Shown here: positions 1-64,000 of the stretch, piece after piece
Layout: the number at the start of each line of letters is the position of its first letter
How positions within the stretch are numbered: the first letter of the stretch is position 1
Assembly (NCBI GenBank): GCA_950295325.1
Contig: OX485807.1
Coordinates: 51,634,796-51,698,795, forward strand
DNA: 64,000 nucleotides
Source: Polytrichum commune
Taxonomy: Eukaryota > Streptophyta > Polytrichopsida > Polytrichales > Polytrichaceae
Direction: 5' to 3'
Notes under the pieces: generated by a model
The model's input: only the letters and a program-made list of their open reading frames with translations
Databases searched by the model: none
What the model was told of the DNA's origin: nothing
Position numbers and translations under genes: made by a program

Positions 1-2
1 CA

Positions 3-1036
3 TCTGCATTGTACAAGTCTATTATTAAAGCTTTGAAATTGCCAACGGGAATAACAATGCATATTGCTTATTCTAATATATCAAATAAACATAAGATTGT
101 CTCCAACACAAACCATATTGAAATATGGAATAATACAACAATGATGATTACAAGTGGGAGGATGTTTTTCAAGATGAACATTTGGTGCCTACCATATCTT
201 CGCCTCTCGTCATCTTTGATGGTGTGAAAATAAGTTCTAATACCAAGACTTTGGGATTAGATCATGTTATTTTGATATACATTCCAAAGATGTTGGACGA
301 AGGCACATATAGATCCACATTGAGATTGGCCAATGTTTATTATGAAGAGGCTCCTCTTTATGGAAACAGAAACAAACAGAAAGCCCAAAATCCACACCGT
401 GGATTTTACAAAAATATTAGTCATGGTTACACTTCAAATGCAGGCATTGCTAGTGGCAATGTTGTTCCGTATACTTCATCCAAAGTTTCAATTCATGAAG
501 AGAAGGCATTCAAGGACATTGGCGACGAGATTACAAGCAATATATGGAGAAGTGCAATGTCCACATTCGGTGAGAAAATTGACCATCACTTTCAGCTACA
601 AGCATCAACCACAAATCACATATATGTTGGCCTAGATGAGAGTCCCACAAATGTATGTCAATTGCATTTCAGCAAAAATTCATTTATTAAGCCATATGTT
701 GATTCGTTGGATATGAAATCATCCATTATTACATGGTTTACAGCAGAAGCTCCTTCAAAAGGTCAATTTGCCGTGCATCAATATCTTTACAAGTTTCAAA
801 CAAACAATGGACCTGGTTTGTTTGTAAAAAGCAAAAAATATGTGCACGGGACATTACATTTTGACCTAAGAGACAATGCAATAGAGAATTATACATTAGG
901 ACTTGCTCTTACGAACAAGAAATGGTTGAAAACTAGGGTGGAGCATCAATTGACGGCTCAAACTAAGAAACCTGCTAGAATTCCAATAAAAAAATATTGG
1001 TATTCCATAGATCCACAAGATAGTCATAATGAGTAG
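3..1036 (+). pseudogene. frameshifted remnant of an unrecognised protein-coding gene
   Basis: Open coding-like sequence enters from the left edge, so the start is missing. The first part (3 to about 140) is open in one frame; from about 140 to the TAG-type end at 1034-1036 the open frame is a different one. The second part is at least 285 codons. The residue composition is that of a soluble globular protein, with no membrane segment, signal peptide or metal-binding cluster visible. The switch without an intron signal suggests a one-base indel in an old gene. I do not recognise the family and propose no function. It could be a transposon- or virus-derived gene or a decayed host gene; nothing in the sequence decides between these. 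The AT-rich tail after 1036 and the lack of neighbouring exons fit a dead copy. Confidence 0.45.
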
Positions 1037-1805
1037 CTATTGTTAATTATAGTAGTAGAATTTATAGCTTTTTAGAATGAGTTGGAGCGTTTTTTTACCA
1101 TTTTTTGTATTTAAAATATTTTTATATATAATAAATATTATTTTGGAAATTTTTGTATATAATATTGTTTTTTTTTTGTATATTGTATCACCACACCATT
1201 TTTTATGCGCCATGCCGCCCTATAACGGAGGAAGCCAATGTTGAAAGGCCTATAGCCACGGCTTTGGAAGATTATGCCTACAAGACTCACAACTAATTGT
1301 GATTTTTCACAAGGTCCCTAACATGTGTACGGACATGTAAAAAATATATATTTTCGGTGGAAAGGTTCTTGGAAAATGAGCCAGTTTTTGGAGGTGTCAA
1401 ATTCACTTTGCACAGGTTCTACAAATAACATTTTAAAAAATAATCCAAAAAAAAAAACCTATGAATATCAATCACATTATGTCATATATATGACATGTGA
1501 ATATAAGCATAGAACAATCAAACCACTAGTACCCAATCAAAATATCAATCTTTAAGTGCTTTATTGACATGCATACATTAATTCATGAACCACAAAATTT
1601 AGAATCTTTTAAACATACTCTCAAAGATTATCCTTCAAGGTAAACATAGTAATTGAATAAGAAGTAGTATATATAAACATGTTAAAATTTTATAAATAAA
1701 GACCTACGTACCCTTCAACGAGGCTCGGGGGGTCACTATTGGAATTTTAGAAACCATGTGAAACAAGAACAATATGTTCAATTTAATTTGTTGAGGGTAA
1801 AAATC
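1037..1805. other. AT-rich non-coding stretch
   Basis: No credible gene. The first 150 bases are strongly T-rich. The rest carries short open frames without family resemblance and leads directly into the satellite array. Confidence 0.6.
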
Positions 1806-4385
1806 ATAAAATCATTTGATATTGTGACATATTGTTTTTATTTCTTGAATTTCATTCTCTTTAAATTGAATTTGAAATTGAGAAATCGTTAAAATGGCCC
1901 AGTACATGTTGGAGTGTGTTGGTTTTGGTCATGGTAATGATAGGAATGTTTCACATGCAAATTCATATACAATAAAATGAAATTATACACGATTCTATAA
2001 CGATGTGCTGAATGTGTCTAATACCCTGCCAAGTTATTAGACACATTAAGCACAACATTATAAAATCTTGCACAACTCTCAAACCCGGAGCCCTAAGTTT
2101 GTGAATTTTTTTGTATAGTTGCTACATCAAGGAAGCTTGGATTTTGGAAGTTTTTATGGTCATTTGATATTGTGACATATTTTTTTTATTTTTTGAATTT
2201 TATTCTCTTTAAATTGAATTTGAAATTGAGAAATCGTTAAAGTGGTCCAGTACATGTTGGAGTGTGTTGGTTTTGGTCATGGTAATGATAGGAATGTTTC
2301 ATGTGCAAATTCATATATAATAAAATGAAATTAGAGACGATTCTATAAGGATGTGCTTAATGTGTCTAATACCTTGCCAAGGTATTAGACACATTAAGCA
2401 TAACATTATAAAATCTTGCACAACTCTCATACCTCGAGGCCTAAGTTTGTGAATTTTTTTTGTATAGTTGCTACATCAAGGAAGGTTGGATTTTGGAAGT
2501 TTTTATGGTTATTTGATATTGTGACATATTGTTTTTAATTTTTTAATTTTATTCTCTTTAAATTGAATTTGAAATTGAGATATCGTTGAAGTGGTCCAGT
2601 ACATGTTGGAGTGTGTTGGTTTTGGTCATGGTAATGATAGGAATGTTTCACATGCAAATTCATATACAATAAAATGAAATTATAAACGATTGTATAAGGA
2701 TGTGACTAATGTGTCTAATACCCTGCCAAGGTATTAGACACAATAAGCACAACATTATAAAATCTTGCACAACTCTCATACCTCGAGGCCTAAGTTTGTG
2801 AAATGTTTTTGTATAGTTCCTACATCAAGGAAGCTTGGATTTTGGAAGTTTTTATGGTCATTTGATATTGTGACATATTGTTTTTATTTTTTGAATTTTA
2901 TTCTCTTTGAATTGAATTTGAAATTGAGAAATCGTTAAAGTGGTCCAGTACATGTTGGAGTGTGTTGGTTTTGGTCATGGTAATGATAGGAATGTTTCAC
3001 ATGCAAATTCATATACAATAAAATGAAATTAGAGACGATTCTATAAGGATGTGCTTAATGTGTCTAATACCTTGCCAAGGCATTAGACACATTAAGCATA
3101 ACATTATAAAATCTTGCACAACTCTCATACCTCGAGGCCTAAGTTTGTGAATTTTTTTTGTATAGTTGCTACATCAAGGAAGGTTGGATTTTGGAAGCTT
3201 TTATGGTCATTTGATATTGTGACATATTGTTTTTAATTTTTTAATTTTATTCTCTTTAAATTGAATTTGAAATTGAGATATCGTTGAAGTGGTCCAGTAC
3301 ATGTTGGAGTGTGTTGGTTTTGGTCATGGTAATGATAGGAATGTTTCACATGCAAATTCATATACAATAAAATGAAATTATAGACGATTGTATAAGGATG
3401 TGACTAATGTGTCTAATACCCTGCCAAGGTATTAGACACATTAAGCACAACATTATAAAATCTTGCACAACTCTCATACCTCGAGGCCTAAGTTTGTGAA
3501 TTTTTTTTGTATAGTTCCTACATCAAGGAAACTTGGATTTTGGAAGTTTTTATGGTCATTTGATATTGTGACATATTGTTTTTATTTTTTGAATTTTATT
3601 CTCTTTGAATTGAATTTGAAATTGAGAAATCGTTAAAGTGGTCCAGTACATGTTGGAGTGTGTTGGTTTTGGTCATGGTAATGATAGGAATGTTTCACAT
3701 GCAAATTCATATACAATAAAATGAAATTAGAGACGATTCTATAAGGATGTGCTTAATGTGTCTAATACCTTGCCAAGGCATTAGACACATTAAGCATAAC
3801 ATTATAAAATCTTGCACAACTCTCATACCTCGAGGCCTAAGTTTGTGAATTTTTTTTGTATAGTTGCTACATCAAGGAAGGTTGGATTTTGGAAGCTTTT
3901 ATGGTCATTTGATATTGTGACATATTGTTTTTAATTTTTTTAATTTTATTCTCTTTAAACTGAATTTGAAATTGAGAAATCGTTAAAGTGGCCCAGTACA
4001 TGTTGGAGTGTATTGGTTTTGGTCATGGTAATGATAGGAATGTTTCACATGCAAATTCATATACAATAAAATGAAATTATAGACGATTGTATAAGGATGT
4101 GACTAATGTGTCTAATACCCTGCCAAGGTATTAGACACATTAAGCACAACATTATAAAATCTTGCACAACTCTCATACGTCGAGGCCTAAGTTTGTGAAT
4201 TTTTTTTGTATAGTTGCTACATCAAGAAAGTTTGGATTTTGGAAGTTTTTATGGTCATTTGATATTGTGACATATTGTTTTTATTGTTTTTATTTTTATT
4301 CTCCTTAAATTCAATTTCAAATCGAGAAATTGTTAAAATGGTCTAGTACATTTTGGAGAGTGCTGGTTTTGGTCATGGTAATGAA
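1806..4385. repeat. 349-bp satellite array, dimeric higher-order repeat
   Basis: The marker CATTTGATATTGTGACAT recurs at 1813, 2161, 2510, 2859, 3208, 3557, 3906 and 4256, a period of 348-350 bp. Two monomer types alternate. Type A (2161, 2859, 3557) has GTGCTTAATG and CGATTCT; type B (2510, 3208, 3906) has GTGACTAATG and CGATTGT. The real unit is therefore a 698-bp A-B dimer repeated three times. The outer monomers are more diverged and the last is partial. Each monomer holds a long inverted repeat; in the 2161 unit 2355-2375 pairs perfectly with 2379-2399 around a 3-base loop. No reading frame spans the units. Edge divergence fits unequal crossing-over inside the array. Confidence 0.93.
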
Positions 4386-4810
4386 ATAGCAAATTTACAC
4401 CAATTTCTTTTGCAATTTCATGTTTATTTTTGCAAAGTCAATTTCTCAAGTTCATATTCATTGAAATTCTTCATGCTTCTTAGAAGTTCGGTTATGAAAA
4501 TTTGAAATGATGACTTCAATTTTTAGTGGTGGATTTGTTTGTTGTGATGGAGTAAATTGGATTCTACGTAGTGATTTATTTGCTTGTCCACAGAGAATGG
4601 ATCCATTGAATGGTACTTGTTGACAAATAGCAATTGATGTAGAGTATTATGTCATTCAAATTTTTTCACATACCAATAATGATTTTAAGGATGCAAACTG
4701 TGTATGAAAGGATAAAAACATTTTATTTTCAATAAAATTGGATACATCCATTTGCGTGCCTTAATTCTAACATCTCATCATTATCATCTAATTCTACTGG
4801 ACATGAACCC
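4386..4810. other. non-coding flank of the satellite
   Basis: After the last partial monomer the sequence is single-copy within this window and AT-rich, with no gene-like features before the Myb-like relic. Confidence 0.5.
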
Positions 4811-6570
4811 CTACGAACTACCCCGTTCCAGTCTGAATTGCTTGCTTGCATTTGTAGCCTCGAACCAACACCTCCAGGGAACAAATGAAATTCGCCACTT
4901 ACAGCAACAAGACATGAACAACAACATCACCAAGACAGAGATTAGCAATAACATCAAGGCCAACAGAAAGAGCCACAAACGAGGAACAACAACAACGAGG
5001 ACCATCAACAACAACATCAAGGCGAGTACGACCAGGAAGACCACGATCAACACAGGGAAGGGGAAGACCAAGAACAACACAGAAAAAAAATGCGATGACG
5101 ACCACCAGCAACACACATCGACGATGAAGACCAGGATCGGGACGAGGAAAGGGAAGAGGCAGTATGTGTCCAACACCTCCCACAACCACCAATCAACACG
5201 AGGAAGGGGAGGACTGTTTGAAAACGACATCCTCACCTGCAGCCTCGCTGTCTTCGCGCTAGCTCCGCGGACCCCCTCCTCAGTGCTCTCCCTCCTCCAC
5301 AGGGAGAGACCTCTCCCACACATCCTCCTCCTCCCTCTCTTCCCCCACACTGCGTCCCTCTTCCTCATCCCAATCCCTCCCCTCCAGCTCTGGATCCCAG
5401 TCCTTCTCCGGCGCCTCTCTCCCACTCCCCGACGCCCCTCCTCCTTGCAGTGCTTCCCTGCCCCTCCCTCCCAACCCCCCCCTCTCCCCGCCCCACCTCC
5501 CCTTCGCCCTGCCGCACCTCCCCCTCTCCCTGCCGTCCCTCTCCCTCTCCCTGCCGCAGCACCCCCTCTCTGCGATGCCTCTCCGCATCTCTCCAACGCC
5601 CCTCCCCCTCTGGCCGACGTCCCTCCCCGCTGTAAAACATGGGAGTCTTCCTGCGGCACCTCTTCTCTGCGGCTGCCGGATCTCTCGGCCTCTGCCGCTG
5701 CAACCCTCCTCTCCTCCTCTGCGTGTTCTCTGGATTCCTCTTCACACAACCTTTTCTTCAGTTTTTTTAGCTCTTCTCCCCTCCTAAGCCTTAGGTATTC
5801 GCGTGCATCCTCCCCTGCATTGTCTTCTATTGGCATGGTCATCAAGAGCAACATATTCTGGTCTTCAATAAGAGCAACTTTCTTCATTTGAACTGCTGCC
5901 ATACTCCTTGTTGCCTCAGCTTGAGCATACAATGTTCTTTCCCTTATCTTTTGTTGCATGTTGTCTTGCTTTGCTGCTTTCACTCCCCCCGGCCGCTCAT
6001 TATACACAGTTTGAGACCTTGTTGCACCCTCCGAAGTGCCACCATCTTGATCTTGTGTGTTGCTTCCCTTGCACTCATGAGCCGATCGTTTCTTCCCCAT
6101 AGGCGACTGCGTCCATCCGTCAGCCCAGCAGGGACAGTCTTTGAGCAACAACCAACAATGCTCAAAGAGAAAATCTGTATTTTTTGCACTTTTCTGCCTA
6201 TACAACTCCTTTGCATCTCTCAATGTATCTGCAGCATTGCTGCCACTCTTGTGCATACGCTGAATCTGACTGTAAATGCCACAGAACTTTGATACATTGT
6301 GTTTTTATCAAACCCCACTTTGTCTCCAGACTTCGCAATGGCCGCACTCCATCTGGCCGGTTTGCATTGTAGTGTTCAGTAATCCTCTCCCAAAACACAC
6401 CTGCCTTCTGCTGATTAATTCCCCACTACACGATCTTGCGAAACCAACATCACACTCTTGCAAAGTTGCTCTTCTTCCACCCTCATAAAATTCTTTCCTT
6501 TGCAACCAACTTTTGTTGGCCCCCCTTCCAGTGATCCCATTCCACCACCTCGTTCCCTCCGACCAGCCAT
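4811..6570 (-). pseudogene. Harbinger-associated Myb/trihelix-like (ORF1 / NAM-associated type) protein, two frameshifts
   Basis: Read on the minus strand from an ATG at 6570, the segments match, in order, the plant family of Myb-like DNA-binding proteins carried by PIF/Harbinger transposons and their domesticated relatives: a KNF..EEE-L start, a VSQD-VVGN motif, FWERI-EHYN-NRP, then LRSL-KWG-I, KELY-----FEHCW-LLK and a coiled-coil tail rich in Glu, Lys and Arg. The motifs lie in successive frames. One extra base near 6415-6418 and another near 6293-6296 break the frame; without them the motifs would join. Downstream of about 5740 the frame runs into an Arg/Gly/Glu-rich low-complexity stretch and then a hydrophobic run antisense to Asn/Thr-rich repeats, so the true C-terminus is unclear. 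No Harbinger DDE transposase was found beside it. In the family this protein binds transposon ends together with the transposase. Confidence 0.72.
5270..5640. repeat. C/T-rich (G/A-rich on minus) low-complexity tract
   Basis: Dense CCCTCTCC/CTCCCC-type repeats within the tail of the Myb-like relic. They give Pro/Leu/Ser-rich readings on one strand and Arg/Gly-rich readings on the other in several frames, so open length here is not evidence of coding. Confidence 0.8.
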
Positions 6571-6776
6571 TGACAAAACCTCCAACAGTGTCAGACTGAA
6601 AAAGTCAAGTTTTGGAGGGTGGAAAAATTGCACACCAAGCTGTTGTCCAAGGCACCTGGGATGGCGTGACCGGCAGTGGGTTTAGGGTTGTTGGGAGGGC
6701 GGTGGCGGCTGTGCCGGGACCCACCCCGGCCACCTGCCGTTGGCGTGGCCGTTGGGGGGAACGGTGGCGATGGCCT

Positions 6777-6977
6777 AATGTCATGCATGTAACCACCAAA
6801 GTGCGACTTGTATTAAAGAGGTTTGTAGTGTTAACAAGAATGCATGATAATAGAGAATTAGTGTAGCATGTGGCATTATGAAATAACAAAAAGTCAACAC
6901 TGCAATAACGACAATGATGACCACATGATGTGTGCAAGCATGTGGTTTGAATTCTTTAACATATTATTTTAATGTCA
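6777..6977 (+). repeat. left arm of a large inverted repeat
   Basis: About 180-200 bp that match, with indels, the reverse complement of 9724-9903. Shared blocks include TAGTGTTAACA, the ATGCATGATA-TAGAGAAT block and GATGTGTGC-AGCATGTG. The arms are about 2.75 kb apart. Confidence 0.75.
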
Positions 6978-8469
6978 AGAATAAAGGCCCAATAAATACA
7001 GCTCCACACATCCACACATTTCCATGCAAACAATCTCCCCCTAAACTTGTACATACTTGAGTTCATGGGGATGTTTATAAACAATAATTTGGGCTAATAA
7101 GTAGGCTAGATAAGAAGATCTAGAGTTCCTCACATGCGCCCTAAAGTTCATCACCTTTTGTTCCGTTATCTACACTTATAGTAGATGTGCCACTTTCACC
7201 CGTGACACCACCTAATTCATTACCTCTTGCCCAATATCCAAGGTGGCGGTATATGTGCTGCTTTCACTTGGTTTGGCATCTACCTTTGTCCTAGAGAGTG
7301 GATTGAGGTGATCTTGAACTTCAAGGTCCTTGTGTTTGTGTTACCAATTAAACCTAGAATGTTGTGTGCTTTCAATGGGACCCTAGTAGAAAGGCCAGTT
7401 TTCTTCACAAACATCATTCAACACACTATCATGTAGGACTTGTCAAAAACATCACATTCCGTGTCAAAATGGTATGTTGAACACACTTGACTCACATGTG
7501 ATAATTGTTTATGGGTCCTATCCAGCTCATGTCGGTTTCTTAACAATGAGACATTCTAGGTGGAAATTTTCATGGTTAGGTTTCTCCACACATGATTGGT
7601 GTCTTTGAGTACACATGTGTAATTATGATATTTTTTTTTTCTCTTTGCACTCATTTCTCGTAGGATATGAAACAAGCAATTAGAGTAGAGGCACCCATAA
7701 CCAATCGCTTAAGAGATTACGCACCAAATATGGAGAAGTATGAGGTGGTGCATTTTTCTCCTATCTAAGAAGATAGGAATCAAGGGATTGCAATTTTTTT
7801 GATAATTTTATCCCTCAAATTGAAAAAGAAAAAGACTTTTAAAAGCCAAAAAGTTGTCCCGGATACATTACCAATGTCTAGAGTCCACCATGACCATTCA
7901 TTTTGAGAGGACACCCAAGGAAATTTTAGCACGAGATGGGGTCCTAACCAAGAATAAGTGATTTTACTCTACTGTGAAATTGTTAGCCAATCCAAATCGT
8001 GCATGTAGCCATTTACCTCATAACATTTGGAGCTCATATGGATGCCTTATTCATATTAAAGTGTAGATTCTCTTGCTCATCAAGTGGTCATATAGATCCC
8101 CCCCCCATCATGTTGACCATAAATCCCAAGATGATTAATAACATATTTTGAGCTCGTAATCCAATATGTCCTAAACTCATATCTCGTTTGTTGGTGTACG
8201 TTCTTAGATCCACACCTAACCACATACGTGACATACCACTCAAATATAGGCATCCAAATTATTGCTATGTTGGATTTTAGGCACGCATTCTTAACGCGTG
8301 GACAAAGGCTGAGGATGGGCGAGAATTTTGCCGAGAAAATAGGGAAATCGGATTTGTGCCCGGTAAGTCCCCTTGGGCGGGGTTTCTTAGCTGGATATAA
8401 GCCTTGAAACACCCAAGGATTTTTTGTTCTTTGAATTTGTCCTTGATGTGCATGTCTCAAACCTCAAAC
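6978..8469. other. non-coding DNA with a dispersed repeat copy
   Basis: No credible gene. About 7660-8260 is one copy of a dispersed repeat whose relatives lie at about 20145-20410 and 46320-46640. Shared blocks run from GGATATGAAACAAGCAATTA (two of the copies) through GGAGCTC, CTTATTCAT and GTCATATA to a final ACTCAAATATAGG-like end. It is unclassified, with no terminal inverted repeat recognised. Confidence 0.55.
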
Positions 8470-8472
8470 TAA

Positions 8473-8972
8473 GGGCCACTTCACACACGAGACTGAGAGC
8501 CCGTGACCATTACACTTCAAGCACTCTCATTGGTGGAAAAGGCGGAGCCAATCCAAGTTCGCTTCACACTACGCTTGAGGGACCAACGGAGTATGTGAAT
8601 GCAAGATGGATGTAAAGTATACATGGATTCCTACATGGCATCAAATGGTTCATGTTTCATGGTCACTTGGACTCTTTTCAAAAATCACCTCCTAGAGGTA
8701 GGCCTAACACAAAACCAGGAGACCATGGCACTCCAAATGCTCACAACCGTTGGTTTATTTTATTTTATCATATGCGAGGACCCGCATGATTAGAAACTCA
8801 TTGAAATAGCATTTGGTTGAGGGCCCAGTCACATATGACTTCACACTACACTTGAGGGTCCATGACCACACTACATGAATTTTGGAGGTGTGTTAGGACG
8901 GCCTTTGGACGCTTTCTTTTGGGCTCTCACAACTTCATGGTCACGGCTCTTGGCTCATGTGTGAAGTGGCCC
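8473..8972 (+). mobile_element. Harbinger-like MITE, copy 1 (500 bp)
   Basis: The ends are inverted repeats beginning GGGCCACTTCACAC (left) and closing GTGTGAAGTGGCCC (right). The element is flanked by TAA at 8470-8472 and TAA at 8973-8975, the 3-bp TWA target-site duplication typical of PIF/Harbinger (Tourist-like) elements. It has no coding capacity. Two relatives lie at 21130 and 46857 in the opposite orientation. Confidence 0.88.
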
Positions 8973-8984
8973 TAAGCTAGAGAT

Positions 8985-9274
8985 CAGTGCTCGGGAAGTT
9001 TTTGGGCATAGTCGGTCAAGATCCTAGTGATTCTAAATCCAACCAGTTACATGTTAGACATCTTCTGGTTTTGCTTTATTCATTTGAGGTATATTCTTCT
9101 ATAGATTCTTCTAAAATGATCGGTAACTCTCCTTAAGTCTCCAACTTCAACCGGTTCATCTGTAAGTAACCGCCACTTCTCCCCATTCAATGCTAGCGAT
9201 TTCATTTGCAAGGTTCGATTCTCAATGTAGTCAATGATGCCGAATGCAATAATTTTGATCAACAGAATTGCCAA
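8985..9274 (-). pseudogene. coding-like relic of an unrecognised dispersed family, copy 1
   Basis: The minus-strand translation contains LTDEPVEVGDLRRVTDHFRR and continues with a K-rich segment after a stop. The same peptide pattern (D-E-x-V-E, then V-x-D-x-R-K, then a -FR- or HF-R block) appears at four other places in the window, each decayed. The family is not recognised. It probably belongs to a transposon present in many copies. Confidence 0.5.
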
Positions 9275-9723
9275 TATCGGTGCAGACTTTCATGTTGGTG
9301 TGAGAAAGAATTCTTCTCACCGTTCTTGTTCAAGACACCCATGTGATGAAAATGAACTCAATTTTGAAGGTGCCATGTAAGGTTATGTGGGTGTTTGTTT
9401 TGGCTTTCTTTTCATTTTCCACAACTTACCGATTCTATGTACACACGAAAGCGTGTGCAACATTAGCAACTCTGCAATGAAGCATCAACCAAAATTTTAA
9501 GATAATAATAATTAATAAAAGAAGAAGAAGAAGAAAAAATCGTATTGGAAATTGAACCTCCCCTGATTTAGTTTGCATATTGGAATTACACCCTAACCTT
9601 CGTAATGTCACCCTTCATAATGTCACTCCCTTTCTCATATCCCAAAGCCCTAGGGAATGGACATGCTCAATTCAAACATCCCTACTTATTGTCACAATTC
9701 CCCGCCTGTATATCATGTGATTT
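9275..9723. other. non-coding DNA
   Basis: Nothing gene-like. There is a short GAAGAAGAAG purine run at about 9520-9535. Confidence 0.5.
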
Positions 9724-9903
9724 GACATTAAACCAATCCACTTAAGAATTCCAATCACATGCTCGCACACATCACGTTGTCGTTATTACAATGTTTAATT
9801 CCATAATGTCACATGCTACACTGATTCTCTACTATCATGCATCCATGTTAACACTACGTGCCTCCTTAATATCACATGCACTTTGGTTGCCACATGCATG
9901 ATA
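9724..9903 (-). repeat. right arm of a large inverted repeat
   Basis: Reverse-complement partner of 6777-6977. Together the arms could be the degraded ends of a roughly 3.1-kb element that now contains a Harbinger-like MITE. Confidence 0.75.
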
Positions 9904-11354
9904 TTAGGAGATTAGAGTGTACTCATGATGGATTCAATTTGCACCCAATATGTAATCTAGAATCTAGGAGGCAGATTGGTTGACCTCTCCCATAATGTTT
10001 CTTGATGAACTCTTTTTAGTTCATGTTTCACATTGACCTTCACTTATTAGGAGGAATTTTGCAATCATTAATGTAGATGGGTGTTAAAACTGTCAATTCA
10101 AGCGTTGATCATGAAGTCTATTATTATATATATGTAAATGATCTTTTATTAGCAATCAACACACCAAAGTATGTCTCATTATAATTATGTATGCAAAAGT
10201 TATAAGGGTTCAAAGTTTTGTTAGTAGTTCATTCAACATCAAATCAGGACTCCTCAAGATCGATATTTTTTTATTGGGCAACATTCGAAGGTGTTGGTTT
10301 ACAGTGGGGTGTAGATTCAAGCACCATCTACCTTACCCCTTAAGCGTATGAAAGGGCCCGGAATGGACTGCTCGAAGCATTAAAACACATATTTGAGTAA
10401 CATACTTCCACTTTTAATTGATCAAGTCGAACGAGACCTATCTAAAACAACTCATTCTTCAAGTTTACTTTTTGACTTGATTGAATACCTTGATGTCACC
10501 TAAGAGTTGAGTTCACATGTGCAGCTTGGGTGACAGTGCTTTTGGATGCAAATACAAACATAATAATTTTGATCATCGATGTCAAGCATCAGCATAAATC
10601 TATTGTTCTCTTTCCTGGTAAGGCAATGTTTGTAATAGGGTTTTACACCCATAAATATATGAAATATTATTTATGAACTTGGTGAGGCCCATATAAATTT
10701 GTATTTGGCCGGACATTGAGACCCCGCGTCCTTTAAAGGTTAAGTTTATGTGTGGTATGTCCATGTCCTATTTGCATACTTTTGGCAACAACTTGTTGTA
10801 ATTGTCTTCAATTTTCAAGCCTTGGGGTATGTGCACATGTTGTGAATACTTGCCGCTTTTGAAATGCTTGTGCTCTCAAACATGTGATCACAAGCATATG
10901 AAAAAGGTATACCATCCATGTTCACACCTTAAGGCATAGTATAGAAGACATTGTATTTGTTATCAATTTTATGGCATGGTCTTTGCAAGCCAACACGCCC
11001 CAATTTACAAATGACTAGAGTGACGAAGTGGTCTTAGTTCAAAGTTTCCCTCTTAGGGCTAGGAAGTACGGAATGCCTTTAGTAGTTTTGGTTCATGGAT
11101 ACGGAAGGCATCAATTCCACTTGATATTAGGTTATGCTAAACATGGATTCATAACCATATACCAAATAAATTGTCATTTCAATACTTGTTTGGGGCTCGC
11201 ATAAATCATCACTTATCATGTATAAACACATTTCATGTCCTTCGAGGGTTAAGTGAATGCAACATGTGAAAGTTACTTAACTAGACTCCATTTGTTCCAA
11301 TCTATCATCCTTATGTTATCAAACAGGGCACAACTGTGTTATATGTGGAGAGAG
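9904..11354. other. non-coding DNA
   Basis: About 1.45 kb with only short open frames. No recognisable protein motif, RNA gene or long repeat was seen. Confidence 0.5.
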
Positions 11355-11815
11355 GGAATTCTCGTCCACGAACGTACCTCTCATCCATCCAACATAAAAA
11401 TTTGACCCCCTTGAAGTTTGTGGCCACTTCATCTCAAATGACTTGAACTACACTGAATCTCGGGTCTTTAGAGCTTTTTTTTCTTTTTTTTTCTTTTTTT
11501 TCTTTTTTTTTGAGACAGAAGGTTGATAGGCCGACAGGCCAACGCCAAAGCACAAGAGGCAGTTGACCACCTGGCAAGTTTTCTATCAAGTGGAGAGGAG
11601 ATTTCACAGCCGGGATTCGAACCGCCAACCTCTTCCTTGAGATTTGGGTATCTCTCCACCATCATCCGGTAGTTTAAGGTCATATCGGACCATCTTTAGA
11701 GCTAATTCCAATGTCAAGCAAACTATACAATTTACAAATTAAAAAACAAACAAAAACATATGAACTATTTTAGGGTTTTTTTTGTTGGATGAATGAGAGG
11801 TACGCTCGTATGTGA
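11355..11815. mobile_element. short inverted-terminal-repeat element carrying a SINE-like insertion
   Basis: ACGAACGTACCTCTCATCCA at about 11368 faces its near-perfect reverse complement at about 11775-11805 (GTTGGATGAATGAGAGGTAC and onward). The interior is largely a SINE-like sequence. No target duplication was identified, so the outer limits are approximate. Confidence 0.45.
11476..11690 (-). mobile_element. tRNA-derived SINE-like element, copy 1
   Basis: On the minus strand a B-box-like GGTTCGAATCCC follows an A-box-like TGGTGGAGAG. A conserved body follows (CTTGCCAGGTGGT, TTGGC-TGTCGGCC, TTCTGTCTC) and then an A-rich tail, which is a T/C tract at 11476-11512 on the plus strand. The body matches 18150-18300. 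It is a Pol III-type retroposon and not a tRNA gene, because no cloverleaf closes around the B box. Confidence 0.72.
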
Positions 11816-12080
11816 TGACCATAGTCCGCCAAGAGCCTAAGGCTAGTGTAAATGCAGCCTACAAAATTTGTGACTTAGCCTATAAAATTTTGAAAGTGTA
11901 GGACAAAGAGCCTATGGACAATTTAAAAACATAGGATATCAACCTATGTGATAAAAAACATGTAGGAAATTTTTCCTACAAAGTTTTTAAAAGAGAGGAT
12001 TTTAGCCATTCATCCTTCTTCAAATTGGGAAATTAGTTGACCTAAGTACATATCTTTAGGCTAATACTCGGGGCTCTTGG
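11816..12080. other. non-coding DNA with CCTA-CAAA-type direct repeats
   Basis: Short degenerate repeats of the kind 'tagcctataaaattt' recur here and again at 12680-12870. Confidence 0.4.
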
Positions 12081-12169
12081 GTGGCACATAGACGGATATC
12101 AATAATAGCCCTAACTCCCTTCCCGCCAATCTTTACAAATACCATTCATCACAACTCCTCTCTCATCAG

Positions 12170-12206
<37 letters not shown>

Positions 12207-12530
12207 CGCTCGCTCGCTGTGTTGAAATTCAAGTGTTGCAGTCTCGCAGTCTCGCAGATCAAGCAACTCTCTCAATCTCTCGCGCAAGCAGCGTTGAAAT
12301 TCAAGTGTCGCAGATCAAGCAACTCTGTGTGTGTGTGTGTGTGTGTGTGCGAGGTCAGCGATTTGAACTCTGTGAGCGATTGAAGGACCAACCAAAAATT
12401 TTGAGTTTATTTTGGAGGAAGCTATATCTTTGTGGAAGGATTCAAGAAAGTTTCGATTCTTGTTTACTAATCCTGAGAAATGTCTTGCAGGAAGAGTAGA
12501 GGTTGAATCAGAAGATGGTGAGGACTTTCA
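12081..12530 (+). other. CT/GT microsatellite region, possible transcript leader
   Basis: A (CT)n run at about 12173-12202 is followed by (GCTC)n, a direct repeat of GTTGAAATTCAAGTGT..GCAG at 12221 and about 12291, and a (GT)n run at 12325-12349. The frames are open for about 90-100 codons but are simple-sequence derived. A CT-rich leader upstream of a plant gene would look like this, but no following exon is recognised. Confidence 0.4.
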
Positions 12531-14429
12531 CCCTTAAACTCATTTGAATTTTAGCAACCTTTCATTACAATCAACTCTTTAAAAAAGAGTTGGTTAATCC
12601 TTGGCCTTCAAACGTGGTGAAGGGCTTAGCCAGGTTCAATTCCTGCCAAGGATACCACTTAGTACTCAAATTTTGAGTTTAAAGCCTACAACATTAAAAG
12701 ATATGAAGGATTTTAACCTACTAAAAATTAGTTTTGAAGGCAATTGGCGGGTAACTTAAAAACTCAAAAGGTTTTCAACTTACAAAAATTTGATATTGTA
12801 GGATGCAACCTATGCCATGAGGGAAATAGCCTATGCCTTTTAAAGAGGTAGGCAATTAACCTCAATAACTTCAAAAACTTTTCGGACACTGATGACTGTA
12901 ACATAAATTTATTTGTTTATTTTTACGTTGAGTGCTTCAGAGATCATGTTTCCTGGATTTGCTATGCTTGTGGCATCTCGATGAAGTAGGAGTCTGGAGC
13001 AGTGTTGTAACTTACCGGTATGGAACAACTATAAAAACCATGTACTTGTTTTATCAACGGTGCATTGATTGGTGTGTTTGGTGTTTTAAATCGATTCTAG
13101 AGACTGGTAACATCCTGATCTCGAATCTAAAATTTAACTTTAGACAATATCCATATCCGGGCCTATGTTACTTGCATGTGTGTGTGTATATATATAAAAG
13201 CATTTTATAGTATGATAATATCACAACATTCCTCAACACTAGGGTATTGTATCCCTAGGGTTGGGAACTTTGTAAGTATTATTTTTCACTTATGTTGGGT
13301 CACCTTTGCAAATGAATAGCGTTAAGCATGAGTATTGTTCACTTTGCAAGGATGAACAAACATGTGTGTTTCTGTCCATTTGATGTATAACCCAAACTTA
13401 ACTAACTTAATACTAAAATTTGCAGCTAGTCAGTCTAATGGCCGTTGTTTGCCTACCACATTTGGAAATCCGCTTTATTCTACATTGGCTAGGCATGTCA
13501 CCATGACATATCCACTTTATTATGAAGCCGGTGTTAATTAGGGGATACTCGTAAGGAATTTGCGCGAGGTACTAGGGCTAACCTTATATATATGTATATA
13601 TAAATTTTTAATCAACCCTAGAAGTTGTCAAATGTTGTGATGTCAATATCAGTATGGCAACATTGGTATGGACCCTATCCTCCCATGCTCACAAGGAATG
13701 TCAAAGAACATAAGCATGATGGCATCAATAGAGCTATTCGTAAAGTAAAGCAGACGAAACCTTGGGTTTAGTCCCAACCCATGAGTTTATGAAAATTAAC
13801 AAAATAAAAATAAAAAATAAAAAATCACCAAGTTTTTACAGTGCTTGAATCACCATACACAACAAATGATGCCATGCTACCAAAAACCAACTTTCTAGCT
13901 AGCCCTATTAGGATGGGGGTGGGCCAAACCACCCTTGAAAGTTGAGACCCACTGGTCAACGCACTCAATACCAACCCTTACGCTACGTACTTACAACATG
14001 ACAAAGTTTGGGTTGCATAAAGCTATTGGAATGGAAGGGTGACCTAGCTAGGGGTCGGAATTAGATGCCTCTGCTTTTACTCATATTCCGACCTCGTGAC
14101 TATGTCCATCATGTCCTTTTGAATCCTCTTTTGCCTTCCAATTACACAACTAACTCATGAGGTTGGGTACAAAGGACACACTAGAAGATACCAAGCCGGA
14201 GTAACATGACGGCAATTAATTGGTTCTTTTACCGGGGGCTACCATTTGGAGCTATGCATTACTATAACATTTTATCGGCCGTGTTTTTTTTACTCGAGCT
14301 ACATAAATACATCATAAACATAATAACTTATCTGGTAAAAGAATGATAATGTGGCTAGAAAGTTATTGCAACATGTAACTCCAAATGGTAACCCACACTA
14401 ATAAGACAATTCAATGTAATTGCATATGA
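12531..14429. other. non-coding DNA
   Basis: About 1.9 kb with no recognisable gene. The segment around 12590-12660 has a tRNA-like GGTTCAATTCC but does not fold to full tRNA length. Confidence 0.5.
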
Positions 14430-14640
14430 ACCCATCGAGTTTGAGAAATAACTAGTTGACGTTCAAAACTCCAAGAAAATTACCCATCGTTTTAGAGGAA
14501 CATATGAAATGTACCTCAAATTAATAAAGAAAAAAAACCGAAAGCTCATAATGTGTAACCGATTGGACTTGGGAACACTAGGGTTTTGACGGATGTTGCC
14601 CAAAAATATTTCCGGACACTACGTGAAGGACTTCTTCTTC
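14430..14640 (+). pseudogene. coding-like relic of the dispersed family, copy 2
   Basis: The plus-strand translation resembles the relic at 8985-9274 (a P-I-E-F-E-K block, then a K-K-I-T-H-R-F-R-G block). It carries in-frame stops. Confidence 0.4.
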
Positions 14641-15019
14641 TATAGAAATGAATGATACATGAATTGCAAGTAGATGTAAGCCCAATAGTGGAGAGTGGCA
14701 TACTATGTCATCTACATAAAGGCATCCCAACCCTCGTATGTTAACCCTCGTATGTATTTAAAGGGTGAATAACTAACATGGTACACTAGCATCACCAATT
14801 GCCATGATAGCTTTTCGTGGTCAATGTGTGACCATATGATGATTGTGTTCAACCACATTATGGCTTCGTAAAGCTTTAGGACTCCGGAAGCATTGCATAG
14901 CTCAAGGGCATCTATGATGTAGATATCATGATGGGTAAGGAAGATAGCTCGTCGATTGACAATTGAGTGCCCATTCAAAGGTTCCGATATTAAGCATCAT
15001 TTGTAACAAAAATAGATAT

Positions 15020-16560
15020 TGGGTTACAACTACACCAAATAGTGTATTTAGTGTCACCAATTCTATTTTGTCTTGCTCAATATCGATTGTGAACCACATG
15101 TGTAATAGTGTCACCGACACTAAATGTAAATCTAGCATTTGGCATTCCTTGCAAAAAAAAGAGGTTTGGGCATTATATTTTTATATATTTTTTCATTTAT
15201 TAAGTGATTTTCAATCCAATTTTCAATCATCCATGACTATATATTCATTATAGTAATGTTAGGATGCAAACTATTCCACCACAATGGGCAAGGAATGTAG
15301 CCCTTTGATTGAAAATTTAGTGCCCATTGAAAGGTTCGTACTATTAAGCATTTTTTGTAACAAAAGAATTACAACTTACAACTAATGTTGACACCATTCG
15401 GGTATCTATAATGAGGATTCAGTTCTTCTTTTGACACCAACACCGAGGGTATGGATGTTAGAGGGTACTTTTGTTTTCAATACCATTTGGGTCTATATAT
15501 TGTGCAAGAACCTTCAACATGCCTGGGGGAAATTGCCCTAGTATCAAAATGTTTTAGAATGGTACGTATTGACCCAAATAGGAACTCAAATTTACAAAGA
15601 TTCTCTATCCTTGATACCATTACATTATTTATGGTGTATAGTGTTGCAAAGGGCCTACGCTAGATGCCTAGAGGTCTCAAAGTGTCACGTCCGCTAATTG
15701 CCAATATGATTCTATTTTCCAACACAAGTAACTTTTAAAGTGAAAAATGCTTGCATTACGACATTTTGTGTAGCACATTGGGGATACTTGAGATGATAGT
15801 TTTGCGTTCTAGTATGCAAGGGGAAGATATTGTTGAGCATACTAATGGCAAGTGTCGTGTTTACGCTTTAGTGTGCAAGAGGAATATATTCTTGAGCATA
15901 CTAATGTCAAGTGTCATTTGTGTATACTTTAGTCAAACTTGTAGATCATTGTGTAGTAGAGGTATACACCTCATAGCACTGTTGAACATACTTATGCCAA
16001 GATATTAGTAAGCGCGCTTGAACATCAAGTGTCATGAGGTGAAACTAATGTTGAAAATTGTTGATCATCGGTGTAACTTGACATACACCTCAAAAATAAG
16101 GTAAGTGAAATTGATTTGCATGTGACACTAAATTCCATAAATGGTGTATTGATGTTGACTACATTAAATATTGTATTTAGTGCCATATGGTATTTTATGT
16201 CACCGTGGTAATTTTTCTTATGACACTTCTTGAATAAGTTTACAACTATTGTCTTAGACAATTGTGATTTGGTTGAAATCCATGCTAATTATTGAGACAA
16301 AGTTTGGTGTATTTTGCATCCTAGCAATGCTATAAGGAAATATTGTCATGGATGAATGGAATTTGGATGAAAGATCACATACTAAGTAAAAATAATTGCA
16401 ACATTGCAGATCTATAATGCCCAAATGTTTTACAATTGAATGTTAGGTTTACATTTAGTGTTGGTGACACATCATGGGAGGTTTTCTTAAGTATTGAGCA
16501 AGACAATTAGAATTGGTGACACTAAATTCAATATTTAGTGTGGTGATACTACCATGCATT
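15020..16560. repeat. dispersed MITE-like repeats with ATATTTAGTGTCA-type ends
   Basis: About 16155-16545 begins ATTAAATATTGTATTTAGTG and ends ACTAAATTCAATATTTAGTG. A related ~380-bp copy lies at 30107-30490, with shared inner blocks (ATATTGTCATGGATGA, GAGCAAGACAATTAGAAT-like). About 15028-15150 holds a fragment in the opposite orientation. The superfamily is not assigned. Confidence 0.5.
15661..16145 (+). repeat. dispersed repeat, copy 1
   Basis: Collinear with 18757-19400. Both begin with TAGATG-CTAGAGG-CTC and share CACGTCCGCTAATT and ACATTGGGGATACTTGAGAT. Here the sequence corresponding to the nested 159-bp insert of copy 2 is absent. Confidence 0.75.
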
Positions 16561-16767
16561 CACCTATATATCATACCAACACTAGTTACAACTTAGGGTG
16601 AGTTTTCATGTATGCCGCTCGTCCACTAGATTTTAGATAGTAGTAGGTTGGATGTGTTCTCGTGAAGACAAATAAAAAGCAATCAACCAACCACAATTTG
16701 GTTGCCTACTAGAATGTGGAGGGCCGTCACCATGGGCCACTAGACTTCCACTTGCCCACTAAACACT

Positions 16768-16769
16768 TC

Positions 16770-16804
<35 letters not shown>
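16768..16804. repeat. (CAA)n microsatellite
   Basis: Uninterrupted AAC/CAA trinucleotide run of about 37 bases. Confidence 0.95.
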
Positions 16805-16806
<2 letters not shown>

Positions 16807-16899
16807 TGGTTGGCATATACCATAATGAACACTACCCATCATAGTTCACCTACATTTATCCTTATTTGCACTAAAGTATGATGGGCGACAATGTCTAGG

Positions 16900-17070
16900 G
16901 AGGAGTTTGGACATAATTAATGGACATTTTTAGTGTTTCCAAGTCCAACCAGTTTCATGTTGACATCTTTTGGTTTTTCTTTATTAGTTGGAGATATAAT
17001 CCCTAGATTCCTCCAAAATGATTAGTAATTTGCATGAAGTCTTGAACTTCAACTGGTTAATTCTCAAATT
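16900..17070 (-). pseudogene. coding-like relic of the dispersed family, copy 3
   Basis: The minus-strand DNA is similar to 8985-9190 (shared GACATCTT-TGGTTTT-CTTTATT and AACTTCAAC-GGTT). Only short open stretches remain. Confidence 0.4.
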
Positions 17071-18149
17071 CAACATGTTTGTGTGTGACTATGCTAATTA
17101 TTGTATTTAGTGCCACTTACTATTTGGAGTTACACAATGCTATATATTTCTACTATCGATGTAGGTTGTTACCAAGTAAAGATGCTAAAGCTCTATAATG
17201 TCCAAACAACCATTTGACCTTTGTTGGTAAAACATTGCGTTTATATGTGATAAAATAGCATGTTGTAGTTTCATGGTAGCGTGGATTAAAATACATATAT
17301 AAATAGAAGGTTGCCTAAATTTATAAGAAAATATTGACTTGTTTTGCTCAATCAAAAAATTAGACCAATGCCCAAATCACATAAGCTTAGCTCACATTTG
17401 CTGCTATTCAATGAAATAGCTTTTAGGTATCAATGCTTTTAAACATACAATGCAAAGCCTTTTGTGAGTCTTTTGTCTCGCCATTCTAACACTTCTAACC
17501 CACGGTCTTTCACAAATATAACATATCTCTCACACATAACAAACCATATCACACAAGAGTTTAGAGTAACTAAGGGGAGGCTCGAAGGTGAAGGTAAGGG
17601 TTTAGGGTAAATCGACCACCTTAGATGAAATTAGCAACAGCCATCCAAAATCGTACGAAAAACTTGGATAAACACCTAACTTTTTAGAAATATCTTATGA
17701 AACTACTAGATTTAAATATGTTATTTTCCAGGTTGCCTAACCATTTTGATCACTTATAATTAATCATTAGGCAAAGACCCGTCCAAGCCGCCACAATACA
17801 ACAATATCTTAGTGTAGTTGTCGGCTCTCCCTGTTCATTGGTAGGTGAGTGGTGTTTATGGAAACCCACCCTTCCCCAGCTCGATCGGCCAAGTGGGAAA
17901 GTGAATGTACGATTTTCACTATTCTGTCAGAGTCGTTAGTTCCAATCGTGCCTCCACCATAATATGTGTACTAATTAGTACTCTATCAACCGCTCAAATA
18001 ATTCAAAAAATCATTTCTAAAAGTAACGCAGTAAAAAAAACTCAGTGAGAATAAATACTAGGCTGTACAAGAGTACGAAGTCTATGGTATTAACCGCCGC
18101 TTCACACTATGGCCGTCCAAGTCGAGAGGCCGTGGGATTGAATGGCCAA
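17071..18149. other. non-coding DNA
   Basis: Nothing gene-like was recognised in about 1.1 kb. Confidence 0.5.
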
Positions 18150-18300
18150 ACTTTGTTGAGAGTCCAAAGAAATGGGTTCAGCGGTTCGATTCCCGGCTGT
18201 GAAATCTCCTCTCTACTTGATGGAAAACTTGCCAGGTGGTGTACCGCCTCCTGTGCTTTGGTGTTGGCATGTCGGCCTTCTGTCTTCAAAAAATAAAAAG
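18150..18300 (+). mobile_element. tRNA-derived SINE-like element, copy 2
   Basis: A-box-like TTGTTGAGAG, B-box-like GGTTCGATTCCC, the same body as the copy at 11476-11690 (CTTGCCAGGTGGT, TCGGCCTTCTGTCT) and an A-rich tail ending at 18300. The orientation is opposite to copy 1. Confidence 0.75.
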
Positions 18301-18756
18301 GGCTGAAAATAGCCAATAAAATATAGGAATTGGAGCCTTTGGTTGGGCAGAGTGTGAAGCCTCCAAAGGCCAAGCTCAAAGTCCAAAGGAAGAAGGAGCA
18401 TCCACTTTGTTCCTTGTTTAAGACAACCCCTCCAATCTAACGGCAAGGATATTGTCAATTTTTTACTTTTTTGTGAAAGAAAATCGACAGCCTCTTGACC
18501 ATGGTTTGGGTTTCCGTTCCTGTCTGACCCAAACTTCCTTCGGGAGTTCATCACCTTGGTCAAAAAGTATTGCCATGTAGGCATTTTGGAGGGCGACGGC
18601 CTTTGGGAATTTGGCCTCTAGTGTGAAGGGTTGAGAGGCTGAATGCTTGGTTTCTTGCAATACAATTGGTGGAAATCAACGGCCTCTTGACCTTCGGCCA
18701 TAGTGTGAAGCGGTCCTTAATGGCACGTACACTATTTTGCAAGTGGGCGTAAAATT

Positions 18757-19400
18757 AGATGTCTAGAGGCCTCAAAGTTTCACGTCCGCTAATTACCAAT
18801 ATGATATTATTTGTCGAGATATGTAATTTTTTAAAGTGAAAATATATTTGCAATATGACATTTCACGTAGAACATTGGGGATACTTGAGATGATAGTTTC
18901 GTGTTTTAGTATGAAAGGGAAGATACTATTGAGCATAGTGATGGCAAGTGTCATGTGTTTAAATTTAGTATGCTAGAGGTAGATATTCTCGAGTATACCG
19001 ATGTCAAGTGTCATTTATGTACGCTTTAGTCAACCTGTGGGCAATTGTGTAACATATGGCCCACTCACACTTATTGGTGTGGGCCACTAACGACTGGCTC
19101 CTATCAGCAGGGCCACATTTCTCTCCAATTTGGATAGTGAGAGCCACTAGAGGTAACTAATGCTGGTAGCGACCGTTCATTGGTGGCCCACACCAGTAAG
19201 CGCGGGTGGGTTTATAGGCATACACCTCATAACACTACTGAACACACTCCTGTCATAATATCAATTAACGCACTTGAACGCCAAGTGTCATGAGGTGACA
19301 CTAAATGATGAAGTTATTGACCATTAGTGCAACCTAACATACGCCTCAAAATAGGGTGATTGATATTATTATGCACATGACACTAAATACCATAAACGCC
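18757..19400 (+). repeat. dispersed repeat, copy 2, carrying a nested insert
   Basis: Second copy of the 15661-16145 repeat. The alignment is broken only by extra DNA at 19057-19213, after which both copies resume at TATACACCTCATA or its equivalent. Confidence 0.75.
19057..19213. mobile_element. nested ~159-bp foldback/MITE-like element
   Basis: Absent from the paralogous copy at 15661-16145. The ends are imperfect inverted repeats of about 30 bp: the left ends TTGGTGTGGGCCAC and the right starts GTGGCCCACACCAGTAAG. It is too short to code. Confidence 0.65.
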
Positions 19401-21129
19401 GTCCTACAGTAACTCACGTAGTAGTCGGTTCTGAAAAGGTGAAAACCGGTATTCCTTTTTAATGTTAAAAAGTTTAACTGTTGCCTTCTTCTGAGTCCGG
19501 ATTGAAGGGGCATAATGATATTTGACCTTTTCTACGTGATCTATCGGAGCTCATAGATCTTAGCGTGCACTTCCCTCTAATGCGGAATCTACGTACCGCG
19601 TAGATGTGATTTTTTCTTTTCCTAGTCCTCCGGGATGTACACTACATTAGCTAGATTCTATCATGTGTGTGTGTGTGTGTTCTTGGGCTTCGTCCCTTGG
19701 ATCTTCCAAGGACTGGTAAAATATAATAAGACTGTTGTTGTATGCCATTCCGTGAATTTAAGTATTGTTTTGCATTTGGTACATGAGAGTTCTTCTAACT
19801 ACATGAGAGTGGTTTTTTTATTGGCTCTACATCATACCATGGGATAGAGGTATTGTGGAGATTGTCTTTGAGTGGTAATAGGGTCTAAGTAATGCATGTC
19901 ATAACTTAATCGGTGAAACTCGGTGAAATTTTCAATTTAATGAAAAATCTACATGGCACCAAGTGGATGATGATTCATGGTCCATTGGAAATTGCAACAG
20001 GCCCATCAAAAAGAGGTGGATCTAATGTAAAGCTAGGGGTTATGGTGAGCAATTATATTGCCATTGGCTCCCATAAGTATGATATCGTCATGGCAAGGTC
20101 ATGGGATTACCAACTATTTTGTATTGTCCATAAATTATGTTGTGGTCCATAGCCACTTTCCTCATAATATGTGGAGCTCATTTGATTATCTTATTCATCA
20201 TCAAAGTGAAGATTTGGGTGCTCATTAAATGGTCATATAAATTCCCCCCATTTGTGTTGACATTGAACCTAGAATGCTTATCATATTTTGAATACACTAT
20301 CAAATGTCATCGAAACACGTGTCTTTTTGGTATATGTTCTTGGAACCACATGAAACCACACACCACTCAAATATAGGTGTCAAATTAAGAAAAGTAACCC
20401 AATCATTCATGTGTACCTTCGTACTAATCATGTGTTTGATATCCCTAGGCGAAGTGGGTTACTCAAAAAGAAAAAAATACCACCTACATTAGATGTCCAT
20501 TTAATAAAAGTAACTGAATTAGGCCCACTCACCCTATCTCTTCATTTGCATGCATCCTCAACCGCCTTATCTTGTGTGACTCTATTCGTGGCCATATATC
20601 ATTCCACATGTTTTACATAACATTACTCACTCTGCAACTCTCATTTTGTGCGCCCTCAAAATATAATAGTGGGATGCTCAAAAAATTGCACAAGAAACTT
20701 AGATAGAAACTAAACTCTCAACATTCCACTGTTACATTTCGAAGGCCCATGTCTACCAAATATAGTATATTTAATTCCATCCTCCCCTTTTCTAAAGAAT
20801 CCACTGAAACTGGTAGATGTACATCGTCTCCCTCGACACCTCACTTTCCCTACCTTTCCTTCCCTTTCCGAGCCTCCAGGATGTACACATCATATAGATT
20901 TCATGCGCATGTTGTCTGTGAGTTTAACTTCTCTCATGTGTGCGTGCTCTCTCAGTCAGGACACTTTCTCCTGTTTTACGAGATCTACTAAACATCCATT
21001 ATCTACAGAATGTATTGTATTCAGTAGATGTATCCGTGTCTCTCTTATCACTTTATTTCCTTTTTGTCCCAGCTCCAGGATCTACACCTTTTATAGATTT
21101 TTGTCGCATTGTGCTATCTGTGTGTGTAA
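19401..21129. other. non-coding DNA with a dispersed repeat copy
   Basis: Holds a (GT)n run near 19665-19680 and, at about 20145-20410, a second copy of the repeat at 7660-8260. The rest shows no credible gene. Confidence 0.5.
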
Positions 21130-21610
21130 GGGCCACTTCACACACGAGCCAAATGCCAGGATCACGAAACTGTGAGAGCCCTCAAAAGTGTCCAAAGCCC
21201 GTCTCAAGACACCTCCAAAATCATGGAGTGTGGTCACGGTCCCTCAAGTGTAGTGTGAAGTCATAATGGCCGGGTCTTTAGCCAAAAGCTATTTCAATGA
21301 ATTTTTATTTATGCGAGGTCCTCACACATGAAGAAATGCAATAAATCAATAGTTGTGAGATTTTGGAGTGCCATGGTTTCTCGGTTTTGTGTTAAGCCTA
21401 CCTTTAGGAGGTGGTTTTGAAAATAGTCAAAGTGACCATGAAACATGGACCCTTTGATGCTATGTTGGAATCCATGTAGACTTTCCATCCATCTTGCATT
21501 CACTTACTCTGTTGGTTCCTCAAGCGTAGTGTGAAATGAACTTGGATCAGCTCCGCCTTTTCCACCAATGAGAGTGCTTGTATTGCAATGGTCACGGGCC
21601 CGCAGTTCTC
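21130..21610 (-). mobile_element. Harbinger-like MITE, copy 2, right end decayed
   Basis: Left TIR GGGCCACTTCACACACGAG preceded by TAA at 21127-21129. The body is collinear with 46857-47358. The right terminal repeat is degraded beyond recognition at about 21600-21625, so the copy is non-mobile. Confidence 0.8.
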
Positions 21611-21625
21611 AGTGATAGTGATTTC

Positions 21626-22819
21626 ACATGTTTTATGGGATCTATCAGGGTGGGTAGATTTCATTCCCATCCTCCCGTTTCTGAAGAATCTAATATACCT
21701 GGTAGATTTGAGCCGTCTCTCTCCCTCATCACTTTCCCTTTTCTTTCCTTAGAGCCCAGGATCTACACCGCTGCTAGATTCAGCCTTCTGCTGTTGTCTT
21801 TTGTGTGTTGTTGGTGTTCGTTGTTGCAGCCTGCCTCAGGAGGGAGCTTCTTCAGCTGCCACCTCCGAAGCTCCTCATCGCCCGCCGCCGAGCCGCTCAT
21901 CAGCTTCATTATAGCTTCGTCCTGCTCTCTCCCCAGGCTCACCACTCATCACACAGAAACAAAGGGGAAACAAAAAAAACCTCTTCCCTTCCTGCAAAGC
22001 CCTCTTCAAAGCAAAACAAAGTACTTAGTTATTCCACACACCGTTTTGTAGCTGGCCTGCTCACGGATCTCGCATCATTCATCCCTTTCTTGTGCAGCTT
22101 CAACAAGTTAATCTCTTCAACCTCATCGCTGAGGCCACGCCTGTTTGTTTGCTGAGCTCAGACGATCTCTTCTGCTTCAATTCATTTTTGTGAGATGTTT
22201 TTGTGAGATTCGGAGTTCGGCAGTGAATGAATGTTGGAGGTTTCCATCGTCTGTCCTTGCCAACAATTTCTTCAACCCCCTTGATGCCAAAGCCGTGTCT
22301 GTTTTCTGAGCTCAAATGATCTCTCCTGCTTGAGGTCATGTTCGGTTGATGTTTGTGAAACATTCGGGGTTAGGCAGTGAATGAATGTGGAAATTTTTCA
22401 TCATTTTGCTTGTGCCAATAATCTCTTCACCCTCCTCGGTGAGGCCATGCCTGCCTGTTTGCTTGATGAGCTCAAATGACTTCCCCTGCTTGAGCTCATG
22501 TTGGGTTGCCCACTAAGCTTAGTACAGACGTTCGTGCGAAATTCGGGGTTAGGCTGTTAGTGAATGTGGAAAGTCTTGAGTTTTGAAGCTTACGGATGGA
22601 GAGAAGGGAAGCGAGGAGTGGGAAGCTCTAAAAGTGTGTTAAAGAGAGTTTCATGGTCACGCACTACATAGCTCGCACTAGTGAAGACACCGAGGTGCAT
22701 GCAGTGCTTGGAATAATATTAAGCTATGGCGGAGGTGGTGAGGTGAGGTGAGGTGATGGTGTGATTCTCCTCCATTGGATTTCGGAAGCAGGTTGTGTGA
22801 ATTTTTCTGTAAAGCCAAA
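21626..22819. promoter_or_regulatory. 5' flank and probable leader of the glycosyltransferase gene
   Basis: C/T-rich sequence with several repeated GAGCTCA-ATGA blocks (22140-22500: GAATGAATGT, GTGAGATTCGG-like) and no recognised exon. It probably contains the promoter and 5' UTR of the gene starting at 22820. No TATA box is assigned. Confidence 0.35.
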
Positions 22820-25800
22820 ATGGCGAGGATTCGGGGTATTTTGATGTTGGCGATGGCAGCCACGCTCTTGGCTCTGCCATACCTGCTCATTCAACACAAG
22901 CAATCTGCGGAGCAAATCATGTCCGCTGTCTCCAACAGCCTTCTGATCAGGGAGGATCCAGAGGCCGACAACATAGACAATGTAAGCCCACCGTCCCATC
23001 TTTTTGCCTTGAAATGCTCCAAGGGATAATGTAAGCTCTCCCTCTTCTTCCTCAGTTTAGTCATCTCAGGAGGGATTTGCAGTTCTTGTAGCGAATGGAG
23101 AATTTCGGGGTTGGAGTCATATGATCGGATCCTCCTCATGTGCCGAATTTAGGAAAGGCTAGATTCTCGAGGTTGATCTTGGCCTTTGCCTCATGATTCG
23201 ACCTTGGTATAACTACCTGTCTTTCTTAGTTCTTCGAGGGTGTCCTGGTGGACGTTTCTGCAGAGTTTTGTGTACCTTAATACTCTTTGGTGTCATTGCG
23301 GATCTTTTTCAACTCTCCATTCAATCCGCATTGACAAGACGGGGTGTGTTGATGAGTGAGTTTTGGTTTAGCATTTTCTGTTTCTCAGTTTGCCGAATGT
23401 CTATTAACTTCGACTAATCGTAACTTTGTCATTGCAACCTTGTTAATCTTGATCAGCAACTGAACATATCGACTTTGATACGTTTTGTATACGTTCATTC
23501 AGGGGCGGAGCCAGGATTTTGACCCGGGGGCTAACCTCAGAGTATGTATATTTTATTTCCAACTTTCAATAGGTGGTCGAATTTGATTATTTATTGAGAG
23601 ATTTAGACTCATCGAGCTGACATCCCTATAATGTTTTTGATAATGTCGTTAATATCCAAAGCTTTCGCAATGGTCTTTTTGATATAGATGATCATCAAAT
23701 CGACCATATGATCATCACCAATAGACGTTGTCAATAGTAAGCATATGCCCGACTTTCCTTCAATGCACTTGTAGAAAACATTGCGAAAAAGAACTCCTGT
23801 CGTTTTTCCATTGTGGTTCTTTCGACCGGCCTGCTAAACAACTGCAGACTTTTTTTGGTTTTACCAACTGAAATTTTAGGAATTTGGGTTCTTGTAATAT
23901 ACTTTTGAAAGGTCTTGAAAACACCTTTTGAACGGTGTATTACACGTCCCAAAAGTTTCAACATTGCAGTCGCAAAATGAAAATGAAAAATCTGGGGGGC
24001 TGAGCCCCCCCTCCCCTGCGTTCATTCAAACAATTCGACAGAATATTGAGGAAGAATAGGAATAATCTGAGCTCTCATCTTTCATTTCCATTTAATTTGC
24101 GTTGACAGGAGATAGGCCGTTGATGAGTCAGTTTTGGGGCTGGCATTTTCTGTATCTTGGTGTGCTGAATGTCTGGGAATTTAAACCAACTGGAACTTCT
24201 GTCATTGCAATCCTTTTCATCTTAATTAGAAACTGAAAGTTAGCAAGTTTAGTAATTTCCTATGAATTCATTCACTGAATTTGACAGGAGAAGGTGGAAG
24301 AACACGAAGTTTTTGAGCTTTCTCCTTTAATTTCTTTTCAATCCCCATGGACAGGAGGCGATGTGTCGACAAGTGAATTGGGAGGTTAACAATTTTTTTT
24401 ATCTTGGTATGCCAAATGCCTGTTAGCTTAGACTAACAGGAACTTTGTCATTGCAATCCTGTTGATCTTGATTAGCAACCGCACATAGAAATTTTGATAA
24501 GTTTTTTACATATTTATTCATGCAATTCAACTGAAAAGGAAGGAAGAACAGGAAGTTTCCAACTCAAGTTTCTGGGCTTTCTCCTTTGATTTCTTTGTGA
24601 TCCGCGTTGACAGAAGGAAATGCTGTGGATAAGTCAGTTTTGGGGTTAGTATTTTCTGTATCTTGGTATGCCAAATGGCTAGAAACTGAGTCAAACATGA
24701 CCTTTGTCTTTGCAATCATGTAATTTCTACTTAGCAACTGAACATAAAAACTTTGATCATTTTCGTCCATATTCATTCACACAATTCGACAGGAAAAGGA
24801 GGAAGAACAGGAAGTTTCTGAGTGTTCTCCTTTCACTTCTATTCGATCCACATAGACAGGAGGCAATGCTTTGGATGAGTCAGTTTTAAGGTTAGCATGT
24901 TCTGTATCTTGGTATGTTGAATGCCCGGTAACTTAGACTAATAGGACGTTTGTCAGTGCAATCCTGTTGATTTTGATTAGCAACCGAAACATAGCAACCT
25001 TGATAATTATTGCTTAAATTTGTACATGCAATTTGACCAAAAAAAAGGAGGAAGAACAGGAAGTTTCCCACTCAAGTTTCTGAGCTTTCTCCTTTCATTT
25101 CCATTTGATCCGTGTTGACAGAAGGCAATGCTGTGGATGGGTCAGTTTTTGGGGTTAGCATTTTCTGTGTCTTGGTATACCAAATGTCTGGTAAGTTAGA
25201 CTATCTGGAAACTTTGTCAGTGCAATGCTTTTGATCTTGATTAGCAACTGAACATAACAACTTTGATCAGTTTCATATGGAGTCATTTACGCAATTCAAC
25301 AGGAAAGGGAGGAATAACTGGAAGTTTCCGAGCTTTTTATTTGATTTCTATTGATCCGCATTGACAGGAGGCAATGCCGTTGATGAGTGAATTTTGGGGT
25401 TGACATTTTTTGTATTTTGGTAAATAGACCAACAGGACCTTTGTCATTCCAATACTGAATGTAGCAACTTTGATATATTTGATTAGCAATTAAAGGTTGG
25501 ATTTGTGCACACAATTCAACAGGAAAAGGAGGAAGAGCAGGAAATTGAAGTACCTGAATCAGGGGACAGGTTGGAGGAAATGCTACTGAGAGCAGCCACG
25601 CCAGACAAAACGGTGATCATCACGACCTTGAACCAAGCATGGGCAGCCAACAATACGATGATCGATGTCTTTCTCGACAGCTTTCACCGGGGCGAAGGAA
25701 CAAAACCACTTCTGAACCATCTGGTGATTGTGGCACTGGACCAAATCTCGTACGACCGGTGCAAGCAATTGCACCATCACTGTTTCATTTTGATCACTGA

Positions 25801-26853
25801 AGGGGTGGATTTTGCGGGAAGCAAGCAATTCATGAGCAAGGATTTCCTGAAGATGATGTGGAGGAGGATGAACCTGTTGACAAGGATTCTGGAGCTCGGG
25901 TACAACTTTGTCTTCACCGATGCGGACATCATATGGTTCCGCAATCCGTTCAACCAGTTTGCAAAGAACATGGACTTCCAAATCTCGTGTGACAGGTTCA
26001 AAGGTCCCGTGGCGGAATCCAACAAACCCAACTGTGGATATCAGTATACTCGCTCAAACAAGCGCACTGTTGCCATGTACCGGCATTGGTGTAAAGGTGG
26101 GGAGGATAACCCCAACATTGATGAGCAGTCTTTGCTTAATGTGATGTTGAAGAGGAAGGACCTTGCCAAGTTTGGTGTCAAGTTTAGGTACTTGGATACC
26201 GATCAATTCTCAGGCTTTTGTCAGGTACAACTCTATCTTATTTCCTGTCTACTCATCTGCATTCTCTTAGAGCTTTGTTTCCGAGTTAGGTATATGGTTC
26301 AGAGCCAAATCAACATTCGTTGATGCTAACTTTTCTATCTGTTGACAGGCAACCCACATGACGACGCTATCTTATTTCATGTCCACCCATTTGCATTCTC
26401 TTGGAGCTTGCTTTTGAGTCAGGTCTATGGTTCAGAGTCAAATCAACATCTGTAGAGTCAAGCTTTTCTATTTGTTGCAGAAAAGGAAAATAATGGTGAA
26501 GGTTGTCACATTGCATGCAAACTTATAACATTACATTATTTCTCTGTCTACATTCTTAGAACTTGCTTCCGAGTTATGTGCTTCGGAGTTAAATTGACAT
26601 GTATTGATTCGAAGTTATTTTTATCTTGCAGAAAAGCAAAGACATGACGAAGGTTGTCACAATGCACGCAAACTGTTGCACAGGCCTGGGCAACAAAATC
26701 CAGGACTTGCGTCGGGCACTAGACAGTTGGGAGAGAAACAAGTCTATTCCTCCACCAGAGGAATTTGTTGACATGTGGCGTGTTCCGGCTGCCTGCCGGC
26801 ATTCAAAATGGCCTTCACCTGCTGGACGTCTACGCAAGCCGTCAGGGAGATGA
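22820..26853 (+). CDS. Golgi-type nucleotide-diphospho-sugar transferase (PF03407 family, At4g15970-like), three exons
   Basis: Exons by splice signals and phase: 22820-22981, 25523-26224 and 26632-26853, all phase 0, giving about 361 residues, usual for the family. The ATG at 22820 (AAAATGGCG context) is preferred over 22775 in the same frame. Residues about 6-22 form a hydrophobic signal-anchor (type II Golgi topology). Family hallmarks seen: TLNQAWA, FVFTDADIIWFRNPF with the DxD-type DAD at about 187-189 (nucleotide-sugar/metal site), QISCDRF, the YTRSN-RT block, FRYLDTDQFSGFC and, in exon 3, HANCCTGLGNK. Members (GT77-related) transfer sugars to cell-wall polymers or glycoproteins; the exact donor and acceptor cannot be read here. 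Both introns contain tandem copies of their own 3' splice region. The last residues (after WRVPAAC) are poorly alignable from memory. Confidence 0.87.
23318..25522 (+). repeat. intron 1 tandem array of acceptor plus exon-2-start copies
   Basis: Seven imperfect units of about 228-269 bp. The anchor AACTTTGTCATTGCAA or a variant lies at 23422, 24194, 24441, 24710, 24946, 25209 and 25437. Six intronic segments resemble the true acceptor and exon 2 start at 25523 (CAACAG, then GAAAAGGAGGAAGA). AG is kept before 24042, 24287, 24793 and 25303 and lost at about 24533 and 25031. A decoy exon at 24793 would run about 20 codons to a TAG. This is a record of repeated local duplication and a source of cryptic splicing. 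Confidence 0.85.
23500..24018. mobile_element. non-autonomous hAT-like element in intron 1 (519 bp)
   Basis: Begins CAGGGGCGGAGCC and ends CTCCCCTG. It is flanked by an exact 8-bp duplication CGTTCATT (23492-23499 and 24019-24026), the size expected for hAT. It splits the first unit of the intronic array; with it removed, the unit spacing becomes 245 bp like its neighbours. No transposase is encoded. Confidence 0.88.
26225..26631 (+). repeat. intron 2 triplicated acceptor region with a dead exon-3 copy
   Basis: Three related segments each carry a CTTAGAGCTT/CTTGGAGCTT/CTTAGAACTT block, then GAGTTA/GAGTCA and a pyrimidine-rich stretch ending in AG (about 26349, 26480, 26631). After the second, 26481-26528 is a clear copy of the exon 3 start (K-x-K-x-M-x-KVVT-HAN) that hits an in-frame TAA after 15 codons. 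The third is the functional acceptor. Confidence 0.82.
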
Positions 26854-28344
26854 GCAGAATGTTCTCTCTCGTCAAATTATGGCACATTTTTTTACTTAAC
26901 ACCTTCTTGACAAGGTGTGAGTAGATCAATTGATATGAGCTACCCACCAAATGCCAAACATCAAATTTACCCTGCACTTTCAAGCTCAGTTGAGGAAAAG
27001 AAGTGAAGTGCCCTTGGTGGGAAATGTTTCTGAGGGATTGCAAATGATCCCATGCCTGTTGGAGCTCAAAGAGCTCAACAACACAGGAGCAGAAAAGAGA
27101 AAGAAAGTAAAGGAGATCAGAATCCATTGTTTTAAAGTGACTAAGGATTTTTTTTGTTTTTGTTTTTGTTTTTCTTCATGATTCTTTCTGTCAATTGGAA
27201 TCATTGGAAGCCTCCAATCAGGCTCATCACACAGATAATACCACTTGCCTCCTCCAAAGTGAGGAATTCGCTGGATTGCTAAGGAATTCCTAGCATGCAA
27301 GTAGCCCTTCTGTCTGGCTTAATTCTTGTAACTTATCTATGTGAGCAGCTTCCTGGGTTTAGGGTTTAGGGTGTAATGCTTTGTGTATTCCTAGATCTTG
27401 GGGTGTAACATTTTGGGTTGTAGGAGACTGTATAGAGTTAAGAGGCCTAATTTGGTTGCTTATCTTAATCGGACAGGTACATATGAATGGTGTGGAGTTA
27501 GGTGTTGATCCAAGAACGGTCACCAAGAAGACACGTGTTTTGAAGGAAATTGAATGACATGCTCAAACTTGGCAATTATTCTAGGTCCAATAGCCAACAT
27601 AACTGGGGGGGACCTGTGTGTCTGTCATTCAAAGAGAGAGAGAATCCTCATTTTGATAATGGGTAAGATATTCATACGAGGAAGCTTGCTACAGCCTTGA
27701 TCTGGATTTGCTAAACATATTTGTACAGATTGTGTGTTAAATTTCCTAGGAGAAGTGGGTGCAGAGCTAAAAGTGTCCATTTTGGACCCATTAACCTTAC
27801 AAGTGCCTGACAGGAGTGATAATCCCATGCCATTTTAGCTTTTGTATACAGCACCAAATGAAGGCATACTTTGGTGTGTTAGAATCCTCTTTAATTTGCT
27901 AACAGGATACTCTTCGAAGTTTTTTTAATCAATTCAATTACAGTAACTATTCTCAGTGCTTAAAGTGACAGGGTTTAGCACCTTCTACCTTGCGTAACTT
28001 GAGTTTTGTGGTCACTCAGTGCTCAGGGTTGTAGTTAGTTATGCTGAATTGTCAGATGCAGGATGTGTTTCTTAGTGTAGAGTGTTAAGTCCATTTATGT
28101 TTCCCTGCTGAACTTGAGGTTCAGTGACATGCATGTAAAACAAACAAATAAATTTGCAGAGACACAAAATGTTTCATACTTTTGATTTGCTCTGTGTAGC
28201 TCTGCCCAATCTCCGTGTATTAATATTGTCAGTGCACCACATGGTTGGCAACCATTCAACTGTTGACTGTGTAAAAGACGAGGACTTGTGGGGCTTTACT
28301 TTGGTTGGTCACACTGAATGGGGGGAACCAACAGCTAGTTAGAG
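26854..28344. other. 3' flank of the glycosyltransferase gene
   Basis: Probably 3' UTR and intergenic DNA. No further exon of the family is visible. GGGTTTAGGGTTTAGGGT at about 27355-27371 is a telomere-like repeat of two to three units only. Confidence 0.45.
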
Positions 28345-28575
28345 ATGGATTTGGCGAACCAACTCATACATTCGTTCCTTGTTGAATGCCTAAACCTTGA
28401 TTTGGGCGAACCAATCCAGACACTCATTCCTTGTTGAATGACGAACCAACCCATACACTCGTTCCTTGTTGGATGCCTGAACCCCTTGCCTTCAAGGAAC
28501 CAGTGTACGAGTTGGTTTGCCCCAGCCCCTAAACCCTTGCCTCCAAGGAACGAGTGTACTTGTTGTTTTGCCCTA
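28345..28575. repeat. compound direct and inverted repeat cluster
   Basis: CGAACCAA-CCA-ACACTCGTTCCTTGTTG-like units occur three times in direct order (about 28357, 28400, 28442). Two opposite-oriented partners follow (CAAGGAACCAGTGTACGAGTTGGTTTG at about 28494 and a second near 28544). The arrangement could fold into a cruciform. Confidence 0.65.
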
Positions 28576-28584
28576 GTTGTTAGA

Positions 28585-28750
28585 GATGAACATGTTGAGT
28601 TTGAAAAATTACCGGTTGAAGTTCACGACATCAAGAAGATTATTGATCATTGTAGAGGAATCGATGGAATATATTTCCAACAAGAGATTACAACACATCC
28701 ATGTTGTAACAACACAAAATCCATATTTGCCAATATGCATGTACGTTGAT
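28585..28750 (+). pseudogene. coding-like relic of the dispersed family, copy 4
   Basis: The plus strand keeps the clearest version of the family peptide (R-D-E-H-V-E-F-E-K, then E-V-H-D-I-K-K-I-I-D-H-C-R-G-I). Open for about 50 codons and ends without recognisable context. Confidence 0.5.
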
Positions 28751-31172
28751 GTTCTTCCACAGAAAGCGTGTCTTATGTTTACTACTCGAATTGTTTGTAA
28801 CAAAATTGACATTATTATTGTCAAGATAAAAGCAAATGAAGCTATGTAATCACTTGAGTGTCACAAATCTTCAAACACCAATCATATGGAACCTAGGTAG
28901 AGAACTCATATTAAGTGACCACCCAGTGTATGGGGAGATTTTGTGGCCATAATCAATCAAAATCCTAGTGTTTCCATGTGGTTGCAACGCATGACACGTC
29001 TTTGTGGTTGTGTTAACCAGTGTATGGTTGATTGAACAATCCCCTCAAAATATACTCATACTAGACATTAATGATTAAAATGTGATGCATATATTGGCAT
29101 CCAAGGGCACCCATGCCGCATATTTGAATTTATATCTCCAACAACAACAAAGTGTTTAACTTATTCAAATAGTGCACTTGATTGGAAAGAGAGCCGCATT
29201 GAGAGGAATCTAGTTGTAGCATTTGTGTTGGAATTACTATAAGTTTCCAAGTTTTTCAGATGTCGTTTTCAATCCATGCATACTCCCTTGGTATTTAGTT
29301 TTGAGTCTAGAACAATGTGAATTCCTTGGAATTTCTTGAATGCTACTAAAAGAAACTTCAAAATATGACAGCTCCAAACCGGGTCCTTAATACATGTGGG
29401 TGTTACTTATAGATAGTTGCCAACCTGGGGTTATCGTGTGCTAGTTTCGATTAATAAATTATGACATGGCCTTTTTGTGGGCACTTGGTCCAACTCCGTA
29501 GAATTTTTGTCCATTGGATCATATAAGGAACTATCTCGTCTACTTAGAATTCATGAATCACAAAGATTGTCAATTCATGCTTCATAATTACTTTAATGAT
29601 GATGCAAATGTTGTAGGTCTAGATTCTCTTACTCTTTAAATGATCACATAGGCCTTTCCAACTGTATTGACAATTGGAGTTAGAACGGTGTGTATATTAT
29701 GAGCACAAAAGATAAGTGATCTTCTTTGTGAGAACTTCCAACTCCACATACATTTTTGTTTGTTGATACAACTTGGAAATTGTTTCATCTAGTTACCAAT
29801 TATGAATTACCAAGGAACTTGTCATTTCAAGGTTCAAAAATAGAGTAAAGAAGCATATCCTATGAGAGCCCAACATTCACTTACTCCTTGAACCAAAACA
29901 TACTAAGTAGGCCTTTCCAATCGCGACAAAAGAGAATGTACAACCACCACTGTGATGGCTGGATTTCTACAAATAAAAAATAAAAAATAAAAATCTATGA
30001 GCGTTCACCAAAAGAAGAACTCCGATCTCTAAAGGAGGTTGAAGTGAATAAAGTGTTTGTTCACAAAACATTTGTGGCCGCGTCCTAAAGGACAATAATG
30101 TTAGATGTAGAACTATACTAAATATGATATTTAGTGTCATCTTGTGTTTAATGTCATTGTGGTAACTTTAGGATGACGCTTCTTATGAATAAGTGAACAA
30201 ATATTGTCATGGATGATGGATGAGTTCATCCATTGGCCAAAACCCTACCTTGTCTTCTCAACAACTTGTGATGAAATATTGTCATGGGTGATTGAAATTT
30301 GGATGAACAATCACTTGGTAAGTGACCGGAATTGCAACACTGTAAATCTACAATCCCCTCATAAAATTTACAAGGAATGACAAATACTGTTGGCCTTAAC
30401 ATGTAGCGTTGGTGACACTACACAAAAAATTACAATTAGTATTGAACAAGACAATTAGAATCGGCGACACTAAACATCATATTTAATGTACTTCATCCTT
30501 TGCAAGGAGTAGACACTACATTGGTATCCAATAACCGTTCATAATAAACAATAACCAATAAACAAAATCTTTGGGTGTTTGTCTGAGAAAGGTACCATTT
30601 AGAGAGTATGATTATAAGGTTGGGCTTTGTGGATGTAGAATGACATGGTGTTGCTATGCAAGTACATGCAAGAAATGAAGTAGCAACCAATGGCTTATCC
30701 CTTCATAATTGTCAATTGAGTTAAAACAACAGTTTGTGTTGGACCTATAATGATAATAATAATAATTTATGTATCCACCATGTCCCAATCCTCTCAAGGA
30801 ATATAACACAAGGAGCCCCGGAGGCCTTCCCCACATGGGAAAGTGGGGTGGGTTCCCATGTGAAAAGGGAGGCAACAAGACTAAAGCTCTTGCCCATGCG
30901 GGGAAGTGCAAAAATGGGGATTTTTAGACATTCCCCATATGGCCACCAAAAAGGGAAGTTCCCCACATGCAAATAATTGTGGGAAAAGTCGGATTTCTAG
31001 GATTATGTGGATGACTTTCATCCACTATGCCAAGGATGATGTTAACAATACTTCATCTTTCAAATGTAGATGGTTCTCATCCATAGAGTAAGCTACGATG
31101 TGCACCACTTTTCATTCTTGTCAACATATCGTCCCTAAGAAAAATAATTCTTTTTTATTTTGAAAATCAAAT
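28751..31172. other. non-coding DNA with repeats
   Basis: Contains the second copy (30107-30490) of the ATATTTAGTGTCA-ended repeat and, at about 30810-30975, several CCCCACATGG/CCATGTG inverted short repeats. No gene was recognised. Confidence 0.5.
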
Positions 31173-32468
31173 ATGTACATACAAGATTCGAATGCATACC
31201 ATTCGTCTCGGCCAGTTCTAACACGCTCCAACAATTTAAGAAGCCACTCTATCTATACTTCAATACATCGATATAACAACAACCGGACTCGCTTCAATTC
31301 AACAGATTTCACAACAACCAACTCTTGGGCATTACCCTCCATTGGTACTGGTGTTGGAACAACCTTTGGACCTATGTCATCTTTTCAACTGCTAATCCCA
31401 CTTTGAGGACCAGGTTTGGGGGTCTGCCTAATGCAGAAGTGCCATGGGTTGTTGTGAAGGATATGACTCCTCTAGAGTGGACACAAATCGGTGGCCAAAA
31501 CTCTCCAGTGTCCACGTTGCAAGTCCACCTTGTCCCTGTCAAAAATTAACCCAAGATCAGGCAAGTTAGCAGAATACTAATCTCCATACAGAACAGATGT
31601 GCTTGCAAATTCCTTCAAACGATGCACAAAAACATACACAAACATTGTTCACAATATAAAATGAGATTGATCACCACAACCGAGCAGGTTAGCAAGATAC
31701 ATACAAGAACAAATCTGCCTGCAAATTCCTTCGAGTGATACACAGAAACATACACAAAAAAACAGGTCAAACACATACCAAAACTGTTGAGATGGACACA
31801 TGTATACACAAATGTTGCAACTTACGTAAGGTTGACACATAAGGTTGTGTATGCAGCTGCGCATGTATCCAAAACAGTCGAAACATGCGCAAAACATCCA
31901 CAAAAAGTTTCATAACAGTTTCATGGACTCTGTTCTTTTATCAATTGGTTGCAGTGCTTACCACAGGCTGACTTAGCGCTGCTTCGGCAGCAGTCTCAAT
32001 ACGCAGAACCCGATGTACACCCGGTACATTAATGGGGGGCAATGAATGTTGCCTAAGGTAATCTTGCCTAGTTCGGATTCTTTTCTCAATCGGACGCCTC
32101 TATTTGAGTGGTGCCTGGTTAGAGTTGGATCTAAGAATGGACACAAAAATGGCACCATGTGTTCAACAGAGATTCGACTGAGTGCTCAAAATTAGGTTCA
32201 ATAGTCAGCATGGGCCTGGGAGGAGGGGGGGGGGGGGGGGGGGGCACTTGGTCGTTTTATGGCTCCGATTCTTTTGACTCTGAAAAATTATAGCAGCAAC
32301 AGGGAGCTCAGCAATTTCCAGACTGTCGCTAAATTCTCACATCACTTTCGCAGATCCAAGAAAAAACCCATCTCTGAAATCCAAGTTGAGAATCATGGCA
32401 AACTGCGAAGTCACCATTTAAGACACGTTTACCTTAACCTGTAAGAGAGATCTTGTTTTGGTCCTTCC
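31173..32468. other. non-coding or unrecognised DNA
   Basis: Open stretches around 31325-31549 exist on both strands and resemble no family known to me. 31600-31900 is repetitive in AACATACACAAA-type motifs. Confidence 0.35.
32225..32244. repeat. poly-G run (20 bases)
   Basis: Uninterrupted G homopolymer within a G-rich context; a prospective quadruplex and a place where sequencing length error is likely. Confidence 0.85.
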
Positions 32469-32744
32469 TCACCTTACATCAGGATTGATCTCCGAAGCTG
32501 TTGCAGTGAACCACAGAGCTTGTTTCCCAGAGATGAACTGGGGCATCGATCCACCACCCGAGTCCAGGAAGTACATGATGGCAGCTGGCTTGTCACTTTC
32601 CGAGGAGGAGGAAGCAGCTACGGGGATGGCATAGTTGGAGACGCTCGGCCACAATGTTTGTGGCCCTGCAGGAGAGGCCGAGGTGGGCAAACTGATGTCG
32701 AACTCCATCAACTCCATCCTCGTCGTGGTTTGGGAGGGAGGCAT
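32469..32744 (-). CDS. possible exon of an unrecognised gene
   Basis: Minus-strand frame of 91 codons with balanced composition. It ends shortly after GAT|GTAAGG, which is a good donor, so the true exon may end near 32473. Start choice is uncertain: two ATGs lie within the first ten residues. No family was recognised and no following exon is convincing. It may be a genuine small exon or chance. Confidence 0.25.
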   Translation of the reverse strand: MPPSQTTTRMELMEFDISLPTSASPAGPQTLWPSVSNYAIPVAASSSSESDKPAAIMYFLDSGGGSMPQFISGKQALWFTATASEINPDVR

Positions 32745-33000
32745 GAGGTTGGAACCTGTTCCACTTCTACCGCCGTCAGGGTTTTAGGCGTTTGCCTCTT
32801 TTTCGGTGAGATACCAACATACACAAATAAATTACATACACAAATTGTGTCTGAAGTTTTGGAAGTGTACGAGGCCGAATTTCACAAAATTGGACCATAC
32901 TCGCCATCTTCGTTGCTGAAACACCTCAAACCCTAACGAATGGAATTTATATAGAAAAATCTACAGTCACAGGGTTTTAGGCCCTTGCCTCTCATTTTGT

Positions 33001-33885
33001 GTGCAACACAAACAGACACAAACAGAATGCATTGGCGGATCGCTCCCAACATGGGCCAAGACGGTCGTGGAGCCCGCCACATACGTGCGTGTCACCAAGA
33101 CATGTACGTTTTGCGGCTCCACCAAGTTCTTATATAACAAAACCATCCAACAACCGAGATACAAGTGTTCAGAATGTAACAAACTCTTCACTGACAATTC
33201 CACTTTCCGAAGGAAAAAGCATCCACAAGGCTACTCCTTGATTGTAAGAAATAATGTGGAAGCCATGATTCTCCCGAACAATGCAATCGTAGCATGTTAG
33301 AATTCACGTTGCGGGAAATTTGGAGCTTTCAAGTTCATATTCTTCAACAATGGCAAGGTCACACAACCACGTTACAAAGTTGGAAGTTGCAACACCACTT
33401 TTACACATGGGGGACAAGTCAGTCTCAAGAGGAAGTTTGAAGACTTCATACAAACTGTTGGAGAATGTGGTGGAAAATTTTCAAGTTCAAAGAGAAAATT
33501 TGTGAACACCAGACAAGAAGCAACAGAAAATGGTTATTGAATAGGAATTTTGGACCTGGGCATCGTAGCAGATGTTGGAGAAGATATTTGTCACTGCCCA
33601 TTGAGCTCGAATTGGAATTTTGATGACAATCGGGATATTGGAGAAGTACACAAAATTGAAGTAACCGCACACCCTGAGGTGTTGGGGTACAACAAGAGAG
33701 TGACATTATCACCAAGACCTCAAAGCGAAGACTCGAGGATTCACTATTTCATGGCATTATTACAAAAAGGTATTGAAGATGGCGATCGTCTTCGTGCTGA
33801 TCATGAAACGACCAATGCCCCAGTAAGCCGTGACTCTTTTGAGCCGGCGTTATCTGTAGACAATGAAGAAGAAGTACAAACTTAA
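33001..33885 (+). pseudogene. Dof-like zinc-finger protein relic with two tandem fingers
   Basis: One frame throughout, interrupted by a TAG at 33298-33300 and a TGA near 33537. Finger 1 (about 33109-33219) keeps C-T-F-C, QPRYKCSEC and a following basic block. Finger 2 (about 33313-33420) keeps the Dof-like F-FNN-K-TQPRY, then C-TTFTHGG and a Lys/Arg block, but its first and third cysteines are lost. Dof factors are plant-specific DNA-binding proteins with one C-x2-C-x21-C-x2-C finger; finger 1 has a shorter spacing of 17. The tail (33550-33885) is acidic and unrecognised. Two fingers in tandem are unusual, and the stops and lost ligands indicate a dead or highly diverged gene. Confidence 0.6.
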
Positions 33886-34837
33886 GATATGCCTAATCTC
33901 ATGGCATTGTGGAACCTATGATATTGAAATGACAGTTGTCAGTTTTGTAGAATCCGGCATGTGTATTTAGTTGTGAAAACAACACAATACATGGGCTCGA
34001 ATGTTTGAGACGTTGGCTATGCTTCTTATTTACATTCGGAACATTGGGACAACGTGATCAAGAATTTGTCACCATTGATGCAGCATTTGGTCAAAAATCT
34101 TTCAAAATCAAGAATGAGGTCATCCTATGAATTCTTGGCAGAAGTATGTAAGTTTGTACCAACGTTTGCAAAATTATGAGCAGTGTGTTTTCTTCATGGA
34201 GGTCGGTCATCAGAGATCAACCTCAGAAGAAGGTTGTTGCTCTTCCGCAGTGAATTTGTGAGACATTCATACTCATTCAGACTTCTCAAGAAATGGCAAC
34301 AATTCAAGTGGGTGCCCACAAATTTAACTCCAGTTTCCAAAAATGACTGGCCTTCATCAATACCGGAACCCAAACCCAAGCCAGAATCTTCTGATGTCAA
34401 TCACAGGAAAGTAGACGCACATGCTTCTAAATCATGCCGGAATGGACTGACAAGAACCTCCATCAGTGCAACCGTGAAAAACATATATACATCAGAACGG
34501 TCAACTTGAAGTTGCCAGAAATTTGGGTTCCGGTCAGCTACGTGATGGCCAAATGACAATTTGAACCTCCAGTCCAAGAACAGGTTAGGAAAATCGACTG
34601 TGATTCACTCTCATCCTATTCAATTTTCTTTCATCTCACAGGTTTGGAAAATTAGTCTCACAATTTCAAACTTAACCTGATACATTTGCATTGTTTTCAA
34701 CTTGCCTGATAAATTTGTGGTTGTAGGTTACCAATCTGGCATTCTTTCTAACTCTTAACATAAAGAATACACGTTCTTTGGTATGAGGATCGTAGAGAGA
34801 TCAACGAATTGTTGATTGTAGCCTACTGCATACAAAT
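33886..34837. other. unrecognised DNA with a small open frame
   Basis: 34183-34509 (plus) is open for 108 codons with a basic composition and no known motif. It might be a further exon of the Dof-like locus. The rest shows nothing. Confidence 0.3.
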
Positions 34838-35200
34838 GTGTTTGAAGCTGTAGTTAAAGATAATTACTCAACGATTGATAAGGTTATGGAATACTTTGGG
34901 CTTCAGGTCTCGAACTGTCATGACGATGACGCATTAAGTACCTTGGTTGCGAACACTCTTCAAGACAATGAGCAATCGAAAGAAATGTTAAATATTTTGA
35001 AGGTGGCAATGATGTGCATCCGAGCTCGTGCTTTAAAGCGGCCATGTATGTCAATGGTGTTGAAAATGTTTTCCGTGAGATGGAGATTGACGAGGATACC
35101 TTTCACAAATTGCAGATTGAAAAACAAGAGTCTCCATGTTCGCCTTCTACAATCTCAACTCACAAGTTTTCCTGCACTTCTCACAACTAAATTAAATTAG
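34838..35200 (+). pseudogene. fragment resembling the C-terminal lobe end of a receptor-like kinase
   Basis: The phrase LNILKVAMMCIRARALKRPCMSMVLKMF matches the subdomain XI pattern of plant receptor kinases (a leucine-rich helix, a C after a hydrophobic run, then RP-M--V-KM). Nothing of the catalytic core (VAVK, HRD, DFG) is visible nearby, and the sequence after the motif is not kinase-like. Probably a decayed fragment. Confidence 0.4.
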
Positions 35201-36296
35201 GAGTTTCCAATGTAGAACTCAATCTAACATCTTGGGTCGTCATTGCCAGTCGCTTTAGATAGGCTATTAAAAGTGCATTTTTTACATGTAAGCTTTTGCC
35301 AAATATTGTAAAGACAACACTTGAATATTTCTCATTTTGGAGCAAGAGCTTCAATACTTCACCTTCTCTATGTCTCAATTTTGTGAATCTTGCGAATCAT
35401 TACATAAACATAAAATTAGCAAAGTGAAGTCTTGTTGCGAACGTGAGCGGAGAGAGGCTCGTTGATGCAGTTACTATAGGGCCAGTTCACATGGATCCCA
35501 ATTCCTAAGTCCTAAAGTCCCAAGTCCCAAGTCCCAAGTCCAAGGAGAAAGTGGGCTAATCCATAAAGTGGCTGTTTTAGGCCCACTCTCCTCATAACAG
35601 TCAATTTAAGCTTATGTCTCAATCTGCACAACTTCTCTTGCATCGAGTACAGACTTGAGATCTCTGCTGAGAATTGAAAACACACAACTTAAAATTTGGA
35701 CAATTCAGAATGTACACAACGACTTGGTTCACAAGAGTCCTGGTTTTCCAGGTGAAGCAATCTCCTTGATAATTACACAAAGGTACAAATATCAAGTAAA
35801 GTTGAAGTCTCTACCAATGATTCAGAACGCTTAGTTGGCAATCTGGGCGTTCTAGAGCAGCTATATACAAGAAATTCATCTCTATGAACATTAATACAAT
35901 TTCAGAGTTCAGCTATTGGAAGTTTCTCCTTGTTGATTACTCAATGCCATAAATACCAAGTGTGTGAAGATACTGTCACACAGGAACCCATCACGTTTCT
36001 CTGCATATCTCTGACATCTGCTATAAAGAATGCATGTTACACAAGTACACTTAAAAGCTACAAACCTTACCGAAGTCCATTACACTCCGGAAGGGATCAG
36101 GAGAAATTCCTGAAATTAAATCAAGGTATAACACCTTGCAGACATGTCGCAAAATTGCTTGCAACATCATAGAAATAAGGGAGTTTACTAGTGTATATTT
36201 CTATCGAGGAGGTTGGAGCTTCAACCAGGAAGCCTAGTGATACTCTACAAAAGGTTTCATCTCCAAAATCCAACTATCCACTGTCTCCCATGTGTG
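35201..36296. other. intergenic DNA
   Basis: A short CCCAAGT tandem (about 35513-35542) is the only repeat noted. No gene was recognised. Confidence 0.5.
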
Positions 36297-36540
36297 ATAC
36301 ACAATGTTGAAGAAACACTGTGTTGATGCCTAAACAATGTAATCAGTTCACATTGCATTTTGTTCACTATTGGAACACGAACCAAACGATGAGCCATGCC
36401 CACCCGTAAACTTATGTGATTTACAATGTTGAAAAAACACTGTGTTCTTGCTTGAGCAATATAATCAGCTCACATTGCATTTTGTTCACTATGAGAACAC
36501 CGACCAAAGGATGAGACATGACTCTCCATAAACTCTTGCA
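36297..36540. repeat. tandem duplication at the 3' end of the PHD gene
   Basis: Two adjacent copies of about 120 bp share CACTGTGTT, CAATGTAATCAG/CAATATAATCAG, TCACATTGCATTTTGTTCACTAT and GATGAG-CATG. The stop codon of the minus-strand gene lies inside the copy nearer the gene. Confidence 0.8.
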
Positions 36541-38009
36541 CAGCCATCCTCTTCATGGCCTTCGGATTCTTTGACATGACCGCTGTCGCCTTTGGGGGCA
36601 AAGGGTCAGCTTCGGACCGAGACTCATCCTCTTTTGAGGTATCCTCCTCAGTTTTAATGCTACTTGCAACCTTCATCCGTTTGCTAGAGGAATCCTTGCG
36701 CACCAAATCGTCGGAGCCCCTTTTAATATGAGATTGCACTTTCACATCCTTACTTGATCGAGACGATTTGTGTACAGGCTTGCTGTGCTTCCCATCAACC
36801 TTCTTTTCGTCACGCTTTGAATGCTTCTCAATTGGAACAGCAGTCCTAGTCCCTTTCTTCAGGTTTGCAAGGTCCTCATCACTAGGCTTCTCCATGAGCT
36901 TCCCTTCATCCTTGTTGGTATTTGAAAGCTGGATAAAAGAAAGTCAACCATCAGTTCCACGCAAAATTGGCTCAAATGTCACCACACTGTGATGTTTACA
37001 GCAGCCTAAGTCCACCACATATACAGGAAGTGATGCTTACTCATCCCACAAGATAAATCCCTTGCCTTGTTCTTTTCAGAAACATAGAAGCACAAGAAAA
37101 AAATGAAATTATTCCAAAAAAGGGATGACACTGCTGATAGCTCTTTATGAGAGAAACAGATCCTGGTGTAGAGGGAAGGAAAACAACTACCGTATAAAGT
37201 CATAACATACCCGCTAGGTTTAGCTGATATCTTCAGGATAGAAGAATGTACCTCTGTAATACCCATATCATTTTGTAACACAGTTCATACCACACCACAT
37301 AGACAGGTGAACAAAAACAAATCACGAGTTTCTGAAACGTGTATATGTCTTCCTCTTCTCAGAGTCAGGAAGAAGTGTATCACATTCACAGAAGACTTTG
37401 GAGAATTGCTTTAAAGAAATGTACGGAATGCTTGAAAGTAGCACCCACCTCTTTCCCTGTACCCAACAAATGGAGCAGTGACTCGGGGATGTCCTCTTCG
37501 TGGGGCCAAATCGGCAAGTCATGAGTATTCAATTGGAAAACCTTGGGCACATACCCCGTAGCTTTCCACAACTGCTGCGAGAAAACTTTCGACACACCGG
37601 CAAACATGCTAGGGTCACCTCCCACCATCCCTTGCACATGCACCCGGTCAGATATGGGCGTGTCATTGGATTTGTGGATGAGATCGTTGATCTCTGCAAG
37701 GTTGGATGGGGGATGGGCATGGGCATCTGCTGCGGCCGCTGCGGCCACAGCCGCATTCAGAACCTCCGATGCCTCCTCCTTCTCCTGCTTCTTCTTGCTC
37801 TTGCACTTGTCACACACAAAGGTGCTCAGGCCCTTGTGTGCCCTGCAACACGCGGTGTGCACCCATACACCACACTCATCACACTCCACCATCTCCTCGC
37901 CATCGTCAAAGCTCACCCCGCAGGGGCAGTCCACAATCCAAGACTCGTCGCCCCAGTAATCCGAGTCCGAGCTGGAGGGATGGTGGGCCTTGCCCCCCAT
38001 CACATCCAC
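36470..38009 (-). CDS. PHD-finger protein (plant RING/FYVE/PHD superfamily), at least two exons
   Basis: Minus-strand exon 1 is 38009-37449, ending in GAG|GTGGGT. Exon 2 is 36928-36470, after a CAG acceptor. Both are phase 0, giving about 339 residues. Residues 28-69 form a C4HC3 PHD finger (C28, C30, C43, C46, H51, C54, C66, C69) with the DDGEEMVECDECGVWVH core, a histone-tail-reading fold. A Lys/Glu stretch, a poly-Ala/His run at about 86-98 and a conserved VHVQGMVGGDPSMF-type block follow, as in uncharacterised plant chromatin-associated PHD proteins. Exon 2 is Lys/Ser-rich with nuclear-localisation-like clusters. Relatives are usually longer, so more exons may exist or the gene is truncated by the tandem duplication around its stop. 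A role in chromatin reading is inferred. Confidence 0.78.
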
Positions 38010-38103
38010 GCACTTATCTCCTACCCCTCGCCCGGGATCTCAATGTATGTCCTTTCCTTCACACAATATCTCTCCCAAAACCACCGCATGCAAATCCCCC
38101 TTC

Positions 38104-38510
38104 TCTTTGACTTGAAACTCTCTTCAGTTTATCTGCCCACATAACGTGTAGAAAACGGCACGTGATTAAGTAAGCCCATTTTGATCCCTCTACTACACAT
38201 ACGTTCATAAGAAATTTGAGAATGAAAAAAAAATCATGAATTTCAGGATCGCTTCTACTCAAGCCTCTCCACGAAAATAAAAATCTCCACCCTCCCTGCC
38301 TTTCGCCTCTTCTGTTTGATTTGAGGCTCTCAAAATTTTATCTGAGCACTTAACACGTGAAAAAATGACCTGTGATCATGAAAGCACTTTTTGAATCCTC
38401 TTCTTCGCACAAGTTCATATAGAAATTTGAAATAAGCAATATGGCAACTTTTTAGAATTACTTCTCTACATAAGTCTGTTCCCAATCTGTTTAGCCTGCT
38501 CCAAAGTTGG
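38104..38510. repeat. tandem duplication upstream of the PHD gene
   Basis: Two ~200-bp copies, at about 38104-38285 and 38315-38500. They share TTTATCTG-CA, AACGTGTAGAAAA/AACACGTGAAAAA, a GTGAT-A--AA-C block and a GTTCATA--AAATTTGA block. They lie in the promoter or 5' UTR side of the minus-strand gene. Confidence 0.7.
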
Positions 38511-38689
38511 CACACTAGATGCTTCCGCGCTAATTCTCGTGAAAGACCATAACAAAAACGACCGTTAATGTCATAGCAAAATCACGCAAAAAAATTAAAA
38601 ATAAACAAAAAAGGCTGATTACTTAGAGGAGCGAGCCAACTCCCGACGCTCCTGAAACCCCACTGCAATAACTCCCCTCCTACTCTCCA

Positions 38690-39140
38690 CACGGCGCCCA
38701 GAAATCTCGCCAGAAAACCTCCGCACTCGCTAAAATCCTCAAAACCTAACCATCCTCGAACTCCCTCCAAAGACTCAAAATCCACGAAAAAAAGAAAAAT
38801 CAAATTAAATTCCTGTTACCTCCACCTTCACGCTCTACTACCTCCAGAAAAACAAGAACCACCACAACCCCTACAATCCTCAAACACCACAAAACCCTAA
38901 TCGCCCTCCAACTCCTCAAACAAGCTCAAAATCCACGAAAAAGAGAATAAAAATCACAATAAAATCCCGTGCCCCCCTCCCTCACTCACTCCTACCTCAA
39001 GGCATAGAGAATTTTTTCCAAAATAAACCACCACAACCCCACAAAATCCTCAGACCCTGCGAAAACCAAACGAAACTCTGCGAAACCCTAATCGCCCTCC
39101 AACTCCTCACACAAGCTCCAAATCCGCGGAAATTTCCCCC
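38690..39140. repeat. degenerate tandem repeats in the upstream region
   Basis: Three units share AACCCTAATCGCCCTCCAACTCC or a diverged form, then CAAGCTC-AAATCC-CG and an A-rich tail. C-rich on plus, G-rich on minus; probably part of a 5' regulatory or leader region. Confidence 0.6.
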
Positions 39141-42100
39141 CCACGACGTTCTCCGAATTCCCTACCTCATCTGTTTACAGAGAACTCTCTCCCGCATCGT
39201 GCCGTGAACTCTGGTGATCGTAATCCACGAGGCAAACGAAATAGCTCCCCGTTTTAGGGTTTCAACCGCCCCGTTACTCACGTTTCGTGCAACCGCTGCA
39301 GCTCCGCTTCTGGAAATCAAAATCTCTACAAGCATGTGTGGAATGAAATACAAGGTGAAGGCTCAATCACATGAGCTTAACGGTAGCGGAGATTGAAACG
39401 AAGACGAGAGAAAGCAAGAGATTAATCAACAAAGCGAGAGGTACAAGAAGGAATGAGTTAGAGAGACTCGTGGGCGGCCTCAGCAGCCTAGAATGTACCT
39501 CCCTCGTATCCTGGAATGTCCCCAGTAAGCTCATTTAAGCATTTAAAATCTAGCTATTTCATAGATATTGGGTTCATTTGATCAGGCCTGAAATGGCGGC
39601 GCCACGAGGTGAGAATGAAGGTGTAGCGAAGGTGCAGACCTACTTGGTTGTAAACGGTATCATCTAGAGTGTCTAAACTAATTAATTAACTAATCAACAT
39701 AATTAACTAACCAATTAACATAAACTAATGTTAAAGAGAATATTATCCTAGTAGTACTAGGCTTGAGGAGTCTTAAGACTGGGATAATTTCATTCGAAGA
39801 ATCTAGGATAGTGATTGGTAAGTTTGTACTTGAAGGATGATGTGAATGTGATGCGATAAATTGATCGAGTCACGATGAGTTTGTACGTGATGTTTGAATG
39901 TGCGTTTATTTTTTATTCCGAGGTGGTCGTGTTTTGGAGGTAATGTTTGTTATGTACTCAAGATTTGACGTATTGCTTTTGTTTGGGAGCATGTAATAGA
40001 AAGACTTGTGGTGAAATTTTCGAGTAGCCAGTTTATTGTCTCTTGCTATATGGGAAGAGACCTAGGGTTGGTCTCTGAAATGGGCCAAAGTATGGCAGCC
40101 AAAGTCTCCCACATACGACGATAGTAACTCCCTTTTCAAGTGGAGCCCAATTGCAAAGTGATTGTTGGAGTGGTCTCTAAAATGAACCAAAGTTTGGTCT
40201 TGGTCGAACAACCAATGAGAATTGTCCACATGGCAAGATAGTACTAGGGCACTCTTGCAATTTTTGTGTCGAAGGTATACAAAATTATGCATGCAAACAT
40301 TGAAAACCAGTCAACAATCATGTTATGGTGTTGTTTATTTGGGTATTTCAACATTTTTATTCTTCTTGTAGGTGTCAAATTTTCAAATCTTCACATTTCT
40401 ATGTTTGGGTATCACAAAAAAGAAACTCTTGGATTTGATGTGGAATTTATGTAAGAGTTGGGAAAATTGTTGAAAAATAAGTTGAGGCAAAACCAATGTC
40501 AGTAATGGCAAAGATTGAATTGCCAAAATTGATTACTATTAGATCATAAATTTCACACGCATTAAGAATTAGTGGAGTCGTTTTCCAACTATTGCTATGT
40601 ATTAGATTGACCTATTTTCGTTAACTTGAGCAATTTCGCATAAGTGTAGTACAAGTGTGATATCGACGTGATTTTTCACAAGTCTACAAATTGATATCAT
40701 AACGTTTAACACAAGAGTCATAATTTATTTCTATGATTTGAAATTCCTATAAATTTTCAAAGACAATATTCTCTCTCAACCCACATTCAAACACATGGTC
40801 AACTCGGAGACTAAAACGTGAGTGTAATTAGTGCCCTTTCAAAAGAATCCAAATCCTAATCTAGTAGTAGTCAAATTCAATGTACGTCATGAGAGGAGAC
40901 GGATGACCCCCTTGAGAGCAATAAAGAGCCCGTTCTTTACCCGTAAACCATGGGTTTGGTTTTGATCACGTTACTTAATACGACACAACCCTACTATTGA
41001 CAAAAGAGATTCCATGCAAAATGGGTAGTACAAACCCTAGATCTCTTAGTAAGCGTGTGATGATGATGTCATGTTCACGTTGGCATTCTTTTGGTTCATT
41101 TAGTTGGTCCACACCACGGTCTCACTTAAATGGAAAGTCGCACATCACCTCATCAAAGGTACAAATCACCTACACGCATACACCTCCACCTTCCGTTACA
41201 CAATGTATCTTCTCCCATAGCTATATAAGCGTTCGGATGGAGAAACATTCAACTCATAGGTGTTGAAAGTATGCAAAGTTTGCAATGTATGTGGTCAATC
41301 AATGCACGGTGGTCCAAAAGTTGGTACCTTCATCGGAATTGTGTATCACGGCATCACTATTTTCAAATCATTGTAACAAGCTTATGAATAAAGTGTTTCA
41401 CGGCAACATGTTTTCCTGGACATAAGTATCAAGATTATCTAGCACCTCCATTTCTCTACTTATAGATTTTCATATTTGAACATTTTTCATAATATATTAT
41501 GAAGTTCTCATATCTCGGTATAAAATTTTGACTAATCACTTCAAAGTCATATTGTACTTGGAACGGTCCACTGATATCTATATTTTACATAATCATGTGA
41601 AGTTTCTCGTTATTAATGTGAGATTTGTGGTTATGATGAATCTTAAAGGTTTTCTTATTGGTTTATTGTTGGAAGGAGGACCTTTTTTCTTCATGTACTA
41701 ACCATATGGACAAATTTCTTTGGTGGTGCCTCACAACCTCTCATCAGTGACTAGGAAGGCACCTGCATAGAAAATTGGCATACACGTGCGAGAACCAAGT
41801 ATTTGTTCAGGGGCAATTAATCTTAGTCTCTGAATTTGTTTGGACCTTAAAATTACTAAAAATACAACTTTTCACCGCTCTCCTCCACTCCACAAGTAAT
41901 TATAAAAATCATTATTGTGCGATAAATTGTATCCTAGTTTATTTAATGAAAAAAATAAGGAATCGATTTTTCGCATCATGGTATTGGAGTGGACTTCCTT
42001 GTTTGTTGATGTTTGTCACATAAGGAACATAGCTAAATGACAAAACGTCTAAGGATTTTGAAGATGGCTTGACCACATGTTCAAGGGAGCTATGCAAAAT

Positions 42101-44944
42101 GACAATGAAAAAGTATAACTAGCTCAACGTGCTTCTAATCCTTAAAAAACCTTCTATTTCTTGTTTTGTCCACACCAAACCTATATTCATCCATGCAAAC
42201 CAAATCTCACCCACAACGATTGAAATTCCATTCGTGTTTCCAACGAACCCCACTATTTTTTTTTAACATAACTTAAATTACCCTCTAAACGTACTCATCC
42301 TACAACCAAAAAAAAGTAGGAGCACACCAACACAATTTATAGTATCATGTGTTACATATAATCTACTTGTGAATTCACACACACACTTGTGAAGCCTAAT
42401 GTACATTTAAACAAAATGTAAAATTTTGGTCTCACAAATACATTCTACCCTACCTTTTCTTACACGTTGATTTTACGTAAATTACTAGTGAATGCCCTAG
42501 ATCAATGATAACGCTTGATAAATTCTTAGGAAATGTCATTTTATAACACATGCTATAGTGTTATTCCTTGGGCCTTCAAAACTTGAGTTAAACATGTTAG
42601 AACATATATTCATATATAATAGAGATTGGTGTCCATGCATCCATTTAATGTAATGAGATACCAAGCTATTCACACATGGGGCCATGGGCCATACTAGTCC
42701 ATGTATCTACACATATGGTTAACAACTATTTTACTTCTATTCACATGTACTCAATGTATTTGAAATATTGTAATATACACTTTGTATCTATGGGGTATGC
42801 TTGATATTTATACTATATATAGAGGTTCCTAATGTGAAACATGGTGTGTGTTTCTCATAAAAGAGACCACTACAAGCATAGAAAAATGCAATTCATAGTT
42901 TTTTGCCAATTCATATATTTGTATGAACCATGGGGAGGGAACATCACTTGTGAGTAAAGTTGAACAACATGTGGACAATTGACAATGTCAGTAGCAACTA
43001 GGGTATACGACACCCCAAGCAGGGTTAATCACTACTCCACACTTAAATGTTTTTAATATGGAAGGTGGTTGCCAAGTACGTTAGTCGTCGCAACACTAAA
43101 CATGCTTCGTAAAATGGAAGACATATTAAATCAATAAATCTGGAAGATCACCCTACAAATACACTACTTTATATTCAAGAGAACGTATGCTTTGCACGAG
43201 TGCAGTCATGAGTTTGCACTTGAGCCACGTGGTCAAGAAACATCGCATTGTTGTCATGATGTTGATATTTTTTTCTTGTTCTTTTCCCTTTCTATATATT
43301 TTGCTAACATGGAAGAAGAGTATTACACTAAACATATAATTCGGTGCAACATTGAGATCGGTGTGACATGTCAATAAAAATGATATGACTTCTTGTGGAA
43401 CCCACAAGTGTAATATGACACTCACTCTATCTAGTTGCTACCCAATGATGCAAGACAATTTATGAGGGTTGGTGATGAATAGTGCAGGCCACACTAAATT
43501 ACACTTTTAATGTAGTTGTAGTAGTAATGAATCAAGAATATGTATTGTAAACTCAATAAGAGGAGTTATGGTACATGTCAACCTTGGTTTCTTGTCAATG
43601 CTCAACCAACGAGGCCACTTTCTATTGAGTGAAGGTCATCGCCGTCCAAGTCAAAAGAAGTTTGGAAAAAGAATTGCAAATGTTGACGAGCCCGGTTACA
43701 CATGTCGACGCCTTGGTTGTTGGCCCATCCCGTGATTTGTCCGACATTGATTGTGGAATAGATAACAAAAAGAATCATATAAGTTGGGAATGATGTTCAT
43801 TGAACACATCGTCATCTACCTTCACCTCTTAAAAGGGTCAAAGGAGCTCCCACGGGGTTGGGATTCACGGCGTCTATATAAACTCGCCCATCATGGATGA
43901 AGGGTTCTAGTACAAAACAAAGTCCCTTATGAGATCGAGGGCTGATTCATTCTAGCTGGACTCCACTACACTATTTGGGGTCTATATTTCCAGTTGTGCA
44001 GTCAAATCGCCTTAAAATAATTTTGTATAAGCTATAATTCAATTCATTGTGTTTTTGCCCATGCAATGGATGAGTTTACTAACTTTACTTTGACACCACG
44101 AACCTCTAGCCCTCCCAAAAGGACTATTCATATACACTTTCAATATCCTAAACTTATACAATCATATTTTTGGTCCATTTCTCAATTGAATTTCTAACTT
44201 AAATTACAAAAAATAATAATAGGGGATTATTCTAAACCATCACAAAGACATGTTGTGTGGTCACATGACCTGTCAAAATTTGATTCTTCATTGCACACGT
44301 AAAGGAGAGCAAGATATCAATCTTGCTTCCTCGTTCTTACACCTCAACCTATAACTAGAATTGTTCAAATGTTGACATGTAATATGACCACACAATGCAT
44401 CTTTGTGGTTGTTTTAACTAGTGTGTGGTCGGTTTAACAATCCCTTAGTTATATTGCACTATGTTGATTAGCGCACAATTGGTGGAATACATGTATTTAG
44501 AATAAGGATCATGTCAAGAAAAAATGGATGCATGCAAATACGCTAGTGTTAGTTTTTCTTTCTATATGTGGTACATGCGATATTTTTGTCACATATTTTC
44601 ATGAAATTTGACCACTTTTGTGAGTTGTTGTGCTTAATTTAGGGTAATACATTATATGGTACATGTGTATAGAAATTTTATAGGAATTGTTTCTAATTAA
44701 AAAAACAATGAACCATGATTTCCTCTCATATCACAAGTGTGAATACAATGTTACCTCTGGGTCACTTCCAACATTTGTATTATGGATGAACGACATTAAC
44801 CTAGATGCACATAATCTTTGAGAAGTGGCATCTTCGCATTGATGTGTACAAGGTTGTGTTGGTTTGGTATTGTCTTATTATTATTAACAGTGTTGTTATT
44901 ATTAAAGTATTTGTATTGAGGATTTTTCAATTTCTGATACAAGT
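39141..44944. other. gene-poor intergenic DNA
   Basis: No credible coding region in about 5.8 kb. A pair of related ~125-bp segments (GGTCTCTGAAATGGGCCAAAGT at about 40070 and GGTCTCTAAAATGAACCAAAGT at about 40173) forms a local duplication. TATA-like CTATATAA at about 41220 and TCTATATAAA at about 43875 are not tied to any gene. Confidence 0.5.
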
Positions 44945-45128
44945 AGAGATGGGTATTTGATGACATTTTTGTTCTTGACACCATTCGGGTCTATATATCA
45001 TGCAAGAACCTTCACATCTAGGCAACGTTGCTTTGGTACTAACATGGTATCAAATGGTGTCGACCCAAATGACAACATGGGGTATACAAAGCTTCTCTCA
45101 CCTTGACATACCCATCAAATATCATTAT
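44945..45128. mobile_element. MITE-like element with inverted ends
   Basis: Starts GATGGGTATTTGATGACA and ends TTGACATACCCATCAAATATCA, imperfect inverted repeats. The inside is related to 15390-15640 (GGGTCTATATAT--TGCAAGAACCTTCA). No target duplication was confirmed. Confidence 0.45.
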
Positions 45129-45709
45129 TTGACTAATATTACAATTTTGATACCCACCAATAGGATTCTTTGATAATATCATTGATTTATAAACTAATAT
45201 ACCATGCATTCACCTATACACCAAACCCAACATTGGTTTAGACCACACTTGCAAGTGAGCATTGAGTTCACTATTGTTTGAGTCAATGTAATATTTTAAA
45301 CAATTGTTTTATGTTAATAAAATCATATATACTCACTCGTCACTTGGAAACATATTGGTGAATCAAATTGATCAATTTTTGAAGATTATGAACGTAAACC
45401 ATCTCTCATTCACGTGGTTGCAAAAACACCAAAGGTTTTGTTTTAAATGCCACTTTAATAGATATTTACTTTACCATGTCAAAGTTTTCCGTCTCTTTCC
45501 CACTATTCCCCTTGTTAAATGTGCCAATGGTAATTTTAACTTAATTCCTCAACCAAGTTTAAAGTATTTCATATAAAGGTCCACACTTCTTTGAATTGGT
45601 GTAGAATTTGATTTTGTTTATTATCTATCCGAAAGCAAGATTCAAGCACAAAGAAGATTTTTATAGTAGGTATACAACAATGAACAGGGAGAACCGATGA
45701 CCACTACTG
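45129..45709. other. non-coding DNA
   Basis: One 90-codon open frame (45304-45576) with no recognisable motif; otherwise AT-rich intergenic DNA. Confidence 0.4.
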
Positions 45710-45900
45710 TAGTTACAGATGAACTGGTTGAGTTTGAGAAACAACGGGTTCAAGTTGAAGACTATAGGAAATTTACCAATCGTTTTAGAGAATTTTATAG
45801 AATATACCACGATTTTATATTGACAAACCAAAAGATCTCAACATGTGATTGTTGGCTTGGAGCACTAGAATCTTGACCGAATATGTCAAAAACATATCAC
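45710..45900 (+). pseudogene. coding-like relic of the dispersed family, copy 5
   Basis: The plus translation has T-D-E-L-V-E-F-E-K followed by V-E-D-Y-R-K and an R-F-R-E-F block, as at 8985 (minus), 14430 and 28585. Stops follow. Confidence 0.48.
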
Positions 45901-46319
45901 TAGACATTGGTATACAATTACATTCATTTCAATCAATGTGAAGGCATCATAGTGATTGCCTTGTTTATCCAAGTACCCATTCCAAGCTCATATATGAGCT
46001 CGCGACTATAAGTAAAGTGAAGCGTTCCTCATTCACGCCCAACACTTGAGGTTGACGTCATCTTTCTTATCTTGTTCATTCTAATAGAAGTTTCATCCAG
46101 TAATAAATTTTGTTGTATATTATAACCCCGTCTTAGAAAGTAAAATGATGTAATATTGCTAAAGATGTCACAACAAGATATTATGGAAATGAAATGAAAA
46201 TGGAAATTATAAATATTGGCCAACAAGAAACTTGGTTTAGAAGCGCACACAAGCACAGACACATAAGGTAAGCTTAAGTTGATCTTAAATAGACAGTTTT
46301 TCCTCTTTGGGACCACTTC

Positions 46320-46640
46320 TCATAGGATATGAAACAAGCAATTAATGTGAGATGTTTAGCACCTCAAACTGTGCATGTAACCACTTTGCTCATAAATTTT
46401 GGAGCTCGTACGAATATCTTATTCATTGTCAAAGTGAAGATTATATACGAGTTATTAAATGATCATATAGGTCCCCCTATCAATGTTGACTATCGCATCG
46501 AGAATACTTAACAAATTGCGAACACATAGTGCAATCTCTTTTCAACATGTGTATCTTTGGTCTTTGTTTTTAGATTCACACCCAACTATGCGTTGCTTAA
46601 GTATAGGTGTTCGCTTAAGATCATTCATTGAATTAGGCAC
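46320..46640 (+). repeat. dispersed repeat, third copy
   Basis: Related to 7660-8260 and 20145-20410. It starts with TAGGATATGAAACAAGCAATTA, as at about 7662, and ends with the AGTATAGGTGT block. Confidence 0.6.
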
Positions 46641-46784
46641 ATCTAACTTAGAAAACAACTTTGTTGTATCATTATAGATGAATCTAGAGGAAAATTGTGC
46701 ACTTAATATCAGCGACTCCATATTATATTTAATTTATTATAAAAATTGTGAAGTATTTACTACTCCTGTACTAAATGATGGAAT

Positions 46785-46809
46785 ATATATATATATATAT
46801 ATATATATT
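46785..46809. repeat. (AT)n microsatellite
   Basis: About 25 bases of alternating A and T. Confidence 0.9.
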
Positions 46810-46856
46810 CAAAAATAGATAATATTATAGACCCCCAAATAATCTAGTGAGATTAA

Positions 46857-47358
46857 GGGCCACTTCACACACGAGCCAAAAGTTGTGACCATGAAATCTT
46901 GAGAGCCCAAAAGAAAGTGTCCAAAGGCCATCCCAAGACACCTCCAAAATCATGTTGTGTGGTCACATACCCTCAAGTGTAGTGTGAAGTCATATGTGAC
47001 CGGACCCTCAACCAGACGCTATTTCAATGAATTTCTATTCATGCGGATCCTCACACATGATAAAATAAAATAGATCAAACGGTTGTGAGCGTTCGGAGTG
47101 TCATGGTCTCCCGGTTTTGTGTTAGGCCTACCTCCAAGAGGGGGTTTTTGAAAATGGCCCAAGTGACCATGAAACATGATCCATTTGATGCCATGTAAGA
47201 ATCCATGTAGACTTTACATCCATCTTGCATTCACATGCTCCGTTTGGTCCCTCAAGCGTAGTGTGAAGTGAACTTGGACCGGCTCCGCCTTTTTCCACCA
47301 ACGAGAGTGCTTGAAGTGTAATGGTCACGGGCTCTCAGTCTCGGGTGTGAAGTGGCCC
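46857..47358 (-). mobile_element. Harbinger-like MITE, copy 3 (502 bp)
   Basis: Intact terminal repeats (GGGCCACTTCACAC at the left, GTGTGAAGTGGCCC at the right) flanked by TAA at 46854-46856 and 47359-47361. Opposite in orientation to the 8473 copy, and the best preserved together with it. Confidence 0.9.
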
Positions 47359-47361
47359 TAA

Positions 47362-48559
47362 GCTGAATTGATGATGAACCTAAGCAATATAATTAGCAAT
47401 TTACGATGAAGACTCTCGTGCACTTCAAATGGCCCTATGGCAAAGACCAAGGTTCGCATGTACAATCTCAAATGCATCCCGGTCCACGTGAGAATGTTTA
47501 TTTGTATGTGCCAGACCACAGAATGTTTTTAGGCTCCAAAGTGTCAATTGAGTATCATACGTGGGTCCGGCTTCTCCCTTTTAATAAAACACTAACAACA
47601 GTACGATGATGAACTCTCACTAGCATAACATTGTATAAGTTGCCTTCCTTTGTGATGGAAGTGAGACACAAATTACTTCAATTATTTAACAAAAACGCCA
47701 TGTGTTGTTGCTCTATTAGTCGGAAACCGTACAAAATCCCACGTGTCATTTCAAAAAGTTAGCATTTCAGCACCAAAGTGCCGAACCTACTTAGGACATG
47801 TTGTAGTGTTGGGCTTGCAAAATGCTTGCCTCATAAAGTGGTGTTTTGTGGGGGGGGGGGGGGGGGAAGAACTCATGTTCATATGGGACATAACATTACT
47901 ACTTCATATTTGTCATGGTGTTTTGTCATTACTAGGATTACTAAGCAGTTTTTGTTACACTTGTAGTCTAAAGTTATAAACATGATGGGCAAGGACTCGT
48001 GGCATCCGTGTAAGTAGGCAACATTGAAGCCCATGACAATAAGGACTACAACCCCAATCTAGGTTAGAATCCCTAGTTTAATATAGCGAGATTGAGAAGC
48101 GTCCATGAAATTATGGGGGGATAGGGCCTCTAACATGGAATCCTAAGCCAATTGTCGTGGACCTACACAACTTTGTAGCAATTAAAATGCACCGCCCATC
48201 AAAGGCCATGGTTTGGTCTTAGTGACCACACTCCATCGTATTCTCGCATCAATATGAGCTACACTCAATGTTTACACACGATGATAGTGTGCATGGTTGA
48301 TGAGGAGAAGATGGAAAAGTTTGTTAGGGAAACACTTTGCAAGAAACAATTGTGTAAGCTATTGTGTGGTAAAATGGAATAGACTTGCTACACTCTAGAC
48401 GATATTGACCACTTCAAGCCCGGTGTTTACATTAGGTGCTTCTATCTTAAATATAAGATAGGAACTATAATGAACAATCCTCTACAATACCCATAAGTCA
48501 TGGTACCCTAGAAACAAAACACTTTGCTTAAACACTTTGTAGAGACACCCTCATTGTAC
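47362..48559. other. intergenic DNA left of the retrotransposon
   Basis: No gene was recognised. A run of 17 G at 47850-47866 lies within it. Confidence 0.5.
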
Positions 48560-48718
48560 TGTAGGAAAAGTAACTAGTGATCGCCGAAACAGCGAAGGAG
48601 AGAAGGTCGAAACAGAGAGAGAGCGAGCAAGCGGAGCGACACCGGGTGAAGCAGGTGAGAGCGAGGCTGTTCTGGAGCCTCGAAGAGCAAGTGGAAATGG
48701 GGCCGTCCCAGTCACGGG

Positions 48719-48850
48719 AAGGCGAGCTGGCGGACTAGCCACGGGAGCCACGTAACCAGCAAAAGGGAGGCGAGCTGGCGGACCGGCCAAGGGAGCCACG
48801 TAACTAGCAAGAGGAGGACGAGCTGGCGAACAAACCGGGCAGGTCTAGGC
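48719..48850. repeat. ~60-bp tandem repeats near the LTR start
   Basis: Two to three units of the form CGAGCTGGCGGAC-[AG]GCC-GGGAGCCACGTAAC-AGCAA. GC-rich compared with the surroundings. Confidence 0.75.
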
Positions 48851-49189
48851 CGAGCTGGCGGGTGAACCAGGTCACTAGTGAGGGCCAACGGACAATCTGA
48901 TTAAGGGCCGGGCTTAGGGCCAGTATTTATATGGCCGAAGTAGCTAGGTAAATGGGAACAAGACCATTTTAAGAACTAAGGAGGCACGGTCCTATTCCCG
49001 CTTAGAGCACATGTCAATTAAGTAGCTTAGGTGATATGAAGAGATATGTAATTAGGTATTACATGTTGGACTTAATAGATTTAAACTCTACGAATTAAAG
49101 ACTTTTAATCAGGCTATTATTAGACACGTTGCTAAATTTAGCCGAGCTAACATTTACAAAAATCCTAGGAAAACGTAGATTTGTGAGAC

Positions 49190-49198
49190 TATATAAGG
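49190..49198 (+). promoter_or_regulatory. TATA box of the inferred LTR promoter
   Basis: TATATAAGG in a good plant context. About 100 bases downstream the putative transcript enters the mini-hairpin array. Confidence 0.5.
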
Positions 49199-49295
49199 AG
49201 GCCACTTGAGGGCCCTAATACACTTCATTTCATCCCGAACATTTTACATGAGTGTCCGGACCTCGGACTTTGTTGAGACGTGAGGAAATCCAAAG

Positions 49296-49540
49296 GCACC
49301 CACGGTGCATTGGAATTACCTATAAGCACCCGAGGTGCTTTGGCAATTCCAATTGGACTTTTAGGCACCCGAGGTGCGTTAGGAAATTCATAGGCGCCCG
49401 AGGCGCATTAGGAAATTCATAGGCACCCGAGGCGCATTAGGAAATTCATAGGCGCCCGAGGCGCATTAGGAATTCCATAGGCACCCACGGTGCATTGGAA
49501 TTACATAGAGGCGCCCGCGGTGCCTTAGTAATTCCAATTG
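49296..49540 (+). repeat. array of eight GC mini-hairpins in the LTR
   Basis: About 29-39-bp units, each with a 5-bp stem around a 3-base loop (GCACC-CGA-GGTGC type) followed by TTAGGAAATTCATAG-like spacer. Stems vary between GCACC/GGTGC and GCGCC/GGCGC: six units pair perfectly, one has G-U, one A-C. Lies just downstream of the TATA box. Confidence 0.8.
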
Positions 49541-51136
49541 GATTGGCGGAGCGAACTTGGTACGTCGGGAGATTTTTAGCGTACCGCGGCGCATTCGCGA
49601 GAGCAAGACATTCACCACGGTTAGCGGAGCGAGCTCACAAAGTGTTATCACGCAACATGCGAGATTGAGAATCCGTGCAAGGAGTTGAAGACTTAGTAAA
49701 TCAAGATTATGGAGGAGGCCGCATAACGGAGAAATTTGGAGTATGCGGGATTTTCAAAAGACCTTAGGAAAGTGAACACCATATTCACCTAAGAAAACAA
49801 TTAAGAAAATTATCTTATATGAAAAATGATTGGAAAGGATTGAGAATGAATGTAGCAACACTTGAGCTTAAAAGGAATACTACACACCTAAAACATTATT
49901 CGTACTTGGCAAGAGGTTGAGGCAAGAGGATCTAAGCTAAGAAAACCAAATCACCTAGGTAGTGCTCATTGATGGAAAAGGTGATGATGCCTCAAGCCGA
50001 AGCTTGTCACCTTAGCATAAGTTCACATCATTACCTTTCACGCCATTGGATTTGAGGCACCGAGATTAGTTTGCTTGAGAGGACTTGATAAGACTAATCA
50101 AATCATAAAGCAAGCAAAGGATTGGAACCAAAGGTGGCCGAGATGTGGCCTCGTCATCAAAATCCCCTACCTTAGCACTTAGGGATTTTGGCGGCCTAAG
50201 AGAATATTCTGGGGATTTAGCCGGCCTTAGTCAAATATTTGGAATCTTCTAAGGAGTAGCAATTATGTGCTAAGCCTTAGAGATTTGGCTCGAGAGCATA
50301 CACTTATAAATTACGGAATGTAAAAGGGAGTTTTAATTATGCCAAAGTATCTTCCACGCGCTAGGTTGTCTTGACTTAGCGAGGGAGTATGCTAACTTAT
50401 GAAGGTATTTAGGCAACGTGTTTGAAGACTTGAACGGAATAGAGATTATTGCATTGGAATCTAAAGGAATGAATAAGTATCCTATATAAGATTATAAATC
50501 GATAGGATATAAATTCAAAACGTGAAAGATATTGTGGGTAGAAGAATTTAGATGGTTTCAAATTACGAGAGTTATAAACTTGAAATATGTTTTAGATGAA
50601 TTCAACCATGAAAGATATGGTATGAGGATGTTTCTCTCGAGGAAACACTTAACCTTGACATTACACGTTTGAGAAACATTAACTTAAGGTCTAAGGTACC
50701 TATCCATTTAAGAGATTATTTAAAAGGAACTACATACTGAGAGATATTGTAGAAGTGTTCTCGTTAAGGGCACTTTCGGGGAACATAAACTTGACAACTT
50801 GGACACTTTATCCCTAGGGATTTATAAAAGGGTCTTGAACACAATATTCTTGATTAAGAAAAGCATTGTGTTACTAAATCTATTTAAAGGTTTAGGAACA
50901 CCAAACCTTGACATTAGATTCAGGGAAACATAAGTCTTAGACCAACTACTCTTAGAGAGTTTATAAGGATATTGGAACTGCATGTTACGGAATTGAGATA
51001 CAGAAGAATGCAAACACCTTCACGAGACTTAGAGAAGAGAAGATCTAATTTTGGTGGGAGTAACTTCCATGTAAACCGGTTCAGCAGCGGGTTACACCGT
51101 CTAAGGCTGGAAGGTTGAAGGTGGCCCTCCACATTT

Positions 51137-51154
51137 TGGCGACCATGCTGGGGA
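51137..51154 (+). other. primer-binding site
   Basis: TGGCGACCATGCTGGGGA resembles the TGGCGACTCTGCTGGGGA-type tRNA-complementary sites common in plant gypsy elements. It starts with TGG, the complement of the tRNA CCA end. Confidence 0.7.
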
Positions 51155-51212
51155 TACGCCACATGGACGTTACACTTGCCTAGATTAGATATAAAAATTA
51201 CAACATATTGTC

Positions 51213-51800
51213 TTGGGAGAAAGAGCTGGATGGCAGGAAACAATGGAGAATTTGTATTACTTATACAACAGGAGACGCCAACGAGAGGCGAATGAGCAAC
51301 GTAAGTGGGCAGAAACATTTGGACCGCGGAAACAAGACCGGATAGAAAGAGCTGTGCAACGGAGACTTGAACAATTCAATCTACGAGGATTCATTTTGCA
51401 AGGATGAGAAGAAGGAATCGAAGAAGAGAACTCGGAACAACAAGGGATTTTGGACATAGGAAAATGGCCATGGGATTACCCAAAGTATGGTACAAGTAAA
51501 AGCGATTTGAGGAAATGGGACGGAACCAAGAAATTTCACGATCTTATGTGGGATATGCAGAAGATCTACGAAGATAAGATTTGGCAACTATTTAGAGAAA
51601 AGGAGATAGGTTTTACATATCGATCACAATTTGAAAGGAATATTGACGAGTTACCTGAGGAACTGCAAGCAGTGATTTTCTCCAAGGTTTGGAACGACGG
51701 AAAGGAAGGTGTCGGCGCCTATGATCTAGGAACAACCAGACATAGAGGTTACCATTACAAGCTGTTAAGATACACATTCAGAGAGCAATTGGTTCAGTAA
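51213..51800 (+). pseudogene. small ORF between primer-binding site and gag
   Basis: One frame of about 195 codons interrupted by a single TGA at 51405-51407. The product is highly charged, rich in Arg, Glu, Lys and Trp, with no known domain. The position corresponds to the extra ORF1 reported upstream of gag in Ogre-type elements; similarity in sequence is not claimed. The ATG at 51213 is the first in frame. It could also be a host-derived insert. Confidence 0.45.
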
Positions 51801-54484
51801 AGGGAAAGGGATTGAGCAAACAGGTTAGGTTCTGAAGCGGAAACAATGGAACTGTAAGCAAACAGTTTAGCAATTAAGTCAACATAATGGGACGATACTA
51901 TTAAGTATTAACATTACAAGAGAAACCACTTGATTAGATACACATCAGAAGCCAATTGAAGCAAAGCAAAGGATAGCAGCTTTAAACAAACAGAATGGGA
52001 CTAAGCTAAGAAAGCAGTTTATGAGAAGCTACAAAACAGGATTAGCAATGGAACAAGCAAATTAACAGCCGAAGGAGAAACAATCTATAAGTAGCCGCAA
52101 GAACAGATTAGCAGCAAAGCAAGCAGGTTAGCAGAGAAGGAGCGACACAGCTGCAGAGGGGGCATTAAGGGAAAAGCTGCAGAGGAGGCATTAAGGGGAA
52201 GCTACAGAGGAGGGAGCGACCTCGACCTCAACCTCGACCCGACCTCGGCCACGGAATTAGGACCAGCACGGAATCACGGGGTCTTACGCGCGGTTACAGG
52301 CTTCTCTTCGCCATGAGATTAGGGCTACCAGAGCTTAAGGAGAAGTTTAGGATTACAGACTATTTAAAGACCTAATTATGTAGCACATAGAAATTAGGAT
52401 TTTGTGATAAAAGATTATGAGATATGGAATATAAGCTTTATGGACAAAAGGATTACAAGAGGATATATATATATACTGGGTATTTAGAACATATATAGGA
52501 TTTTGTCAAAACAACTATGAAGAAGGATATCAAGGATCAACGATTATGATGAGAGGCATTATGACGGAGCATATAGGAATGTGGCATTTTAAAAGAATAT
52601 GATTACGGAACATATTAGAAAGGCATTATGAAAGTATATAGGACAAGGAAGGATTCTACTAGTATGAATGAATCGAATGGAAGATTGATTTGATCCTCAA
52701 AGGGAATTGGGATGTAACCACATTGAGGATACAATAGAATCTTGAAAATACAAACATTAGGAAGGAAGAACGGTTATAACCGTTTAGGATAAGAATCATC
52801 TACATATGTCATAGATAGATGATGATCTAGGAAGACGAAGATTTACAACCACTCTTAGTATAGATTTTGGATAGGAAGAAAAGACTATATAAGGGAAGCA
52901 TTTTAGGAGACCTATACCTCATTTTCTACACAACGAAGTTATCTTAAATTTGAGTGTCAAGAATCACTTGAAGCTTTTGTAACTCTCTTCTCGAGGAACT
53001 TTTGCAATACACTTATCTTTTCTACAAATGCGTGTGACCTTTCTACCTCTCTCTCAAATTGTCTTACAAAGTTTGTCAAGCGGTACTTGGAACTTGAGTG
53101 ATTGAGCAACCGAGAGTAGAGTAGATTGAATAGACTCTTTTGAGAAAGAACTCAAAAGATAGTGTGAGGGTGAGAACAAAGCGCTCAAGACATTTTGGAG
53201 AATCAATGGAACTTTGAGAAAGATCGATTTGAGAAAGCAATTAGCAATTTATACAACTTGAGTGAAGGAAGCAAGATTATCTCTCAAAGCGGAACTTATC
53301 ATTGATCTCCTCAAAAGGGAATTATAAATATACATGTGATTGAATACTTGAAGAATTATAATGCATGAATGATTAAAGTGAAACCTCTTAACAAATACAA
53401 ACTCCTTCAAAAGAGGAGGAACTTATTATTATAACTACATAATCGACTTATAAATATTACACATATTATACTACATATTGATTGTTGAACTTATGATTGA
53501 CAAGAATGATAAAGACATTAATTCATATCAAAGTTTGAATACATATGAATGAAGTAATATTGATATAAGATAATCTACTTATACAATTGTTATTGAAGTT
53601 TCTTACTTTAAGATTCTTTGTGAGTTGTTGGATGTCATTACAATTTGAAGGATTACCTATTTAAGAGAAGATCTCTCTCTCTCTCTTGAGCAAAACTCAA
53701 GAGAGATAGGTTTATTTCTCATCATCAAGAAACACTTTGAAGTTAAACGTGACATTGCAAAACAATCAATGATGTGTTCATGAAATTATAACTACTATAT
53801 GCATATATGTTAAGTTACAATATTATAAGTAGTAACACTTGAGCTACAAAAGGAAGACTCAAGAATATTAGATCTTCTTCATCATTATAAGATTACTTTC
53901 ATTTGTGTGATTGATGTTTATGAACTACAAAACTTAAGGATTCATACAACTTATTAAAACTATATTGTTATTACGCATATTATACACCTCTTGAAACATT
54001 CTCTAAATCTAACGGTTCTTATTATCGATGATGCCTTACTTTGATAGTGAGAATTAAGATAATGAGATTGTGTTCACTCCAATAATATATTCATATCATA
54101 AGGAGAAGAGAGGGATTGTTAATTCGGGAGCCGAGCATATTAATGAGGCACGGTAGTTCTCAAGCGAATACAAATTTACGTGATGTGCATCGTGAGTCTT
54201 CTTAGCTAATCTTGCAAAGGAACGACCCACGGCGTCCATCACAAGCAAGAAGGGTTGTTATACAATTTGTATGTTAAGAAGATATTCTTACCTCTATATG
54301 GTGGTTTGAACGGTAGGGTGGGAAAACAGGAGTCCGACTAGAAGCAATACAAAAATAAACAAGGCAAGGAGAACTTAACTCCAAGTGAATCATCCATAGG
54401 CAAACATGTAAAGTACGGATGCATTGAGGCGTCAGTGCTGGAGGCCGGCCAAGACATGATCCCGAAACACTCTCAGTAGCGTAC
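51801..54484. other. long untranslated leader with a second TATA-like and primer-site-like signal
   Basis: Purine-rich and AT-rich, no credible gene. TATATAAGG recurs at 52886-52894, and 54426-54444 resembles the primer-binding site (13 of about 17 positions) but lacks the clean TGG start. Either this is leader sequence of one giant element or it contains a diverged second LTR whose internal region starts at gag. Confidence 0.45.
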
Positions 54485-57400
54485 ATGGTTGACCATGAGG
54501 ACACATCTAGCACGAGAAGCACATCACCAACCCCAAGGGAACAAGAAGCAGAGCGGAGGCATGTGGAGCGCATGCACTTCGGAGATAGTTCCGTGAGACG
54601 GAACAAACAACAGAAGAAAGAAAGAGAAGAGAGGTACGCGAGGCGTACACGTCAGAGAACTACAGGAGAAGAAGAAAATAGAAATGCTTCTGAGCCACCG
54701 GCAGTAGGTTCCCACACCACCAAACCTATCCACCAAAGGAGTCGAAGTGAAGGAGGAGGTAACGATAAAACATACAAAGAAACGGGCACAACGGAGAACA
54801 ACCCAACTCAAGAAGAAAGCGAAGACGAAGATGACTTGATAATAGGTACCCCTCTTGGGACCTATGTGCTAAGAACAAAAGGTACAGGTGAAACCACCGG
54901 GACGAATACCCCAGGGAGTGGGGTGCAGGATAAGGGTAAAACGACCAGGGAGGACCTTTTCACCCAAAGGAATTGGGAGGGATTGAAAAGGAATTTTGAC
55001 GAACAATTCAGTTACGAGGACTCCGGCTTCTCCGGAGGAAGCACGCAAAACAACACGAACAAGGAAGTGAAGAAACCTATCAGTCAAGAGGAATTTGACG
55101 AATTAAGGAGGAAGTTTGAAGAGAGACTCAGGCAATTCCAAAACCTTGGAATTAACCCCGGAGTCAGCCCACCACCAGCCAACAACAACACAGTACCAAG
55201 TTTTGGAAACAAGCCATCTAACCCGGCCAACATGGCCGCTCAACCACGGAGAACTAAGGTTCCCTTACCAACCTTTAAGGGTAAGACCGATCCAGATACT
55301 TACATGCAGGAGTTTAACAATGTTTGTCTTGCCAACCAGGAAGACACCGATGCGATCAAGCTACAATTATTTCCAGTTACTTTAAAGAAGCGGGCACTAG
55401 AGTGGTATTCCCAATTTGGCCCACACCATTTTCCAGATTGGCCCTCCTTGGAAGCTGCCTTTCTGATGAGATTTAGATCCAAGAAATCGGAGGGAGAAGT
55501 GATTGAGAGTCTAGGATCCCTCAAGCAGAAGAAAGATGAAACAGTTGAAGAATTTTACGAAAGGGTTATGGTGGAATCATCGAAGATAAATCCCCAGCCC
55601 AGCAATCAATTCAAGAAGGCATGGTTTCTTAACGGCCTTAAGAAGGAGTATGCCAAACATATTGATCTCATGCCGACCAATGACTTAGACGAAGCGAAGG
55701 CCTCAGCTCGGAAATTGGAGCTAGGTCAAATGAGGAAAGGAAGATTCCTCGATGAAAATGACAGCGACGACTCAAGCGACGACTCGGAAGAAGAGCGCAA
55801 GAAAAAGAAGAGAAAGTCAAAGGGTAAGAGAAACGACTCTACCAAAGACGACATAAAAACCCTTAGGGAAGAGATTGAAGGACTAGCTCTAGGGAGCAGG
55901 AAATTTCGAACAGGCATCATCTGCCGGAGATGCCGAAATGAAGGACACTACGTGCAGGAGTGTCAGATGAAGCAGTGCACCAACTGCAATAGCCTAACGC
56001 ATAACACAAATGAATGTGTCTATGAACGGCACGAATCTCGGAGACCCCGAGAGAGGAGATATGGGGTAAATCAAGTGCAACCCCAAACCAATCGAAGGCC
56101 AGGAGCGATAACTCCTAGGCGAGACATGAATGATCGAAGGGTTCGGTTTGAACCAAGGATTGAGTTTAGAAGAGAAGAGAGATCCCCTTATAGGGAAGGC
56201 GATTACCGGCGGGAGGCGGGAGGCCCCTACCGGGGAAATGAATATCGCAGAGATGATCGGCCTTATTACAGGCCCAATGACAACTACAGGAATGATTTCA
56301 GAAGGGAAGGATATTCCCCTTACAAGACCCAAGATTTCCGGAGGGAAGATGGATACCCCTACCGAGGAGGCCCCAGAGGACCTATTAACCATGACAGGTA
56401 TGAGTATACCAGAAGCCTGATGGATAGTAACAACACCAAGGCAGCGCCGAGAACTGGGTTCACTGGCGGACCACAGCGAGATGGCAACCCCGACGAGTGT
56501 TTTTATTGTCATCAGAAGGGGCACTGGAAGCCGGATTGTCCGCACTTTATTAAACACCAACAGGAGTTGAGTGGATTTAGAAACACGAAGCCGGCAGTAG
56601 GAGCCAATGTGGTGTCCCCTGCGGTGTGTGTGATGACGAGAGCCCAGCGGGCTGCAGCCGAGGAAGGCAAGGAGGATAGTGAAAGTGATGACAGTGATGA
56701 CGATGAATCGAGTAGTGGCAGCTCGGAGGAGCAGGAAGACCACCAAAAGAGAGAGGAGAACTCTGAAGATGAAAGGGATGACGCGTTCGAGGATAACGAA
56801 TGCAACAAAGTGATTGAAGAAAGGCCGATAGGGGCCAACAGTGAAGAATGGAAAGCGGATAGGGAAGTGCACCGGGAGGTGAGTAAGACCATCCATGAGA
56901 TACAGGAGGAAGAGGGCGAAGCTCTACCCACGCCAGAGGAGTTCGCACCTTGGTACCCAGAAAAGGAAGAGGCAGAGAAGCCCACGGAACGGAGCCCCGA
57001 GGAAGGAGGCGTCCCAACAGCTACCCAGGCAAGGGTAGATAAGATCTTGGAGAGTGTGATGAATCACACGAAAGCAAACATATCAATCGGACAGTTACTG
57101 GAGATAGCCCCTTATTGCAAGAAGCGGATAATGGCGGCGTTAACACATGAGGAGAAGTCGAAAGAACCGACTCAAACCTATCAAGTTACAACAAAGGCAT
57201 TTGATGAAGAAATGCCCATGATATCCGTAATTGTGAAGAATAGGCAAGTACCAAACGCCTTGATCGATGGTGGTTCAGGAGTGAACATCATCACGGACAC
57301 GTTAAGAAGGAAATTGGGACTCAAGAAGATAGAGCCCGCACCATTCACCATAAAAATGGCAGACCAAAGGAAGGTCATGCCCAAAGGAATTATCCGGGAC

Positions 57401-57751
57401 ATACGCCTTGATGTTGGCGGGATTGTGATCCGGACGACACTCACCGTTATAGACATGGTGAGTACTGAAGACAGTTACTCCCTATTATTGGGAAGACCGT
57501 GGTTGAAGGAGGCTCAAGCCCAACATGACTGGCCCCTCAACAAACTAACCTTGACCCAAGGAGGGAACAAGGTGGAAGTAAGCACCCGGAGAACGCCAGC
57601 GCTATCCCCTGCAAAGAGACCTTTGCACTGGGAAGATTACGACTGGGAGATGGGACTATCGGATGAGGAAGAAACCATAGTCTATGAGGCCTTCCCTGAA
57701 CTACTCCCCATGGGAGATTTCGACTTAAAAAGCTTGAGGAAGTTAAAATGA
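54485..57751 (+). CDS. gag-protease polyprotein of the gypsy element
   Basis: 1088 codons from the ATG at 54485. Residues about 1-250 are polar and disordered. About 255-420 is a retrotransposon gag domain (LPTFKGKTDPDTYMQEF, AL-WYSQF, F-MRFRSKKSEGEV, DETVEEFYERV). Three CCHC zinc knuckles of C-x2-C-x4-H-x4-C spacing lie at about 479, 497 and 671, separated by an Arg/Tyr-rich repeat region. An acidic stretch follows (about 725-790). The aspartic protease has its catalytic ALIDGGSGVNII near 926 and YSLLLGRPWL near 1000. The frame ends at TGA 57749-57751, but the same frame continues into pol, so this stop probably replaced a sense codon. Gag builds the particle and the protease cuts the polyprotein. 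Confidence 0.9.
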   Translation: MVDHEDTSSTRSTSPTPREQEAERRHVERMHFGDSSVRRNKQQKKEREERYARRTRQRTTGEEENRNASEPPAVGSHTTKPIHQRSRSEGGGNDKTYKETGTTENNPTQEESEDEDDLIIGTPLGTYVLRTKGTGETTGTNTPGSGVQDKGKTTREDLFTQRNWEGLKRNFDEQFSYEDSGFSGGSTQNNTNKEVKKPISQEEFDELRRKFEERLRQFQNLGINPGVSPPPANNNTVPSFGNKPSNPANMAAQPRRTKVPLPTFKGKTDPDTYMQEFNNVCLANQEDTDAIKLQLFPVTLKKRALEWYSQFGPHHFPDWPSLEAAFLMRFRSKKSEGEVIESLGSLKQKKDETVEEFYERVMVESSKINPQPSNQFKKAWFLNGLKKEYAKHIDLMPTNDLDEAKASARKLELGQMRKGRFLDENDSDDSSDDSEEERKKKKRKSKGKRNDSTKDDIKTLREEIEGLALGSRKFRTGIICRRCRNEGHYVQECQMKQCTNCNSLTHNTNECVYERHESRRPRERRYGVNQVQPQTNRRPGAITPRRDMNDRRVRFEPRIEFRREERSPYREGDYRREAGGPYRGNEYRRDDRPYYRPNDNYRNDFRREGYSPYKTQDFRREDGYPYRGGPRGPINHDRYEYTRSLMDSNNTKAAPRTGFTGGPQRDGNPDECFYCHQKGHWKPDCPHFIKHQQELSGFRNTKPAVGANVVSPAVCVMTRAQRAAAEEGKEDSESDDSDDDESSSGSSEEQEDHQKREENSEDERDDAFEDNECNKVIEERPIGANSEEWKADREVHREVSKTIHEIQEEEGEALPTPEEFAPWYPEKEEAEKPTERSPEEGGVPTATQARVDKILESVMNHTKANISIGQLLEIAPYCKKRIMAALTHEEKSKEPTQTYQVTTKAFDEEMPMISVIVKNRQVPNALIDGGSGVNIITDTLRRKLGLKKIEPAPFTIKMADQRKVMPKGIIRDIRLDVGGIVIRTTLTVIDMVSTEDSYSLLLGRPWLKEAQAQHDWPLNKLTLTQGGNKVEVSTRRTPALSPAKRPLHWEDYDWEMGLSDEEETIVYEAFPELLPMGDFDLKSLRKLK

Positions 57752-59707
57752 CCAAGTTGCAATACAATGGAGATTTCTACCATCAGAACACCTACCTCAC
57801 AAGGAGGTAAATCCGAGAAACCCCGGTTGAGGAAAGCGACCAAGAAAGAACAAGAGGCTATGGAGGAGAAACCTGTATATCCCTCCTAGTTTTACAAGGC
57901 AAAAGAAGGAGACATAATAGTGGACCGTACCCCTGCCTCAGAGGCTGTCAAAGGGAAGAAGATAGCCGGATGGACGGTTGAAGATGAAGACTTGGTCAAA
58001 AACTTGAACTTAGGTGCTCCGGAGGATCCTAAGTTAGTCAAGATAGCCAAGGATTTGGGTGACTACGAAGCACAAGTAAAAGAACTCTTATTGAGATTTA
58101 AGGACGTGTTCGCCTTTACGTACAAAGATATGAAGGGAATACCTCCGTACATGTGCGAACACAAGATCGAGTTGCAGCCTGAGGCCAAGCCTGTAAGGCA
58201 AATGCGCTATAGGATGAATCCCAATTATGCCGCCAAAGTCAAGGAAGAAATTGACAAATACTTGGAGGCATGATTCATATACCCCGTTGACAAAACGGAA
58301 TGGTTATCACCAATCGTGATTGTGCCCAAGAAGAATGGGAAATTACGAGTGTGCGTCGACTACCGCAAGCTCAACGCAGTCACCAAGGTAGATCCTTTTC
58401 CTCTACCTTTTACGGAATCAATCTTGGAAGCGGTTGCAGGACACGAAATGTATACGTTGATGGACGGGTACAGCGGCTACAACCAAATCATGATCGCGCT
58501 GGAAGACCAGCTAAAAACCTCTTTCATCACCAAATATGGAGCATTCGCATACCGAGTGATGCCCTTTGGATTAATGTGCGCACCAGCCACCTTCCAAAGG
58601 GGTATGATGAAGATCTTTGCCGATTACCTTGACAAATTTATGAAGGTTTTTCTAGATGACTTTACCGTATATGGCACCAAGGAAGACCATATTGAGCACT
58701 TGGAGAAGTGTCTCATTAAATGCCGCGAGAATGGAGTGAGCTTGAACCCGGAGAAATGTTATTTCTGTGTAAACTCCGGGAGGCTCCTTGGGCATGTAGT
58801 GTGCAAGGAAGGATTGTTGGTGGACCCTAAGAAGGTGGGAGTCATAAAAGAATTACCCCCACCAACCACAGTACGGGGAATCCGAAGTTTCTTGGGACAA
58901 GCCACTTACCATCGCAAATTCATATGGATATATGCGGATATCACTCGGCCCTTGTACTTATTGCTCAAGAAAGGAGAAAAGTACATTTGGACCAAGTCTT
59001 GTCAGGAGGCCTTTGAGGAAGTAAAGAAAAGGCTCACGACCACACCCATTCTCATAACCCCTAATTGGACAATGGACTTCCACGTACACTGTGACGCGTC
59101 CAACATAGCTATTGGAGCCGTTTTGGCCCAAAACATACATGGAGATAGAGATTCTCCAATTCATTATGCAAGCCGACTTTTGAACAGTGCTGAGAAGAAC
59201 TACAGCACAACGGAGCGCGAAGCTCTAGCAATGATTTATTCGGTGGGCAAATTTCGGCATTACCTACTAGCCAACCATTTTGTCTTCTACGTGGACCATC
59301 AAACGTTGATATACTTGGTCAATAGACCAGTAGTATCCGGGCGTATTGCGAGATGGATGCTTTTGCTTCAAGAATACGACTTTGAAGTGATCTACAAACC
59401 CGGTAGAAGCCATGTCATGGCTGACCACTTATCCAGAATTGAAAGTGGGGAGGAACCCTCAGGGGTGCAAGATCAATTCCCGGATGCGAGTCTATTCATG
59501 GTACATGTGCAACCTTTCGAAGATTGGCGAGCATCATTTATCGAGTACCTTACACACGGAAAACTATTATCCGCACTCGCTACCCCGGAAGAACAGACAA
59601 AAATTAGACAGCTGAGTGAACCATTCGTTCTGGACGATGAAAAGCTCATGCGGGTCAGTATCTCCGGCAAAATACATGAATGCATAGCCGGGGACATCAT
59701 CGAATAA
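57752..59707 (+). pseudogene. pol: reverse transcriptase and RNase H, in frame with gag but broken by stops
   Basis: Same frame as gag-protease, with stops at 57887 (TAG), 58271 (TGA) and 59705 (TAA). The intact stretch 58316-59707 holds the RT: SPIVIVPKKNGKLRVCVDYRKLN, DGYSGYNQI, MPFGLMCAPATFQR, the catalytic FLDD motif near 58647 and LLGHVV. RNase H follows with DASNIAIGAVLAQ, the E of TEREALAM and the D of VDHQTL. The TGA at 58271 sits between a KYLEA and an FIYPV motif where relatives carry glycine. These residues copy RNA into DNA and remove the template strand. No frameshift is seen. Confidence 0.88.
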
Positions 59708-62700
59708 ATTATAAGTGAAGCTCATAAACAAGACGGAGTGCATTACAATTTGTCTACTACATGGCAATATGTATTACGCACACCTTATTGGTGGCCTACA
59801 CGGCGAAGAGACGTACTGGAATACTGTGATGAATGCCCAGTATGTAAAATGTCAGACCAAGGTGACTTAACTGGGGAACCCACCCCACATGACTCCGAGG
59901 ACGACGATGACCCACTGCCTGTCAAACCTTTGGAGGCACAAGAGGACATGAATGGGAAAGCGGAACCATATTGGACAACTCCCTATGTCCAATATCTAAC
60001 CTGTCAAACGTACGGGACCCCATGGGTAAGTTCCCTACCCCTGGAAGAAAGGAAATTGCTTGCTTACCGCAGTCGATTCTTCATACTCAAGGAAGGGGAA
60101 TTACATCGCATGTTTCACAACGGCATCATAAAGAAATGTGTACCTGGAAGGTATGTGAGGAGTTACATCAAGACCCTCCATATAAAGGAAAATCGGCATT
60201 TCTCGATAAACGCCACCAGGCAACTGGTGCTGCAGGGCCCTTATTGGTGGCCAACCATAGCGGAGGATGTTTTACTACTCATCACGTTATGCACTGAATG
60301 CAAAGGACAGGGAGAAGAGTTACCAACACAAGGAAGCTCTTCACAACCTAATCAAGAGACAGAGATAATACCCTACAAAGAAACCTTCAATGATTGGAGA
60401 ACACCCCTGGTTGAATACATGACACGGGAAAAGTTCAAGATGGACATGGAGACTCAAAGAAAGCAACAAGAGCTCATACGAGAAAGTGAGGTTTTCACAT
60501 TGGAGAAAGGAAAACTCCAAAAATTAGAGAAGAACGGAATGGCGAAGATATGCATTGCGGATTACCAAATCAAGCATTACATAGGAAAAATGCATGTCTA
60601 TCGAAAAACGCACCTAAACGATCAACACACCTGGCTACGATGTTTACAAGGGAACCGGTGGTGGCCCACGATGGGGCTAAGTGATATACAATTCTACATT
60701 GAGTATGATTGTCGATCCTGTTGAGAGCGATTTACAGGCCCATATCATAACATAATTTGCGGGTCCATTGCCGCACAACCACAAGACAACAAGGATTGGA
60801 GGAGGTTATTGATAGAATACCTCACCTACGGGTACCTTAAGGGGCCCCACATCTCGAAGGGACAACACAAGAAGATTGCCCGCCAGAGCCAAGAATACTT
60901 CATCGAAGAAGGCAAATTAAAACGAATACTATCAAACGGTGAGATCAAGATATGTATCGCCGGACATGAGGTAAACAAATACCTACAAGAATTACATGTC
61001 ACGGACACAAGAAAACATCTTAGCATGGAAACCACATGGCACCTGTCCATGTTTGGGCCATATTGGTGGCCCACGTGCGGGTCCGACATCAAGAACTTAT
61101 GCAACGGGAAATGCCCGGTTTGCAACAACCAAGTCGGGCTTGCAACAAAAAAAGAAACACAAACACTTCTAGGTGAGAAGAGCCTAGATTGGAGACGTCC
61201 ATATTTGGAGTACCTGACATGCGGAAAAATCTTTGACCAAGCCTTACCACCAGAGGTGAGGAGAGCGGTGGAGCAAAGCCATAAGCATTTTGTGTTCACC
61301 AACGGTGCTTTGCAACGGATACGCAAAGGAGGGAAGAGTAACCAAATGTGTATACCAGAGACTCAAGTACCTGCGTACTTAGCTAAGATTCATGGACAAA
61401 GCATGCCCCATTTGGCAGCCATAGAAACTTGGAAGGTTGTAGCCACCGGGGCGTATTGGTGGCCAACCACTAGTAGAAAATTCTGCGTCCGGATCAACAG
61501 AAAGGCGTTGGTCGCGGTTGTTACTTAGGACGCGTTGACCTGGACATGATGTAACACAATTTTGTTGATTTTTTCTGTTGATATGGTCACAAAAAGATTT
61601 TATTTTAAACTTATTTTTTTATTTTGTATATATATATATATATATATAACATTAAAAAATCAAAAATAAATAAATGGCAGATCGAAATTCCTAACCCCTC
61701 CCAAATAACCCTCAACCTATACCACGTCTACAAGTATAGACTACCTACCACTCACCTAGGTGTCAAGGCCAAGGCCAAAGGTGTCGGCCACGGGAATCGA
61801 ACCTTGCACCTAGTGACACCCACACATGTGCCTTAACCACTAGGTCATCACATCACACATGATATAAATGGAGTGTTTTAAACCTTTCAAGAATAAGGCC
61901 ACTATTTTCTCTTTACAACCTACTTGATGTATATAATTACAGTAATTATATACAGTATATATTTACTGTAAATATATACAGTATATATTTACTGTAAATA
62001 TATACAGTATATATTTACTGTAAATATATAATATATATAAATACAGTAAATATATACTGTATATAATTACTGTAAATATATACTGTATATAATTACTGTA
62101 ATTATATACTGTATATAATTACAGTATATATTTACTGTAAATATATAATATATATAAATACAGTAAATATATACTGTATATAATTACAGTAAATATTTAC
62201 TGTATATATTTACTGTAAATATATACTATATATAAATACAGTAAATATATACTGTATATATTTACTGTAAATGTATACATATTTATATATTTACTGTAAA
62301 TGTATACATATTTATATATTATATATTATATACATATATATTATATACATACATGTTACATATATTGTATACATATATGTTATATATATTATATACATAC
62401 ATATTATATACACATATATAATATACATATATATTATATACATATATATTATATACATATATATTATATATATATTATATATATATATATATAATATACA
62501 TACATATTCTATACAAACATATTCTATACATACATATTCTATACAAACATATTATATACATACATATTATATACATATATATATATATATATGATATGTT
62601 ACATATATTATATACATATTATACATATACATATTTATTCATATACATATTTATATTTATATATTTATATATTTATATATTTATATATTTATATATTTAT

Positions 62701-64000
62701 ATATTTATATATTTATATATTTATATATTTATATATTTATATATTTATATATTTATATATTTATATATTTATATATTTATATATTTATATATTTATATAT
62801 TTATATATTTATATATTTATATATTTATATATTTATATATTTATATATTTATATATTTATATATTTATATATTTATATATTTATATATTTATATATTTAT
62901 ATATTTATATATTTATATATTTATATATTTATATATTTATATATTTATATATTTATATATTTATATATTTATATATAAAAAAATATTAACTATCAACTAA
63001 TATAATATTTATAATATTTACGCACCTTTGAGTTCGTAATTATTTCCATACCCATACACTTACAAGTCCATAAATTGCAAAAAATTAAAAATATTTTACA
63101 ATATTCCAATAGATCCTAGAATATTCCAAAAAGATTCCATATTTACTAAAAATTTGTTGATTTGGTCATTGTACTATTCTAATCAACAAAAATGTAGGCA
63201 GTAAACTGTTGATTTTTACAAAAATTCAAAAATCAGTGAAATCGGTCATTGCAGTGCCCGGATCGACAAAGATCTGTTGATTTTTTGTTGATTTGGTCAT
63301 GATTTTCTAGTAGTGTTAACGTGGGGACATGACGTATGCAACTACCTAAAGCACTGTGATAGTTGTAGAGGAACAGAGACCAAGACAAAACACCCCGAGG
63401 AAAGTCAAAGCACGGCGCTCCCAGAAACAATATCCGAGCCGGATTGGAGGCACTCAGTCATACAACGACTGGAAAGCTTTGAAGATTGGAACCTTATTGA
63501 CACCCATGAAAATGTGGGATTACTTGACCCCAACGCTGAAATATATTTCATAACCAAGGATGGTTTGAAGTATCAATTACCCGATGGTGAAGTGAAAATG
63601 TGTATCACAAAAGGAGACGCCGTCGATTGGGTAAAGAGGGTACACGAATATCAAGTACCACACTTGACTGCGGAAGAAACAACCGCTCAAGTACACGAAG
63701 GCCCGTATTGGTGGCCAACTATCTCTCTAGACGTGAAACGTTTAGTTGACGAATGCCATATATGTCAGCTCGGGACAACGTTAAGCTTCCGAGCTGCGAA
63801 GTATGGAACCATCCCATTCAGAAGAGGTGAAGCACCGGATTGGCGAGAACCAATCATACAACACCTAAAACACCCAATGGAATTAAGTGAACTAGTATTC
63901 CAAGAAGAGTTGGGGATATTGAAAGAGGAAATACCTGATTATTTCCTGGAAGAAGATATATTGAGCCGAAGGTTAAATGGAGACATCAAATTGTGTATAT
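59522..64000 (+). CDS. tandem array of at least seven pre-integrase HHCC zinc-binding modules
   Basis: Each unit of about 393-435 nt starts with a DWR-like motif (59522, about 59971 as YWTTP, 60392, 60794, 61187, 63442, 63838). It then has an EYLT-G block, an FxxxxGKL-R segment, an ICI-like strand, a zinc pair H-x5/6-H, WWPT (59789, 60245, 60659, 61064, 61457, 63709; split in unit 5) and C-x2-C (59834, 60290, 60710, 61112, 63355, 63754). In ordinary plant gypsy elements this segment is present once, between RNase H and the integrase core, and its HHCC domain helps bind DNA ends. Six copies are complete with all ligands; the seventh is cut by the window edge. A TGA at 60722 follows unit 3. The frame is shared with pol until the CACTA insertion and resumes exactly when that insert is subtracted. 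Linkers between units vary in length. No DDE core is seen. Confidence 0.85.
61655..61855 (-). mobile_element. tRNA-derived SINE-like segment inside the CACTA element
   Basis: Minus strand: A-box-like GACCTAGTGGTTAAGG (61831-61846) and B-box GGTTCGATTCCC (61792-61803), then a body ending in an A/T-rich tail. The body differs from the SINE at 18150, so it is another family. Confidence 0.6.
61921..62640. repeat. TATATTTACTGTAAATATA-type palindromic AT repeats
   Basis: ACAGTA/TACTGT palindromic units repeat with periods near 20-28 bp to about 62300. Degenerate TATATTATATACATA runs follow. All long frames here are low-complexity artefacts. Confidence 0.9.
62652..62975. repeat. (ATTTATAT)n octanucleotide satellite, about 40 copies
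   Basis: Practically uninterrupted 8-bp period across about 320 bases inside the CACTA element. Translation gives only an Ile/Tyr/Leu/Phe repeat, which is not a gene. Confidence 0.95.

What the first reader, a model, noticed from the sequence alone, without database searches (positions are those of the whole stretch)
59522..64000. Tandem array of six complete plus one partial integrase zinc-binding modules in a gypsy polyprotein
Seen: at least seven head-to-tail units of 131-145 residues, each with a DWR-like start, an EYLT-G block, an ICI-like strand, H-x5/6-H, W-W-P-T and C-x2-C. All six complete units keep every zinc ligand although the rest is strongly diverged and the frame has stops. 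Known: in plant Ty3/gypsy elements this region (Integrase_H2C2, PF17921, with its upstream linker) occurs once. Inferred: the module was amplified and then kept under constraint for its zinc fold, giving a multi-finger arm that might bind LTR ends cooperatively, contact chromatin or nucleic acid during packaging, or act as a separate protein after cleavage. I know of no description of such an array.
Basis: partly seen in the sequence, partly recalled or inferred. Interest (0 to 1): 0.88.

Follow-up and report, generated by a model that had tools for sequence, protein, structure and literature searches.

The report
Retrotransposon integrase with repeated zinc heads
A family of jumping genes in an unnamed, probably plant, genome carries eight to eleven differentiated copies of the small zinc-binding head that an integrase normally has once, and selection appears to have kept them; what they do is not yet known.

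Summary
The window holds most of a 24.7-kb Ty3/gypsy retrotransposon (LTRs 2596 bp, 99.8% alike, TSD CACTT). Between RNase H and the DDE core lie 8 tandem units, each an integrase N-terminal extension plus HHCC zinc domain; unit 8 is canonical. This copy is broken: a CACTA-like insertion splits unit 5, and there are eight in-frame stops. Other copies are not: 7 of 30 fetched loci are open throughout, and one frame is 3716 aa. In 22 of 30 loci RNase H joins unit 1 directly (8-unit type); 8 elements carry a second type-2 unit (11-unit type; one read fully). A sister family (B) has 5 units (3 of 3 loci), the nearest other relatives 1 (3 of 3). Positions 1-7 each form a clade; dN/dS is 0.04-0.46 in 63 usable cells, 59 at or below 0.25. 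A profile of window units without unit 8 finds foamy-virus integrase; fold matches agree, with modest E-values. Function is unproven; I favour an arm of extra integrase heads. Limited literature searches found no description.

The parts
48538..51133 (+). 5' LTR (2596 bp, TG..CA); its partner lies beyond the window at positions equal to 70622-73217; TSD CACTT on both sides
51134..51154 (+). primer-binding-site-like stretch just after the 5' LTR
   Evidence: read; not matched to a tRNA
54428..57748 (+). gag, zinc knuckles and aspartic protease frame (in-frame stops after it at 57749 and 57887)
   Evidence: (PF03732 over cut-off; PF13975 and PF00098 below it)
57890..59515 (+). linker, reverse transcriptase and RNase H (in-frame stop at 58271)
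   Evidence: (PF00078, PF17917/PF17919)
59516..59845 (+). unit 1 (integrase N-terminal extension + HHCC zinc domain); in-frame stop at 59705
59960..60301 (+). unit 2
60386..60721 (+). unit 3; in-frame stop directly after it at 60722
   Evidence: no PF17921 hit alone; placed by motif, tree and ligand test
60788..61123 (+). unit 4
   Evidence: model
61181..61467 (+). unit 5, first part (up to WWPT)
61468..63315 (.). CACTA-like insertion inside unit 5 (ends CACTAGTAGAAAA / TTTTCTAGTAGTG; AT-rich tandem repeats inside)
   Evidence: uninterrupted site in L014, L016, L018, L019 and, with one base change, L021
63318..63366 (+). unit 5, last part (C-x2-C)
63436..63765 (+). unit 6
   Evidence: model
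63832..64000 (+). unit 7, cut by the window end (complete in L009); unit 8 (64222-64554 in window numbering) and the DDE core follow outside the window

Best explanation
Shown: this is a young insertion of a Ty3/gypsy retrotransposon family in which the N-terminal module of integrase (N-terminal extension + HHCC zinc domain) has been duplicated in tandem. Families of this genome have 1, 5, 8 or 11 units (inferred order of growth: 1 to 5 to 8 to 11), with the original unit still next to the DDE core. In family A the added units have differentiated by position and show dN/dS well below 1; several copies hold the array in one long open gag-pol frame. Inferred, not shown: the array stays fused to the catalytic domain as an N-terminal arm, so that one integrase chain brings several N-terminal domains. 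The basic units (2-5) would hold viral or target DNA or RNA, and the acidic units (1, 6, 7) would make protein contacts, doing inside one chain what extra integrase subunits do in the larger retroviral intasomes. Confidence in the anatomy and the selection is about 0.97; in the arm mechanism about 0.4. The score given is for the whole statement.
For: Anatomy. Family: 40 DNA matches to unit 4, the window included; of 150 listed integrase-core places 39 are 89-100% identical (A), 29 are 71-84% (B), 82 are 47-57% (my count). Open throughout in 7 of 30 loci; one copy read in three adjacent pieces is open in matching frames and has 11 units, reported frame 3716 aa. A second type-2 unit about 1.25 kb from the first in 8 elements, with the RNase H-unit 1 linker peptide repeated at the junction in the 4 loci that show it. 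B has 5 units after RNase H in 3 of 3 loci. The nearest relatives outside A and B have 1 unit in 3 of 3 loci, as has the element in L011/L012. Tree: positions 1-7 are each one clade (bootstrap 97-100); B1 with unit 1, B5 with unit 8. dN/dS: of 72 cells (9 diverged pairs, 8 positions) 63 usable, 0.04-0.46, 59 at or below 0.25; yardsticks gag-PR 0.10, RT-RH 0.02. Fold: a profile of window units 2, 3, 4, 6 and parts of 5 and 7 finds PFV integrase residues 30-102; the unit 4 model (pLDDT 89) matches PFV and Ty3 integrase, the unit 6 model (pLDDT 75) the MLV integrase N-terminus. Position-specific charge. Passages of PMC9065133: N-terminal domains of numerous chains add DNA and protein contacts in a 16-subunit intasome.
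Against: Nothing here shows that the array stays attached to integrase; protease sites are unknown. Units 1, 6 and 7 are mostly acidic, which argues against uniform DNA binding. Some units have lost zinc ligands (15 of 195 in A, among them L039 unit 6 in an open frame; B unit 3 in 3 of 3 loci). Most added units change faster than RT or unit 8. The window copy is broken, and none of the three B loci read is open from RNase H to the core; selection was not tested in B. dS is often over 1, and 9 of 72 cells gave no value, so dN/dS is rough; the near-identical pair L018-L019 gives 1.08 from 5 changes. The seven open copies include two near-identical pairs. No Foldseek match reaches E 0.001 (best 2.4e-3 and 4.7e-2).
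Confidence: 0.5

Rival explanations
1. The array is cut out by the element's protease and works as a separate multi-zinc protein, for example a nucleic-acid chaperone or a structural protein of the particle.
For: The peptide at the RNase H-integrase junction (in A mostly PDASLFMVHVQPF; SD(A/T)SLF or PDAELF in the single-unit relatives, PDANLF in B) recurs, as ASLFMVHVQPF, in front of the second block in the 4 loci that show it. If this is a protease site (a guess), a three-unit piece would be released. Linkers of 21-44 residues separate the units in L018.
Against: In L018, the one copy whose linkers I listed, no such peptide lies between units 7 and 8, so there the array would stay on integrase if this is the only site. 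Protease specificity is unknown.
Confidence: 0.25
2. The units are a binding surface for host proteins (chromatin tethering, target-site choice or escape from silencing), with each position suited to a different partner.
For: Positions have diverged strongly from each other but are conserved across copies and differ in charge. For the MVV intasome, multivalent host-factor binding by extra integrase chains is proposed (PMC9065133, abstract and passages).
Against: No partner is known. Insertion-site preference was not examined here.
Confidence: 0.12
3. The array is a by-product of slippage or template switching during reverse transcription, tolerated as a spacer, with weak or no function of its own.
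For: Copy number changes in a clean block; 23 of 30 loci are not open throughout; some ligands are lost.
Against: dN/dS is 0.04-0.46 in the 63 usable cells between diverged open copies, covering all eight positions; 180 of 195 fully covered units keep all four ligands; order and spacing are stable between diverged copies.
Confidence: 0.07
4. Assembly artefact.
For: None found.
Against: The array recurs at many sites on all seven large contigs with different degrees of divergence. Reads were not available.
Confidence: 0.01

Closest known systems
Single-unit Ty3/gypsy elements of the same genome (L048-L050; element in L011/L012)
   Same: RT-RH-IN order, similar RNase H-integrase junction, unit with HHCC and YWWPT, DDE core
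   Different: one unit only; integrase core 53-57% identical
Prototype foamy virus integrase (NED + NTD + CCD + CTD)
   Same: the window units match residues about 30-102 by profile, and the unit 4 model matches by fold
   Different: one N-terminal unit per chain (recalled; domain list in PMC6784120, passages); here 8-11
Ty3 integrase (PDB 7q5b)
   Same: unit 8 + core match by sequence (2e-15), unit 4 by fold
   Different: no array known to me (recalled)
Large retroviral intasomes (maedi-visna 16-mer)
   Same: many N-terminal domains in one complex (PMC9065133, abstract and passages)
   Different: there they come from many separate chains; here several are encoded in one chain
Giant Ogre/Burro gypsy elements
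   Same: large size, long LTRs (PMC6431247, passages)
   Different: in the passages seen, their size is put down to LTRs, extra ORFs or other added motifs; no integrase-unit array is mentioned there

Membership tests
Ty3/gypsy LTR retrotransposon | Two LTRs with TG..CA ends and a short target-site duplication | tested here: met
   2596 bp each, 5 differences, CACTT on both sides
Ty3/gypsy LTR retrotransposon | Order gag-PR-RT-RH-IN | tested here: met
Ty3/gypsy LTR retrotransposon | tRNA primer-binding site | tested here: inconclusive
   a TGGCGACCATGCTGGGGA stretch follows the LTR, not matched to a tRNA
Ty3/gypsy LTR retrotransposon | One integrase zinc domain between RNase H and DDE core (usual, not defining) | tested here: not met
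   8 units in the window copy, 11 or 5 in others read
Integrase N-terminal extension + HHCC domain | HHCC ligands | tested here: met
   180 of 195 fully covered units 1-7 in 30 loci (7 partly covered and 8 absent cases left out); exceptions include L039 unit 6 and B unit 3
Integrase N-terminal extension + HHCC domain | Fold of PFV/MLV/Ty3 integrase N-terminus | tested here: met
   unit 4, good model, best E 2.4e-3; unit 6, moderate model, best E 0.047
Integrase N-terminal extension + HHCC domain | Zinc and DNA binding measured | not testable with these tools
   needs purified protein
Chromovirus | Chromodomain after the integrase core | tested here: inconclusive
   no Pfam match up to E 1 in the two C-terminal pieces
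CACTA transposon (the insert) | CACTA terminal inverted repeats | tested here: met
   13-bp ends, one mismatch
CACTA transposon (the insert) | 3-bp target-site duplication | tested here: inconclusive
   AAC on both sides but two extra bases on the right
CACTA transposon (the insert) | Transposase gene | not tested
   insert is short and AT-rich; no search made

The most novel reading that the evidence does not exclude
A polyvalent integrase: the element encodes, in one chain, a graded set of eight to eleven specialised N-terminal domains that take over the work of accessory integrase subunits. The arm grows by duplication of whole multi-unit blocks during reverse transcription, so its valency is an evolving trait of the family.
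Probability: 0.35. Interest if true: 0.88.

Novelty: new variant of a known kind. Interest (0 to 1): 0.8.

Why it matters
Retroviral intasomes differ in how many integrase chains they need, and it is unclear what all the extra N-terminal domains do. A retrotransposon lineage that has multiplied this domain inside one chain, with relatives at 1, 5, 8 and 11 units in one genome, is a natural experiment on that question. It also shows multi-unit block duplication inside a coding gene whose units stay under purifying selection.

Tried and rejected
Private decay product: rejected, because open copies and low dN/dS exist. Assembly artefact: disfavoured. Chance motif matches: rejected by PF17921, profile and model matches. 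Relatives in other collections: none in viral contigs with the unit 4-5 piece or with unit 8 + core (5 pattern stretches, 0 confirmed), none in genome contigs with the unit 4-5 piece (11 pattern stretches, 0 confirmed). These collections are viral or prokaryotic, so this says little about plants. Host identity: no call names it. Rfam scan of the window: no match.

In-frame stops: the window copy has eight (57749, 57887, 58271, 59705, 60722, 64297, 65203, 65629). The LTRs differ at only 5 of 2596 sites, so I think most stops are older than the last transposition and that the copy was moved by proteins of intact copies (inference). The two stops inside the array are not present in L015 and L016, and the second is not present in L014.
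Full report
WHAT IS THERE. The window is G000:C5:51634796-51698795 of a 408-Mb genome in 64 contigs, seven of them large. A Ty3/gypsy element starts at 48538 with a 2596-bp LTR; its partner lies downstream at 70622-73217 in window numbering, with 5 differences of 2596 and CACTT on both outer sides. Gag with zinc knuckles, protease, RT and RNase H follow in one frame. After RNase H come eight head-to-tail units: 59516-59845, 59960-60301, 60386-60721, 60788-61123, 61181-61467 plus 63318-63366, 63436-63765, 63832-64158 and 64222-64554 (the last two end outside the window). Unit 8 has the canonical form (HEGIAGGH, YWWPT, CDIC) and runs straight into the rve/DDE core. The frame has eight in-frame stops before about 66070, where L044 ends in a similar place.

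THE INSERTION. Unit 5 is split by 61468-63315, with CACTAGTAGAAAA and TTTTCTAGTAGTG at its ends. Copies L014, L016, L018 and L019 have the uninterrupted site, GGCCAACGTGGGG, and L021 the same with one base change. The window has AAC on both sides, with two extra bases on the right. The insertion explains the gap in the array and holds the AT-rich repeats found there.

IT IS A FAMILY. DNA of unit 4 has 40 matches in the genome, 74-100% identical, the window copy included. Of these, 30 came with loci of 3.3-3.4 kb (L013-L042; L013 is the window copy). In 7 of 30 (L018, L019, L021, L022, L026, L027, L039) the whole locus is one open frame of 1114-1123 aa; L018/L019 and L026/L027 are near-identical pairs. 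For L021 I read the adjacent pieces: 6 kb upstream (open, gag to the start of unit 3 of the first block) and 2 kb downstream (open 537 aa, end of unit 8, core, C-terminus), in matching frames. The tool gives a frame of 3716 aa there, and 3652, 3306, 3264 and 3264 aa at four other places.

COPY NUMBER. L021's element has 11 units: 1-2-3-1-2-3-4-5-6-7-8. In 22 of 30 loci RNase H joins unit 1 directly, in 4 of 30 (L014, L015, L021, L039) a unit-3 copy lies in front of unit 1, and 4 of 30 were undecided. The unit-2 search (150 places listed) shows two type-2 units about 1.25 kb apart in 8 elements and three in none. I call these the 8-unit and 11-unit types; only some copies were read from end to end. 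The peptide ASLFMVHVQPF, which follows RNase H, is repeated at the start of the second block in those 4 loci, as expected from one clean block duplication.

RELATIVES. Three B loci were read, and in all three five units lie between RNase H and the core; each has an in-frame stop in front of or inside unit 1 (L046 also one at unit 4). Three of the nearest 54-57% places were read, and all three have one unit; the neighbouring element in L011/L012, 53%, also has one. In a tree of 54 unit sequences each of positions 1-7 is a clade with bootstrap 97-100; B1 groups with unit 1 (97/87) and B5 with unit 8 and the single units (100/99). B4 with units 6+7 (88/89) and B3 with unit 5 (94/78) are less sure, B2 is not placed with one position, and long branches are flagged. 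The order 1, 5, 8, 11 is my inference from these trees and counts; some loss in B cannot be excluded.

SELECTION. NG86 was run on 11 pairs of open family-A copies. In the 9 diverged pairs, 63 of 72 position cells gave a value: 0.04-0.46, 59 of them at or below 0.25 (rounded). The four above are 0.26, 0.28 and, in the closer pair L021-L022, 0.46 (unit 5) and 0.34 (unit 6). The two near-identical pairs: L018-L019 1.08 overall from 5 changes; L026-L027 0.08 overall, 0.50 at unit 7. dS is often over 1 and then unreliable. Yardsticks between the window copy and L043/L021: RT-RH 0.023, gag-PR 0.103, units 2, 3, 4 and 6 0.19, 0.11, 0.14 and 0.18. Ligands: all four kept in 28/28, 27/27, 22/26, 26/30, 26/29, 25/28 and 26/27 fully covered copies of units 1-7, that is 180 of 195. 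Seven partly covered and eight absent unit-locus cases were left out.

FOLD. A profile of the window units (2, 3, 4, 6 and parts of 5 and 7; units 1 and 8 left out) finds PFV integrase residues 30-102 (7e-4); the next match, unrelated, is at 0.72. AlphaFold models built from window sequences alone: unit 4, pLDDT 89.3, pTM 0.77; unit 6, pLDDT 75.3, pTM 0.61. Foldseek puts PFV and Ty3 integrase in the first 11 places for unit 4 (best E 2.4e-3) and the MLV integrase N-terminus in the first 2 for unit 6 (best E 0.047); no match reaches 0.001.

MECHANISM. Net charge depends on position in the copies measured: unit 1 -3 to -9, unit 2 +1 to +5, unit 3 +4 to +12, unit 4 +1 to +5, unit 5 +2 to +6, unit 6 -4 to -10, unit 7 0 to -9, and +2 for the single unit 8 measured. 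So a uniform DNA-binding string is unlikely; a mixed arm is more plausible. In retroviral intasomes N-terminal domains are exchanged between chains, and in the 16-subunit lentiviral intasome those of numerous chains make DNA and protein contacts (PMC6784120 and PMC9065133, passages only). My favoured reading is that the array supplies such contacts in one chain. Whether it is cut off by the protease is open: the RNase H-integrase junction peptide lies in front of unit 1, and in 11-unit copies again in front of the second block. That it is a protease site is a guess.

NOVELTY. Searches of the paper library (titles and abstract starts seen only; one search listed no paper) and passages of PMC6431247 showed no description of such an array. 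The library lacks most subscription papers, so this is weak evidence of absence. The element is a Ty3/gypsy retrotransposon by the main features tested (LTRs, TSD, gene order); primer site and chromodomain were inconclusive. The multiplied integrase N-terminus is the new part.

LIMITS. One genome, host unnamed (plant by recall); no expression data; the protein database was switched off; counts from the genome tool are lower bounds.

Noticed in passing
window 61468-63315: CACTA-like insertion inside unit 5, filled with AT-rich tandem repeats; absent from the five copies compared at that site (L014, L016, L018, L019, L021).
   Followed up: partly
L009 4620-7395 (67825-70600 in window numbering): Two further open frames (422 and 513 aa, the second with weak coiled-coil-type matches) between integrase and the 3' LTR, in the place of an env gene; no Pfam family over its cut-off.
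   Followed up: partly
window 54428-66070 (numbering continued): Eight in-frame stops but no frameshift seen other than the insertion, in a copy whose LTRs are 99.8% identical; suggests a defective lineage moved by intact copies.
   Followed up: partly
L045, L046, L047: Family B unit 3 has lost zinc ligands in all three loci and unit 4 in L045; L046 and L047 share an in-frame stop in front of unit 1.
   Followed up: partly
C5:27.13 and 27.15 Mb; C3:53.51 and 53.54 Mb; C5:13.22 and 13.24 Mb: Pairs of array elements with equal match scores lie 13-28 kb apart, possibly local duplications or nested insertions.
   Followed up: no
window 1812-4384: Tandem array of a 349-bp unit, 7.4 copies, 94% matches.
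   Followed up: no
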